From Porphyromonas circumdentaria (GTDB lineage Bacteria > Bacteroidota > Bacteroidia > Bacteroidales > Porphyromonadaceae): a stretch of DNA of 51,734 nt. Positions 1 through 51,734 of this stretch are shown here, one piece after another. The stretch spans positions 1 through 51,734 of the forward strand of contig NZ_FUXE01000017.1 in the NCBI RefSeq assembly GCF_900167105.1, in the 5' to 3' direction. The number at the start of each line of letters is the position of its first letter. The first letter of the stretch is position 1. The notes under the pieces are model-generated. The model was given only the letters and a program-made list of their open reading frames with translations. It did not search any database and had not been told where the DNA came from. Position numbers and translations under genes: made by a program.

Positions 1-317
1 ATTTCAAGAGAATGGGATTGCTACATTCCATCACAACGGACAATGGTGCCGAGTTTATGGCTTTTTCTTCCATCGAAAGGGCACTCAAAATTCCCGTTTT
101 CTTTGCAAAACCCTATTGCTCAACCGACAAACCACACATAGAACATCTAAACAAACTAATAAGACAATATATACCGAAAGGAACCTCTTTCTCCGAAATA
201 TCGAAACTACAAATCAAAACAATACAAAGCCTGCTAAACAACAGACCCAGAAAAAAGCTAAACTTTCAATCTCCTATAAAAGCCCTTGACGTATATTTGC
301 AACAACGTTGCACTTGA
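1..317 (+). CDS. IS30-family transposase, C-terminal part (cut by left edge)
   Basis: The reading frame is open to the left edge, so only the last ~105 residues are seen. The segment SITTDNGAEF carries the second catalytic Asp of a DDE transposase. The stretch from PYCSTDKPHIEHLNKLIRQY to PKGTSF matches the usual IS30-family pattern, in which the catalytic Glu sits in the 'E-x-x-N-x-L-I-R-Q-Y' helix. It ends with a basic NNRPRKKLNF segment, as in IS30 relatives, and the frame is intact up to TGA at 315-317. A decayed relative of the same 3' end lies at about 3532-3681. Whether the element is complete cannot be judged because its 5' part is outside the window. Confidence 0.85.
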   Translation, partial: FKRMGLLHSITTDNGAEFMAFSSIERALKIPVFFAKPYCSTDKPHIEHLNKLIRQYIPKGTSFSEISKLQIKTIQSLLNNRPRKKLNFQSPIKALDVYLQQRCT

Positions 318-320
318 CTC

Positions 321-330
321 TGGAATCTGC
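321..330 (+). mobile_element. Probable right end of the IS30-type element
   Basis: The sequence TGGAATCTGC, a few bases after the transposase stop, is also present after the decayed copy (3672-3681). Similarity between the two copies stops just after it. This shared boundary is the best sequence-based estimate of the IS right end. The left inverted repeat is outside the window. Confidence 0.45.
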
Positions 331-355
331 ACGTTTAATTTGTTGCACCTCGCTA

Positions 356-385
356 TTGATTATATCAAATTATTTACTACCTTTG
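356..385 (+). promoter_or_regulatory. Promoter of tRNA-Gly
   Basis: TTG at 356-358 and TACCTTTG at 378-385, spaced by 19 bases, match the Bacteroidota primary sigma pattern (TTG ... TAnnTTTG). The mature tRNA begins 25 bases downstream. Confidence 0.7.
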
Positions 386-409
386 CAGTCGGATTTTGAA
401 AATATACCT

Positions 410-482
410 GCGGAAATAGCTCAGTTGGTAGAGCATAACCTTGCCAAGGTTAGGGTCGCGAGTTCGAGTCTCGTTTTCCGCT
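410..482 (+). tRNA. tRNA-Gly (anticodon GCC)
   Basis: A complete 73-base cloverleaf is visible. The 7-bp acceptor stem pairs GCGGAAA with TTTCCGC. The D arm is GCTC/GAGC, and the anticodon stem is TAACC/GGTTA with loop TTGCCAA and anticodon GCC at 443-445. The T arm carries TTCGAGT. The discriminator is U, usual for bacterial tRNA-Gly. CCA is not encoded (the next bases are CTC), so the tail must be added after transcription; the CCA-adding enzyme happens to be the next gene. Confidence 0.97.
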
Positions 483-493
483 CTCGGGTTTGG

Positions 494-528
494 CTCTCCT
501 ATCTTGCTTTAGATGGGGGAGTTTTTTT
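494..528 (+). terminator. Intrinsic terminator after tRNA-Gly
   Basis: An imperfect 11-bp stem (494-504 with 511-521, with G-U or mismatch positions) is followed directly by T7 at 522-528. Confidence 0.7.
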
Positions 529-608
529 ATGGAGTAAAGTAGGTTGAAACCCTTTTTATCGCAGAGGATGACGAAGAGCCTTAGACCCTCTCCGTAAAAG
601 GTTCTGTG

Positions 609-692
609 TAAACTCAAGTTTCCTCAGGTCTAAACTCAAGTTTGCATAGGTAGAAATGAAAGTTGGCACAGGAGGAAACTTTTTGTAGGTTT
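609..692. repeat. 22-bp tandem repeat, family B, locus 1
   Basis: About 3.8 units with 22-base period start at 609, 631, 653 and 675. The core is (T/G)AAACTCAAGTTT followed by a CATAGG/CACAGG-type end. Units 1 and 2 are closest to each other; units 3 and 4 have drifted. The same family occurs at 20866-20945, 37762-37856 and 46091-46182, always between genes. The rest of 529-741 shows no gene. Confidence 0.75.
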
Positions 693-741
693 CTGCGCAA
701 CTCTCACCAAGGTTACAGGAATAGATTCTGTAGGAAAACTC

Positions 742-749
742 TACCTTTG
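742..749 (+). promoter_or_regulatory. -7 box of the cca promoter
   Basis: TACCTTTG fits the Bacteroidota TAnnTTTG element, 34 bases before the cca start codon. No clear -33 TTG is seen. Confidence 0.55.
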
Positions 750-783
750 TCCCTTACTATATCTAATTTGTTCTCTCTAAAAT

Positions 784-2220
784 ATGTTCGATGAAAAAAG
801 CTTAGCAAAAGCCATTGATACTCCCCTCTTTCACATGATTGGCGAGGCTGCCGACGAATTGGGGGTCGAAGCCTACGTGGTAGGAGGCTATGTACGAGAT
901 CTTCTACTCCAACGCCCCTCTTACGATATAGATGTAGTCTCCGTAGGGCGAGGCATCGATCTGGCACGCGCTTTTGCTAAGAAGTGGGGCAGAGGAGCAC
1001 ACCTCTCTGTTTTTGCGAACTTCGGTACTGCTCAAGTAAAAAAGGGAGGGAAAGAGATCGAGTTTGTCGGGGCACGAAAGGAGAGCTACCGCAAGGATAG
1101 CCGTAAACCTATCGTCGAAGATGGTACTTTAGAGGAAGATCAAGAGCGAAGAGACTTTACCATCAACGCCATGGCCCTTTGCCTGAATAAAGAGCGTTAT
1201 GGCGAATTGGTCGATCCCTTCTATGGTCTGGAAGACCTCGAAGACTGTTTGCTGCGCACCCCGTTAGACCCCAATATTACTTTCAGCGACGACCCTTTGC
1301 GTATGCTACGTGCTATCCGCTTTGCTACACAGTTGGGCTTCTTTCTGCACGAAGAGACTTTCGAAGCTATCGAACATAATATAGAGCGCATTTCTATCGT
1401 TTCTGCGGAGCGTATCATGATAGAGCTAAATAAAATCATGGCATCGCCTCGTCCCTCGATAGGACTTGAACTGCTGGAGCAAACGGGACTTATGAAAATC
1501 ATTCTCCCAGAACTACTTGCCCTAAAGGGAGCAGAAACAAAAGATGGTATAGGACACAAAGACAACCTTACGCACACCTATCGAGTAGTTGATAATCTGG
1601 CGATGAAAAGCGATAAGTTATACTTGCGCTGGGCGGCTCTGCTGCACGACATTGCCAAACCCGTGACCAAACGTTTCGACAAGAAACTGGGATGGACTTT
1701 TCACAATCATAATATCGTGGGGGCAAAGATGGTACCTCGTCTATTCAAACGTCTCAAACTGCCGATGGACCATAACATGAAGTATGTTGCCAAGATGGTA
1801 GATCTCCATATGCGCCCCTCTACGCTGGTAGATGAGGGGGTTAGCGACTCTGCCGTACGCAGGTTGCTCTTCGAGGCTGGTGACGATATAGACGATTTGA
1901 TGCTACTGGTAGAGGCGGATATCACGAGCAAAAATCCGCAACGTGTGAAGCGTTATCTCGACAACTATGTTACGGTGCGTCGAAAGCTGAAAGAAATCGA
2001 GGAGAAAGACCGCATCCGCAACTTCCAACCCCCTATCTCGGGCGAGGAAATCATGGAGCTATTCTCCCTCCCGCCATCACGCATTGTAGGTACTCTCAAA
2101 GAATCCATAAAAAATGCCATACTCGATGGCGTTATTCCCAATGAATACGAAGCCGCCTATCAATATCTACAAGAAAAAGCAACCGCTATGGGATTGACCT
2201 GTAAGAATACCCAGAAGTGA
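784..2220 (+). CDS. cca: CCA-adding enzyme / tRNA nucleotidyltransferase
   Basis: Adds or repairs the 3' CCA tail of tRNAs in the cytoplasm, essential here if other tRNA genes also lack CCA. The N-terminal polymerase-beta-type head has the GGYVRD motif (residues 34-39) and the metal-binding DID (48-50). ERRDFTINAM (121-130) is the class II nucleotidyltransferase signature that discriminates nucleotides. PLRMLRAIRF (171-180) begins the RNA-binding neck. An HD phosphohydrolase-type domain follows, with HDIAKP at 288-293. The 478-residue length is normal for Bacteroidota Cca/PcnB-like enzymes with an HD domain. A CC-adding-only or poly(A) role cannot be excluded from sequence, but the cca assignment is preferred. 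Confidence 0.93.
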   Translation: MFDEKSLAKAIDTPLFHMIGEAADELGVEAYVVGGYVRDLLLQRPSYDIDVVSVGRGIDLARAFAKKWGRGAHLSVFANFGTAQVKKGGKEIEFVGARKESYRKDSRKPIVEDGTLEEDQERRDFTINAMALCLNKERYGELVDPFYGLEDLEDCLLRTPLDPNITFSDDPLRMLRAIRFATQLGFFLHEETFEAIEHNIERISIVSAERIMIELNKIMASPRPSIGLELLEQTGLMKIILPELLALKGAETKDGIGHKDNLTHTYRVVDNLAMKSDKLYLRWAALLHDIAKPVTKRFDKKLGWTFHNHNIVGAKMVPRLFKRLKLPMDHNMKYVAKMVDLHMRPSTLVDEGVSDSAVRRLLFEAGDDIDDLMLLVEADITSKNPQRVKRYLDNYVTVRRKLKEIEEKDRIRNFQPPISGEEIMELFSLPPSRIVGTLKESIKNAILDGVIPNEYEAAYQYLQEKATAMGLTCKNTQK

Positions 2221-2289
2221 GTAAAGCAAAGGAGCGTTTCGACAGTTATTGTATATTAGCCCTTTACAAATAGTATAATAAGAAAAGCT

Positions 2290-3408
2290 ATGAGACATAC
2301 AGAAGAACACAAACACATTGATTCTTGTAGCCATACCCATGAGCATGACACAAACGGGCATCATCACCATCAAAGCCATACCCATGAGCATGACACAAAT
2401 GGGCATCATCACCATCAAAGCCATACCCATGAGCATGACACACACGAGCATCACCACCAGCACGACTACACACATGAACACGATGCTCACGGGCACCACC
2501 ACCATGGGCATAGCCATATCTTAGGGCACCATCATCACGGAGCAGAGGGGAATATCAAAATGGCCTTTTGGCTCAATCTCTCTTTTGCTCTTTTTGAACT
2601 CATTGGCGGATTTTTTACCCAGAGTATTGCTATCCTCTCTGATGCTCTACACGATTTTGGCGATGCGCTATCGCTCGGAGTAGCTTGGTACTTACAGCGA
2701 TTGAGCAGCAAAGGGAGAGATGCCAAATTTAGTTACGGCTACAAACGCTTCTCCCTATTGGGCGCGCTTTTTATCTCTACCATTCTTTTGGTCGGGTCTA
2801 TATTCGTTATCTCGGCAGCTTTACAGAGGCTCTCCAATCCAGGAGAGCCTAAAGCAGGATGGATGCTTGTCATAGCTATTGTAGGGGTTGTTGTAAACGG
2901 GGTGGCAGCCTTACGGATTAGTAAAGGAAGTAGCTTTAATGAAAGGGCTGTTATGCTACATCTTTTGGAGGATGTATTGGGCTGGGTAGCAGTACTTGTG
3001 GTGAGTATCGTGATGAACTTTGTAAATGTACCTATCTTGGATCCTATCCTCTCGATAGCTATCTCTTGTTGGGTACTCTTCAATGTAGTGCGCACCCTCT
3101 TAGGTACATTTAAGGTACTGCTCCAGGGTGTGCCCTCCGATATCTCTCTGCACGATATAGAAGAGCGTGTTGCGGCGTTGCCCGAGGTGCTTTCGATGCA
3201 CGACTTGCATCTTTGGAGCGTGGACGGAGAGCTGCATGTACTTACCATTCACGTGGTTTATAATACCACGCAGTGTACGACAGCCGAAGAGATTTTGGCA
3301 CTTAAGGAACGTGTGCGTGAAGTTATCCGTTCCTGTGGTGTGCAACACGCTACTATAGAGATGGACTCGCCCGATACAGACTGTGGCATGACCTCTTGCT
3401 GTGAATAA
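2290..3408 (+). CDS. Zinc/cation efflux CDF transporter with long His-rich N-terminus
   Basis: Cation diffusion facilitator (CzcD/ZitB/ZnT type) expected to export Zn2+ or similar ions across the inner membrane by proton antiport. The first ~90 residues are dominated by His, built from repeats of SHTHEHDTNGHHHHQ. Six membrane segments follow, beginning at MAFWLNLSFALFELIGG. The site motif SDALHDFGDA in TM2 supplies the HxxxD metal ligands, and a second D-containing segment is LLEDVLG in TM5. The C-terminal cytoplasmic domain contains MHDLHLWSVDGELHVLTIHV, typical of CDF dimers. The His tract probably binds metal but is not needed for the family fold. It starts 69 bases after cca with no obvious promoter between them, so read-through is possible. 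Confidence 0.92.
   Translation: MRHTEEHKHIDSCSHTHEHDTNGHHHHQSHTHEHDTNGHHHHQSHTHEHDTHEHHHQHDYTHEHDAHGHHHHGHSHILGHHHHGAEGNIKMAFWLNLSFALFELIGGFFTQSIAILSDALHDFGDALSLGVAWYLQRLSSKGRDAKFSYGYKRFSLLGALFISTILLVGSIFVISAALQRLSNPGEPKAGWMLVIAIVGVVVNGVAALRISKGSSFNERAVMLHLLEDVLGWVAVLVVSIVMNFVNVPILDPILSIAISCWVLFNVVRTLLGTFKVLLQGVPSDISLHDIEERVAALPEVLSMHDLHLWSVDGELHVLTIHVVYNTTQCTTAEEILALKERVREVIRSCGVQHATIEMDSPDTDCGMTSCCE
2329..2460 (+). repeat. 45-bp coding minisatellite in the CDF gene
   Basis: Two nearly identical 45-base units (2329-2373 and 2374-2418, differing at one base) are followed by a degenerate third unit (2419-2460). Each encodes a 15-residue His-rich block. The near identity suggests recent expansion and possible copy-number variation in frame. 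Confidence 0.9.
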
Positions 3409-3531
3409 AGTTTATTAAGATGACGAATTCGCCCATTCTACCCCAAGAAGAGGAAGAAGCGTTTGCATTTGCTTCGCATCGTTTCAAAGCAAGTCACTAC
3501 GCGCTCGGACGTATTATCATGGAACTCTCTT

Positions 3532-3681
3532 CTTCGCACCTTTTCCGAAATATTGAAACTGCAAATCAAAACAATACAGAGCCTGTTAAACGACAGGCTC
3601 AGAAAAAAACTAAACTTTCAAGCCCCTATAGAACTCTTAATATATATATGCAACATCGTTGCACTTGATACTGGAATCTGC
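3532..3681 (+). pseudogene. Decayed 3' end of an IS30-type transposase
   Basis: From about 3545 to 3681 the DNA aligns with bases ~189-330 of the left-edge transposase, including the TGGAATCTGC end. The peptide FSEILKLQIKTIQSLLNDRL parallels FSEISKLQIKTIQSLLNNRP of the intact copy. A one-base deletion after the PI codons (about 3628-3635) moves the terminal residues into another frame. The 5' part of the gene is absent. The segment 3421-3531 before it is not recognisable as transposase or any other gene. Confidence 0.8.
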
Positions 3682-3682
3682 T

Positions 3683-3691
3683 CCCCCCCCC
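3683..3691. repeat. Poly-C tract (C9) upstream of the C10 peptidase promoter
   Basis: Nine C in a row lie at the IS remnant boundary, 17 bases before the -33 box at 3709. Tracts of this length can slip in replication. Confidence 0.8.
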
Positions 3692-3708
3692 TGAGCTTTG
3701 TGCTTATG

Positions 3709-3740
3709 TTTGGTTAATTCTCTTTTATAGTATATCTTTG
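3709..3740 (+). promoter_or_regulatory. Promoter of the C10 peptidase gene
   Basis: TTTG at 3709-3712 and TATCTTTG at 3733-3740, with 20 bases between them, match the Bacteroidota -33/-7 pattern. The start codon is 31 bases downstream. Confidence 0.7.
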
Positions 3741-3771
3741 CGAGATAAAGTAATAAAAATATATTTAAATT

Positions 3772-4995
3772 ATGGCATTCAAATTATTCTTAAAGATGTT
3801 CGCGCTACTGAGCATGGTAAGCGTATTTTCATGTGCGAAAAAAGATCCAACAGCTTCTTTTGAAAATCAAAAGAATGTAGACACCTCCATTGAGGAAAAT
3901 GCCCTTCAACTTTATACAGAACTCTACTCCTCCAAGATGAGACAAGGACAGCCTGTGAAGGTTAAGGATGTATCATTAATAGAAACTCTGAATTTTAGAA
4001 GTGAAGATTCAGACAAACCCAATGTGGATGTTTGTGTTGTGAACTTCCAAGATGATAAAGGATTTGTTATAATGACAAAGGGCGATGTCGAGACTCCTAT
4101 TGCGATTGTTGATGCGGGAAACTTCGAGCCTAAACGGGAGCAGCGTTTGACAATCGATTCTGTTCTGTGGGGGGTAATAGACCAATCTATTGTTGATATA
4201 ATGCTCAATTATGAAAAACAAAAAAAACATCAAATCTTTGTCAATAGAGGGTATAAAGTGGTTGAGTTAATTGAGCCGAAGTTAAAGACTGCGCTCAGAC
4301 AAAAAGGAGCCTACTTTTATCCTTATAGACCAGCCGATGTAGCGGGTTGTGTCCCAGTGGCACTCGCACAAATTCTGACTTACTACAAAACGATTACTTG
4401 GCCAATAAAAAACAGATTAATTAATTGGGCAAAAATTGAAGAAGAAAGCTACAGAAATGGAGGTGAAATGGGGAGCGACTCTCCCGAAGAAACGAGGACA
4501 GATCTAAATGAGGTTCTTTGGTGGATTGGATTAAATTCAGGAGCCCACTATGCTAAATATAAGACCTCGACTAATTCCTCTAGAGCACTAAAACTAATGA
4601 CTCGAAATGGCTTTATAGCGAATACAGGAATGTATGAATACACAGTAAATCAAGTTCGTAGTGGGCTATTAGAAAACAAATTGACATATATGCATGGAGC
4701 TCGTTCTGAAAGATATTTTATATTTCATAGCTGGAGTTGGCCTGATGGGGGGCATGCTTGGGTTGTTGATGGTTATGCCAAACTTAGGGATAAAGAAAAC
4801 AAAGAAACAGAAATGGTTCATATAAACTGGGGTTGGGGACCTATGTATTACAATGGCTACTTTAGAAGTAATGTTTTCAATCCCCACGACTCTGAAGCTA
4901 TCAGAATGAATGCTTTTAGAGATGGAAATACAAATAACGAGTATAAATATGGTATAGAAATGACTCATGTTTATCCTAGCAGTTTTGACAGATAA
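3772..4995 (+). CDS. C10 family (streptopain/PrtT-like) cysteine peptidase, lipoprotein
   Basis: Predicted exported papain-fold cysteine protease of MEROPS family C10. Residues 1-20 form a lipoprotein signal peptide (VFS before Cys21), so the enzyme should be lipid-anchored. A propeptide-like region includes DVCVVNFQDDKGFVIMTKGD (86-105), resembling the Spi/propeptide fold of this family. The catalytic Cys is C193 in AGCVPVALAQI. The catalytic His is H328 in GGHAWVVDGY. HINWGWG (350-356) supplies the conserved Trp/Asn region. All key residues are present, so activity is plausible. The gene is visibly richer in A/T than its neighbours, carries an unusually lysine- and asparagine-rich product, and follows IS debris, suggesting transfer. 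It lacks the C-terminal extensions of PrtT-type proteins. Confidence 0.88.
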   Translation: MAFKLFLKMFALLSMVSVFSCAKKDPTASFENQKNVDTSIEENALQLYTELYSSKMRQGQPVKVKDVSLIETLNFRSEDSDKPNVDVCVVNFQDDKGFVIMTKGDVETPIAIVDAGNFEPKREQRLTIDSVLWGVIDQSIVDIMLNYEKQKKHQIFVNRGYKVVELIEPKLKTALRQKGAYFYPYRPADVAGCVPVALAQILTYYKTITWPIKNRLINWAKIEEESYRNGGEMGSDSPEETRTDLNEVLWWIGLNSGAHYAKYKTSTNSSRALKLMTRNGFIANTGMYEYTVNQVRSGLLENKLTYMHGARSERYFIFHSWSWPDGGHAWVVDGYAKLRDKENKETEMVHINWGWGPMYYNGYFRSNVFNPHDSEAIRMNAFRDGNTNNEYKYGIEMTHVYPSSFDR

Positions 4996-5021
4996 CACAC
5001 GAAGATAAAAAACAACACATT

Positions 5022-5567
5022 ATGAAAAAGATTAGTATTCTCGCACTTTGCGTTTTTGGACTTTTGCTTCTCCTTTCTTGTAAACAGAAGTTTAACAAAG
5101 ATAGCGGACCACAAGACATTGCTTTACGGTTAATAAATGGAACTCCAGAAGTGCTCAATCTGAGTGAAGCCTACTTCTATTTTGAGAGAGAAAGTGACCA
5201 TCAACTATTTTTTGTAAACGTTAATCCTTCCTCTTCCCCTTCGCCAAAATCCGATAACGAAGTGCACCTTCTTTGGGGTAACGCACCCATAAGCAGGCCT
5301 TATGAGGCAATAGAAGACAAAATAGTAGCCCAACAGCCTTGGATGAGGGATCTGGAAATGGAGGGAATACTCCATATTGCATCAAAGGATAAAAAGGAGA
5401 TCGCTCAGATTAAAATGAGAATTAAGTTAGAAATACATAATCTCACAAGTCCAATAAAAGAAGTCGTTGCCCTCAAAGGTATTGCTTCTCTTCGGGAGAT
5501 TGAGGAAGGGGCGTTCCACTGTTACAATCCTAAAACTCTTAAGATAGACTTTATAAAAAACGAGTAA
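5022..5567 (+). CDS. Unknown lipoprotein next to the C10 peptidase
   Basis: No family recognised. Residues 1-19 form a hydrophobic signal with LLLLLSC, making Cys20 the probable lipid-modified residue. The ~160-residue remainder looks soluble and beta-rich, with mixed charge, few aromatics and no membrane segment. It starts 26 bases after the peptidase gene on the same strand, shares its A/T-rich composition, and has no promoter-like box of its own, so the two are probably co-transcribed. In Streptococcus and Bacteroides, C10 peptidases are often followed by small Spi-like inhibitors. This protein occupies that position but shows no clear Spi motif. An inhibitor or chaperone role is only a hypothesis. 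Confidence 0.7.
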   Translation: MKKISILALCVFGLLLLLSCKQKFNKDSGPQDIALRLINGTPEVLNLSEAYFYFERESDHQLFFVNVNPSSSPSPKSDNEVHLLWGNAPISRPYEAIEDKIVAQQPWMRDLEMEGILHIASKDKKEIAQIKMRIKLEIHNLTSPIKEVVALKGIASLREIEEGAFHCYNPKTLKIDFIKNE

Positions 5568-5629
5568 TCTGTTTCTTTGTAAAGAGGCTCTAAGAAAATA
5601 AATCGTTAGAATCTCTCTCCTCCTCCCCT

Positions 5630-5653
5630 CCCCCCCCCCCCCAAAAAAAAAAA
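5630..5653. repeat. C13-A11 homopolymer block
   Basis: Thirteen C (5630-5642) run directly into eleven A (5643-5653). Together with the hairpin at 5651-5696 this separates the protease island from the minus-strand yihY gene. It is slip-prone, and its exact length in the assembly may be unreliable. Confidence 0.85.
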
Positions 5654-5696
5654 CAACTCGCTGTTCCCTTACTTGAGAGGAGGCAGCGAGTTGTTT
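5651..5696 (-). terminator. Intrinsic terminator of the yihY-like gene
   Basis: A perfect 13-bp stem (5651-5663 with 5684-5696) lies below the stop of the minus-strand gene. On the minus strand it is followed by a T-run (complement of the A11 tract). It may also stop transcription coming from the lipoprotein gene. Confidence 0.85.
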
Positions 5697-5742
5697 ATTG
5701 CCCCTTTAGAGCACCGAGACGCGGGCGATGCCGTGCAGGCGG

Positions 5743-7146
5743 TTAGTTCCCGAGAGGTAAGTCTTTAAGTAACGTTTCTGCCGTAGTATCTTTCAGTCCG
5801 CTACGCGTGGCAAGAATAAGCTCCCATTCGGTAGCAAATCGCTGACGGTCTACTTTGAAATTTTCACTTCCTTTAGCATCCAACAGCCGTATGATGAATC
5901 CGACTGTTATTTTATCTGGGTCTATGGCAGGATAGTAGTAGCCTGTTTTCAAATCTTCGGGATAGTTAACCTCGATGATAATACCCAATTCGATGAGTTC
6001 TCTTATGATAATCATGGTAAGTCGGATGGGTATCTTGCAGGTATCGGCAATACTCTCTGCCGTGTGAGGCGTTAGATTAGAGATGTCTATAAAACGGTGA
6101 ACAATGTGACCTGCTACGAGTATGGTAAGAAAATCGTTGTATCTTCTCGACACAAGAGTCGCCTCCTTTTCGTAGTAAAACTTGTCCACATTCTGTATCG
6201 CATAGCAGAGCTTAGCACAAAAGAGTATAATGACCCACGTTAGCTGTATCCACAACAATAAGAGAGGAAATGCGGCGAAACTACCATATATAGAGTTGTA
6301 TTTCGAGATCCACATCATTCCATTGATATACATCATCTGGAAGGTTTGGAAAGCAACCCCCGCCAATATCCCAGACAGCAAGGCTGGGAAGAAGCGCACC
6401 TTAACGTTGGGCATCGCCATAAACATACCTACAAATGTAAATACGATAAGTATAAAAGGTATGAGGTGCAGTATCAGCTCGGCAATTGGACCTATAATCA
6501 CATAATCTTTGACGAAGCTATTTTTTATGGTGCTCATGGCAAGGGTCAATCCCGAAGATACCGTTATGATGATAGGCAACAGGAAGAGCATCGCAAAGTA
6601 GCTCATAATCTTCGCTTTGAGCGGGCGGCTCTGAGGCTTTTCCCAAATCTCATTAAAGGCACCCTCTATGGTAGAGAGTAGATTGAATACAGTATAACAA
6701 AGCAAAATCAACCCGAACCCGAGGAATATGCCACTACGTACCTGATCTAAGTAGTTGTCTACAAAGTCGAACGAATGGTTCAATTCTTCCCGATGAGAGG
6801 GGAAGTAGTCGAGTAGCGTCTTAAAGAAAATATCTTGGATGCCAAAGCCTTTGGCAATACCGAGCAGAACCGCAAGAAGAGGAACAATAGAGAGCACCGT
6901 ACTATAGGTAAGTGCCGATGCTTTTTGGGTTAGGTTCTCTGCCACGAAACCCTTAATGGCCATATAGATCGATTTGAGGGCATTGAGGTATATGCGATGG
7001 ATGCCTTTTACCTCATGCTCCCTGATATGCCACATATCTTTCGTTACAAAGAAGAAAAATCGATTAAAAAAATAGTTCCATTTACGGATAAAACGGCTTT
7101 TTTTCTTGCGAGTAACGGGTTGGGATTCTGTATTTTTTTTCTTCAT
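5743..7146 (-). CDS. YihY/BrkB family inner membrane protein
   Basis: Belongs to the YihY (formerly 'ribonuclease BN') family of inner membrane proteins of uncertain function; the RNase assignment is a historical error. About six hydrophobic segments lie between residues ~80 and 320, with the typical beginnings NLTQKASALTYSTVLSIVPLLAVLLG and WIQLTWVIILFCAKLCYAIQN. The last ~130 residues are soluble and resemble the winged-helix-like tail found in Bacteroidota members. An extended basic N-terminus (KKKNTESQPVTRKKKSR) precedes the membrane domain. The start at 7146 is the first ATG of the frame. It is transcribed alone, toward the terminator at 5651-5696. Confidence 0.88.
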   Translation of the reverse strand: MKKKNTESQPVTRKKKSRFIRKWNYFFNRFFFFVTKDMWHIREHEVKGIHRIYLNALKSIYMAIKGFVAENLTQKASALTYSTVLSIVPLLAVLLGIAKGFGIQDIFFKTLLDYFPSHREELNHSFDFVDNYLDQVRSGIFLGFGLILLCYTVFNLLSTIEGAFNEIWEKPQSRPLKAKIMSYFAMLFLLPIIITVSSGLTLAMSTIKNSFVKDYVIIGPIAELILHLIPFILIVFTFVGMFMAMPNVKVRFFPALLSGILAGVAFQTFQMMYINGMMWISKYNSIYGSFAAFPLLLLWIQLTWVIILFCAKLCYAIQNVDKFYYEKEATLVSRRYNDFLTILVAGHIVHRFIDISNLTPHTAESIADTCKIPIRLTMIIIRELIELGIIIEVNYPEDLKTGYYYPAIDPDKITVGFIIRLLDAKGSENFKVDRQRFATEWELILATRSGLKDTTAETLLKDLPLGN

Positions 7147-7236
7147 CGGGGTATGCTCTATGTTAGATTTCGTATCTATTTACTGTGTATGATGTAAGAG
7201 GATTCAACTTCTCTCTTATGCATGGAAAGGGAGCAG

Positions 7237-7261
7237 CTCCCCCTACCTATATCGGGGGGAG
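7237..7261 (-). terminator. Possible terminator of the cysS-pncA operon
   Basis: A 7-bp G/C-rich stem (7237-7243 with 7255-7261) with a 10-base loop abuts the pncA stop codon. The following T content is poor, so this is tentative. Confidence 0.35.
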
Positions 7262-7828
7262 TTATCGAAGTAAATGCACTCCCTCTTGTGCAATAAAGTT
7301 ACGAAGGGTACTCCCATCGTCAATGCTGGCGATACCCTCTTCCAAAAGGTATAGTTTACTGCCCAAACCTAATTTGAGCAAATCTCGCACCGTCTGTAGA
7401 ACACAGTAATCTCCTGCAATGCCAGCTACTACGATATGCGTAGCACTGCGGAGTAACTCTGGAACCTCACTCTCAAAGGCACTGTAAGCATCTCGCTCGG
7501 AGGTCGTCGCTTTCTCGACCATCTTGTAAGGGATTTTGCGCTCTACCACACTCTTTACAAGCGGTAGTACCTCTGGTGTCAAGGCCGCCCCCTCGGTATA
7601 ACGAATGCAGTGTGGGGGCCATAGTCCGCCATTTGCTTGAAAGCTACAGTGATCCCATGTGTGTTGGTCGGAGGTTATCACGAGGGCTTCCATTTCTTCG
7701 ATATGACGGTTTCCCCACTCCGTTAGTAGCTCCATAGCTCTTCCTGCGTGAGGTACTGCCAAAGAGCCACTAACGAAATCTACCTGAGGGTCTACGACCA
7801 ACAGAGTATAGGGTTGAGTTATTTTCAT
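7262..7828 (-). CDS. pncA: Nicotinamidase (isochorismatase-like hydrolase)
   Basis: Hydrolyses nicotinamide to nicotinate for NAD salvage, in the cytoplasm. The catalytic triad is visible: Asp13 in VVDPQVDF, Lys106 in VEKATTSERDAYSAF, and Cys142 in AGIAGDYCV. Metal-binding residues of the nicotinamidase subgroup are in TSDQHTWDHCSF (Asp54, His56) and LWPPHC (His73). The 188-residue length is normal. Its ATG overlaps the stop of the upstream TPR lipoprotein gene by 4 bases, indicating translational coupling and operon membership. The nicotinamidase-specific WPPHC region makes another isochorismatase-fold amidase unlikely. Confidence 0.9.
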   Translation of the reverse strand: MKITQPYTLLVVDPQVDFVSGSLAVPHAGRAMELLTEWGNRHIEEMEALVITSDQHTWDHCSFQANGGLWPPHCIRYTEGAALTPEVLPLVKSVVERKIPYKMVEKATTSERDAYSAFESEVPELLRSATHIVVAGIAGDYCVLQTVRDLLKLGLGSKLYLLEEGIASIDDGSTLRNFIAQEGVHLLR

Positions 7829-9519
7829 AGCAGCAACGTTTGGAATGCAGCCTCTTGCGAGAGATTACGGAACTCCTTATCGATACGTAAGCGTGTTACG
7901 AAGTCTGGATTGCGACGCAAAGCTTCGCGCAAATAGTTCAAAGTAGCTTGCTTATCGCCCATACGGTTGCTTACGATTGCTTTCAAATAGTCAGTCGTAG
8001 CGTTGGTACGTTCGATACTTTCGAGAGTCTCGAGGGCTTGCTTGTAGTTTCTGTTGAGGAGTTGTGCCACGGCTGCATTATTACTCTTGGTATCCGCATA
8101 AGTAGCAAGTGCTTGCTCATACTTGCCTTGTTTGAGGTAGAGTAGACCAAGAACTTCATTACTTCCCTTTGTAGAGGAAGCAATCGATGTGCCGATAAGC
8201 TCCTCGGCACTCTTCAAATCGCCCTTTTCGAGCGCAACCAAAGCGAGGTTCAGACGAGTTTCGGGTAGGTCTTGTATCGCACGAGCGCGTTCGTACCACT
8301 CGACAGCTTTGCTCATATCTCCCTTTTGCAAGTAGAGAGAGCCTATATTGTTGTAAGCGCGAGCATCCTTAGGATGGAGCTGAGAGGCTTGTAGGTAGAG
8401 TTTCTCTTGTGTAGCTATATTGTTCTCGAGGGTTACAGCATAGAGAAGTTCTTCTACGGTGAGTGTTTCGGGAGCTGTACGTGCCAAACGGCTCAACTCT
8501 TCGTCACTCTTGCCAATGGTCTCTATGTTGGCCGTAAGACGAGAACGACGTAGCAGCGGCAATATCTCTTTGGCAAGTTGATCATATACAACGCTGATGT
8601 TGCGTATCTCCTGCTCACGCTCTTCGGGATCACTGTACATAGAGAGTACTCGTAAGATGAGTTCCTTGTCTTGGATAGAACTACGCTCTACAAACGAGCG
8701 AAATCCCTCCCAGTCTTGTGCTGTATAGTGAGCACTTATCTCTACCCCTTTTTTCCACTCCTTATCGAGAGCAGCTGTTGTATTGCGCTCTCTTTGGGCA
8801 GAAAGTCTCTCATTCAAAGCTACTCCCCCATCGGGCGAAGCGTACGCCTGTACTTCTACAGAAACACGTTGGTTCGGTGCCTGCTGAGCATTCTCCACTA
8901 ACTCTCTCCACTCCTGTACGTCCTCTTTTTTCCATTCCTGTGAGCGGATGTTGGCTTGCTGTATGAGGAAGTGAATATCGGCATCGAAGCGTTCCTTAAT
9001 AATCCTCTGGAAAGCATCGGGCGCAATAATAGGAGTAGCACCCGAAAGATCGGCCAAAGTTTGTGTAGCGAGCGTGCCTTCTCCTATTTTTATCTCGGGC
9101 AAATTGACCCCTTTACCATTGATAGTGGCGTTAAAGGTCATATAAAGATCACTTTCCATCAGACGAGGATCGGAGTAATCAAAGTAGGTATTCATACGTA
9201 TAATACTCCCTTGAGCGTAGTTTACAGAGCGGTAATTGTCCAAAACTTTCTCTCCTTGAATTGTTTCCGTTACCCCCCAAGTTTCCCCTCCAGCATAGCG
9301 AAGAACGGGTAGGAAAGAGACTTTGGCTTTCTTGTGCATCCATTTAGAGGGTATGCTCACAGAGATGGTAGTTGGTATCTGCTCTCCCATTAGTTCCAAG
9401 GGGCGAGGTTGCGTTGTAAAGTTTTGCTCTGAAAGGGGCTTAAGTTTAGGCGTACAAGAGGCAACCATAAGTGCAGTTGCCAGACACAATGAAGATGTGC
9501 GCAAAAATTGTTGGGACAT
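7825..9519 (-). CDS. TPR-repeat lipoprotein with OmpA-like middle segment
   Basis: Exported lipoprotein: residues 1-21 form the signal, with MVAS before Cys22. Residues ~30-200 are a beta-rich region without a recognised name. Around 215-245 the motif VEVQAYASPDGGVALNERLSAQRE resembles the OmpA C-terminal pattern (an 'S-P-D-G ... N-x-x-L-S-x-x-R' stretch), which suggests a degenerate peptidoglycan-binding fold. Several TPR repeats from ~370 to the end (for example PKDARAYNNIGSLYLQKGDM and KAVEWYERARAIQ) give a protein-protein interaction surface. Similar lipoproteins occur in Porphyromonas and Bacteroides, but the exact role is unknown. It lies in the cysS-GT2-yfhO-pncA operon, 11 bases after yfhO. 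Confidence 0.8.
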   Translation of the reverse strand: MSQQFLRTSSLCLATALMVASCTPKLKPLSEQNFTTQPRPLELMGEQIPTTISVSIPSKWMHKKAKVSFLPVLRYAGGETWGVTETIQGEKVLDNYRSVNYAQGSIIRMNTYFDYSDPRLMESDLYMTFNATINGKGVNLPEIKIGEGTLATQTLADLSGATPIIAPDAFQRIIKERFDADIHFLIQQANIRSQEWKKEDVQEWRELVENAQQAPNQRVSVEVQAYASPDGGVALNERLSAQRERNTTAALDKEWKKGVEISAHYTAQDWEGFRSFVERSSIQDKELILRVLSMYSDPEEREQEIRNISVVYDQLAKEILPLLRRSRLTANIETIGKSDEELSRLARTAPETLTVEELLYAVTLENNIATQEKLYLQASQLHPKDARAYNNIGSLYLQKGDMSKAVEWYERARAIQDLPETRLNLALVALEKGDLKSAEELIGTSIASSTKGSNEVLGLLYLKQGKYEQALATYADTKSNNAAVAQLLNRNYKQALETLESIERTNATTDYLKAIVSNRMGDKQATLNYLREALRRNPDFVTRLRIDKEFRNLSQEAAFQTLLL

Positions 9520-9530
9520 ACTAAGCGTTG

Positions 9531-12053
9531 TTATTTAATAGTTTTTGTTGTCAGATATTTTTTGCAAGAGGAGTAGATAGCCCCCAAAAGCAGTAAGAGC
9601 AAGAGTATGAGTGCACCGAAAGCAATTCTTTCGGTAGTGGCAATCGAAGTAGGGGCAAATGTTAAGCGCAAGGAATGTGTGCCCGCAGGTACGATAACTC
9701 CTCTTAGCGTATAGTTTACGCGTATGATAGGTACTTCTTTGCCATTTACGGTAGCTATCCATCCCTCGGGATAGTATATTTCTGAGCAAACCAGCAAGGC
9801 ATCTTGTCCTACCGAAGTAAGGTACTCTACCTCGTTGGGTGTGTGCTTAATGAGGGTAACATTTGCAGTGCTGTCGGAAAGAGGAGCGAGCCTTTTGAGA
9901 TTATCATCTACAAAACGGGCATCGACGATTGCCGTGGTGCGAAGGTCTTCTGTATTGAGTGCCTTCATCTCGCTATTGGCATCGGAAACGACCTTTATAC
10001 TTTGGGCAAACCATGCAGGGCCATAAGCTCGATCATTAAAGAAGGCTTTTGGCATTCCTGTCTCGGGGTCGGGCTGGATGATATAGCGCGTATTGAGCAT
10101 ATTTACTACCTCTTCATTGCCTTTGAGCAACTGATGAGTAATGAGGTCTTGATAACGCTGGAGTTTGGCAGCATGATAACCGCCCACACTTCTATGCCAA
10201 CGGCTTGTTGTCGCATCATTAAACGAATTGACGGACATATTCCAAACACGATACCCCAAGGTCTTATCTTGAAGAATAGTACGGTCTGCCTCGGTTTGTG
10301 GTGCTGCCATTGCGGCTACCTGTGCAGGTCTTTGATACATTGCGTCGTATAGATAGCGTTTATCTACCAACCACAAGTCTACTAGCGTAATAACCCCTAA
10401 TAGTATCAGTACGGGTACCTGTTTTACTTTTCCCTTGGTGTAGAGCCAAACAATTCCAGACGAAAGGAGTATTACGATGAGAGCATGAAGTGCATCGCTA
10501 CGGAGCATACTGCGACGTACTCCCACAAGCGCATCACGCAACCCTATGTATTCGGGGTTGGAGAGTATAAGCTGTCCCAACTGCTCCTGCTCCATTGAAG
10601 AGAGGAAACTAAAGAATAAATCGGGCACTGCTATAAAGAGTAAAAGCACTACTGTAGGTATGCCTACGGCTGTAATCGTAGCCCATTTCTTTTCTTTAAG
10701 AATGCTGGGTTGCTTCATCACCTCTACCAAACCTAAGATTGCTAAAAGTGGAATGGTCAGCTCGGCAATCACCAGAATAGAGGAGACTGCTCGGAAGTTA
10801 TTGTACAGTGGGAAGTAATCGATGAAAAGATTTGTCAGAGGCATAAAATTCTTACCCCATGAAAGTAGTATGGATAGGAGGGTCATAGCTATCATAACCC
10901 ACTTAATAGGCCCTCGCACCAGAAAACAACCGAGTAAGAAAAGGACACAAACGAAGGCCCCTACATAGACAGGTCCTGACGTAAAAGGTTGTTCGCCCCA
11001 ATAGGATGGGATCCCAGCTATTGTCTGTTGGTACATCGGAGCTACGTCTTCTATCTGTTTCGGATTAGCCCCCAAAGGCACCGAAGCTCCGCCCCTTATA
11101 TTCGGTACGAGCAAGCTCCATGTTTCCCCCACTCCATAGCTCCACTGAGTAATGTACTCTTTGTCGAGTCCCGATTGCGCCTTCTCTGCCCGTTGGGCGA
11201 GGGAGGCATCTTCTGCATCCAATGTCAATTCGCTGCCGCCTCGCATGGTCTCTTGGGCATAGCGGTAGGTATGGTACAAATTGGACGAATTTATAGCAAT
11301 CCCGATAAGGCCCGCTATAAGAGCCACACCCGTTGAACGCAAGAAGTCACTTATATGATGAGTGCGAATGGCTTCGATGAACCACCCTATCACCATAGCC
11401 CCCATTACGAAAAGGAAGTAATAGGTCATCTGTACGTGGTTAGCCAGTAGCTGTAAAGCGGTAAAAAAAGCCAGTACAAAAGCTCCCTGCAACCATCTCT
11501 TGCGGTAAATCCATATAAGCCCTGCTAAAGTAGGAGGGATAAAGGCAAGTGCCGTGAGCTTCCATATATGCCCAGCAGCTATGAGGATAATGAAGTAACT
11601 GGAGAAAGTCCACATAAGAGCCCCGATAGTTGCGGGGATATTCCGTACCTGTAAAGACTTCAAAAGTAGGAAGAAGCCTATCATCATAGCGAAGAGCAAC
11701 CACGGAGACTCTCCCATAAGTCGTAGTGGCCAACGGAGGGTATAGACCTTTTCTGCCTTAGACAGAGCCTCGGTAGAGGGGTAAGAGGGCGATATTTGAT
11801 ACATCGGCATCCCTCCAAAGAGACTGTTGGTCCAGTAGGAATGTTCGCCCGTAGCTGCCTCATAGTCTCGCACGTCCTGCCCGTTGCCCGAAGCCCCCGC
11901 TACATCTTGTTGGAAGAGCACTCTTCCCTCCCATGTTGCAGGCATGAAATAGGTCGTGGCTATGATGCCAAATAGGACGATGATAACCGCATAGGGCCAT
12001 AAAACCTTAAGGCGTTGTAGTAGAGCGTTCGAGTTCATTGTGTCTGTCTTCAT
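9531..12053 (-). CDS. YfhO family multi-pass membrane protein
   Basis: Large YfhO-family protein (840 residues), a GT-C-like group implicated in glycosylation of lipoteichoic acid or surface polymers in Firmicutes; the substrate in Bacteroidota is unknown. About 12 or more hydrophobic segments begin with YAVIIVLFGIIATTYF and end with IAFGALILLLLLLLGAIY. An extracytoplasmic region near the N-terminus contains the family-typical WTNSLFGGMPMYQ. A beta-rich domain with NMSVNSFNDATTSRWHRSVGGYH and YYPEGWIATVNGKEVPIIRV precedes the last membrane helix. Start ATG at 12053; ATG at 12038 is an alternative. Located 27 bases after the GT2 gene, so a joint role in glycan transfer is plausible. Confidence 0.85.
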   Translation of the reverse strand: MKTDTMNSNALLQRLKVLWPYAVIIVLFGIIATTYFMPATWEGRVLFQQDVAGASGNGQDVRDYEAATGEHSYWTNSLFGGMPMYQISPSYPSTEALSKAEKVYTLRWPLRLMGESPWLLFAMMIGFFLLLKSLQVRNIPATIGALMWTFSSYFIILIAAGHIWKLTALAFIPPTLAGLIWIYRKRWLQGAFVLAFFTALQLLANHVQMTYYFLFVMGAMVIGWFIEAIRTHHISDFLRSTGVALIAGLIGIAINSSNLYHTYRYAQETMRGGSELTLDAEDASLAQRAEKAQSGLDKEYITQWSYGVGETWSLLVPNIRGGASVPLGANPKQIEDVAPMYQQTIAGIPSYWGEQPFTSGPVYVGAFVCVLFLLGCFLVRGPIKWVMIAMTLLSILLSWGKNFMPLTNLFIDYFPLYNNFRAVSSILVIAELTIPLLAILGLVEVMKQPSILKEKKWATITAVGIPTVVLLLFIAVPDLFFSFLSSMEQEQLGQLILSNPEYIGLRDALVGVRRSMLRSDALHALIVILLSSGIVWLYTKGKVKQVPVLILLGVITLVDLWLVDKRYLYDAMYQRPAQVAAMAAPQTEADRTILQDKTLGYRVWNMSVNSFNDATTSRWHRSVGGYHAAKLQRYQDLITHQLLKGNEEVVNMLNTRYIIQPDPETGMPKAFFNDRAYGPAWFAQSIKVVSDANSEMKALNTEDLRTTAIVDARFVDDNLKRLAPLSDSTANVTLIKHTPNEVEYLTSVGQDALLVCSEIYYPEGWIATVNGKEVPIIRVNYTLRGVIVPAGTHSLRLTFAPTSIATTERIAFGALILLLLLLLGAIYSSCKKYLTTKTIK

Positions 12054-12080
12054 GAGAAAATACTCGGGCTTTATTAGATA

Positions 12081-13094
12081 CTATGTTTTACGATCGAAAA
12101 GAGCTCTTATAAGTCCCAATCCATACCCAAAGATCTGAGTAAAGGAGGCTATAACCGCATACCCAGCTACTTTTATACTGCGGGTGCGCACAAGAGCGTC
12201 GAAAAAGAAGAGAAAAGCCAAGCCCCCGATAGGAAACCATGACCAAAATGTACATACCCCCCCTACAAAAAAGAGGATAAGGAAGAGGGTTGCCACAGAG
12301 GGCAGTAGATGAATAGGGCGTAAAGAGTGAGGATGGCGACGACTTAGAGCTACACGAGCCCCCCCGAACTTGAATACTTGGCGGAAAAACTGTAGGAAAG
12401 TGCTACGCCTTTTATGGTAGACAAAAGCCTCGGGAATAAGTTGTACATGTGCCCCCCTTTGGTGTAAACGCATACTGAAATCGAGATCTTCGCCGTAACG
12501 CATAGAGGGGTCAAAGCCTCCCATCTCTCTATACAGTGCTGTACGACAACCCAAATTGAAACTTCGGGGGTAGTAATGGCTAATTCGTTTTTTCCCCCCT
12601 CGTATGCCCCCAGTTGTAAGGAAAGAGGTCATCGAGTAGTTTATCGCTTTCTGCACGGTGGTAAAGTCGGCATGGGCTGCATCGGGTCCACCGAAAGCAT
12701 CTAAAGGAGCCCCTTTGTCTCGATAGCTATTGAGTGCCTGCTCTATAGAAGCGATGTACTGTGGCGGTAAGATTATGTCGGAATCTAAGAGGACAATATA
12801 CTCCCCCTCTGCCCATTGGCTCCCTATATTGCGAGCCTTTGAGGGTCCGCCGTTGGGTGTAGCGTGGTATTGTATGGAGAGCTGCCCTTGATAACGCTCT
12901 ACCTCTGTAAGACAGGGACGGGAAGAACCATCCTCCACGATAATAACCTCAAATGTTTTCAGCGTCTGTACCGCGAGGCTCTGCAGAAGCTCTTCGACCT
13001 CTTCAGGGCGGTTGTAGACGGGTACGATTATCGAGTATCGAGGTGGAATAGGCATAGTAGCATCCAGAGGGAACGTTATTCGTTGAGTTGCCAC
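12081..13094 (-). CDS. Glycosyltransferase family 2, membrane-associated
   Basis: GT-A fold enzyme that transfers a sugar from a nucleotide or lipid donor. The N-terminal catalytic domain starts with [20 protein letters not shown]. The metal-binding DxD-type motif is LLDSDIILP near residues 111-119, and the acceptor-side ED is in [12 protein letters not shown]. Two hydrophobic segments near the C-terminus (residues ~260-310) suggest attachment to the inner membrane. The ATG at 13094 overlaps cysS by 19 bases; the in-frame ATG at 13055 would avoid overlap and begins closer to the conserved fold, so the start is uncertain. The partner in the operon is a YfhO protein. Confidence 0.87.
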
Positions 13095-14551
13095 TCGGCA
13101 CCCTCTTTGGTATCTTTAATGGTAAAGCCCAATTCGGTGAGGGCGTCTCGGATTTTGTCCGAAGTAGCCCAATCCTTTTGGTTCTTAGCTGTTTGACGGA
13201 TGTCGAGGAGTAAATTAACCGCTCCCTTATAGGCTTCTGTGCCAGAGTTACCCGACACGCGCTCGTCTTTCATACCTAAAATGTCGAAGAGATAGAGGCG
13301 GTAGATGCGCTTCAGCTCCTCTAAATCTTCTTGAGAGATTTGCTCCTCGCCACTGCGGAGGCGATTGATGAGCTTTGCAGCATCGAAGAGGGTGGCGATA
13401 ACGATAGGCGTATTGAGGTCGTCGTTCATAGCTTCGGTGCATTGAGTTGCTATCGAAGCTACATCGCAACTGCTTTTACCATTTGTCGTGAGCTTATCGA
13501 GTTGATCATTGGCATCCAAAAGACGCATCAAACCCTTGTTGGCAGCTTGTAAAGCCTCATTGCTAAAGTCTACCGTCCCTCTGTAATGCGCCCCCAATAT
13601 AAAGAAGCGGATGGTCATGGGAGAGTAGGGCTGTTCCAGTTTGTCGTGCTCTCCCGAGAAGAACTGATCAAGGGTAATGAAGTTCCCCAAACTCTTGCCC
13701 ATCTTTTTACCTTCGATGGTAATCATGTTATTGTGCATCCAATAGCGCACCATTTGGTGCCCTTGAGCAGCAGTAGCTTGGGCTATTTCGCACTCATGAT
13801 GGGGGAAAACCAAATCCATACCCCCTCCGTGTATATCGAAGCTCTCGCCCAAATACTTTCTTCCCATAGCGGTACACTCGCAGTGCCACCCTGGGAAGCC
13901 TTCGCTCCACGGAGCTGGCCAATGCATAAGATGCTCGGGTTTGGCGCATTTCCAGAGGGCAAAGTCGAGCGGGTTACGCTTCTCATCCTGCCCATCTAAG
14001 ATGCGGGTGTTGGCTATCATATCTTCTATATTGCGTCCGCTTAGGATACCGTAGCCAAAATCCCTATTGAATTTCTCTACATCGAAGTATACCGACCCTT
14101 TGCTTTCATAAGCGTAACCTGCTTCAAGAATCTCTTCTACGAGTTTAATCTGCTCAATGATGTGTCCGCTTGCCATAGGTTCTATACTCGGAGGCAATAC
14201 GTTGAGTGCCTCCATAGCATGGCGGTAACGGGTCAGATAGTACTGAACGACCTCCATCGGTTCCAGTTGTTCCAAACGAGCCTTCTTAGCCACTTTGTCT
14301 TCTCCTTCATCGGCATCGGACTCTAAGTGCCCCACGTCGGTAATGTTGCGTACGTAGCGCACTTTATAACCGAGATGCGTAAGATAGCGAAAGAGTATAT
14401 CAAACGTGATGGCAGGTCGAGCATGTCCCAAATGAGCATCGCCATAGACGGTGGGGCCACATACGTAAAGCCCTACATGGGGTGCTGCAATCGGGATAAA
14501 CTGTTCCTTGCTTCTGCTGAGGGTGTTGTAGAGAAAAAAAGGATGTTCCAT
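13076..14551 (-). CDS. cysS: Cysteinyl-tRNA synthetase
   Basis: Charges tRNA-Cys with cysteine. Class I signature [10 protein letters not shown] carries the HIGH motif (H40-H43), and [11 protein letters not shown] carries the KMSKS loop. Zinc ligands typical of CysRS are visible: Cys31 in YVCGPTVYG, Cys and His in [10 protein letters not shown], and HHECE. The C-terminal DALR-like and anticodon-binding region ends with a short basic and acidic tail. The 491-residue length is normal. It is the first gene of a minus-strand run continuing through GT2, yfhO, the TPR lipoprotein and pncA. Confidence 0.97.
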
Positions 14552-14581
14552 AGATAGCGATACTATACTAATTTATGTAGA

Positions 14582-14589
14582 CAAAGATA
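14582..14589 (-). promoter_or_regulatory. -7 box of the cysS operon promoter
   Basis: On the minus strand TATCTTTG lies 30 bases before the cysS ATG, matching TAnnTTTG. No convincing -33 TTG is seen. Confidence 0.6.
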
Positions 14590-14827
14590 CAGTTTATCGC
14601 ACAACCTTAAAAGGACGAGAGGAGAGAAGCTTTTCTTTCTGTGCGATAAGATCGTCGACTGGCAGTGTCTGAAAAATGAGTGCAAGTTCTGGATTCCTTT
14701 TTTTTGTGTTGGAGCGAAGAGAGGGAAAATGGCAACTTCAACAGGGCGGACTTTTTTCTCTGTAGCTACTCTTTTAATGCTTATATCACACTAATTTTCC
14801 TCTTTTGTGGTGTGCTGTTTTCTATAT

Positions 14828-14911
14828 TAGGATTGAATATACATATACGCAATCTTAATATACATATACGCAACTTGGAAATATATATATGCAATCTGCA
14901 AATAAAAAAAT
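14828..14911. repeat. 21-bp A/T-rich tandem repeat, family A, locus 1
   Basis: Four units of exactly 21 bases start at 14828, 14849, 14870 and 14891. The consensus begins GCAATCTTAATATA and continues with alternating AT to a terminal C. The unit encodes a 7-residue block (such as NIHIRNL) in one frame, but the surrounding reading frame has no start signal or homology, so I treat it as non-coding. A related 21-base array lies at 26445-26528. The rest of 14590-15221 holds no recognisable gene. Confidence 0.75.
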
Positions 14912-15221
14912 ACTCCTAAAGAAAGTAACTTTTTTACCTATCAAATTCACTTTCTAAAGGGAAGCAACACAACTATACAATACCACACGAATGGTTTCTC
15001 AAAAGCAAGAGCAGCGGTATAGGATCGAAAAATGAGACTATGCCATCGTGCATAACGGAGGTAGCACCTCTCTCGAAAGAAGAAAAACGCAAGGCAGAGA
15101 ATTCAATACGATAAGTTTAGACAACTCCCCTCCCCCTCAAAGAGAGGTGTTAGAGCCTAAAGGAAGAGAGTTTGCTTAGAGGCTTTAGAGAGCTACCTTG
15201 AGAGCGTGCCTGCGTTTAATG
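14912..15221. other. Intergenic, nothing recognised
   Basis: No gene, RNA or strong hairpin was found between the family A repeat and the end of mfd. Reading frames are short and unsupported. Confidence 0.6.
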
Positions 15222-18200
15222 TTAGTATTCCGTGGGAGTACTAAGGATTTCTTTCAACACCTCTACCCCTCTCGACACAGTAGGGACTTTCTGAATGCGT
15301 GCCACCCTCTGTCCTTTCTTGCCCTGCTCTATAAGACACGTCTTGGTATTACGAGTTATGTAAACCAAAAGGCGAGAGAAAAGATCGGATTGATAGTAGG
15401 CACTGGCAGGGTCTTCGGGCAGGAAAAGATTCATACCCTCCTTGCGGAGCGTTATTTTTATAAGTCCCAATTTTCGTCCCCAAGAGCGCAATGAGGGTAC
15501 GCGTATGAGTTCCTCTCCCTCTTTGGGTATTGCCCCGAATCGATCCTTCAGTCGCAAGCAGAAGTTCTCTATATCCTCTTCGGAAGTGAGACTATCCAAC
15601 TCTCTGTACAGTGTAATACGCTCGGCATCTTGAGGTATGTATTCGGGCGGAAAGGAGAGGGCTAAATCGCTCTCAAAAACAGTGTCTAAGGGCTCTTCCA
15701 AAGCCTCTTTCTCCTCGGCAAAGAGGTTAGAAAACTCCTCTCTCTTTACTTCTCTTACGGCTTCGTCAAATACTTTGTGGTAGGCATCTATACCCATGTC
15801 GGCGATGAAGCCACTCTGCTCGCTTCCAAATATATTACCAGCTCCCCGAATGTCTAAATCCTGCATAGCGATACGTAAGCCACTACCCAAGTCGGAGTAG
15901 CCCTCTATTGCCCGCAAGCGTCTCTGAGAAGTATCATTCAGTAGGGAAAGAGGCGGTGCAATAAGGTAACAAAAGGCTTTTCGAGAGGAGCGTCCCACGC
16001 GCCCTCTTAGCTGATGCAGACTACTAAGTCCGTAGTGATGCGCTCTATCTATAATAATCGTATTGGCATTGGGTATATCTATACCGTTTTCTATGATAGT
16101 GGTAGCGACCAACACGTCGTACTCTTGACGAGCAAAGTCGAGTATAATTTCTTCTAAATCGGAAGGTTGCATCCGTCCATGTCCTACGGCAACACGGCAT
16201 TTAGGCACATTGCGACGAATCATAGCGGCGATATCTTCAATATCCTCTATGCGATTATGCACATAGTATACCTGTCCTTTGCGACTTAGCTCGAAGTTTA
16301 TTGCCTCGGCTATAATCTCCGCATTAAAATCGATTATCTCTGTTTGTATGGGATATCTGTTGGGCGGAGGGGTAAGTATATTGCTCAGGTCTCTTGTACC
16401 CATGAGGGAGAATTGAAGGGTACGAGGAATTGGCGTGGCACTCATGGAGAGCGTATCGACATTAACCTGCAGTTGCCTTAAAGCCTCCTTGACTTTAACG
16501 CCAAACTTCTGTTCTTCGTCTACGATGAGTAGGCCTAAATCTTTGAACTGCACATTCTTCCCCACTATGCGATGCGTACCGATGATGATATCGATCTTCC
16601 CCTCGGCCAATTCCTCCAGTAGTTTTTTTGTCTCTTTAGCACTCCTTGCACGAGAAAAGTAGGCAATCCGTACGGGGAAGTCTTTGAGCCGCTCGCTAAA
16701 AGTACAGTAGTGTTGGTAGGCAAGCAGAGTAGTAGGCACCAGTACGGCCACCTGTTTACTGTCGCACACAGCTTTAAAAGCAGCTCTTATGGCTACTTCC
16801 GTTTTTCCAAAGCCTACATCTCCACAGAGCAAACGGTCCATAGGTCTTGCCTGCTCCATATCATGTTTCACGGCTTCGACTGCTTTTAACTGGTCGGGCG
16901 TTTCCTCATAAATAAAAGAGGCCTCTAACTCTTTTTGCAGGTAGCTATCGGGAGAGAAAGCAAAACCCTCTGCTTCTTTACGTGCGGCGTAGAGTACGAT
17001 AAGTTCTCGGGCTATATCCTTTATCTTCTTCTTGGTCTTCTCTTTGATGCGTAGCCATGCTCCACTACCGAGTTGGCTCAATTGGGGTTTGCCATCATCT
17101 TTGGCACGATACTTCGAGAGTTTCCTGAGATTGTGCAGGCTGACAAGAATATAATCGTTATTACGGTACACGATTTTGAGTACTTCCTCCTCCTTCCCCT
17201 CTCGCATCATAGTTATCAAACCAGCAAACTGTCCTATACCATGATCGTAGTGGACTATATAATCTCCAGGATTGAAGCTGTTCAAGTCCTTAATGGTAAG
17301 GGAGACCTTTCCCAAGCGTACCTTATCACTTTTGAGTTGATACTTGTGATAACGCTCAAAGAGTTGATGGTCGGTGAGGAAAACCTGATGTGTGGTGTGG
17401 TCTTCGAACCCCTCGTGAAGTGTGATAGGAAGCTGCAGGGGGAATAAATCTTCTCGCCCCAAATCGGACAATATCTCTTGCAAACGCTCTGACTGATTAA
17501 CCCCCTCGGAAAGAAAGTATACCGTATAGCCCTCGTCTCTATAACGCTGTAAGCCCTCTATGAGTAAATCAAAATTCTTATGGAACAGTGGCTGAGCTGT
17601 AGTTTGGAAAGGAACCTCGGGTAGGGAGGATAAGCGATGTGAGGAGTGCAAATGTAGCGAAGAGAGTGAGCCCATCTCTTGCACCAACTGATCACACGAA
17701 AGCAAATGGGCTTTCATGTCGCTGGTAGCATCAAATCCCTCCCCTCCCTCGATCACTATAGCCTCGGTTTTGTCAAGTTGTTCGAGGGTGTCTATCGTGT
17801 GGTCATAATCGGCAAAAACGATGCGATACGTAGCAGGAAGAAGTGAGAAGAGCGAGTTCTTATGCTCTGAATCTATGAAAGAGAGTTTCGAAACGATACT
17901 GACCTCCTCTACTTTCTTTTTGGAAAGCTGTGTCGAGGGGTCAAAGGTTCGGATGCTTTCGATCTCATCGTCGAAAAAATCTAATCGGTAGGGAAAGTCG
18001 CTGTTGTAGGAGTAAATATCTACGATACTTCCTCTAAAGGCTACTTCGCCTGGTTCGTACACGTAGTCTGTAAGGGTAAAGCCCTCTTCTAAGAGCCACT
18101 CTCTTAACTGGGAGAGATGGCACTTCTCACCTACTGCATAGTGCAGTATTCGCTCCTCAAGCTCTTCCTTGTTGGGGATAGCTTCCGCCAAAGCCATCGG

Positions 18201-18641
18201 ATAGGTTACTACAAGAGGCATTGACCCATTGCTGAGAGCAGTAATGAGCTCTGCTCGGAGCACTTCGTAGCCTGCATCTACATGGCCATACTTTATATGT
18301 CTGCGAAACGAAGAGGGATAGAAAAAGACCTCTTCTTTACCGATTAATTGTACCAAATCTCCGTAGAGATAACCAGCTGCTTCCTCGTCAAAAGCTACTA
18401 TCAAGAGAGGTTGTGAGGGCAATGGCAGTTCTCCCCATGTACTTCCTTTATAGAGAGCGGAAGCAAGGGCTGCTATGGCAGAGCCTTGTATACCTCGGCA
18501 GAGCAGGGCTGGCTCTTTGCTTTTTTCTATGTTTTGTATAGCCGATTGCTTAGCCCATTGTTCCCAATGGCTGTTGCTTTGCTTTGTTTCCCGATTGAGG
18601 GGGCTATTTGGGGCTGTTTGTGCGCTCTTCGTTGTACTCAT
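15222..18641 (-). CDS. mfd: Transcription-repair coupling factor
   Basis: Removes RNA polymerase stalled at DNA damage and recruits UvrA. Domains in order: an N-terminal UvrB-homology region (for example DYVYEPGEVAFRGSIVDIYS) involved in UvrA contact; the RNA-polymerase-interacting CarD-like domain (FNPGDYIVHYDHGIGQFAGL); the RecG-like translocase with Walker A LCGDVGFGKTEVAIR and Walker B LIVDEEQKFGV; SATPIPRTL; and motif VI in LHQLRGRVGRSSRKAFCYL. A TRCF C-terminal domain closes the protein. The 1139-residue length is normal. It stands alone on its strand with long gaps on both sides. Confidence 0.97.
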   Translation of the reverse strand: MSTTKSAQTAPNSPLNRETKQSNSHWEQWAKQSAIQNIEKSKEPALLCRGIQGSAIAALASALYKGSTWGELPLPSQPLLIVAFDEEAAGYLYGDLVQLIGKEEVFFYPSSFRRHIKYGHVDAGYEVLRAELITALSNGSMPLVVTYPMALAEAIPNKEELEERILHYAVGEKCHLSQLREWLLEEGFTLTDYVYEPGEVAFRGSIVDIYSYNSDFPYRLDFFDDEIESIRTFDPSTQLSKKKVEEVSIVSKLSFIDSEHKNSLFSLLPATYRIVFADYDHTIDTLEQLDKTEAIVIEGGEGFDATSDMKAHLLSCDQLVQEMGSLSSLHLHSSHRLSSLPEVPFQTTAQPLFHKNFDLLIEGLQRYRDEGYTVYFLSEGVNQSERLQEILSDLGREDLFPLQLPITLHEGFEDHTTHQVFLTDHQLFERYHKYQLKSDKVRLGKVSLTIKDLNSFNPGDYIVHYDHGIGQFAGLITMMREGKEEEVLKIVYRNNDYILVSLHNLRKLSKYRAKDDGKPQLSQLGSGAWLRIKEKTKKKIKDIARELIVLYAARKEAEGFAFSPDSYLQKELEASFIYEETPDQLKAVEAVKHDMEQARPMDRLLCGDVGFGKTEVAIRAAFKAVCDSKQVAVLVPTTLLAYQHYCTFSERLKDFPVRIAYFSRARSAKETKKLLEELAEGKIDIIIGTHRIVGKNVQFKDLGLLIVDEEQKFGVKVKEALRQLQVNVDTLSMSATPIPRTLQFSLMGTRDLSNILTPPPNRYPIQTEIIDFNAEIIAEAINFELSRKGQVYYVHNRIEDIEDIAAMIRRNVPKCRVAVGHGRMQPSDLEEIILDFARQEYDVLVATTIIENGIDIPNANTIIIDRAHHYGLSSLHQLRGRVGRSSRKAFCYLIAPPLSLLNDTSQRRLRAIEGYSDLGSGLRIAMQDLDIRGAGNIFGSEQSGFIADMGIDAYHKVFDEAVREVKREEFSNLFAEEKEALEEPLDTVFESDLALSFPPEYIPQDAERITLYRELDSLTSEEDIENFCLRLKDRFGAIPKEGEELIRVPSLRSWGRKLGLIKITLRKEGMNLFLPEDPASAYYQSDLFSRLLVYITRNTKTCLIEQGKKGQRVARIQKVPTVSRGVEVLKEILSTPTEY

Positions 18642-18716
18642 GCTATACAGGATTTTGGTAGGGGTAAAGTTACTTTTTTCTATTGGAGTCTTTGCAAAGG
18701 GTTCCTCTTATTAAAG

Positions 18717-18751
18717 AAAAAACCTTCGGAATAGAGCAACTCTATCGAAGG
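18717..18751 (-). terminator. Terminator after the sugar transferase gene
   Basis: An imperfect stem pairs 18723-18736 with 18740-18751. On the minus strand it is followed by T6 (complement of the A-run at 18717-18722). It ends transcription from 18803-19399 before mfd. Confidence 0.75.
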
Positions 18752-18802
18752 TCATAGATAACAGATAAAAAAAGAGGAAGAGAGAAGTTTTCCTTCAAGA
18801 GA

Positions 18803-19399
18803 TCACTTTCTGAAGAAACTCAAAAAAACCGTCTTGAAGAGCAGTTTAATATCTCCCCACATACTTCTGTTCTGTACGTACTGTAGATTTAGTTCTATTT
18901 TCTTGGGCATAACGACGTCTCGAAAGTAGGCTTCTGGGTCTTCCGCCTTGCCTAACAGAGCATTTTCATCTCTGAAATAAATTGAAGCATTGCTTGTAAT
19001 ACCAGGGCGCACCGAGAGGATAGGCGCATAAAGATCTGGATAGAGCTCCACTTGCTGGCGTACCAAAGGACGAGGACCTACGAGGCTCATATCGCCTTTC
19101 AACACATTAATCAACTGAGGCAACTCATCCAACTTAAGCCGACGTAACACATAACCCGCTCTGGTAATACGAGGGTCATCATCTCCTACAGTAATCAACT
19201 GGTCTTTCCCCCAATCTTGACATCCCATGGAACGAAACTTATAGAGGATAAAGTCTTTGTTGTGACGTCCGACACGTGCTTGGCGAAAGAATACCGTTCC
19301 CTTGCTATCGAGCTTTATCCATAGGGATACGATTAGAAATACAGGAGAGAGGAGGATAAGTCCTAATAAGCTGACAATAAAATCAAGTAATCTCTTCAT
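18803..19399 (-). CDS. Initiating sugar-phosphate transferase (WcaJ/PglC family)
   Basis: Bacterial sugar transferase (monotopic phosphoglycosyl transferase) that moves a sugar-1-phosphate onto undecaprenyl phosphate to begin a surface polysaccharide or O-antigen unit. The N-terminal membrane helix is RLLDFIVSLLGLILLSPVFL, followed by the conserved VFFRQARVGRHNKDFILYKF, a DELPQLINVL segment with the catalytic Asp-Glu, and the terminal GDMSLVGPRPL motif. The 198-residue length is that of the minimal PglC-like form without extra membrane helices. It sits 8 kb from the flippase cluster at 27.4-34.1 kb, and I infer that it may prime the same glycan. Confidence 0.9.
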   Translation of the reverse strand: MKRLLDFIVSLLGLILLSPVFLIVSLWIKLDSKGTVFFRQARVGRHNKDFILYKFRSMGCQDWGKDQLITVGDDDPRITRAGYVLRRLKLDELPQLINVLKGDMSLVGPRPLVRQQVELYPDLYAPILSVRPGITSNASIYFRDENALLGKAEDPEAYFRDVVMPKKIELNLQYVQNRSMWGDIKLLFKTVFLSFFRK

Positions 19400-19745
19400 T
19401 TGGTGTTATTGGTACTTATCGGTCTCTTCACATTCCATATTTGTTGCATAAAGGTCGTAAAACAAACCTGTCTCTTACAAAAGAGAGACAAAATTACTCC
19501 CAAACAGTGCCCATGTAAGGGACTCGGTTAGAGTTTAGAAACCGCAATTACTCCGCAAAAGTATATACTTTGTACGATAACTAACGAATCAGAGTAATAA
19601 TTCTTTTAATTAAGAATCTCTTTTTCTATCAACTCCACGGGAAATAGAGGTATCCTCTCGACTACTTAGGTGCTCCTTTTCCTCGGCAAAGTGCTATATC
19701 ATACAAAAAGAGCCCGCAAAAGAGATAAGGAACGTATATTCTCTT
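19400..19745. other. Intergenic between divergent sugar transferase and ruvB
   Basis: No gene is seen. A short inverted repeat around 19470-19489 (TGTCTCT / AGAGACA) and a minus-strand TACTTTTG box at 19556-19563 are the only features. The latter may be a promoter for the sugar transferase but is weak. Confidence 0.5.
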
Positions 19746-19753
19746 TACCTTTG
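19746..19753 (+). promoter_or_regulatory. -7 box just before ruvB
   Basis: TACCTTTG ends only 7 bases before the ruvB ATG. Transcription from it would begin at or next to the start codon, implying a leaderless message unless a promoter further upstream is used. Confidence 0.5.
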
Positions 19754-19760
19754 TGCGCAA

Positions 19761-20798
19761 ATGAATCAAGAGTTCGACATTAGAAACGAATCGTTTAAGC
19801 CCGAAACCGAGGAGCAGTTTGAAGCCGCTCTTCGGCCTGTCAGCTTTCGATCTTTCAACGGACAGGAAAAGGTAGTAGAAAACCTTTCTATATTCGTCAA
19901 GGCCGCTTCGTTGCGAGGCGAAGCCTTGGATCACGTATTGCTACATGGCCCTCCTGGCTTGGGAAAGACCACACTCTCCAATATTATTGCTGCCGAACTG
20001 GGGGTGGGAATTAAAATTACCTCGGGGCCTGTACTCGACAAACCAGGAGACTTAGCTGGTTTGCTCACCTCTTTAGAGCCCAAAGATGTACTCTTTATCG
20101 ACGAGATACATCGTCTTAGCCCCATTGTAGAGGAGTATCTTTACTCGGCAATGGAGGACTTTCGGATTGATATCATGATAGATAAAGGACCAGGGGCTCG
20201 CTCTATCCAGATAGACCTTAATCCCTTTACGCTCATCGGAGCTACTACACGTAGCGGTTTGCTCACCGCACCATTGAGAGCACGCTTCGGGATTAATATG
20301 CACTTGGAGTATTACAACGTTGAGACAATTAAGTCTATCGTCTTGCGCTCGGCAAACATATTGGGCGTTCCCTGCAACGATGCTGCCGCTCTTGAGATAG
20401 CAAGCCGCAGCCGAGGTACACCGCGTATTGCGAATGCGTTACTGCGTCGCGTGCGTGACTTCGCGCAGGTCAAAGGCGATGGAGCGATCGATTTGGATAT
20501 TGCCACCTATGCCCTGGAGGCACTTAATATAGACAGTTACGGACTGGATAATATAGACCACAAACTTTTGGCTACGATCATAGACAAGTTTTCGGGAGGC
20601 CCTGTGGGGCTTACCACTATAGCTACCGCCATGAGTGAAGATGCGGGGACGATAGAAGAGGTGTATGAACCGTTCTTAATCAAAGAGGGATTCCTCAAGA
20701 GAACTCCCAGAGGGCGCGAGGTTACCGAGTTGGCATACCGACATTTGAACAGACCCTTTACGGGGGTACCTTTAGGGCTTTTCTCTGAAGATGTATAG
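19761..20798 (+). CDS. ruvB: Holliday junction branch migration ATPase RuvB
   Basis: Hexameric AAA+ motor that, with RuvA, drives branch migration of Holliday junctions. Walker A is GPPGLGKT (63-70), Walker B is [10 protein letters not shown], and the sensor/arginine-finger region is [22 protein letters not shown]-terminal winged helix ends the protein ([28 protein letters not shown]). The 345-residue length is typical. The first ATG is chosen because the conserved core begins ~25 residues later. ruvA and ruvC are not in the window. Confidence 0.97.
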
Positions 20799-20829
20799 TA
20801 TTAAAAACAAGGTTATTACAGTAAACTAT

Positions 20830-20849
20830 CGATAGGATATATCCTATCG
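20830..20849. repeat. 20-bp perfect palindrome after ruvB
   Basis: Two 10-base arms, CGATAGGATA and its exact complement, meet without a loop, 31 bases after the ruvB stop. There is no T-run, so it is not a typical terminator. It may be a dyad binding site or part of the adjoining repeat locus. Confidence 0.7.
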
Positions 20850-20865
20850 GATGTTAGTACTTGTA

Positions 20866-20945
20866 CAAACTCCAGTTACCATAGGTGCTAACTTGAGTTT
20901 AGACCTATGAAAACTTTGGAAAAGATTATAGGAAACTTGCGTTGG
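20866..20945. repeat. 22-bp tandem repeat, family B, locus 2
   Basis: Units start at about 20866, 20888, 20910 and 20933, with AAACT/AGTTT cores and CATAGG or CTATG ends. One unit has 23 bases. It fills most of the ruvB-xseA gap. Confidence 0.65.
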
Positions 20946-20985
20946 CTCTATCGCTTTCAGAAACATTGTTAAACAGCTCGACACG

Positions 20986-22395
20986 ATGAAGATATTTACT
21001 CTCTTTGAATTGAATAGTTCTATTCGAAGAGCCTTTGACCGCTACTTCAACGGTATGTACTGGGTCAAGGGAGAAATTAGCGGTCTTATGCGCTCATCCT
21101 CTGTGCAGAGCTGTTACTTTGATCTTATAGAAAAAGAGGAAAACTCCCAACGAATAAAGGCAAAAGCGGCTGCCGTTATCTGGTCTTCCATAGCCCCTCA
21201 ACTTATTGGCAAGTTTGAGCAAGGCACAGGGCAGAAGTTTCAAAGCGGATTGAGCGTACTTCTACTTGTAAAACTCCGCTATCACGAACAATATGGGTTC
21301 TCGCTCGATGTTTTAGACATAGATCCTTCTCATACATTGGGTGGTATGGCACTCAAACGTATGGAGACCATTAAGCGACTCAAGGCAGAGGGGTTACTTG
21401 CATTACAAAAAGAGTTGCAACTGCCTCTACTCATCCGACACGTTGCCATCATCAGTTCTCCTACTGCAGCAGGATATGGAGACTTTTGCCGTCATATTAC
21501 CGACAACCGCTACCACTACCCGTTTCTCTTGCAACTCTATCCCGCAACGATGCAGGGAGAGAATACAGAAAACTCGGTCATAGAAGCATTGCAACGCATT
21601 TTACAATCGAGCATTCCGTTCGATTGCGTTATCATTATTCGTGGTGGGGGTGCGGTGAGCGACCTCGTCGCTTTCGATGGATATACCCTTTCTGCCGCCG
21701 TGGCACGCTATCCGCTCCCCGTGATTACGGGTATAGGGCACGAACGCGACCAGAGCGTGTTAGATATGGTAGCCCATTTGGCACAAAAGACACCGACCGC
21801 CGTAGCCGACTTTTTGGTACAAAGGCGTAGGGGCGAGAGCGATCGGATAGAGTCTCTTGCCGAACAACTATGCAGGGCTGTAGGGATTATGGTCGATATG
21901 AATGCGCGCTACCTCGACCGACTGCTTTTGAAACTCCCCAAGGCGGTACAAATGGTAACTCATAGAGAGGAGCTGAACGTACATCACTTAGAGCAGAAAC
22001 TATTTCGAGAAATGGGCTATATGCTCTCCAACCACCACAATGGACTCACGTTGCTCGAGCAGCAACTATCTATCCGCACGCATCGACTTTTGGAGCAACA
22101 GCATGTTGCCCTCCACAACCTTACCGACAAGATATGGTACCTTATCCCTTTTAGAGTATCTGAGGAAAAGCAACGGTTGGCACACTTCGAGGCGGTACAT
22201 TCGCTCTTAAGCCCCCAAAGTACACTTAAAAGAGGGTATAGCATCATACGTAAAAGAGGCAGAAGTATATCCTCGGCAAGTGACATAATCGTAGGAGAAG
22301 CTCTTGATATATTGCTTTACCAAGGTACGCTTGAAGCGGTGGTAACAAAAACAACCCTCCCGAACGATGCCGAGAGGGTTGCAAATGATGAATAA
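20986..22395 (+). CDS. xseA: Exodeoxyribonuclease VII large subunit
   Basis: Large catalytic subunit of the single-strand exonuclease ExoVII. The N-terminal OB-fold contains YWVKGEISGL. The catalytic core has GYGDFCRHITDNRY, IIIRGGGAVSDLVAFD and PVITGIGHERDQSVLDMVAHLAQKTPTAVADF, the latter two being hallmark motifs. A coiled-coil segment follows and the protein ends with LKRGYSIIRKRGR. The 469-residue length is normal for the family. The small subunit gene xseB, often directly downstream, is not visible here; only a 20-codon open frame follows. The start ATG at 20986 fits the short N-terminus of related proteins. Confidence 0.93.
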   Translation: MKIFTLFELNSSIRRAFDRYFNGMYWVKGEISGLMRSSSVQSCYFDLIEKEENSQRIKAKAAAVIWSSIAPQLIGKFEQGTGQKFQSGLSVLLLVKLRYHEQYGFSLDVLDIDPSHTLGGMALKRMETIKRLKAEGLLALQKELQLPLLIRHVAIISSPTAAGYGDFCRHITDNRYHYPFLLQLYPATMQGENTENSVIEALQRILQSSIPFDCVIIIRGGGAVSDLVAFDGYTLSAAVARYPLPVITGIGHERDQSVLDMVAHLAQKTPTAVADFLVQRRRGESDRIESLAEQLCRAVGIMVDMNARYLDRLLLKLPKAVQMVTHREELNVHHLEQKLFREMGYMLSNHHNGLTLLEQQLSIRTHRLLEQQHVALHNLTDKIWYLIPFRVSEEKQRLAHFEAVHSLLSPQSTLKRGYSIIRKRGRSISSASDIIVGEALDILLYQGTLEAVVTKTTLPNDAERVANDE

Positions 22396-22439
22396 CTCCT
22401 ATCCCAACCAAGAGGCAGAGCTATATTTGCTTCACATAA

Positions 22440-23315
22440 TCACTTAGTGGGGTGATTCTTACGCTTTTTATCTGAGAAGTAAAGAATGACTATAAGTACC
22501 ACGAAAGAGAGTAGCATGAGCCCCATCTCCAAGACATAATCCAACGGATGTACCCATATCTCCTTAAATAAATCCCATCGTCCGAGGATTTCCACAAAGT
22601 TCCAAAAGATAATTACCGTAGGTATAGCGTAGCGAATTGCTGCGCCGATTTCCTTAATGCGGATAAGGCGAACGAAAAGATAAAGTGCCCAAACCAACGA
22701 ACCGAAAGCAACAATATAAGTAATGGGATGGCGGTCGCCCAAGAAAGCGTTATCATACACGAAGAGAAGTAAGAGGTAGAAAGTCCACAAAAGGATATTC
22801 AACTCCATGAATGTAATGATTGACTTGTTTTGTAGCGATGGGGTGAAAGTGTACAAACCCTCTCTGCGTACCACACGACGTTGTATCCAATTGAGGAATG
22901 TACACCCTGTACGAGAATTAAAAAGGTAGCCCAACATAGTCATTGCCCAGAAGCCAATACTCGATGGCATCAAAAGGTATTCGGGCTTGGTTACAATCTC
23001 TCCATTCTCCATCAAGGGTTCTATCCCATAGCGACGAGCTATATAGACGTAGCCAAACTCTATCCATCCCGTCCAAAAGAGTAGCCCCCCGATGAAGCCG
23101 AGTAGTGTCTGTTGCCCCGTTCTCTTTACATAAAAGCCGATCAGGGTTATAATCAGACCGATAAATCCCATGAGAAAGGCCGCAATAAAGAGCTGATTAT
23201 CCCCAAAAAGATGCTCACATAGAATCATCAAAGCATGCCCTAATGGCATACTAAAGAGTACGATCAAAAAAGCCCATACTCCATTCAAACTGAATCTTTT
23301 TTTATTGGTTTCCAT
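22440..23315 (-). CDS. Conserved multi-pass membrane protein of unknown function
   Basis: Not recognised. The 291-residue product has about seven or eight hydrophobic segments (for example GVWAFLIVLFSMPLGHALMIL, LFIAAFLMGFIGLIITLIGFY, ILLWTFYLLLLFVYD and GLMLLSFVVLIVILYF). The loops are short apart from a ~45-residue one after the third segment. A basic tail (SDKKRKNHPTK) suggests a cytoplasmic C-terminus. There is no signal peptide or enzyme motif. It converges with xseA, 44 bases from its stop. A minus-strand -7 box sits 35 bases upstream. Confidence 0.75.
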   Translation of the reverse strand: METNKKRFSLNGVWAFLIVLFSMPLGHALMILCEHLFGDNQLFIAAFLMGFIGLIITLIGFYVKRTGQQTLLGFIGGLLFWTGWIEFGYVYIARRYGIEPLMENGEIVTKPEYLLMPSSIGFWAMTMLGYLFNSRTGCTFLNWIQRRVVRREGLYTFTPSLQNKSIITFMELNILLWTFYLLLLFVYDNAFLGDRHPITYIVAFGSLVWALYLFVRLIRIKEIGAAIRYAIPTVIIFWNFVEILGRWDLFKEIWVHPLDYVLEMGLMLLSFVVLIVILYFSDKKRKNHPTK

Positions 23316-23350
23316 ACTAAATCAATATTCTCATTTGTAGTTTACTGCGA

Positions 23351-23358
23351 CAAAAATA
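23351..23358 (-). promoter_or_regulatory. -7 box of the unknown membrane protein gene
   Basis: On the minus strand TATTTTTG matches TAnnTTTG, 35 bases before the ATG. No -33 box was found. The rest of 23359-23586 shows no feature. Confidence 0.4.
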
Positions 23359-23586
23359 GTATCTAGTTGTATTATTACACTCTTTTTAGATACGATTATG
23401 TTTTATATGGTGCAGATGGTTGTCGTAAAAAGAATCCTTTTCTGTTTTACCAGGGTAATAGAATTTAATAAATTTCTACCCCTACGCAGTGTTTTGAAAC
23501 TCCATACGCACCTTCTGAGTCCTATATCGGTCGGCAAATCTTCTCATACACAAAACAATATTTCATAATATATCAGGAAAAATAGG

Positions 23587-23594
23587 TACATTTG
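23587..23594 (+). promoter_or_regulatory. -7 box of the FKBP operon
   Basis: TACATTTG matches TAnnTTTG and precedes the first FKBP gene by 76 bases. No other box is seen within the three-gene run. Confidence 0.5.
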
Positions 23595-23670
23595 CTACGA
23601 TTTGTACCCCTATATTTAGCGGTACTTATGGATATACCAGATTAAACAAAAGAGATAATTATAAAAGAAT

Positions 23671-24267
23671 ATGACAGATAAAGTAAGCTATGCGTTGGGA
23701 TTGAGCATCGGTTCCAATCTTAAGGGAACAGGAGTAAACGATCTCGTAGTAGAAGATTTTGTAGCGGGGGTAAAGGCCATTTTTGAGATGACTACTCCCT
23801 CTATTTCACCAGAAGAGGCACAAAATGTTTTAGGTGCTTTCTTTGAAGAGCTCCAAAATAAAACAAAAAATGCCAACTTGGAAGCTGGGCGCAAGTATAT
23901 GGAGGAAAACAAAAACAAACCTGGCGTTGTATGCCTCGAAAATGGTCTTCAGTACGAAATCCTCGAAGAGGGAAGCGGCAGAAAACCTGTTAAAACCGAC
24001 ACCGTAACTGTACATTACGAAGGAACTCTTACCAATGGAGCCATTTTTGATAGCTCTATCAAGCGTGGCGAACCAGCATCTTTCCCCCTCACGGGAGTGA
24101 TCTCTGGTTGGACTGAGATACTACAACTTATGCCTGTCGGCTCGAAGTGGCGCGTAACAATACCTGCACACATGGCTTATGGAGAGCGTGGGGCTGGGCA
24201 AATGATTGGCCCTAATGCTACCCTTGTATTTGAGATCCATCTATTGGCAATAGAAGACCAACGATAA
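23671..24267 (+). CDS. FKBP-type prolyl isomerase 1, apparently cytoplasmic
   Basis: Peptidyl-prolyl cis-trans isomerase (EC 5.2.1.8) of the Mip/FkpA architecture: an N-terminal helical dimerisation region (residues ~1-85, beginning DKVSYALGLSIGSNL) and a C-terminal FKBP domain (~88-198). The domain shows VTVHYEGTLTNGAIFDSS, PLTGVISGWTEILQLMPVG and IPAHMAYGERG, which are standard active-site segments. There is no signal peptide: the protein begins directly with the helical region, so I place it in the cytoplasm. First of three tandem paralogues, with gaps of 23 and 26 bases. Confidence 0.93.
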   Translation: MTDKVSYALGLSIGSNLKGTGVNDLVVEDFVAGVKAIFEMTTPSISPEEAQNVLGAFFEELQNKTKNANLEAGRKYMEENKNKPGVVCLENGLQYEILEEGSGRKPVKTDTVTVHYEGTLTNGAIFDSSIKRGEPASFPLTGVISGWTEILQLMPVGSKWRVTIPAHMAYGERGAGQMIGPNATLVFEIHLLAIEDQR

Positions 24268-24290
24268 ACTATATAAGAGCAATATCAGTT

Positions 24291-25091
24291 ATGCGATTAA
24301 AAAAGTATTTTTTCTATCTGTTATTGGCACTGCTCCCTTGTACGGCAATCGCACAGGACGTCCAAAAAACAGAGGCACAAAAGAGTGCAGCAACAGCACA
24401 ACCCGATGCAGAAAAGGCAAGCTATGCTATAGGTGTTTCTATGGGCTATATGATCATCCAGAATATGGCTCAAATGCCTGGCGGTAAAGACATAGACCAA
24501 AAGACGGTTTTGAAAGGTATTTCAGATTTCTTGGAGCAGAAGGTAACAATGTCTCCCGACGAAGCGGGTACAGTGATACGCGACTACTTTGAGGGAATAC
24601 AAAAGGCCGAAAATGAGGCTAACCGCTTGGCAGGAGAAACTTTCCTTGCAGAGAATGCAAAGAAAAAAGGTGTAAAAACAACCAATAGCGGCCTTCAATA
24701 CAAGATTATCAAACAGGGAAAAGGCATCAAGCCTACAGTGGAAGATACCGTAATGGTACATTATAGAGGAAAGTTACTCGATGGCACCGTCTTTGACAGC
24801 TCGTACGAACGTGGTGAACCTATCAAATTCAATCCTTTACAGGTGATACCTGGTTGGACAGAAGGTTTGTGCCTCCTGCCTAAAGGCACTAAGGCAGAGC
24901 TTTATATTCCTCATGGCTTAGCCTACGGAGAGAGAGGGGCAGGACGTAATATCCCTCCTTTCTCTGCGTTGATTTTCGAAATCGAAATGGTAGATGTTAT
25001 CAAAGGAAAACCGCTTCCTGTGTCGGAGGGAACATCAACGGCAAAGGAGGTAGAAAAAAAGATCTCTACCAACAAAGGAGAGAAACAATAA
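24291..25091 (+). CDS. FKBP-type prolyl isomerase 2, exported
   Basis: Same two-domain Mip/FkpA plan as its neighbours but with an N-terminal signal (KKYFFYLLLALLPCTAIAQ) and probable cleavage after Ala, giving a periplasmic protein. The Cys in LLPCTAIA is not in a good lipobox context. The helical region starts at EKASYAIGVSMGYM. The FKBP core has VMVHYRGKLLDGTVFDSS, VIPGWTEGLCLLPKG and IPHGLAYGERGAGRNIPP. A Lys/Glu-rich tail of ~30 residues follows the domain, an extension the two paralogues lack. Confidence 0.92.
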   Translation: MRLKKYFFYLLLALLPCTAIAQDVQKTEAQKSAATAQPDAEKASYAIGVSMGYMIIQNMAQMPGGKDIDQKTVLKGISDFLEQKVTMSPDEAGTVIRDYFEGIQKAENEANRLAGETFLAENAKKKGVKTTNSGLQYKIIKQGKGIKPTVEDTVMVHYRGKLLDGTVFDSSYERGEPIKFNPLQVIPGWTEGLCLLPKGTKAELYIPHGLAYGERGAGRNIPPFSALIFEIEMVDVIKGKPLPVSEGTSTAKEVEKKISTNKGEKQ

Positions 25092-25117
25092 ACCAATCAA
25101 AATAAACAGAAAAGACA

Positions 25118-25954
25118 ATGAAAAAATTACTTTATGCTGCCTTAGCGTCAGCAACTATGTTTGGAGCAATCTCCTGTACAGGTTCCTCTAAGACAGAAAA
25201 AGACCCAGCGAATGACAGCTTAGCTATGGCTCGTGGTTACGTTATGGGTATGCAAATGGGACAACAGCTTATGTATTCGGCTATGCAAGGTCAAGCCATC
25301 GACACAGCTCTATTTTTGCAGGGCTTCAAAGAGGGGATTACTAAGGCTGCAGACTCTACAAAGTTCTCTTACTATGCAGGAACTATCACAGGTCATCAAA
25401 TGGGATCTTCTCTTGTAGAAGATAAAATCGACCAAAAGCTTTTCTTGAAATACTTCGAAGCAGGTTTGATGGGAGACACTACGTTGACTAAGTGGTCTAT
25501 GGAAGATGCGATGACTTACCTTAACGGAGCAGAGCAGAAATTGGAAGAGAAGAAACTCGAGACCAAATTTGGTAAGAACAAAACAGAGGGTGCAGAGTAC
25601 CTTGCTAAGTTTGCCCAAGAAGAGGGTGTACAAAAGACCGAGAGCGGCATTGCCTATAAAGTAATCACTCCAGGTACTGGTGCTACTCCTACCGAAAAAG
25701 ACCGCGTAAAGGTACACTACGTGGGTACGCTTATCAACGGAGAAGAGTTCGATAAAAGTGGCGAAGAGCCTGTAGAATTTGGTGTTACTCAAGTAATCTC
25801 TGGTTGGACAGAAATACTCCAGCTCATGAAAGAGGGCGAGAAAGTTAAGGTGGTAATACCTCAAGAACTTGCTTATGGTCAGCGTCAAACAGGCAATATT
25901 GATCCTTTCTCTACTCTTGTATTCGAGATAACTTTGGTAGAGGTAGTTAAGTAA
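25118..25954 (+). CDS. FKBP-type prolyl isomerase 3, lipoprotein
   Basis: Third tandem FKBP. Residues 1-19 form a lipoprotein signal with GAISC, so it should be lipid-anchored at Cys20. The N-terminal dimerisation region begins SLAMARGYVMGMQMGQQL and is longer than in the other two copies. The FKBP domain contains VKVHYVGTLINGEEFDKS, VISGWTEILQLMKEG and IPQELAYGQRQTGNIDP. In the last segment the usual 'GERG' is replaced by 'GQRQ', so substrate preference may differ. The operon ends at the terminator 26025-26064. Confidence 0.92.
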   Translation: MKKLLYAALASATMFGAISCTGSSKTEKDPANDSLAMARGYVMGMQMGQQLMYSAMQGQAIDTALFLQGFKEGITKAADSTKFSYYAGTITGHQMGSSLVEDKIDQKLFLKYFEAGLMGDTTLTKWSMEDAMTYLNGAEQKLEEKKLETKFGKNKTEGAEYLAKFAQEEGVQKTESGIAYKVITPGTGATPTEKDRVKVHYVGTLINGEEFDKSGEEPVEFGVTQVISGWTEILQLMKEGEKVKVVIPQELAYGQRQTGNIDPFSTLVFEITLVEVVK

Positions 25955-26024
25955 AAAGTAGTCTCTATATTTCGATGCGCCTGCGACTTTTGAGTTAAAA
26001 GCGTGCGAGATACAACGTTAGAAT

Positions 26025-26064
26025 AGAGTACACGCATCTTTTGAGGTGTGTGTACTCTTTTTTT
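26025..26064 (+). terminator. Intrinsic terminator of the FKBP operon
   Basis: A 9-bp perfect lower stem (26025-26033 with 26050-26058), extendable with mismatches, leads into T7 (26058-26064), 70 bases after the last FKBP stop. Confidence 0.85.
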
Positions 26065-26439
26065 GTACTGTTACAAACTTTGGAAAAAGAGTGAGTTTTG
26101 AGAGAAAGAGTATTTGCACCGTATTAGAAAAACTCGTACGGGGAGGATAAGAGAGCATCGCTCAACAAGAGCAAGGCATTCTACTTGTAGCAGGAAGATT
26201 TATTTTCAAGCTTCCTATTGAGTTACACCAATTCTTACACTCAGGGGCAAACTTAAAGTATTTTACTCTATCCTAAGTATAGAGCCTTGATAAGGTATGA
26301 AAAGTCTGCACTTCAAGACTAAATATCCGCGATAATACCGCAAATATCAGGATTATATACCCATTGTGAAAATTGCTCCCACAGGAGAAAAAACACTTCT
26401 ATTCACGGCCATAAAATCGTTAAAACATAGGTAAAACTC
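26065..26439. other. Intergenic, nothing recognised
   Basis: No gene or RNA was found. A few AAACTT-like fragments may be relics of family B repeats, but no clear period is present. Confidence 0.5.
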
Positions 26440-26528
26440 TATACGCAATCTACGTATATATATATTTAGGTTGAATATATATATACTAAGGTTGAATATA
26501 TGTATATTTAGATTGCGTATAAAGAATA
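26440..26528. repeat. 21-bp A/T-rich tandem repeat, family A, locus 2
   Basis: Four units of exactly 21 bases start at 26445, 26466, 26487 and 26508, rich in alternating AT with a GGTTGAATATA core. The array is bounded by a perfect 13-bp inverted repeat, TATACGCAATCTA (26440-26452) and its complement (26509-26521). The whole block can therefore fold back or present two oppositely oriented end units. Confidence 0.75.
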
Positions 26529-26676
26529 ACACAAGTATAAACTTCTTTTAGCTTACACCTTTTGGCATTTTGCGACGTTGAGAAGAGGAAAATCTTTGAA
26601 AAGGAATGTCTTTTTCAAAAAAGAGTTGAGAGCAACAAGCCCCCAACTCTCTTCTGCGTGTTATAAAGGTTGCTAT

Positions 26677-27127
26677 TTAACGCTGAACGTATATAGTAGC
26701 CTCTTTCGTGTTACTATCTATATGGATTTCTTTGGCCTCTTTCAAAGAAGCAATGAAGGCTTCGTCGCGCTCCATATCTACTCTGTAGTGCTTGCGTCCA
26801 TACTTGAGCACAGCACCAGTAGCAACATCTACAGCCCAACCAAATATGGTGGTCATATTGAGTACAGATATGACGTTGAACTCCTTGTCGAGGCGTACAA
26901 CTTTGGTCTTATAACCATCTAAAACAAACTCTACCTCTTTGCTATTTATGGAACGTTTGATATCTTCTCCACAAGGAGTTTCACAGAGCTCTATGCCATC
27001 TAAAAATACTTTGGCACCAGAGGGTTTGGAGTCAAAAGAAATGTAATCGTACGTTCCTGTAAAGATTGTAGCGCAACTCGTCAATAGCAAGGTAGTTGCA
27101 AGTAAGGAGAGGATTGTTTTTTTTCAT
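26677..27127 (-). pseudogene. PEGA-like lipoprotein, signal peptide out of frame (A8 slip)
   Basis: The open frame from 27090 encodes a 137-residue small lipoprotein with a PEGA-like beta segment (YISFDSKPSGAKVFLDGIEL, and VEFVLDGYKTKVVRL) and a GWAVDVATGAVLKYG stretch seen in Bacteroidota surface lipoproteins. It begins abruptly at LLTSC. The only upstream ATG (27125-27127) is followed by A8 (27117-27124 on this strand) and is one base out of frame. With seven A the product would begin MKKTILSLLATTLLLTSC, a perfect lipoprotein signal. So the gene is either truly frameshifted, slip-variable, or the assembly has one extra base. The -7 box upstream supports a real gene. Confidence 0.75.
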
Positions 27128-27205
27128 AAACATTGTTTGGTTTTATGTGTTGATTTTATTCGTTTTATTATAGAAAGTCGAGTAGTACTCTCTATATTGC
27201 GACTG

Positions 27206-27213
27206 CAAAGATA
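27206..27213 (-). promoter_or_regulatory. -7 box of the PEGA-like lipoprotein gene
   Basis: Minus-strand TATCTTTG, 78 bases before the out-of-frame ATG at 27127. It lies back to back with the flippase promoter at 27324. Confidence 0.5.
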
Positions 27214-27323
27214 TGTATATTTCGATCCATTTCTATTATAGTTCCTCTAAAATTCATCGCTTATAAATAGAGTAAAGGGATAATCCTTATTAGGACAAAG
27301 TTTCCTTATCCTGTACAATAAGG

Positions 27324-27331
27324 TATCTTTG
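27324..27331 (+). promoter_or_regulatory. -7 box of the polysaccharide cluster
   Basis: TATCTTTG, 54 bases before the ATG at 27386. It is the only clear promoter-like element before the five-gene plus-strand run. Confidence 0.55.
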
Positions 27332-27385
27332 CAGTCGTTAAATAAAAAGAATACAAGACATTTTTTTTCTTCTCCTCAAAAACCC

Positions 27386-28948
27386 ATGGTTACTACCGAT
27401 AGAGCAGCCAATAGCCTACGCAATGCCCGCTATGCCATTACATTTTACATGATGGGGCAAGTGGTAGCACTCTTTTTCCGTCGCTACTTTATACAAGAGT
27501 TAGGGGACGCTCTTCTGGGACTTAATACAACTCTAACGAGCTTCTTAGGGTTCTTAAACATTGCAGAGTTGGGGCTTGCCTCAGCAATTGCCTTTGCCCT
27601 TTATGCCCCCTTGTCCAAAGGAGATCGGAAATCGGTTCAGGAGATTATTTCTATACAGGCGTGGTTTTACCGCTTGGTAGCCATCTTTATCCTTGTCGGA
27701 TCGGGTATATTGCTGCTCTTCTTCCCTCGTATTTTTAGCGACAGTGGGCTTCCTATGTGGTATGCCTATGCAACGTATGGGGTGCTACTGCTTAATGCCC
27801 TATGGAGTTATTTGTACAATTATCGGCAGATCATATTCTCATCGGACCAGAGGGAGTATAAAATCACCTTTGCGGCACAGTTCCCGAAGATTATAAAGCA
27901 GGTACTACAGGTCTTTGCCATCCTTTATCTCCCCAATCCTTATATATGGTGGCTCGGTATAGAAGCCGCCTTTGGAGTATTTACCGCCTTGCTTATTGAG
28001 TGGATGATACATAAAGACTACCCTTGGCTCAAAGCAAGTGCTGCATTAGGGGGTAAGGTTAGACGCCAGTATGGCGATATACTTCGTCGTACGGGGCAAG
28101 TTATCTACCATAAGATAGCATCTTTCATCCTCCAGCAGAGTACCCCAATCGTGCTACTCTTTATATTTAAGGCGAGAGAAGCCCTGCCCATTGTAACCAT
28201 CTATCAAAACTACCTTGTCTTACAAGCGGGTGTTTTCGGGATTTTCGGCTCCATCTTCAATGGGCTGACGGCCAGTGTGGGCAATCTTATTTTAGAGCAA
28301 GATCATCAACGGGTGGAGTCGCTATTTCGTCGCCTTTACGCTCTGCGGCTATGGATTTCCTTTGCAGCTGCCTTTGCAATTATATACTACTCCAAGGCTT
28401 TCATGATTCTATGGGTGGGTGGCGAGCGTTACTTCACAGAGCCCGAACTACTGCTTTTTGTGCTTTGCCTGCTACTCCAAATCACACGCCTCCCTGACCA
28501 ATTCATATCTGCTTACGGTATGTTTCAAGATGTAGCCGCGCCTTTAGTCGAAGCGGTTCTAAACTTAGGGCTATCGTTATTGTTGGGTTTTTATTGGGGC
28601 ATTGCGGGGGTACTCTCTGGTATAGCCGTTAGTTTGCTCGTGGTAGTACATGGCTGGAAGCCCTACTTTCTCTATTCACGAGGATTTCACATGTCGGTCT
28701 TCCCCTTTTTCTTACAGCAGGCCAAAGCGTTGCTATTACTCATAATTCCTCTTTACCTTTTCCGTTATATGCCAGAGTGGTTTAGGCCTGAACAAACAGG
28801 ACTTGTACACCTACTACTATCGGGTATGAGTGGAACCGCTATCTTTGCGACAGTATCTGCGTTTGTACTCTTTCTAACGCATGGAGACTTCCGCGAGGGC
28901 TTGCAGATGCTACTTCGAAAAATAAAATTGATACGCTCGCATTCTTAG
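27386..28948 (+). CDS. Wzx-type polysaccharide flippase / exporter
   Basis: Polytopic protein of the MATE/MOP polysaccharide transporter group, expected to flip lipid-linked glycan units across the inner membrane. About 12-14 hydrophobic segments are spread over the length, from ITFYMMGQVVALFFRRYFI to FATVSAFVLFLTHG. TQLNTT-like N-terminal features (LGLNTTLTSFLGFLNIAELGLASAIAFALYAPL) fit the family. I choose ATG 27386 rather than the TTG at 27329, because the TTG codon overlaps the promoter box and the preceding 19 codons look non-coding. It is first in a tight cluster with glycosyltransferases and an EpsG-type polymerase. Confidence 0.87.
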   Translation: MVTTDRAANSLRNARYAITFYMMGQVVALFFRRYFIQELGDALLGLNTTLTSFLGFLNIAELGLASAIAFALYAPLSKGDRKSVQEIISIQAWFYRLVAIFILVGSGILLLFFPRIFSDSGLPMWYAYATYGVLLLNALWSYLYNYRQIIFSSDQREYKITFAAQFPKIIKQVLQVFAILYLPNPYIWWLGIEAAFGVFTALLIEWMIHKDYPWLKASAALGGKVRRQYGDILRRTGQVIYHKIASFILQQSTPIVLLFIFKAREALPIVTIYQNYLVLQAGVFGIFGSIFNGLTASVGNLILEQDHQRVESLFRRLYALRLWISFAAAFAIIYYSKAFMILWVGGERYFTEPELLLFVLCLLLQITRLPDQFISAYGMFQDVAAPLVEAVLNLGLSLLLGFYWGIAGVLSGIAVSLLVVVHGWKPYFLYSRGFHMSVFPFFLQQAKALLLLIIPLYLFRYMPEWFRPEQTGLVHLLLSGMSGTAIFATVSAFVLFLTHGDFREGLQMLLRKIKLIRSHS

Positions 28949-28962
28949 AGAATAATTACGCT

Positions 28963-29970
28963 ATGGAAAAGTTGCCCTTAGTCTCTGTACTTATACCTAT
29001 TTATGGAGTTGAAGCGTATGTTCAGGAAGCACTTCGCTCGGTACTGATACAAGACTATCCTCAGATGGAGGTTGTTTTGGTGGACGATTGTTCGCCCGAC
29101 CAGAGCGTATCTTTGGCTCAGGAGGTTGTGGAGCGAGAAAATCCACAGCACCATCGGGTTAAGTGGCTGCACCACGAGAGCAATCAAGGGTTAGCCGTGG
29201 CACGTCTATCGGCACTTCATGCAGCAGAGGGGGAGTATCTTTTCTTTTTAGACAGTGATGACTACTGGAATAGCCCCTCGATGGTGCGCGAAGTAATCTC
29301 CCAAATGATGGAATGCTCTGCCCACCTTGCTATATTCAATTACATAGAACAACGCAGTAGAGGCTCCCGAAAGGTGAAAGTGTTGGGCATAGAGGATTCG
29401 CTGCAACAGACAGTAGCCTATCTTAAGGGAGAGGCTTCTGCCTATCTATGGAATAAATGTTTTCTAAGAGAGGACTTTTTGTCCAAGGCTGCAGTATGGT
29501 TACCCTCCTGTAATCTCTGGGAAGATCTGCACAATGTACCTCTCTACACATTTCAAACAAAGCGTATTACCTACATAGATAAATACTATCTGACCTATCG
29601 TCGCCTCCCTAACTCTATAACCAACAATTTATCTCCCATAGCAAGAGCCTCTGTCTGGGCCATACACCAAGATTTGATGCAACGCTTTTACGACTTGGAG
29701 TACACCGATGAAGAGGCTTGCAAAGCTGTATACGAAGCTCTTGAGGTCAATGCTCTGCTCACACATATGATACGCTTAAAAACAGGCTCTTTCAAAGCGT
29801 ATAAGGAGATTGCTCGGGAGCGAACGGACTGGAAAGAAGCCATATCGCAACGAAAGGGATGGAGTGCCCGTTGGGATGCATGGGTACTATTTTTGAACCG
29901 CATAGGCTGTTACCGTTTGGGATTTGCCCTCTTCCGTCTGAAAATCCACCTTATCAAAATGATGTTATAG
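28963..29970 (+). CDS. Glycosyltransferase family 2 (cluster copy 1)
   Basis: GT-A glycosyltransferase for the surface polysaccharide. It shows the family start LVSVLIPIYGVEAYVQEALRS, the nucleotide-binding VLVDDCSPDQS, and the DxD motif LFFLDSDDYW (residues ~95-104). The mid-region NKCFLREDFL and WEDLHNVPLYTFQTKRITYID parallels the two paralogues downstream, but this is the most divergent of the three. No membrane segment is seen. It lies 14 bases after the flippase and 6 bases before the next GT2, implying co-translation. Confidence 0.9.
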   Translation: MEKLPLVSVLIPIYGVEAYVQEALRSVLIQDYPQMEVVLVDDCSPDQSVSLAQEVVERENPQHHRVKWLHHESNQGLAVARLSALHAAEGEYLFFLDSDDYWNSPSMVREVISQMMECSAHLAIFNYIEQRSRGSRKVKVLGIEDSLQQTVAYLKGEASAYLWNKCFLREDFLSKAAVWLPSCNLWEDLHNVPLYTFQTKRITYIDKYYLTYRRLPNSITNNLSPIARASVWAIHQDLMQRFYDLEYTDEEACKAVYEALEVNALLTHMIRLKTGSFKAYKEIARERTDWKEAISQRKGWSARWDAWVLFLNRIGCYRLGFALFRLKIHLIKMML

Positions 29971-29976
29971 ACCATT

Positions 29977-30981
29977 ATGCCTGCCACTTCACCCCTTGTA
30001 TCTGTTTTAATCCCCGTATACGGCGTAGAGCTCTATATAGAAGAGTGCTTGCGCTCTGTACTACAACAGGAATATCCCTCTTTAGAAATTATTCTGGTAG
30101 ATGACTGCTCGCCCGACCGTAGTATCGCATTGGCAGAGAGAGTTATTGCCGAGGAGAATAGGTATAACCATTGTGTGCGACTTATTCGTCACGAAAAAAA
30201 CTTAGGCTTGGCGGGAGCAAGAATAACGGCAGTAAGAGAGGCGCAAGGAGAGCTATTGCTATTCTTAGACAGTGATGACTATTACCTCTCCGTCCACACA
30301 GTAGAAAAGGTGGTGCAATCCATGCAAGCAGAGCGTGCCGATATGGTAATCTTTAACTATACCGAGCTCTTCAAACGGAGTAGAAGAACGAGTAATTTGC
30401 CCCATATATACGATTCCAAAGAATTGGTTTATAGCTTCTTAATTGGTGGAGTGCCAGCTTTTCTCTGTAATAAATGTTTTCGACGCTCTTTATTTCTGGA
30501 ACATGCTAACTTATGGGAGGTAGGGAATAATATGTGGGAAGATGTACAGAACGTTATCCCTTATAGTCTGGCTGTACAACGCATAGCCTATGTCGAAGAA
30601 AGTTTTTTGGCGTATAGACGTACCAACGAACGATCGGTAACTTTAGACTTCTCTTCAAAAAACATTCTTTCTATGCGTAGGGTTGTTTCTTTCCTTTCTG
30701 AACATTTCAAAAAACACTGTTCCACAGACGATTTGCCTTACTTTCAAGAAGGGCTTAAAAAGGCTTCGCAGGTCATTGATTTGGTGATCTTGTGCAGCAG
30801 CAACTATCAGGGAATGCACAAAACCCTATCCCAATATCCCTCTTTACACTCCTATGCTCAGGAAATTGGCGGTGTGGGAGGTAAGATCCTTCGTTTGGCT
30901 CTTTTCTCTTACAGAAAGCGAATGCCTCACGTGGCTTATGCTTTACTACGTCTAAAAGCCTCTTTACAACGCCTTCGATAG
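29977..30981 (+). CDS. Glycosyltransferase family 2 (cluster copy 2)
   Basis: Same architecture as its neighbours: LVSVLIPVYGVELYIEECLR, ILVDDCSPDRSIALAERV, LLFLDSDDYY, then WEDVQNVIPYSLAVQRIAYV and RRTNERSVTLDFS. It is very close to the gene at 32147-33163 across the whole length, pointing to a duplication that now flanks the EpsG-type gene. The sugar specificity cannot be read from sequence. Confidence 0.9.
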   Translation: MPATSPLVSVLIPVYGVELYIEECLRSVLQQEYPSLEIILVDDCSPDRSIALAERVIAEENRYNHCVRLIRHEKNLGLAGARITAVREAQGELLLFLDSDDYYLSVHTVEKVVQSMQAERADMVIFNYTELFKRSRRTSNLPHIYDSKELVYSFLIGGVPAFLCNKCFRRSLFLEHANLWEVGNNMWEDVQNVIPYSLAVQRIAYVEESFLAYRRTNERSVTLDFSSKNILSMRRVVSFLSEHFKKHCSTDDLPYFQEGLKKASQVIDLVILCSSNYQGMHKTLSQYPSLHSYAQEIGGVGGKILRLALFSYRKRMPHVAYALLRLKASLQRLR

Positions 30982-30989
30982 TTTATAAT

Positions 30990-32123
30990 ATGCCCCTTTA
31001 CTCAGCTCTACTCTACTCAGGATTCTTTCTTTTGGCAACCGTATTCCTATGGTTTATAGCCCGAGACGAATATGGGCGCCGAATACCTACGTTCTTACTG
31101 GGGGTACTATTGGTACTTTTCTCGGCATTACGCTATGAGGTCGGCCGAGATTACACCGTTTACGAACGTGCTTTCAACAGGTACTACTCGTACGATGCAG
31201 AGCACATGGAGGCGGTGTGGAACTATTTCAAGAGTATATTGCGCTACTTTAATTTTGAGTTCCCTATGTGGACTTTCCTCGTAGCACTTATATTTATATT
31301 TCTGGTAATCAGAGCCTACCGACAGCAAAGCTATAATCTGGCACTGGCACTCTTTGTCTTCATCTTCATGTACCGCCTCTACTTCGAGTCTTTTAATATG
31401 GTACGTCAAGCCATGGCAGAGGCTGTTTGCCTTTTTGTAATTCCCTATCTGCGCCAGAAACGATACGTACCTGCTCTCTTCTTGCTCATGGGTGCACTAC
31501 TCATACATAAGTCTGCTTTTATAATGGTAGCATTAACTCCGTTTCTTTTTATTCGCTATAACCGCTATTTCGTAGGAGGGGTACTTATTCTTTCGTTAAC
31601 GCTCTTCCCTATTCTCTTCAAAGCAACGCTTATAGCCCTTATACCCTATCTTCCTTTCGATACTTTCTATATCGAGACGATGTACGATACGCAAGAAGGG
31701 AAGGGCTCTGGAATAGGATTTATCATCAATACTCTTCTCGCTTTCTATATCCTTTACCGCCAGAGAGAATTGACCGATGAAGATGCCCATTTACTCCCAT
31801 ACTTAAACACATGGCTCTTTGTCTGTCTGCTGAGTAACTCGTTCTCTTTTTTCCAAGTGGCAGATCGTTTGATGTATTACCCTCTTATGTTTTTTCCGAT
31901 ACTGGTGTCGAACTTCTTCATTCGAGGGCATCGTATGGATAGAGTGGTTCTATCGCTTTTTATCCTTTTCCAAATCATGATTACCATCAAGACGATAAGC
32001 GACCCCAGCGAGACGTATCACAACTATAAAATTATATTAAAAGATAAGGATGCCCCAAGCGACTTTTGGGTAGGGTACAACATGACCTCCACACCAACTC
32101 TTTTAGAACAAAAGATGGCATAA
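30990..32123 (+). CDS. EpsG-family membrane protein (probable polysaccharide polymerase)
   Basis: EpsG/Wzy-like polytopic protein expected to polymerise repeat units delivered by the flippase. About ten hydrophobic segments are seen. LVLFSALRYEVGRDYTVYERAFNRY is the typical EpsG signature, with the conserved R-x-x-G-x-D motif near the start. YRLYFESFNMVRQAMAEAV provides the second conserved region, including the Arg of the 'R-Q' pair. It sits 8 bases after GT2 copy 2 and 23 bases before copy 3. Confidence 0.85.
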   Translation: MPLYSALLYSGFFLLATVFLWFIARDEYGRRIPTFLLGVLLVLFSALRYEVGRDYTVYERAFNRYYSYDAEHMEAVWNYFKSILRYFNFEFPMWTFLVALIFIFLVIRAYRQQSYNLALALFVFIFMYRLYFESFNMVRQAMAEAVCLFVIPYLRQKRYVPALFLLMGALLIHKSAFIMVALTPFLFIRYNRYFVGGVLILSLTLFPILFKATLIALIPYLPFDTFYIETMYDTQEGKGSGIGFIINTLLAFYILYRQRELTDEDAHLLPYLNTWLFVCLLSNSFSFFQVADRLMYYPLMFFPILVSNFFIRGHRMDRVVLSLFILFQIMITIKTISDPSETYHNYKIILKDKDAPSDFWVGYNMTSTPTLLEQKMA

Positions 32124-32146
32124 AATCCTAATAATGGCAGTTTTCT

Positions 32147-33163
32147 ATGAAAGCAAACCAACATAACCTCCGCCCTTTAGTATCCCTATTGATACCAGTC
32201 TATGGCGTAGAACTCTATATAGAGGAGTGTTTGCGCTCTGTGCTGCAGCAAGAGTATACCCCTCTGGAGGTTATTTTGGTAGATGATTGTTCGCCCGATA
32301 ATAGCATCTCTTTGGCAGAAGAGTTGATTGCTCAAGAGAATAGATACAATCACACCTTCCGCATCTTACATCATGCAAAGAACATGGGCATAGCAGGAGC
32401 CAGAATTACGGCTATAAAAGAGGCGCAGGGCGAACTATTACTTTTCTTGGATAGTGACGACTATTTTCTATCTCCTGAGGCAATAAAAAGAGCCGTGGAG
32501 TGTATGCAACACGAGCAAGCCGATATTGTAATTTTCAACTATACGGAGCTTTTTAAGCGAAGTCAAAGGCGAAGCTCTTTGCCCCTAATATATGATTCTA
32601 AGGAACTTACCTCTGCCCTTTTAGAGGGAGTTACACCCGCTTACTTCTGGAACAAGGTCTTCCGTCGCTCCCTCTTCTTGGAAAAAGCCAATTTATTACA
32701 GTTAGGCAATAATATGTGGGAGGATCTTCAGTGCGTAGTGCCTTATAGTTTGGAAGTGCAACGAGTAGCCTACATAGAGGAAAACTTGGTCGCTTATCGG
32801 CGTACCAACGAACGATCGGTTACCTTAGATCTCTCCCACAAGAATGTAACTTCGATGAAAAAGGTGCTTAACTTCTTGGAAAACCTTTTTGTTGAGCGAT
32901 TGGGAGAGGAGCAAGCACACTCCTTTCAAAAGAGTTTTGCCACAGCTTATCTCCACATCGACATAGGAGTACTCTGCCATGCTTCCTACAAAAACTTTGG
33001 CGCGATACTGCATAACAACCCTACTCTTCATACCCACATACAACAAATGCCCAAACTAAGTGGGCATTTCCTGCGGGCTGCGCTCTTTTTTCATAAGCTA
33101 CACCTAACGCCTCTTGCCTACCTTATAGTACGTATCAAAGAGTTTTTACAAAAAAGGCGATAG
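32147..33163 (+). CDS. Glycosyltransferase family 2 (cluster copy 3)
   Basis: A near duplicate of the gene at 29977-30981: LVSLLIPVYGVELYIEECLR, VILVDDCSPDNSISLAEEL, GELLLFLDSDDYF, NKVFRRSLFLEKANLLQLGN, NMWEDLQCVVPYSLEVQRVA and RRTNERSVTLDLS. The N-terminal half is most conserved and the C-terminal third has diverged, which fits duplication followed by change in acceptor recognition. Last plus-strand gene of the cluster; the terminator at its end is shared with the convergent GT2. Confidence 0.9.
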   Translation: MKANQHNLRPLVSLLIPVYGVELYIEECLRSVLQQEYTPLEVILVDDCSPDNSISLAEELIAQENRYNHTFRILHHAKNMGIAGARITAIKEAQGELLLFLDSDDYFLSPEAIKRAVECMQHEQADIVIFNYTELFKRSQRRSSLPLIYDSKELTSALLEGVTPAYFWNKVFRRSLFLEKANLLQLGNNMWEDLQCVVPYSLEVQRVAYIEENLVAYRRTNERSVTLDLSHKNVTSMKKVLNFLENLFVERLGEEQAHSFQKSFATAYLHIDIGVLCHASYKNFGAILHNNPTLHTHIQQMPKLSGHFLRAALFFHKLHLTPLAYLIVRIKEFLQKRR

Positions 33164-33187
33164 ACTTAATCCATCGCCCTATTTTTT
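33150..33187. terminator. Bidirectional terminator between convergent GT2 genes
   Basis: A 9-bp stem (33156-33164 with 33170-33178, one mismatch) has an A-run on the left and a T-rich run on the right, so it can act in both directions. It overlaps the stop codon of the left gene and adjoins the stop of the right gene. Confidence 0.8.
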
Positions 33188-34078
33188 GGAACGCAAAAAG
33201 CATCGGTAAAAGAGAGAAAGAAGTCGTGTCGATAGCAAACGTGGAGGGACACGTAAGCAGATATTACGCAGATACTCATAGCGATTGGTAAAGCCCATCT
33301 TGAGGAATTTCTTCTGTAACTTCATTTCGCTCTGAATATATTTCCATCCCTTACGTCGGCTATAGGTATTCTCATCCATTCTGAAGTAGAGTAATGACTC
33401 TGGCAAAGAATGAAACTTAGCCCCGTTCATAATCATTCTTGCCCATAGAAGATAGTCCTCGAAAAGGAAGAAGTGTTGGTAATTACCTGCTTTTTGTACG
33501 GCACTACGACGGAATACTACTGAGGGATGATTCACTGGGCAACGCTTTCTGGCATACTTTACTAAATCTTCATGCTTCTCTGGGAGTAAACGTTTCGATA
33601 CGATTTTATCGGGGCTCTCTCGAAACTCATCGATGGCACAGCTAAGAACATCAATATCGGGATGCTGGTACATGTAGTTGATTTGCTCCTCGAAGCGATT
33701 GGCATAGGCTACGTCGTCGGCATCCATACGTGCTATGATTTCATAGCTACACTGCTCGATACCTTTGTTTAAGGCATTGCCTAAGCCTCGGTTTTCGGGC
33801 AGACGAATAACCTTTAGAATCTCTGGATACTCTGATTGATGTTGCTCAATGATAGCGTCAAGATTATCGTTAAGGGGTCCATCGCATACCAAGATAATTT
33901 CGGAGGGCATAAGAGTCTGGTGAAAGATACTCTCGATGCTATCTCGGAAGTGTGAATGATGCTCCCCATGGTAAACAGCCATAAGAACACTAAACCCTCT
34001 ATCTGGGGTCGTTTTCTTGCGCGCCTCTCCATCGGGGGCAGTATGGATATCCCCTTTTTGTGTAGTGTGGTGTGTCAC
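33179..34078 (-). CDS. Glycosyltransferase family 2 (convergent)
   Basis: A separate GT2 subgroup: FSVLMAVYHGEHHSHFRDSI, QTLMPSEIILVCDGPLNDNL, ENRGLGNALNKGIEQCSYEIIARMDADDVAYANRFE with DxD motif DADD, CPVNHPSVVFRRSAVQKAGN and FEDYLLWARM. It is unlike the three paralogues and resembles beta-1,3-type amylovoran/galactosyl transferases used in LPS or capsule assembly; the specificity is unknown. Transcribed toward the cluster. Residues before about 28 are low-complexity, and the true start may be later than 34078. Confidence 0.88.
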   Translation of the reverse strand: MTHHTTQKGDIHTAPDGEARKKTTPDRGFSVLMAVYHGEHHSHFRDSIESIFHQTLMPSEIILVCDGPLNDNLDAIIEQHQSEYPEILKVIRLPENRGLGNALNKGIEQCSYEIIARMDADDVAYANRFEEQINYMYQHPDIDVLSCAIDEFRESPDKIVSKRLLPEKHEDLVKYARKRCPVNHPSVVFRRSAVQKAGNYQHFFLFEDYLLWARMIMNGAKFHSLPESLLYFRMDENTYSRRKGWKYIQSEMKLQKKFLKMGFTNRYEYLRNICLRVPPRLLSTRLLSLFYRCFLRSKK

Positions 34079-34262
34079 GATAGCACTATATTTTTCTCAA
34101 AACAACGCAAAGTTATATCTTTTTATTATGGCTTTCTACATTTTCTCTGTCAATCTGTTAGGGTTCGTTAGATTATGGGGCAGTAAAAGTGACCAACCAG
34201 TAAGAAAGTTCGAGAGAAATGTGGAGCAAAAGAGTTCTTTCTATTAGCGGCCATTTTTTTAG

Positions 34263-34270
34263 TAAGTTTG
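34263..34270 (+). promoter_or_regulatory. Possible -7 box before the Crp/Fnr gene
   Basis: TAAGTTTG fits TAnnTTTG but ends 5 bases before the preferred ATG, so it would give a leaderless transcript. Weak evidence. Confidence 0.3.
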
Positions 34271-34275
34271 CTACC

Positions 34276-34899
34276 ATGAAGCAGATAGAAGAGATTTCGG
34301 AGTTTCGTTCCTCTCCCGAACTTGTAGAGAAACTCTACAAATATGGTATTGCCAAGACCTACAAGGCGGGCAGCATTATCCTCAACGAGAATGCCCATAT
34401 TCGTTTCATTCCCATCGTTATAAAAGGGGTGATGAAAGTTATTCGCACCGAAGAGGATGGGCGAGAAATTTTGCTCTACTACATAAAGGCAGGAGAGAGT
34501 TGTATCATGTCTTTTTTGGGTGGATTGCACAACGAAACGAGCAAGGTAAGAGTAGAAATAGAAGATGATGCAGAGATTCTTTTCCTCCCCGTCGATAAGG
34601 CCTCTCTATTTATGAAGGAGCATCCCGAGTGGGTCAACTATATTTTTCGATCTTACCACAAGAGGTTTGAAGAATTACTCGAAACCATCAACGCCATCGC
34701 TTTTAAGAAAATGGACGAACGCTTATTAGCACTCATTCATAAGAAAGCCGAACTCATCGGGAGCCACACAATCCCCATAACGCACGAACAGCTTGCCAGC
34801 GAATTAGGAACGGCAAGAGCTGTCGTGTCAAGACTGTTAAAACAACTCGAAGAAGCAGGCGTTGTGCTTTTAGGTCGTAATAAAATCACCCTTATGTAA
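34276..34899 (+). CDS. Crp/Fnr family transcription regulator of the sulfur module
   Basis: Sensor-regulator with an N-terminal cyclic-nucleotide-binding-like barrel (YKAGSIILNENAHIRFIPIVIKGVMKVIR and GREILLYYIKAGESCIMSF) and a C-terminal winged helix with recognition region ITHEQLASELGTARAVVSRLLKQLEEAG. No Fnr-type four-Cys iron-sulfur motif is present; the single Cys in GESCIMSF is the only visible candidate for direct thiol or persulfide sensing. The start ATG 34276 is preferred over ATG 34219, whose extra 19 residues look non-coding. Two operator-like sites follow, the first overlapping this gene's own stop codon, so I infer it activates tauE and the MBL gene. Confidence 0.87.
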   Translation: MKQIEEISEFRSSPELVEKLYKYGIAKTYKAGSIILNENAHIRFIPIVIKGVMKVIRTEEDGREILLYYIKAGESCIMSFLGGLHNETSKVRVEIEDDAEILFLPVDKASLFMKEHPEWVNYIFRSYHKRFEELLETINAIAFKKMDERLLALIHKKAELIGSHTIPITHEQLASELGTARAVVSRLLKQLEEAGVVLLGRNKITLM

Positions 34900-34939
34900 C
34901 CAAAGTAACAGTACGAAGCTCTATATATAACGACCTTTG
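34895..34939 (+). promoter_or_regulatory. Crp/Fnr-like operator and promoter of the TauE gene
   Basis: TGTAACCAAAGTAACA (34895-34910) is an imperfect dyad of TGTAAC and GTTACA with a 4-base gap. The GACCTTTG box at 34932-34939 departs from TAnnTTTG at its first base and has no -33 box. The operator sits where the -33 region should be, centred about 43 bases before the likely start of transcription, as expected for an activator touching polymerase. The same arrangement recurs at 35778-35822. Confidence 0.65.
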
Positions 34940-34964
34940 CTCTGTCGTTTGATTTAGAGACCTT

Positions 34965-35768
34965 ATGTATATACTTGGTTATTTAGCATCTATTTTAATA
35001 GGTTTATCCCTTGGAATTATTGGTGGGGGCGGAAGCATTCTCACCGTTCCTGTGCTTGTGTATCTACTCGGTGTAGACCCTGTATTGGGTACAGCCTATT
35101 CTCTTTTTATCGTAGGTATAACAAGTGCAGTAGGAAGTGTCTCTTATTTTCGCAATTCTTCGGTAGATATACGTACAGCGATACTCTTCGGAATCCCTTC
35201 TATCGTCGCTGTTTTTCTTACTCGAGCCTATTTGATACCCGCTATCCCCACGACGATTGCGCGCGTAGGTAGCTTTGTAATCGACAGGAATGTGCTTTTG
35301 ATGCTCCTTTTTGCCGTACTCATGCTTCTTGCCTCTATCAGTATGATTCGGCCTACCAAGGAGGGAGAAGGGCGGAAACTCGAAGCGAAAACTCAAAAAC
35401 CGACGCCCTACCTTCTAATTCTCCTCGAAGGAATGGTCGTGGGTACTCTGACAGGCTTGGTGGGAGCTGGAGGAGGCTTTTTGATCATCCCTGCCCTTAT
35501 CCTCTTTGGTGGTCTACCTATGAAAAAGGCCATTGGTACCTCCCTCGTAATCATCTCCGCTAAATCTCTATTGGGTTTTCTGGGCGAAAAAAATCTTGCA
35601 AGTCTCGATTGGCAATTACTTCTAATGGTTACAGCTTTTGCTATCATCGGCATCCTCGCAGGCACACGGTTTGCCCGTTATATCAATGGAGAAAAGCTCA
35701 AACCTGCCTTTGGGTGGTTTGTTCTTTTGATGGGTTTGTACATTATACTGAAAGAGACTATTCTGTAA
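34965..35768 (+). CDS. TauE/SafE family permease (sulfite / organosulfur exporter)
   Basis: Inner membrane transporter of the TauE/SafE (DUF81) family, associated with export or uptake of sulfite, sulfonates or related sulfur anions. Two repeated halves are visible: GYLASILIGLSLGIIGGGGSILTVPVLVYLLG near the start and LLEGMVVGTLTGLVGAGGGFLIIPALILFGG at ~145-176, each with the characteristic G-G-G-G/S or G-A-G-G-G turn. About eight membrane segments in 267 residues is usual. Placement before a persulfide-type MBL/rhodanese and a rhodanese supports transport of a sulfur compound rather than another anion. Confidence 0.88.
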   Translation: MYILGYLASILIGLSLGIIGGGGSILTVPVLVYLLGVDPVLGTAYSLFIVGITSAVGSVSYFRNSSVDIRTAILFGIPSIVAVFLTRAYLIPAIPTTIARVGSFVIDRNVLLMLLFAVLMLLASISMIRPTKEGEGRKLEAKTQKPTPYLLILLEGMVVGTLTGLVGAGGGFLIIPALILFGGLPMKKAIGTSLVIISAKSLLGFLGEKNLASLDWQLLLMVTAFAIIGILAGTRFARYINGEKLKPAFGWFVLLMGLYIILKETIL

Positions 35769-35777
35769 AAACGCTTA

Positions 35778-35822
35778 TGTAACAAAAGTAGCTGTACAGG
35801 AATAAAAATAGAACCATCTTTG
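35778..35822 (+). promoter_or_regulatory. Crp/Fnr-like operator and promoter of the MBL-rhodanese gene
   Basis: TGTAACAAAAGTAGCT (35778-35793), followed by GTAC, lines up with the tauE operator: both read TTATGTAAC-n-AAAGTA-n-C-n-GTAC. The -7-like CATCTTTG is at 35815-35822, exactly the same distance from the operator (21 bases between) as in the tauE promoter. The right half-site is weaker here. Confidence 0.65.
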
Positions 35823-35841
35823 TGTTGTAAATAAAACAACA

Positions 35842-37272
35842 ATGCTTTCAGTAGTTATGAAGATAGAACAGATTTATACTGGTTGCCTTGCTCAAGGCGC
35901 ATATTATATCGTTTCAAAAGGAGAGGCTGCAATAATTGATCCCTTGCGTGAGATTGCTCCCTATATGGAGCGACTCAAACGAGATGGCGTAAAGCTCAAG
36001 TACATCTTGGAGACCCATTTCCATGCCGATTTTGTCAGTGGGCACCTCGATTTAAGTCGTGCAACAGGCGCAAAAATCCTCTATGGTCCCACCGCAAAGC
36101 CTGAGTTCGATGCTATCGTTGCGGAGGACAACCAAGTCTTTGAATTGGGAGAAATCAAAATAAAAGTACTTCATACCCCAGGGCACACCTTAGAGAGCTC
36201 TTGCTTTCTGCTGATTGATGAGCAGGGCAAAGAGAGTGCCCTTTTCAGTGGCGATACTCTTTTCTTGGGCGATGTAGGGCGTCCCGACTTGGCACAAAAG
36301 GCGGCAAACATGACGCAAGAGGAGCTTGCAGGTCTCCTCTACGACAGCCTTTACAACAAGATACTCCCGCTCTCTGACGATATTGTCGTATATCCTGCTC
36401 ACGGAGCTGGCTCTGCGTGCGGTAAGAATATGATGCAAGAGACCGTAGATAGCTTGGGCAATCAAAAGCGTGTCAACTATGCTCTTAACCAACCTAATAA
36501 GGAAGCTTTCATTGCCTCCGTAACAGAGGGTCTACTCCCTCCTCCTGGTTATTTTGGCGGTAATGTGGCAATGAATAAACAGGGTTATGATAGTTTTGAA
36601 AACGTTCTCGAGAGAGGCTTATCTGCTCTATCGGCAGACGACTTTGAGGCTATGGTTGCCAGCTCGGGAGCTCTTATCTTGGATACAAGAGCCGCAGGTG
36701 TTTTTGCACAAGGCTTCATACCTCGCTCCATTAACATCGGTCTTGAAGGCGACTTTGCACCTTGGGTTGGGGCTATGGTAGTAGACGTTAAACAGCCTCT
36801 ACTTCTTGTAGCAGAGCCAGGGAAAGAGGAAGATGCCATTACTCGCTTAAGTCGTGTAGGCTTCGATAACGTATTGGGCTACCTAAAGGGGGGCTTCGAT
36901 ACATGGAAAGTTTCGGGCAAAGAGGTAGACCAAGTAGAGCGTATATCGGCAGAGAAACTGGCAGAACTATTCCTACTTAAGGATAGTATCATAATAGACG
37001 TACGTAAGGAGGGCGAATATGCCTCTGAGCACGTAGAAGATGCCTATAGCCGTCCGTTGGCTTACATCAATGACTGGATACAGGATATACCTAACGATCG
37101 GCACTTCTATCTACACTGCGCGGGCGGATATCGTAGTATGATTGCAGCAAGTATTCTCCTTGCAAGAGGTTATCGCAACTTTACAGATGTTGAAGGAGGC
37201 TTTGGAAGCATCGCCCAAACCAATATCCCAAAAACCGATTTTGTATGTCAAAGCAAAGTATCAAAAAAGTAA
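35842..37272 (+). CDS. Metallo-beta-lactamase / double rhodanese fusion (persulfide dioxygenase-like)
   Basis: The N-terminal MBL domain (~6-235) has the metal motif THFHADFVSGH, the later His in HTPGHTLESS, Asp in FSGDTLF and His in YPAHGAG, typical of ETHE1-type persulfide dioxygenases that oxidise glutathione or protein persulfide to sulfite. The first rhodanese domain (~265-350) lacks the active-site Cys (VAEPGKEEDA at the loop) and is probably structural. The second (~370-465) keeps FYLHCAGGYRSM with the catalytic Cys. Start ATG 35842 or 35857 (MKIEQIYTG, closer to the fold). The 3' end overlaps the next gene by 28 bases. Oxygen-dependent activity in an anaerobe is unproven, and a thiol-hydrolase role is the alternative. 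Confidence 0.87.
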   Translation: MLSVVMKIEQIYTGCLAQGAYYIVSKGEAAIIDPLREIAPYMERLKRDGVKLKYILETHFHADFVSGHLDLSRATGAKILYGPTAKPEFDAIVAEDNQVFELGEIKIKVLHTPGHTLESSCFLLIDEQGKESALFSGDTLFLGDVGRPDLAQKAANMTQEELAGLLYDSLYNKILPLSDDIVVYPAHGAGSACGKNMMQETVDSLGNQKRVNYALNQPNKEAFIASVTEGLLPPPGYFGGNVAMNKQGYDSFENVLERGLSALSADDFEAMVASSGALILDTRAAGVFAQGFIPRSINIGLEGDFAPWVGAMVVDVKQPLLLVAEPGKEEDAITRLSRVGFDNVLGYLKGGFDTWKVSGKEVDQVERISAEKLAELFLLKDSIIIDVRKEGEYASEHVEDAYSRPLAYINDWIQDIPNDRHFYLHCAGGYRSMIAASILLARGYRNFTDVEGGFGSIAQTNIPKTDFVCQSKVSKK

Positions 37273-37625
37273 CACTATTCTCGGTATCTATAATTATTGT
37301 ATTTGTTATGTTCGGATTATTCAAAAATCTATTTTCTCAAACCGACGATAAAGCTCTCGCAGAAGCGATTCGTGAAGGAGCTTTCTTGGTAGATGTACGC
37401 ACGCCTGGAGAGTTTGCTTCGGGGAGCGTTAAGGGAGCTGTAAACATCCCTTTGGACAGAATTGAGAGCCGCTTGGGCGAGTTCAAAGAGAAGAAAACCA
37501 TCATTGTATTCTGCCGCAGCGGAGGTAGAAGTAGTCAAGCGAAGAGTATCCTCGAGCGCAATGGTTTCACGAATGTACTCAATGGAGGTACTTGGGAACA
37601 TGTAGCCTCTCTCAAAAACGAGTAA
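37245..37625 (+). CDS. Single-domain rhodanese with N-terminal membrane anchor
   Basis: Sulfurtransferase of 126 residues. Residues ~9-28 (TLFSVSIIIVFVMFGLFKNL) form one hydrophobic segment, after which the rhodanese domain should face the periplasm. The domain has FLVDVRTPGEFASGSVKGAVNIPLD and the active loop FCRSGGRSSQAKSIL with catalytic Cys. It overlaps the MBL-rhodanese gene by 28 bases, implying coupling and probably shared substrate. It is followed by a strong terminator, so the module ends here. Confidence 0.9.
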   Translation: MSKQSIKKVTLFSVSIIIVFVMFGLFKNLFSQTDDKALAEAIREGAFLVDVRTPGEFASGSVKGAVNIPLDRIESRLGEFKEKKTIIVFCRSGGRSSQAKSILERNGFTNVLNGGTWEHVASLKNE

Positions 37626-37661
37626 CACCTCTAAAGAACTATCTCGTTTCAACTAAATACC

Positions 37662-37699
37662 AACCGTCATTGGATAGCATATCTAATGGCGGTTTTTTT
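37662..37699 (+). terminator. Intrinsic terminator of the sulfur module
   Basis: A 15-bp stem with two mismatches (37662-37676 with 37680-37694) is followed by T7 (37693-37699), 37 bases after the rhodanese stop. Confidence 0.88.
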
Positions 37700-37761
37700 G
37701 TTGCTCAACCCCAAGCGGCACTTCATGGTTGGAGGGTATTTTGAGTCTCTCGTATTCTTAT

Positions 37762-37856
37762 AAAAGTTTGCACAGGAGGGAACTAAAGTTTAGATATATG
37801 GAAACTCGAGTTGGGATATGTGCAAACTTAAGTTTCCATATATCCCAACTTTTGGG
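37762..37856. repeat. 22-bp tandem repeat, family B, locus 3
   Basis: Four to five units of ~22 bases with cores AACTAAAGTTT, AAACTCGAGTT and AAACTTAAGTTT. It contains a perfect 13-bp inverted repeat, ATATATGGAAACT (37794-37806) with its complement (37831-37843), and a second one around GTTGGGATAT / ATATCCCAAC. The unit direction therefore partly inverts within the array. Confidence 0.75.
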
Positions 37857-37962
37857 AGACTACGATGCTCTCTAAGAACTCTTTTGTACATTGGGTTACT
37901 CTCAAATAATCCGACGAGGAGAATCCCCTGCAAGCCCTTCGCTCTGCATGGCAGGAAATGTA

Positions 37963-37970
37963 TACCTTTG
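37963..37970 (+). promoter_or_regulatory. -7 box of the ung promoter
   Basis: TACCTTTG, 47 bases before the ung ATG. No clear -33 box. Confidence 0.55.
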
Positions 37971-38017
37971 ACATCGTGAAAGAAGTGAAATAGCCCTACA
38001 TTACAAGGTTGGATATT

Positions 38018-38683
38018 ATGGATGTACGTATTGAAGAGAGTTGGAAAAAGGTGTTAGCCAAAGAGTTTGAGAAGTTTTATTTCTCGGCTTTGACCGATTT
38101 TGTGCGCCAAAGCTACTCCTCGGGGCGGGTCTATCCACCAGCTAAGTATATCTTCAGAGCTTTTGATACTTGCCCTTTTGATAAGGTGCGTGTGGTTATA
38201 TTGGGGCAAGATCCTTATCATGAGTCAGGTCAGGCAGAGGGGCTCGCTTTCTCTGTACCCGATGGAGTAGCCATTCCGCCCAGTCTGCGCAATATTTTGA
38301 AAGAGGTAGAAGCGGATTTAGGACGCCCCTCTATCATCCGTTCGGGGCACTTAGGACCGTGGGTAGAGCAGGGTGTTTTGCTCCTCAATGCTACCCTAAC
38401 GGTAGCTGCTCATAGTGCCGCCTCGCATCAGAATAAGGGGTGGGAAACCTTTACCGATGCAGCCATTGAGGCACTTGCCAAGCAACGCGAGGGGCTTGTG
38501 TTTATGCTTTGGGGAAGTGCTGCCCGTCGCAAAGCTGCCATGATACCGAGCGATAAGCACGCTATACTCGAGGCTCCGCACCCATCTCCCCTCTCAGCTT
38601 CTCGTGGATTTATAGGGTGTAAACACTTCAGCAAGGCAAATAGGTATCTCATCTCTCTGGGTAAGGAGCCTATTAACTGGTGA
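38018..38683 (+). CDS. ung: Uracil-DNA glycosylase, family 1
   Basis: Removes uracil from DNA to start base excision repair. Family 1 motifs are present: water-activating GQDPYH in VVILGQDPYHESGQAEGLAFSV, GVLLLNATLTV, and the C-terminal HPSPLSASRGFIGCKHFSKAN loop. The 221-residue length is typical. The ATG at 38018 is used because the upstream TTG at 38009 in the same frame adds only three residues. Stands alone between two gene-free stretches. Confidence 0.96.
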   Translation: MDVRIEESWKKVLAKEFEKFYFSALTDFVRQSYSSGRVYPPAKYIFRAFDTCPFDKVRVVILGQDPYHESGQAEGLAFSVPDGVAIPPSLRNILKEVEADLGRPSIIRSGHLGPWVEQGVLLLNATLTVAAHSAASHQNKGWETFTDAAIEALAKQREGLVFMLWGSAARRKAAMIPSDKHAILEAPHPSPLSASRGFIGCKHFSKANRYLISLGKEPINW

Positions 38684-38872
38684 AAATACTGCTTCTCTCG
38701 GGAGAGGGATAAGTGGCTCTATCGCTCTTTCAGCTCTGCTGGAGTGCTCTTCGGCGACCTTTCGTTAGGCTCTTTTTCTTCTGAACTGCCTTTTGACGCC
38801 CACTCGTGATGCAGAGGGTAAATTCTATTCACTGCTTGTGCCTCTTCTTTTCGATTTTTAACTGAAAACCTT

Positions 38873-38880
38873 TATCTTTG
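38873..38880 (+). promoter_or_regulatory. -7 box of the glnS promoter
   Basis: TATCTTTG, 77 bases before the glnS ATG. Confidence 0.5.
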
Positions 38881-38957
38881 CTCTGGTATAGGTCTTTATA
38901 AAGAACCGTAGATCTTCAACTGTTTTCAGATGTGTACAACTCGTTAGTGCAAGAAAA

Positions 38958-40679
38958 ATGAACGAAATCAAAAATAACAATCCGTTAGAGTCTGCAAAAG
39001 AGGAGAAACGCTCTCTCAATTTTGTGGAGCAAATCGTTGAAAAAGATTTAGCAGAGGGGGTAAACGATAGTCGTGTGCAGACACGTTTCCCGCCAGAACC
39101 CAATGGCTATTTGCATATAGGCCATGCCAAAGCGATATGTATTGATTTCGGTATAGCACAGAAGTACGGAGGGGTTTGTAATCTTCGTTTTGACGATACC
39201 AACCCAACTAAGGAAGATGTAGAGTATGTAGATGCTATCGTAGAGGATATACATTGGCTCGGTTTTGAGTATGGAGCGATCTATTATGCTTCGGACTACT
39301 TCGACCAGCTCTACGCCTTTGCCGAGCGTCTCATCATGGAGGGACATGCCTATGTAGATGAGCAGAGTGCCGAGGAGATAGCACGCCAAAAGGGTACACC
39401 TACCACACCAGGGATTGATAGCCCCTATCGTAACCGCCCCAAAGAGGAGAGCTTAGACCTCTTCCGTCGAATGAATGCAGGCGAGTTTGAGGAGGGGGCG
39501 ATGACATTGCGTGCCAAAATAGATATGGCATCGTCCAATATGCACTTCCGTGACCCTATTATCTACCGCATTATTAAACATCCCCACCACCGCACAGGTA
39601 CGCAGTGGACGGTTTATCCGATGTACGATTTTGCTCACGGACAGAGTGACTTTTTCGAGGGGGTAACACACTCTATCTGCACGTTGGAGTTTGTTCCTCA
39701 CCGCCCACTTTACGACTATTTCATCGATTTGCTGAAGGAAAAGGATAGCGATTATCGCCCTCGTCAGTACGAATTCAATAGACTGAACCTTACTTATACG
39801 ATGATGAGTAAGCGTAAGTTGCTACAACTGGTAAAGGAGGGATTGGTCAAAGGTTGGGACGACCCCCGTATGCCGACTATTTGCGGTTATCGCCGTCGTG
39901 GTTATACGCCGAGAGCCATTCGCAATTTCATCGATAGCATTGGGTACACCAAATATGATGGTATGATTGATGTGGCACTGTTGGAGCATGCCGTGCGCGA
40001 GGACTTAAACAAGATAGCAACTCGTGTTTCTGCCGTTTTAGACCCTGTGCGTTTGGTTATAACCAACTACCCAGAGGATAAAGTGGAGCACTTCGAGGCC
40101 GTGAATAACCCAGAAAATGAATCCGAGGGTACGCACTCAATCACTTTCTCCAGAGAGCTTTGGATCGAAAGAGACGACTTCATGGAGGAGGCTCCCAAGA
40201 AATATTTCCGCCTCACACCTGGTAATGAGGTGCGTTTGAAGAGTGCTTACATCGTAAAATGTACGGGGTGTAAAAAAGATGAAGCGGGCAATGTGGTCGA
40301 GGTATACGCAGAGTATGACCCAGAGACACGTAGCGGTTTGCCTGGGAGCAACCGTAAGGTAAAGGGTACTATACACTGGCTCTCTGCGGAGCACTCTCTG
40401 GATGCCGAGGTAAGGCTTTATGACCGCCTCTTCTTAGACGAAGACCCCTCTTCGGTAGAGGGTAAGACGCTCGAAGAGATGCTTAACCCCAATTCGCTGC
40501 AGGTACTGCCCAATGCCAAGGTAGAAGAGTTCTTGCAAGGTGCCGAGGTGGGCGATAAGTTCCAATTTCAGCGCACGGGCTACTTTGTGGTCGATAAGGA
40601 TAGCAGCAAAGGGCACTTAGTATTCAACCGTACCGTATCGCTCAAAGATACGTGGAGTAAAATAGCAGCGAAGAATTAA
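38958..40679 (+). CDS. glnS: Glutaminyl-tRNA synthetase
   Basis: Class I synthetase charging tRNA-Gln directly. The HIGH motif lies in FPPEPNGYLHIGHAKAICID, and the KMSKS-like loop is MMSKRKL. The GlnRS-specific RFDDTNPTKEDVEYVD and GFEYGAIYYASDYFDQLY segments exclude GluRS. The C-terminal beta-barrel domains (from ~345) contain the anticodon-binding part, ending with SKGHLVFNRTVSLKDTWSKI. The 573-residue length is normal. Possession of GlnRS suggests this organism need not rely on the GatCAB route for Gln. Confidence 0.97.
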   Translation: MNEIKNNNPLESAKEEKRSLNFVEQIVEKDLAEGVNDSRVQTRFPPEPNGYLHIGHAKAICIDFGIAQKYGGVCNLRFDDTNPTKEDVEYVDAIVEDIHWLGFEYGAIYYASDYFDQLYAFAERLIMEGHAYVDEQSAEEIARQKGTPTTPGIDSPYRNRPKEESLDLFRRMNAGEFEEGAMTLRAKIDMASSNMHFRDPIIYRIIKHPHHRTGTQWTVYPMYDFAHGQSDFFEGVTHSICTLEFVPHRPLYDYFIDLLKEKDSDYRPRQYEFNRLNLTYTMMSKRKLLQLVKEGLVKGWDDPRMPTICGYRRRGYTPRAIRNFIDSIGYTKYDGMIDVALLEHAVREDLNKIATRVSAVLDPVRLVITNYPEDKVEHFEAVNNPENESEGTHSITFSRELWIERDDFMEEAPKKYFRLTPGNEVRLKSAYIVKCTGCKKDEAGNVVEVYAEYDPETRSGLPGSNRKVKGTIHWLSAEHSLDAEVRLYDRLFLDEDPSSVEGKTLEEMLNPNSLQVLPNAKVEEFLQGAEVGDKFQFQRTGYFVVDKDSSKGHLVFNRTVSLKDTWSKIAAKN

Positions 40680-40711
40680 TCCGTTTTTAATCCTCACGAG
40701 ACCCTATCCCT

Positions 40712-41395
40712 ATGCAGGCTTTCATTGCGTGGTATTTGGCGCATATCAACTACTTGACGATTTTCCTCTTGATGACAATTGAGAGTAGTTTCATACCCTT
40801 TCCGAGCGAGGTAGTAGTGCCTCCTGCGGCTTACTTGGCAGCTCAGGGCGAACTCGATGGTACGCTTGTTTTGCTCGTTTCCACGTTGGGAGCTCTTTGC
40901 GGGGCTGTAATCAATTATTGCCTTGCGCTGTGGTTGGGGCGGCCTCTGGTGCATGCTTTTGTACGCAGTCGTTTGGGGAGAATTTTGCTCTTGAGCGAAG
41001 AGAAGTTGGTACGTGCCGAGCATTACTTCGATCGTAAGGGGGCAGTCTCTACCCTTATAGGAAGATTACTGCCTGGTATACGTCAGCTCATCTCTATCCC
41101 CGCAGGTTTGGCACGTATGCGTCTATTGCCTTTTATATCTTATACGGCACTGGGGGCAGGTGTCTGGAATGTGATTCTCTATATCTTGGGCTACTCTGTT
41201 TCCAAAATACCTGGTATAGAGACCAAAGAGCAACTGATCGAGAAGGTTACCATATATAGCCATCAGATTAGTGTCGTTATACTAATTCTCTTTCACCTCG
41301 TTGTAGTGCCGATGGTGCTGATGAAGGTGTACAAAAAGAGAAAGAATAGAAAACAAATAATTGTGCAATCTAAAGATGACACTTCAACAACTTGA
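40712..41395 (+). CDS. DedA family membrane protein
   Basis: DedA/VTT-domain inner membrane protein. Members are linked to undecaprenyl phosphate or phospholipid recycling and envelope homeostasis. Visible signatures are ESSFIPFPSEVVVPPAAYLAAQG near the N-terminus and GRLLPGIRQLISIPAGLARM with the conserved F/G-R-x-x-P-x-x-R pattern. There are four to five hydrophobic segments and a basic C-terminus. It starts 32 bases after glnS, and its last 20 bases overlap the oxyR start, so transcription is probably shared with oxyR. Confidence 0.9.
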   Translation: MQAFIAWYLAHINYLTIFLLMTIESSFIPFPSEVVVPPAAYLAAQGELDGTLVLLVSTLGALCGAVINYCLALWLGRPLVHAFVRSRLGRILLLSEEKLVRAEHYFDRKGAVSTLIGRLLPGIRQLISIPAGLARMRLLPFISYTALGAGVWNVILYILGYSVSKIPGIETKEQLIEKVTIYSHQISVVILILFHLVVVPMVLMKVYKKRKNRKQIIVQSKDDTSTT

Positions 41396-42299
41396 ATACC
41401 TATTAGCTCTTGACAAACATAGACAGTTTGCCAAAGCGGCTACGGCTTGCGACATAACGCAACCCACGCTTAGCACTATGATTCAGCGTCTTGAAGAGGA
41501 GCTTGGAGTAACTCTTTTCGACCGCACACAGCAAAGACCTACCGAGATAGGCCTTAAAGTAATCGAGCAAGCTCGATGCATCCTCCAAGAGGCATCTCAG
41601 ATAAAGAGTATTATCGACGAGGAAAAGAATACGATACAAGGAACTTTTACGCTTGCCGTACTTCCCACAATAGCCCCTTACCTGCTCCCTTTAGTATTGC
41701 CCCGATGGAGAACCTGTTTCAAGGATTTGGAGCTTAGAATAGTGGAAATGAAAACAAGCGACTGTCTTCGCTCTATTACCGACCGCACTGTGGACATGGC
41801 TATTATAGCCTCAGACCCCGAACAGTCCGATATACGCTACTCGCAGCTCTACTACGAAGAGTTCTTGGGTTACGTCTCTCGCAACGAAAAGATTTATAGC
41901 TCCTCTGTTGTACGTACGTCAGAAGTAGATCCACAACGTATGTGGTTACTTGACGAAGGGCATTGTTTTAGAGATCAATTGGTACGTTTCTGCCAGTTGA
42001 AGTACCAAAATAAAAGCAAGTTGACCTATTCAGAGGGCAATCTTATCTCTTTTATGCACATCGTAGAGGCAGGGCAAGGACTAACCTTTATACCCAAGTT
42101 GGCAGAGCGTTATCTCGATACTAATCAGCGTACGCTCGTACGTCCTTTTGCTATTCCTCGTCCCGTACGAGGTATTTATTTGGCTTATCGTAAAGATTTC
42201 GTGCGCCAGTCGGTGCTGACTCTTTTCGAGGAGAGTATCCGTAGTTCTGTACCTCGTGAGATGCTTACAATAGGTCCCGAGCAAGTATTAGCTAAATAA
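41376..42299 (+). CDS. oxyR: Hydrogen peroxide sensing LysR-type regulator OxyR
   Basis: LysR regulator with N-terminal winged helix (MTLQQLEYLLALDKHRQFAK and AATACDITQPTLSTMIQRLE) and periplasmic-binding-like sensor domain. LLDEGHCFRDQLVRFCQLKY carries Cys197 and Cys206, matching the redox pair of E. coli OxyR (Cys199/Cys208) in sequence and spacing. The ATG at 41376 starts exactly at the conserved helix; the GTG at 41361 adds five unlikely residues. In Bacteroidota anaerobes OxyR typically controls peroxide defence (ahpC, dps, trx); none of these is next to it here. Confidence 0.93.
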   Translation: MTLQQLEYLLALDKHRQFAKAATACDITQPTLSTMIQRLEEELGVTLFDRTQQRPTEIGLKVIEQARCILQEASQIKSIIDEEKNTIQGTFTLAVLPTIAPYLLPLVLPRWRTCFKDLELRIVEMKTSDCLRSITDRTVDMAIIASDPEQSDIRYSQLYYEEFLGYVSRNEKIYSSSVVRTSEVDPQRMWLLDEGHCFRDQLVRFCQLKYQNKSKLTYSEGNLISFMHIVEAGQGLTFIPKLAERYLDTNQRTLVRPFAIPRPVRGIYLAYRKDFVRQSVLTLFEESIRSSVPREMLTIGPEQVLAK

Positions 42300-42356
42300 C
42301 CTCGCTTTCCTATATAGGGAAGTCGAAAAGGAGACATATCACATAACCACAACAAC

Positions 42357-44078
42357 ATGAAAGCTTTTTTTCGACACTTCCAACTAACGCCCAGAAGAGC
42401 CTATTTGTTAATGGCACTTCTTTGTTGGTTGCCTACCTGTTTGATTGTATTTGCCGATAAACAGGCTTCCGAGAGTCTTTTCCTCGGTTCAGCTCTTTTG
42501 GTTCTGGCAGCTCTATGCGTAGGAATGTTAGGTGCTATTGGGGGGCGTGTAGCCCCTATACTCGGAGCCATTTGGCTGCTCTTCTTTCCCGCAGAAATCG
42601 CATCGTATGTCTTGGCGGGTGAACCAGTTTCTTTCGGTTTAGTACAGGCTACATTTCAGACCAATCCAGGTGAAATAATGGAGCTTTTCGGTCTTTACAT
42701 CGTTATCGCCGCCATCACACTGCTGTACTGGTTTATGTACTATTGGGCTTTTATAGTGTGGAGGAAACGTCCGATTGTACTGCACCGCAAGGTGCGGTGG
42801 GGTATTGCGGCTGCTTTCACCCTATTTTTATTGGCGGTCATGGTGAAAATGTATCAGTTACCGAGTAAGAGAGCCAGCACTTTGTATAAGCTTGATTTTG
42901 CTGTAACCTATACTGCTTCGAAGCTCTGTAAGGTATTCCCGATAGATATCCTCTATAATACGGGGCGCTATATTGCGGTGCGTCAGGAGGAGAAGAAGTA
43001 TTCCCAACAGATTGGAGACGGAATGTTTGAAGTAGCTTCTTCGCCTCAAAGTCTCCAACTTCCTGCCTCTAAACAGCCGATAATACTCTTCGTAATCGGT
43101 GAAACGGGCAATATGTCTCACTGGCAACTTTATGGATACGAACGCCCTACTACGCCTCTTTTGGCAGAGAGGGAGCGTCTTATCGCCTTCTCGGACGTAC
43201 TTTCCGCCGCCACACTCACCTCGATAGCAGTGCCTATGATGATAAGCAGGTCTACTCCGCGCGACTTCAAACGGTGGCAACATGAGGGCAGTTTGATTCA
43301 TTTCTTCAATAAGGCAGGCTTTTTAACCGCGTGGTTGGGCAACCAAGCCTCCAGCTTTGCCATCGTTCGTGCCTCTTCCAATAAGGTAGACCACTACTTC
43401 AATACGGGTAAAGAGGTGGAGAGTATGGTCGCTTACGATTCGGAGCTATTACCCCATTTAGATGACTATTTGGGTTCTGTCATAGAGCGTAAAAGGGCAG
43501 CTTGTATTGTGCTCCACACGATGGGTAGCCATTTCAGATACGATGCTCGCTATCCTATCGAGTTTGAGCGTTTCACGCCAACGACGAGAAGCTATAAGAC
43601 AACCAACAGTGTACTCCACCAAAGTAATCGAGAGGCACTCATCAATAGCTACGACAACTCTATCCTTTACACCGATTTCTTTCTTAACGAAATAGCCCAT
43701 CGTATAGACGCTTTGGATAGGCCTGCCCTATTCCTTTACGCCCCCGATCATGGGGAAGGGTTGGGAGAGGTAGACCCTCGAAGCCTTTTGCACGGGTCGG
43801 AACACCCTTTGAGAGACGAGTTGCAGATACCTATGATTATAGCCTACAACAAACGCTACGAGCGACTAAACCCTCAACTCATTGCGACTTTGAAAGAGAA
43901 GAGCCGTATGCCGATAAGCATTGTCGACATACCCTCTCTGTTGGTACGCTTAGGGGGAATTACTTCGCCCGAGTTTCCCATCTCGATAGCCGACTCTACC
44001 TATCAATCCCGTAAGCGTTACTATTTGAGCCCTAATCTTAAGGTGCGTTCGGCAGATGCTACGCTCCATAAAGAATGA
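42357..44078 (+). CDS. EptA-like phosphoethanolamine transferase
   Basis: Inner membrane enzyme of the YhjW/YjdB/YijP group, expected to add phosphoethanolamine to lipid A or core sugar. Five N-terminal membrane segments (residues ~15-165) are followed by a periplasmic alkaline-phosphatase-like domain. The nucleophile is Thr250 in ILFVIGETGNMSHWQLYGYE. Metal-binding residues include DNSILYTDFFLNEI and APDHGEGLGE, with HGSEHPL providing a late His. Family members add cationic groups that lower sensitivity to polymyxin and host peptides; whether lipid A is the target here is inferred. Confidence 0.88.
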   Translation: MKAFFRHFQLTPRRAYLLMALLCWLPTCLIVFADKQASESLFLGSALLVLAALCVGMLGAIGGRVAPILGAIWLLFFPAEIASYVLAGEPVSFGLVQATFQTNPGEIMELFGLYIVIAAITLLYWFMYYWAFIVWRKRPIVLHRKVRWGIAAAFTLFLLAVMVKMYQLPSKRASTLYKLDFAVTYTASKLCKVFPIDILYNTGRYIAVRQEEKKYSQQIGDGMFEVASSPQSLQLPASKQPIILFVIGETGNMSHWQLYGYERPTTPLLAERERLIAFSDVLSAATLTSIAVPMMISRSTPRDFKRWQHEGSLIHFFNKAGFLTAWLGNQASSFAIVRASSNKVDHYFNTGKEVESMVAYDSELLPHLDDYLGSVIERKRAACIVLHTMGSHFRYDARYPIEFERFTPTTRSYKTTNSVLHQSNREALINSYDNSILYTDFFLNEIAHRIDALDRPALFLYAPDHGEGLGEVDPRSLLHGSEHPLRDELQIPMIIAYNKRYERLNPQLIATLKEKSRMPISIVDIPSLLVRLGGITSPEFPISIADSTYQSRKRYYLSPNLKVRSADATLHKE

Positions 44079-44087
44079 TTTAAATAC

Positions 44088-44117
44088 TTGTAACGACCAA
44101 AATAATATCTAATTTTG
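44088..44117 (+). promoter_or_regulatory. Promoter of the SDR / threonine dehydrogenase-like gene
   Basis: TTG at 44088-44090 and TAATTTTG at 44110-44117, with 19 bases between, match the Bacteroidota -33/-7 pattern. The ATG is 47 bases further. Confidence 0.65.
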
Positions 44118-44164
44118 CAGTGTCTTTTTGTAAGGCGTAATATAGTACTAATCAATCAAGCGTA

Positions 44165-45121
44165 ATGAAAAATATTCTCATTATCGGCTCTACCGGTCAG
44201 ATCGGTTCAGAGCTTGCTCTGAAGTTGAGGGAAACGTATCCCTCTGGTAATGTTGTAGCAGGATATATCCCTGGGGCTGAGCCCAAAGGAGCTTTGGCAG
44301 AGACTGGACCCTGTGAAGTGGTAGATATTACCAATGCGCAGCAAATAGCAGAAGTTGTAGATAAGTATAAGGTGGATACTATTTACAACCTTGCGGCTCT
44401 TTTGAGTGCTGTAGCGGAAGCTAAGCCACAATTGGCGTGGCACATTGGTTTGGGCGGACTTTTCAACGTGTTGGAAGTAGCTCGAGAAAAGAAATGTGCC
44501 GTATTTACCCCAAGTTCTATCGGAGCTTTCGGTAACGATACACCTAAGGATAAAACTCCTCAAGATACTATTCAACGCCCTAAGACTATGTACGGGGTAA
44601 CCAAGGTAGCGGGTGAGTTGCTCAGCGACTACTACTTCAAACGCTTTGGGGTAGATACTCGTTCGGTTCGTTTCCCTGGATTGATTTCTAACGTTACTTT
44701 GCCTGGTGGAGGTACAACCGACTATGCTGTCGATATTTACTACGCGGCGGTAAAAGAGGGACGTTTCGTGTGTCCTATCAAAGAGGGTACTTATATGGAT
44801 ATGATGTATATGCCCGATGCGCTCCGCGCTTGTATCGAATTGATGGAAGCAGACCCAAGTCGTTTAGTACACCGCAACTCATTTAATATCACGGCTATGA
44901 GCTTTGAACCCAGTCAGATTGCTGCTGCCGTTAAGAAACTCATACCTAATTTCGAGATGACCTACGAGGTAGACCCTCTTCGTCAAGGTATCGCGGAGTC
45001 TTGGCCTAATTCTTTGGACGACAGTTGTGCTCGTGCCGAGTGGGATTGGGCTCCACGCTACGATATGGACTCTATGAGCGAAGATATGATTCGCATCCTC
45101 AAAGAGCGTTACGGCAAATAA
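44165..45121 (+). CDS. NAD-dependent epimerase/dehydratase-like L-threonine 3-dehydrogenase
   Basis: Extended short-chain dehydrogenase with Rossmann start ILIIGSTGQIGSELALKL and catalytic Y-x-x-x-K in TMYGVTKVAGELL. VVDITNAQQIAEVVDKYKVDTIYNLAALLSAVAEAKPQLAW and KEGTYMDMMYMPDALRACIELM are typical of the SDR-type L-threonine dehydrogenases (threonine to 2-amino-3-ketobutyrate), rather than UDP-glucose epimerases. The 318-residue length agrees. No kbl gene (glycine C-acetyltransferase) is visible in the window. Monocistronic, with a strong hairpin after it. Confidence 0.85.
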   Translation: MKNILIIGSTGQIGSELALKLRETYPSGNVVAGYIPGAEPKGALAETGPCEVVDITNAQQIAEVVDKYKVDTIYNLAALLSAVAEAKPQLAWHIGLGGLFNVLEVAREKKCAVFTPSSIGAFGNDTPKDKTPQDTIQRPKTMYGVTKVAGELLSDYYFKRFGVDTRSVRFPGLISNVTLPGGGTTDYAVDIYYAAVKEGRFVCPIKEGTYMDMMYMPDALRACIELMEADPSRLVHRNSFNITAMSFEPSQIAAAVKKLIPNFEMTYEVDPLRQGIAESWPNSLDDSCARAEWDWAPRYDMDSMSEDMIRILKERYGK

Positions 45122-45172
45122 TTAGTAACAGCTTTTTTCCTACCCTTCGAGGATAGCGGAGAGTTACGAATA

Positions 45173-45208
45173 AACCCCCTTGTTCTATGGTTGTAGAGCA
45201 AGGGGGTT
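45173..45208 (+). terminator. Terminator-like hairpin after the SDR gene
   Basis: A 15-bp stem with a single G-T mismatch (45173-45187 with 45194-45208). The U-tract that follows is interrupted (GTTGTTG), so efficiency is uncertain. It may also stop the convergent gene at 45320. Confidence 0.7.
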
Positions 45209-45319
45209 GTTGTATAGTGATATTTATAGCCGTTATGCCTAATTTTTAGAGCTTGGGCAATGCTTTACTTCAAGAACCTTTATGAGGTTGCCCCCAGAGG
45301 TAAAGGGAGATTGGTGCTA

Positions 45320-45826
45320 TTAGAACGTACTTAAGGTGTCGAATAGTGCATTTGAAGCACCCACTATAAAAAAGAAAATAAAGTATATCACAGAGAATAC
45401 AAAGCCTACAATCGCTCCAATAATTGTGAGCGTAAGAGCTGTTTTGCTCTTTCTTTGCGCCAATTCGTAGTCTCCCCTGCGGTAAGCCGACTGCACGCCT
45501 GCCGAGTTGATAATCGCAAAAATCCCCAAGAACCAACAGCAAAAGAGCGTCATCAATACAGACCAAACAAGGTAGGTAGGGGGACAAACACCTCTATCCT
45601 CGTTCGTAATCTCTCCATACCTTATTTGTGCCTCGTAAGAGGGGGGAGGAGTTTGTCGATAGGTCAAGTGGCGGGCCACTTCGGGTATGCCCGAGGCGGG
45701 TAGCCAGTCTACCATACCCTCTGTCCACAGGGGAGTATCCCGTGTAATTCCTCTTTTCAAAAGTTCTTCCAGAGTAAAGGGACCCTGTTGCATTCCATTG
45801 ATAATGCTGTAGTAGAGCTTTTCCAT
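45320..45826 (-). CDS. GYF-domain and CD225/dispanin-like membrane protein
   Basis: A 168-residue protein with two parts. Residues ~4-45 form a GYF_2-type domain (YYSIINGMQQGPFTLEELLK and TPLWTEGMVDWLPASGI), a proline-peptide or protein recognition fold. After a Pro-rich linker, residues ~85-160 carry two membrane segments with a CD225/dispanin-like pattern (VWSVLMTLFCCWFLGIFAII, then GAIVGFVFSVIYFIFFFI). Its function in bacteria is unknown; such fusions recur in Bacteroidota. No operon partner is seen. Confidence 0.82.
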   Translation of the reverse strand: MEKLYYSIINGMQQGPFTLEELLKRGITRDTPLWTEGMVDWLPASGIPEVARHLTYRQTPPPSYEAQIRYGEITNEDRGVCPPTYLVWSVLMTLFCCWFLGIFAIINSAGVQSAYRRGDYELAQRKSKTALTLTIIGAIVGFVFSVIYFIFFFIVGASNALFDTLSTF

Positions 45827-46090
45827 CGGTCAATATTCTCTTAATAGTTTGTGTCGTTTCTCTGCGCTTACTTTTAGAGTGCAAAGAAGGCTGTACCTTA
45901 AAGTATTGTAATTCTTGCTGTAAAGGTAGGCTATTTTGTAGTAATAGCGTGCAGAGAAGAGCTTGAAAGAATAAGTGCAAGCCCTCTATTTTGTACGTTA
46001 TAAATATGAATGCAACAGACACAAAAAAGACCGCTACTACAGACTGCTCAAAAGTCTACGTAACGGCCTCTACTTAGGACTTGCTACAAC
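45827..46090. other. Intergenic, nothing recognised
   Basis: Between the GYF gene and the family B repeat no gene, RNA or promoter is convincing. An 86-codon frame at 45975-46235 runs into the repeat and has no homology I can see. Confidence 0.5.
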
Positions 46091-46182
46091 AAAAGTTTGC
46101 ACAGAAGGAAACTCAAGTTTGTATAGGAGAAAACTTGAGTTCCCTCCTATACAAACTCTTGTTATCTCCTATCTAAACTTTC
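46091..46182. repeat. 22-bp tandem repeat, family B, locus 4
   Basis: Units with cores GAAACTCAAGTTT, AAAACTTGAGTT and ACAAACTCTTGTT at ~22-base steps. The two halves invert around the middle: 46110-46129 pairs with 46144-46163 with two mismatches, making a strong hairpin without a T-run. Confidence 0.75.
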
Positions 46183-46245
46183 AACGGGCAATAGGCACCA
46201 TTTTTATGGGACACATCATCTGTGGAGGGGGCTAAAGGGAACTTC

Positions 46246-47631
46246 TTATGCTTCGTCCAATACTTCTCGTCCTAAAAGGGTAGCAGAAGTAGCCTCCAAC
46301 ACCTCTACCATGACAAAACTGCCGATGCGTGCTTTTACTTTAGGGAATACAATAACCTTGTTTTGTGAAGAGCGTCCGAAGAGTTCGTTCGGAGATTTTT
46401 TACTTACCCCCTCTACGAGTACCTCAAATTGCTTCCCTATGTCGTTCTTGTTGGAACTTAGGCTCAACTCGTTTTGCAGGGCAATCATTTCGTTCAGACG
46501 GCGTAGTTTGACCTCTTCGGGTACATCGTCTTTGAGATGTTTCGCCGCGTAAGTACCAGGTCGCTCACTGTATTTGAACATAAAGGCCGAGTCGAAATGC
46601 ACCTTACGCATAATGTCAAGCGTCTCTTGGAAGTCTTCTTCGGTCTCTCCGCAAAAGCCACAAAAGGCATCGGTACCTATGGCACAGTCGGGCATCGCCT
46701 TGCGGATGGCGGCAACCCTATCGAGATACCACTCTCTTGTGTAGCTTCTCTTCATGAGTTTCAGTATCCGATTGCTTCCGCTCTGTACGGGCAGATGGAT
46801 ATGCTTGCATATATTGGGGTAGCGAGCCATTATACCAATCGTTTTATCGCTCATATCCTTGGGGTGCGGAGAGGTAAAGCGGATGCGCATTTTAGGGGCA
46901 CGCTCGGCTACGGCTTGCAGGAGGTCTGCAAAGTCGAAAAGGGTACCATCTTCTCTTTTGACTTGATAGGAGTTGACATTCTGTCCTAAGAGCGTTACTT
47001 CTCTATACCCCAACTCTACCATATGGTCTATCTCTCGCAGTATGCTCTCTACCTCTCGGCTCCGTTCATGCCCGCGCGTGTAGGGTACTATACAGTAGGT
47101 GCAGTAGTTGTCGCACCCACGCATGATGGATACGAAGCCCGTGATGTGAAGCCCCTCCATCTTTAGTGGTATCACATCCTTATAGGTTTCCGTGCGTGAG
47201 AGCTCGATATTCATTGCTTTTTGTCCCATCTCTACGGCGGCAAAGAGGTTGGGGAGGTCGGCATAGGCATCGGGACCCGCCACGATATCTACTCCGTGGT
47301 TGTCAATTAGGTCTTGTCGTACACGCTCTGCCATGCATCCCAATACTCCTATAATTGAGGGACGCTTGTGTTTACGACGGCAAGCATTATAGTAATCCAG
47401 ACGGTTTAGTACTTTTTTCTCTGCATTGTCTCGTACAGAACAGGTATTGATAAGTAGTGCATCTGCCTCCTCTGGAGAGTCGGTGATTACGTACCCAGCC
47501 ATCTCCATGATGGCTGCTACCACCTCAGAGTCTGCGACGTTCATTTGACAACCATAGGTTTCTATATGTACTTTTCGTAAGGCATTTTTGCTATTCATAT
47601 GTTGCATTTTTATGTTGTAACGGGATATCAC
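46246..47631 (-). CDS. miaB: tRNA-2-methylthio-N6-dimethylallyladenosine synthase
   Basis: Radical-SAM methylthiotransferase that makes ms2i6A37 in tRNAs reading UNN codons. The N-terminal UPF0004 domain starts KVHIETYGCQMNVADSEV and includes the Cys of LLINTCSVRDNAE and GVLGCMAERV, which bind an auxiliary iron-sulfur cluster. The radical SAM triad is CDNYCTYC within MRGCDNYCTYCIVPYTRG. A C-terminal TRAM domain begins at GKQFEVLVEGVS. The MiaB-specific RGHERSREVESI points away from MtaB and RimO. The start at 47631 is the first ATG; ATG 47607 or 47598, closer to the conserved region, are alternatives. Confidence 0.95.
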   Translation of the reverse strand: MISRYNIKMQHMNSKNALRKVHIETYGCQMNVADSEVVAAIMEMAGYVITDSPEEADALLINTCSVRDNAEKKVLNRLDYYNACRRKHKRPSIIGVLGCMAERVRQDLIDNHGVDIVAGPDAYADLPNLFAAVEMGQKAMNIELSRTETYKDVIPLKMEGLHITGFVSIMRGCDNYCTYCIVPYTRGHERSREVESILREIDHMVELGYREVTLLGQNVNSYQVKREDGTLFDFADLLQAVAERAPKMRIRFTSPHPKDMSDKTIGIMARYPNICKHIHLPVQSGSNRILKLMKRSYTREWYLDRVAAIRKAMPDCAIGTDAFCGFCGETEEDFQETLDIMRKVHFDSAFMFKYSERPGTYAAKHLKDDVPEEVKLRRLNEMIALQNELSLSSNKNDIGKQFEVLVEGVSKKSPNELFGRSSQNKVIVFPKVKARIGSFVMVEVLEATSATLLGREVLDEA

Positions 47632-47725
47632 GTCCTTTCCTTCACAATAAAGTCGAAATATTATCTAAAATATTTTTGGTATTATCAAATTAATTATATA
47701 CATTTGTGGCGAATAATAGGACTTT

Positions 47726-47896
47726 TCATAAGTTAAGGTTTTGGTTATGTTGGGAGGGGTGAGCTGGGAAGTTCGCCCTTTCTTTTGCAAAAGCATCGGT
47801 CGCTTTACCTCTTTTTCCTGCGTCATGAAAGGGACGAGCAAGTACCATTAACGGCATTGCAATCAATATAGCGATACGTTTGACCATCTTCTGCAT
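47726..47896 (-). CDS. Possible small protein, uncertain
   Basis: A frame of 56 codons starting MQKMVKRIAILIAMPLMVLA, preceded by GGGAATAAAA. The hydrophobic start followed by a basic and then His/Asn-rich tail could be a short exported or membrane peptide. I recognise no family, and no TAnnTTTG box is seen upstream on this strand. The longer ATG at 47929 adds 11 residues. May be spurious. Confidence 0.25.
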   Translation of the reverse strand: MQKMVKRIAILIAMPLMVLARPFHDAGKRGKATDAFAKERANFPAHPSQHNQNLNL

Positions 47897-47983
47897 TTTT
47901 ATTCCCTTATACCAACCTTTATAAGGCACAAAAGGTTCGGTAAAACATCCCTGTCAGATAAGGATACTTTGATGAATACTTCG

Positions 47984-47991
47984 TATCTTTG
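47984..47991 (+). promoter_or_regulatory. -7 box of the CoA transferase-pckA unit
   Basis: TATCTTTG, 112 bases before the ATG at 48104. The long leader between them shows no recognised riboswitch. Confidence 0.5.
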
Positions 47992-48103
47992 GGTACTCAT
48001 ACTCAGTACAAAAGTACAAAAGAGAATGTGAACTATTAAAAACAGAGACAAGACGCCTCTTATTACAAAATATTCATAAGGATAATAGACACAGAGGAAA
48101 AAG

Positions 48104-49594
48104 ATGAAGACAAAGATTATGTCGGCAGAAGAAGCCGCATCCTTTATTAATGACGGAGATAATGTAGGTTTTAGTGGTTTTACTCCCGCAGGTTGCCCCA
48201 AAGTGGTCCCAGCAGCACTCGCTCGCCGAGCTAAGGCAGAGCATGAGGCAGGTCGCCCATTTGCTATTGGGATGTTTACAGGTGCCTCTACGGGAGACCG
48301 TCTCGATGGAGAGTTGGCGCGCGCTAATGCTATTAAATTCCGTACACCTTACCAATCTAACAAAGACCTTCGTAAGTTAATCAACTCGGCAGGTACTCAA
48401 TATTTCGATATGCACCTCTCTATGCTTGCGCAAGAGTTACGCTACGGCTTTTTAGGACCTGTAGATGTAGCCATTGTGGAGGCTGCCGATGTAACTGAGG
48501 ATGGACAGATTGTCCCCACTTCGGGCGTGGGAATACTTCCTACTATATGCCGATTGGCAAAAAAGATTATTGTGGAGCTTAACGATAAGCACCCCAAAGC
48601 CATTCGTGGTATTCACGATTTGACCGAACCTCTCGACCCTCCCTACCGTAAAGAATTACCTATATATAGCCCCAGTGACCGCATCGGATTGCCCTACATA
48701 CAGGTAGACCCCGAAAAGATCGTAGCCATAGTACACACCAGTGAACCTAACGACGAAGGAGACTTCGCTCCCCTGGATGATGTTACTAAGGCTATCGGAG
48801 ACAACGTGGCACGCTTCTTGGCCGATGAACTCAAGAGCGGACGCATCCCCAAAGAGTTCCTACCCATACAGAGTGGGGTAGGTAATGTGGCAAATGCCGT
48901 ACTCGGTTCATTGGGAGATAATGAAGTGATTCCTCCTTTCGATATATATACAGAGGTAATCCAAGACTCTGTTATTGCATTGATGAAGAAGGGGCGCGTT
49001 CGCTTTGCCAGCGGATGTTCGCTTTCGGTAAGTCGCTCTGCTATTCAAGATGTGTATAGCCATCTCGACTTCTTCCGCGATAAACTTTTGCTCCGCCCTG
49101 TGGAATACTCCAATAGCCCCGAGATTGTACGTCGATTAGGTACTATTACCATCAATACGGCTCTTGAGGCTGATATATTTGGTAATATCAACTCTACCCA
49201 TGTCAACGGTACTCGCATGATGAACGGCTTGGGTGGTTCGGGAGACTTCACGCGCAATGCTTACATATCTATATTCACAACGCCTTCCACAGCCAAAGAT
49301 GGCAAGGTTAGTGCCTTTGTTCCTATGGTTTCACACTTAGACCACAGCGAGCACTCTGTCAAGGTAATTGTTACCGAGTATGGTGTAGCCGATTTGAGAG
49401 GCCTATCTCCACGCCAGAGAGCACGTTGTATTATCGATAATTGCGTTCACCCAGATTACAGACCGCTGCTGAACCAATATCTCGAGAGAGGCATAGAGGG
49501 ACAAACACCTCAAGACCTTGACAACTGTTTTGCTTTCCACAAAGCAGCTGTCGAAAAGGGCGATATGCGTATGACAGAGTATACCGAGAAGTGA
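48104..49594 (+). CDS. Acetyl-CoA hydrolase/transferase family (succinyl-CoA:acetate-type CoA transferase)
   Basis: Class I CoA transferase of the Cat1/AarC group that exchanges CoA between succinate, acetate, propionate or butyrate, part of acid-forming fermentation. The N-terminal region has DNVGFSGFTPAGCPKVVPAAL, and the core contains IQSGVGNVANAVLGSLG with the glycine loop. The catalytic Glu lies in FDIYTEVIQDSVIALM. The C-terminal part has LGGSGDFTRNAYIS and VTEYGVADLRGLSPRQRA, which are family hallmarks. The 496-residue length agrees. It is followed after 42 bases by pckA, linking it to C4/succinate metabolism; the exact acyl group is not readable. Confidence 0.92.
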   Translation: MKTKIMSAEEAASFINDGDNVGFSGFTPAGCPKVVPAALARRAKAEHEAGRPFAIGMFTGASTGDRLDGELARANAIKFRTPYQSNKDLRKLINSAGTQYFDMHLSMLAQELRYGFLGPVDVAIVEAADVTEDGQIVPTSGVGILPTICRLAKKIIVELNDKHPKAIRGIHDLTEPLDPPYRKELPIYSPSDRIGLPYIQVDPEKIVAIVHTSEPNDEGDFAPLDDVTKAIGDNVARFLADELKSGRIPKEFLPIQSGVGNVANAVLGSLGDNEVIPPFDIYTEVIQDSVIALMKKGRVRFASGCSLSVSRSAIQDVYSHLDFFRDKLLLRPVEYSNSPEIVRRLGTITINTALEADIFGNINSTHVNGTRMMNGLGGSGDFTRNAYISIFTTPSTAKDGKVSAFVPMVSHLDHSEHSVKVIVTEYGVADLRGLSPRQRARCIIDNCVHPDYRPLLNQYLERGIEGQTPQDLDNCFAFHKAAVEKGDMRMTEYTEK

Positions 49595-49636
49595 TTTTTA
49601 GAGAGATTAGAATGTACAATTATAAAGTAAAAGATT

Positions 49637-51247
49637 ATGAAAACACCCGATTTGAGTAAATACAATATCCATAATGCTTTGGAGATTGTTTACAACCCTT
49701 CCTATGAGCAACTCTATGCCGAGGAAACAAAACCTGAATTGACAGGTTACGAAAAGGGACAGGTAACAGAGCTCGGAGCCGTTAACGTTATGACTGGGGT
49801 TTACACGGGACGTTCACCCAAAGATAAATTCTTCGTGATGGACGATACGACCCGTGATACCATTTGGTGGACTTCCGACGAATACAAAAACGATAATAAG
49901 CCTATCACTCCAGAGGCTTGGAAAGAACTTAAGCGTATCGCTACCGAGCAGTTGTCCAATAAACGTCTCTTCGTGGTAGATGCTTTTTGCGGTGCTAACC
50001 CCAATAGTCGTCTTAAACTCCGCTTCATTATGGAGGTGGCTTGGCAAGCACACTTCGTGAAGAACATGTTTATCCGTCCTACCGACGAAGAGTTGGCAAA
50101 CTTCGGAGAACCTGATTTCGTTATCATGAACGCTTCCAAAGCTAAGGTGGAAAACTACAAGGAATTAGGCTTGAACTCAGAAACAGCTGTTGTTTTCAAT
50201 CTTACCGAAAAGATTCAGATTATTTTGAATACATGGTACGGAGGAGAGATGAAGAAAGGTATGTTCTCTTACATGAACTACCTCAATCCGCTTAACGGAC
50301 GTGCTTCTATGCACTGCTCTGCTAATACCAGTCTCGATGGTAAAGAAACAGCCATTTTCTTCGGACTTTCAGGTACAGGTAAGACGACCCTTTCTACCGA
50401 TCCTAAGCGTCAACTTATTGGGGACGATGAGCACGGATGGGACGACGATGGCGTCTTCAACTACGAAGGTGGCTGTTACGCTAAGGTAATCGACCTTAGC
50501 AAAGAGAGTGAACCCGATATCTACAAGGCTATTCGTCGTGATGCTTTGCTTGAGAACGTTACGGTAGATGCCAACGGAAAAATAGACTTTACCGATAAGA
50601 GCATTACAGAAAACACACGTGTATCTTATCCTATCTATCACATTGACAATATCGTTAAGCCCGTTTCTAAGGCAGGTCATGCCAACAAGGTTATATTCCT
50701 CTCGGCAGATGCTTTCGGTGTATTGCCTCCTGTATCTATACTCACTCCAGAGCAAACTCAATATTACTTCTTGAGCGGGTTTACAGCGAAATTGGCAGGA
50801 ACAGAGCGTGGTATCACAGAGCCTACTCCTACCTTCTCGGCTTGTTTCGGTGCTGCGTTCCTCTCACTCCATCCTACCAAGTATGGACAGGAATTGGTGA
50901 AACGTATGGAAGCTGTAGGTGCTAAAGCTTACTTGGTAAATACAGGATGGAATGGTACTGGCAAACGTATCTCCATTAAGGATACACGTGGTATCATAGA
51001 TGCTATATTGGATGGCTCTATTGATAAGGCTCCTACCAAGAAGATTCCTTACTTCGATTTTGAAGTGCCAACCGCTCTTCCTGGAGTAGATCCTAAGATT
51101 CTCGATCCTCGCGACACTTATCAAGATGCTACTGAATGGGAAACTAAGGCGAAAGACTTGGCAGATCGTTTCGTGAAGAACTTTGCTAAATTCACAGGCA
51201 ACGATGCTGGTAAAGCTTTGGTTAAAGCAGGTCCAAAGGTAGACTAA
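49637..51247 (+). CDS. pckA: Phosphoenolpyruvate carboxykinase (ATP)
   Basis: Interconverts oxaloacetate and PEP with ATP/ADP; in succinate-forming Bacteroidota it usually runs toward oxaloacetate, fixing CO2 and making ATP. The P-loop is [13 protein letters not shown], the Mn2+/Mg2+ region includes [31 protein letters not shown], and [24 protein letters not shown] is a conserved late motif. The N-terminal [21 protein letters not shown] also belongs to the ATP-type enzyme. The 536-residue length is normal. It probably shares a transcript with the CoA transferase gene and ends at a strong terminator. Confidence 0.97.
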
Positions 51248-51270
51248 TCTGTAACTTTTAGACACAAGAG

Positions 51271-51304
51271 AAAGGGAAGTAACCTCGTGTTATTTCCCTT
51301 TTTT
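51271..51304 (+). terminator. Intrinsic terminator of pckA
   Basis: A 13-bp stem with one mismatch (51271-51283 with 51289-51301) leads into T6, 23 bases after the pckA stop. Confidence 0.9.
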
Positions 51305-51455
51305 CGTCTCTATAATTGTTTTATATACCTATAAGACAAATTTTTCTTGTTCTGCCGCGAAGAGTGTCGCATAGGCGACTTTTTCCCATTTCCTGCCTTT
51401 CTCTCGCCCAACTATTGGGTAGTGTCCGAAAAAGTGTGTAAGAGTAGTTGTTCCT

Positions 51456-51489
51456 TTTTTACCACAGGGGCATGCCCCTGTGGTAAAAA
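51456..51489. terminator. 34-bp perfect palindrome inside the IS256-type end
   Basis: Two 17-base arms meeting at GCATGC form a perfect dyad with A5/T5 ends, so either strand could fold into a stem followed by U residues. Placed between the IS end and the transposase stop, it probably stops transcription leaving or entering the element. Confidence 0.75.
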
Positions 51490-51516
51490 CTTTGTGGTTT
51501 TCTTGTTATTATCCAT

Positions 51517-51734
51517 TTATTTAATCCTCCACTCTTGGAAGTAGGGCAACCTCCTAGCATAAGTCCTTTCAGTCATCTCTCGGGCAACAGATCCTAAGAG
51601 GAATAGGACGGCATCAGCCGAGGGTAAAGCCCCGCGCATACGTAACGTACGCTTATAGCTACGATTAAGACGCTCCACCCAGTTCGTCGAGTAAATCATA
51701 CGACGAACCTCCTCAGGAAATCTCAGATAGGTAA
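51517..51734 (-). CDS. IS256-family (mutator) transposase, C-terminal fragment
   Basis: The open frame enters from the right edge and ends at 51517; about 72 residues are visible. FPEEVRRMIYSTNWVERLNR and SYKRTLRMRGALPSADAVLF match the IS256/mutator pattern in which the third catalytic Glu sits in 'STNxxERLNxxxKR'. The frame is intact up to the stop. The methionine at 51699 is internal, not a start. The upstream catalytic Asp residues are outside the window. Confidence 0.88.
   Translation of the reverse strand, partial: TYLRFPEEVRRMIYSTNWVERLNRSYKRTLRMRGALPSADAVLFLLGSVAREMTERTYARRLPYFQEWRIK

Follow-up and report, generated by a model that had tools for sequence, protein, structure and literature searches.

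A Crp/Fnr-family regulator that appears to turn on reactive-sulfur genes from a fixed-distance site in Porphyromonas and many Bacteroidia

The DNA analysed here (the window) is a stretch of 51,734 nt from Porphyromonas circumdentaria (Bacteroidota; Bacteroidia; Bacteroidales; Porphyromonadaceae in GTDB), positions 1-51,734 of contig NZ_FUXE01000017.1 in assembly GCF_900167105.1, and the unit of interest occupies positions 34263..37699 with all of its features on the forward strand. It opens with a -7-type box, TAAGTTTG (34263..34270), which ends five bases before the ATG of a gene for a 207-aa Crp/Fnr-family regulator (34276..34899). All nine relatives L002-L010 have a TAnnTTTG box, which in their case stops 5-8 bases short of the start used, and no operator match was seen at the regulator's own promoter. 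Operator 1, TGTAACCAAAGTAACA (34895..34910), includes the stop codon of the regulator gene and is followed by the -7-type box GACCTTTG (34932..34939) and a gene for a 267-aa TauE/SafE-family permease (34965..35768; Pfam PF01925, E=5e-46). Operator 2, TGTAACAAAAGTAGCT (35778..35793), is entirely non-coding; its -7-type box, CATCTTTG (35815..35822), lies 21 bases 3' of it, and after this box come a CstB-like persulfide dioxygenase-rhodanese fusion (35842..37272) and a small rhodanese that has a hydrophobic segment at its N-terminus and the active-site loop CRSGGR with Cys90 (37245..37625). The true start of the fusion is probably the ATG at 35857, given that its matches in L002-L010 start at query residues 2-6. 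Downstream lies an intrinsic-terminator-like hairpin with a T run (37662..37694), whose 15-pair stem is the longest among the five such sites found over 4 kb, where shuffles predict 3.7. The gene content given in a preliminary description of this DNA (TauE, a metallo-beta-lactamase with two rhodanese stretches, and a small rhodanese) is borne out by Pfam.

The fusion carries, in this order, a metallo-beta-lactamase domain, a Cys-less rhodanese domain and a rhodanese domain with an active cysteine. It aligns with 3R2U over residues 6-457 (E=2.1e-53) and with 3TP9 over residues 6-455 (E=1.8e-66), with Cys426 aligned and no cysteine between 193 and 426, and contains the motifs HFHAD, HTPGH and SGDT, which we take to be metal ligands in the predicted persulfide dioxygenase. 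In its sequence it resembles CstB, with a predicted iron-dependent oxidation of persulfides to sulfite or thiosulfate; persulfide dioxygenation requires oxygen, which is odd in anaerobes. The likeness to the cst operon of S. aureus (CstR, TauE, CstA, CstB, SQR) extends to TauE, a CstB-type enzyme, a further sulfurtransferase and local control, whereas control here falls not to the dithiol repressor CstR but to a Crp/Fnr protein whose site is probably that of an activator. An S. aureus-type cst operon with a CsoR-like CstR was considered and rejected, the local regulator being of the Crp/Fnr type: Pfam showed no CsoR-type family in the seven flanking ORFs and no sulfide:quinone reductase among the four genes and the same seven ORFs. 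In other bacteria, too, rhodanese and persulfide dioxygenase genes are under local control, by BigR, SqrR, YgaV or, as a local sulfide/persulfide regulator, FisR; the first three are of the ArsR type and FisR is a sigma-54 activator, all of them unrelated to the Crp/Fnr regulator found here.

The two operators and the exact 21-base gaps to their CTTTG-type boxes were found at the positions originally proposed. An alignment over about 23 bases had also been claimed, and 20 of the 23 positions are identical in the two 23-mers; elsewhere in the window no match to the first 23-mer scores above 17, and in 20 copies of the window generated with a first-order Markov model the peak scores are 15-17. 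Across the whole genome (2.03 Mb, 98% complete), the core pattern occurs without mismatch only at these two places. Allowing up to three mismatches gave 59 matches versus 54 for a reversed-pattern control, so the weaker matches look like noise. There is no TTTG near -33, as the preliminary description had also said, and the right half of the operator sits there instead. A dyad-type operator at a fixed distance is found where the upstream promoter element would be, with the qualification that the dyads in the window are imperfect (5/8 and 3/8 symmetric positions). This arrangement is similar to class II CRP-dependent promoters of E. coli, where CRP binds a dyad, in that the operator centre would fall at about -41 if transcription starts a few bases past the -7 box. 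It differs from them in its sigma factor and promoter box, Bacteroidota having their own sigma factor and a TAnnTTTG box (PMC7366714).

Conservation in orthologous loci, which had been put forward as a check, was seen at both promoters: both sites and both gaps are kept in ten Porphyromonas/Tannerella loci (the window and L002-L010). Mean pairwise identity is 90% and 93% for the first and second operators and 95% and 96% for their -7 boxes, and falls to 39% and 46% over gap bases 5-21; 13 of 16 columns are invariant in operator 2, as are 7 of 8 in the -7 box of the tauE promoter. The first base of the -7 box is not T in any of the 20 promoters. In a more distant locus, L011, operator 1 is present and operator 2 is absent. 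Among 26 genomes of the genus, the exact composite site is found in eight of the nine that encode the regulator at ≥72% identity and in none of the remaining 17; the ninth has both sites, each off at one position. These features bear on the direction of control. According to published descriptions CstR and BigR repress, and a regulator that similarly blocks polymerase and leaves once modified would be an alternative, yet we regard it as very improbable here, since the placement near -41, the non-T first base of the -7 box and the absent -33 element all fit activation, and an exact gap is what contact with polymerase would require.

Scanning 395 genomes of the class with the composite pattern yielded 43 sites in 36 genomes, and a reversed control yielded none. 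The window taken alone, with only two sites of which one overlaps coding sequence, might have been put down to chance similarity or to shared descent of functionless intergenic DNA, but operator 2 lies outside coding sequence and is conserved between flanks that are not, and the class-wide count already contradicts this idea, which can practically be discounted. Co-occurrence with the regulator, a further check that had been suggested, was observed: 35 of the 36 site-bearing genomes encode a relative of it, 25 of them at E<=1e-45 (versus 63 of 359 other genomes; Fisher p=2e-10) and 10 of the other 11 at E<=1e-25. Leaving out the five genomes that helped to form the pattern left 35 sites in 31 genomes, 20 of them with the regulator (p=6e-8). 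In the 25 genomes with the regulator at E<=1e-45, 26 of 32 sites sit within 5 kb of it. At the same time, 63 of the 88 genomes with the regulator at this threshold have no exact composite site, suggesting that many members of the family use variant sites or other targets. When 21 gap lengths were allowed, 43 of 57 distinct operator-TTTG pairs fell in this one slot, with 14 pairs for the other 20 lengths together and six in all for the reversed control. The first or second ORF after the site belongs to a recognised sulfur family at 26 of the 30 sites examined out of the 43 (23 of 27 without the pattern-forming genomes), and no haem gene families are among those listed for neighbour and target genes. 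The poorly known families DUF6132 and DUF302 are thereby drawn into a sulfur regulon.

In 32 diverged loci (L011-L042) with regulators of 54-77% identity, we scored the region from -30 to +400 of the regulator's end with a cut-off of 8 bits: 20 loci exceed it, 18 of them with TTTG in the same slot (L040 and L041 lack it), versus none of 32 control stretches. Among the 12 loci that score below 8, L024, L037, L038 and L042 still have a weak site, and its TTTG falls in that slot. In a scan of whole loci, the top match both outscored the ten Markov copies made of each locus and lay 3' of the regulator in 13 of 32 cases; in the other 19 it did not, and in two of these, L025 and L037, the match that beats the copies lies elsewhere. 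The full dyad TGTGACAATAGTCACA, CRP-like in its form TGTGAC-N4-GTCACA, is present in L017, L023 and L025. In L026-L028 the operator stands ahead of other, non-sulfur genes, which in L026 are efflux genes (OEP, HlyD and AcrB families). Of 113 ORFs lying downstream of the diverged regulators, 26 have a rhodanese domain; rhodanese is not among the families listed for 102 ORFs upstream, and therefore at most two of those 102 carry one.

The regulator combines a cNMP-binding-type domain and a Crp-type HTH (Pfam cNMP_binding and HTH_Crp_2), both above the Pfam cut-off, and is the only PF00027 protein found in its genome, being also the sole match to itself, which narrows the candidates for binding the operators. 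Its one cysteine, Cys76 (codon 34501..34503), is kept in 80 of the 80 homologues that cover the column, with Met78 in 78 of 80 and His85 a histidine in only 37 of 80. A single cysteine leaves no iron-sulfur set, as had been claimed, and membership of the FNR subfamily, with its four cluster cysteines, was rejected. Identity with CrpPg or HcpR was likewise rejected: 2GAU and 9DAY/6NP6 are not among the 34 sequences at E<=0.001 in a single-protein query, the family profile reaching 9DAY weakly (E=1.9e-6). By sequence, the regulator instead matches PgRsp of P. gingivalis, with which it shares a length of 207 aa, Cys76, Met78 and His85, and the template 3DV8 (its best PDB match). In G005, a genome that we infer to be P. 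gingivalis, two of three PF00027 proteins match 2gau/2GAU (CrpPg, E=3e-152) and 9day/9DAY (E=4e-144)/5V30/6NP6 (HcpR), which leaves the third as PgRsp.

The published role of PgRsp, described for P. gingivalis only, is a different one, namely haem binding and a redox response, with gel shifts of the hmu, bcp and its own promoters (PMC6955866). In G005, the two local sites alone match within one mismatch, all other matches being no more frequent than in the control, suggesting that the published shifts involve other sequences or that our site model is incomplete. None of the terms rhodanese, sulfur, sulfide, persulfide, tauE, beta-lactamase or palindrom- appears in the main text of that paper (PMC6955866).

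The main rival to sulfane-sulfur sensing is haem or redox sensing as published for PgRsp, in which the same regulon would answer to a haem-based redox or gas sensor, with the sulfur genes as one redox output and Cys76 as a structural residue or haem neighbour. The family profile weakly reaches the CooA structures 2fmy, 2hkx and 1ft9 (E 5.5e-8 to 7.1e-7), and Cys76-x-Met78 falls near Cys75/His77, the haem ligand pair of CooA. PgRsp itself is reported to bind haem with redox-dependent spectra, but single replacement of Cys76, Met78 or His85 left these spectra unchanged and added haem did not affect DNA mobility (PMC6955866). His85 is, moreover, poorly kept, and the neighbours and targets are sulfur-related in many genomes with no haem family listed, so that we consider this reading unlikely, though worth keeping in mind. 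The indifference of the promoter shifts to haem might also point to a regulator that responds to no small molecule, always competent to bind and with expression tracking its amount; this has been proposed for CrpPg, a P. gingivalis protein whose DNA binding is published as unaffected by cyclic nucleotides. In line with this, pgrsp mRNA is reported to vary with growth phase and haem/iron supply, peaking in mid-exponential phase under haem/iron excess and rising in iron/haem-depleted medium (PMC6955866). A second account differs from the first in giving PgRsp expression as independent of growth phase (PMC12040651), and such a protein would not be expected to keep a single cysteine invariant at its ligand-pocket loop; we find this alternative very improbable.

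We consider it reasonably probable that the unit as a whole is a version of the cst-type sulfide/persulfide defence locus, with a PgRsp-type Crp/Fnr class II activator as its controller and sulfane sulfur as its likely signal. The operator, the gap length and the ties to the regulator and to sulfur genes come out of the genome comparison; direct binding, activation, the ligand and the role of Cys76 are what we infer from them. The regulator would be made from its own, operator-free promoter and, as a dimer, would bind sites of the type TGTRAC-N4-GTNRC, each separated by 21 bases from a weak downstream -7 box of the TAnnTTTG type. Bound there, it would occupy the position where a -33 element is missing and contact RNA polymerase from about -41. 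Activation would switch on tauE, for export of sulfite or thiosulfate, and the persulfide dioxygenase-rhodanese and rhodanese genes, by which persulfides would be passed on and oxidised. The likeliest signal would be some species of sulfane sulfur that acts on Cys76, which is invariant and sits at the edge of the protein's ligand-pocket loop. There is one cysteine per subunit, unlike in the dithiol sensor CstR, a point that counts against such sensing.

The sulfur regulon of the preliminary description therefore stands as far as its two operators, their identical activator-like geometry, the persulfide/sulfite genes and the tie to a Crp/Fnr protein are concerned, through conservation and the class-wide scan. 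Its suggestion of an unrecorded unit holds in part: the regulator matches PgRsp and the enzymes resemble the cst operon, while the link between this regulator family, the operator and sulfur genes was not found in print, nor was any description of a sulfane-sulfur regulator for these bacteria, in the open-licence literature.

Sulfide is abundant in gum pockets and in the gut. It is a serious possibility, though we stop short of calling it probable, that members of the PgRsp family act throughout the class as one-cysteine Crp/Fnr activators of persulfide and sulfite homeostasis, which sense sulfane sulfur through the invariant Cys76, and not a nucleotide, haem or iron-sulfur cluster. Because the operator is defined, the promoter geometry fixed and the candidate sensor a single residue, the question is testable at once, and target predictions are on offer in many genomes. 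The redox regulator PgRsp gains a likely primary target set; if the proposal is true, its family would be an evolutionarily separate solution to the problem that CstR, SqrR/BigR and FisR deal with elsewhere, and the published virulence role of PgRsp would follow from sulfur homeostasis.

The unit at 34263-37699 opens with the gene of a 207-aa Crp/Fnr-family regulator, followed by a TauE permease gene, a gene for a 476-aa metallo-beta-lactamase/rhodanese/rhodanese protein similar to CstB (the dioxygenase-rhodanese of the S. aureus persulfide-defence operon, cst), and a gene for a small rhodanese with an N-terminal hydrophobic segment, 3' of which lies a terminator-like hairpin. Glycosyltransferases and an EpsG-type protein occupy one flank; a uracil-DNA glycosylase, a class I tRNA synthetase (E and Q type), a VTT-domain protein and a LysR-type regulator occupy the other. 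ORF calling was mechanical, with some small genes possibly mis-called, and the flanking ORF 32147-33163 was assigned by eye only. Almost the full length of the CstB-like fusion aligns with 3R2U, Cys426 included, and its first rhodanese domain is Cys-less. Judged by sequence, the enzyme set of the unit (CstB-like fusion, sulfurtransferase and TauE) is one of predicted persulfide clearance enzymes; in S. aureus the tauE counterpart reportedly goes up together with cstB upon deletion of the repressor CstR. Among named relatives, P. gingivicanis comes nearest at this locus, its regulator being 91% identical. Beyond the terminator, at 37785-37852, there are two interleaved inverted repeats (28-nt arms, 86%; 21-nt arms, 90%) which could form alternative hairpins.

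The preliminary description had placed one operator before tauE (34895-34910) and another before the CstB-like gene (35778-35793), each 21 bases from its -7 box, and both gaps proved exact in the window. The two operators, said to align over 23 bases, are identical at 20 of the 23, with 17 at the next best place in the window and 15-17 in 20 Markov copies. Both boxes depart from the TAnnTTTG consensus at their first base, as described, and so do all 20 promoters in ten Porphyromonas/Tannerella loci. The 2.03-Mb genome holds exact operator matches only at these two places; weaker matches come near the control level, leaving a broad regulon in this genome unsupported, and the sole single-mismatch site (C25:169662) lacks TTTG in the slot, the position following the 21-base gap. 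Class II CRP sites are centred about 41 bases before the start. Assuming a start a few bases 3' of the -7 box, the operator centre would fall at about -41, over the -33 position; the B. fragilis-type promoter consensus has TAnnTTTG at -7 and TTTG near -33, according to PMC7366714. Together with a conserved weak -7 box and a fixed gap, such an arrangement is what one would expect of an activator in contact with polymerase, and we think it likely that the regulator acts as an activator at the predicted operators. By analogy with CstR, the protein might instead repress these genes, a reading we consider less likely because the promoter geometry counts against it.

The fixed geometry can be followed through the relatives. 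The gene order regulator-TauE-dioxygenase-rhodanese is maintained in all nine Porphyromonas/Tannerella relatives (L002-L010), and across the ten loci including the window the operator and box are conserved at 90-96% at both promoters; within the gap, bases 1-4 are conserved at 90% and bases 5-21 at only 39-46%. The tauE operator overlaps the regulator's last codons, and its conservation could be a by-product of coding, an insufficient explanation since the non-coding operator 2 is equally conserved. In all ten loci the regulator's stop codon lies inside the operator (34895-34910 in the window), where TGTAAC provides TAA and TGTGAC provides TGA, so that a stop results whether operator position 4 is A or G. 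An eleventh aligned locus, L011, has the first operator and not the second. Among 26 genomes of the genus, nine encode the regulator at >=72% identity, and the CstB-like gene occurs in those same nine and in one more, G008. The exact composite site (operator, 21-base gap and TTTG-bearing box) was present in 8 of the 9 regulator-bearing genomes vs 0 of the 17 others; in the ninth, G005, both sites are present and each differs from the pattern at one position. G008 carries TGTAACCTATGTTACC, 21 bases and TAGCTTTG before its CstB-like gene, and its nearest regulator is only 35% identical, while in the genus relative G011 (L102; regulator 56% identical) neither a CstB-type gene nor a composite site was found. 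In P. gingivicanis (L002:6490-8180) and in G006, the dioxygenase gene was matched as two pieces with internal stops, and some 190 extra bases separate tauE from operator 2; the operators are intact.

At greater distance (32 diverged loci, regulator 54-77% identical), a matrix derived from the 20 operators of the ten loci was run over positions -30 to +400 relative to the end of the regulator. With a threshold of 8 bits, chosen after a whole-locus scan, 20 of the 32 loci passed, 18 of them with TTTG in the slot, compared with 0 of 32 control stretches taken from 1.5 kb before the regulator or from the contig end (two of which, L029 and L033, overlap the regulator gene). The operator is not kept in every relative, 12 of the 32 falling below 8 bits. 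Under the stricter whole-locus scan, the top match lay 3' of the regulator and above all ten Markov copies in 13 of 32 loci; it lay ahead of the regulator in L035 and L036 and elsewhere in L025 and L037. The stop codon falls within the operator in 11 diverged loci (L011, L013, L014, L018-L020, L022, L024, L037, L038 and L042), seven of which score above 8 bits. Operator and gap, with TACATTTG or TACCTTTG in the slot, also stand before other genes in Bacteroides luti (L026:5702) and two MAGs (L027:1800 and L028:1234); in L026 these genes are outer-membrane efflux (OEP), HlyD-type and AcrB-type, an efflux target.

The preliminary description had called for a search of related genomes for the operator together with the regulator, and the two were indeed found together. 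Among 395 genomes sampled evenly across a larger set from the class, which we take to be Bacteroidia, 43 composite sites occurred in 36 genomes, and the reversed pattern in none. The regulator (E<=1e-45) is encoded in 25 of these 36 genomes vs 88 of the 395 overall (Fisher p=2e-10), and a more distant relative (E<=1e-25) in 10 of the remaining 11, making 35 of 36. The pattern had been drawn up after viewing the sites of L001-L081, with which 5 of the 36 genomes and 8 of the 43 sites are shared; without those five genomes, 35 sites remain in 31 genomes, 20 with the regulator (p=6e-8). When the gap was left free over 21 lengths, 42 of 59 matches fell at this gap (the 43rd site, in G207, being listed at a shorter one), three came from the same operators paired with an inner TTTG, and 14 were spread over the other 20 gaps (<=4 each); the reversed control gave six. 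Chance similarity is ruled out by the genome, class, gap-length, diverged-locus and footprint controls, and we hold with high confidence that the regulon is tied to this Crp/Fnr regulator family.

Surroundings were readable for 30 of the 43 sites. The first ORF encodes a metallo-beta-lactamase/rhodanese in 12, DUF6132 in five, TauE in three, a YgaP-type membrane segment in three and DUF302 in two; single cases are a pyridine-nucleotide oxidoreductase with a rhodanese domain, OsmC, a sulfate permease, DUF2202 and an ORF without a Pfam match. A sulfur-family gene is first or second at 26 of the 30 sites (23 of 27 once the genomes that shaped the pattern are set aside); no recognised one stands there at L116, L121, L122 and L130. 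The small protein DUF6132, which has a GCxSGTC-like motif, lies directly behind the operator in L116, L120, L136, L138 and L139, with a rhodanese next in four of the five, and may be an uncharacterised sulfur-handling protein. The flanks of the diverged regulators were also compared: with 80 loci fetched and up to four ORFs taken per side from L013-L042 (30 loci), rhodaneses make up 26 of 113 downstream ORFs (29 loci) and at most 2 of 102 upstream ORFs (27 loci), with none among the families listed; likewise, no sulfur family appears among the upstream control families listed (25 of 106).

Sequence matching ruled out that the regulator is CrpPg (2GAU) or HcpR. Its length and its Cys76, Met78 and His85 equal those of PgRsp, as given in PMC6955866. 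The number of PF00027 proteins in G005, three, is the one published for P. gingivalis, and the two besides the regulator match the CrpPg and HcpR structures, from which we infer that G005 is P. gingivalis; the window genome has a single one, the regulator. Position 76 is Cys in all 80 homologues covering the column, compared with Met78 in 78 and His85 in 37 of the 80, and Cys76 is the sole cysteine among the 23 invariant columns of a 56-row alignment. A cysteine also aligns with Cys76 in 3DV8, the nearest relative of solved structure, and members at ~39-46% identity often have two further cysteines a few residues past it. For PgRsp, PMC6955866 reports haem spectra unchanged by single replacements at Cys76, Met78 or His85, and DNA mobility unaffected by haem. 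Only five bases separate the regulator's own -7 box, TAAGTTTG (34263-34278, box to ATG), from the ATG, so that the regulator's transcript probably carries little or no leader. The distance from the end of TAnnTTTG to the start used is 5-8 bases in all 9 relatives (L002-L010) and 4 bases in 2 of 5 diverged relatives looked at. In B. thetaiotaomicron, 5' leaders <10 nt make up ~3.7% (PMC7366714).

Conservation and gene content suggest that a persulfide or polysulfide would act at Cys76 and switch the regulator on, and we regard sensing of a sulfane-sulfur signal via Cys76 as an evenly balanced proposition. Sulfide and persulfide regulators from other families, such as SqrR, BigR, YgaV and FisR, are already known. 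The preliminary description had suggested that the unit might be an unrecorded sulfide or polysulfide response; the cst operon is known, and PgRsp is known as a haem-binding redox regulator (PMC6955866), while the operator, its fixed geometry, the class-wide regulator tie and the sulfur targets were not found in the published literature searched, nor by term search in the main text of the PgRsp paper. We read the unit as a cst-like defence locus whose likely controller is a Crp/Fnr protein; that of the cst operon is the repressor CstR.
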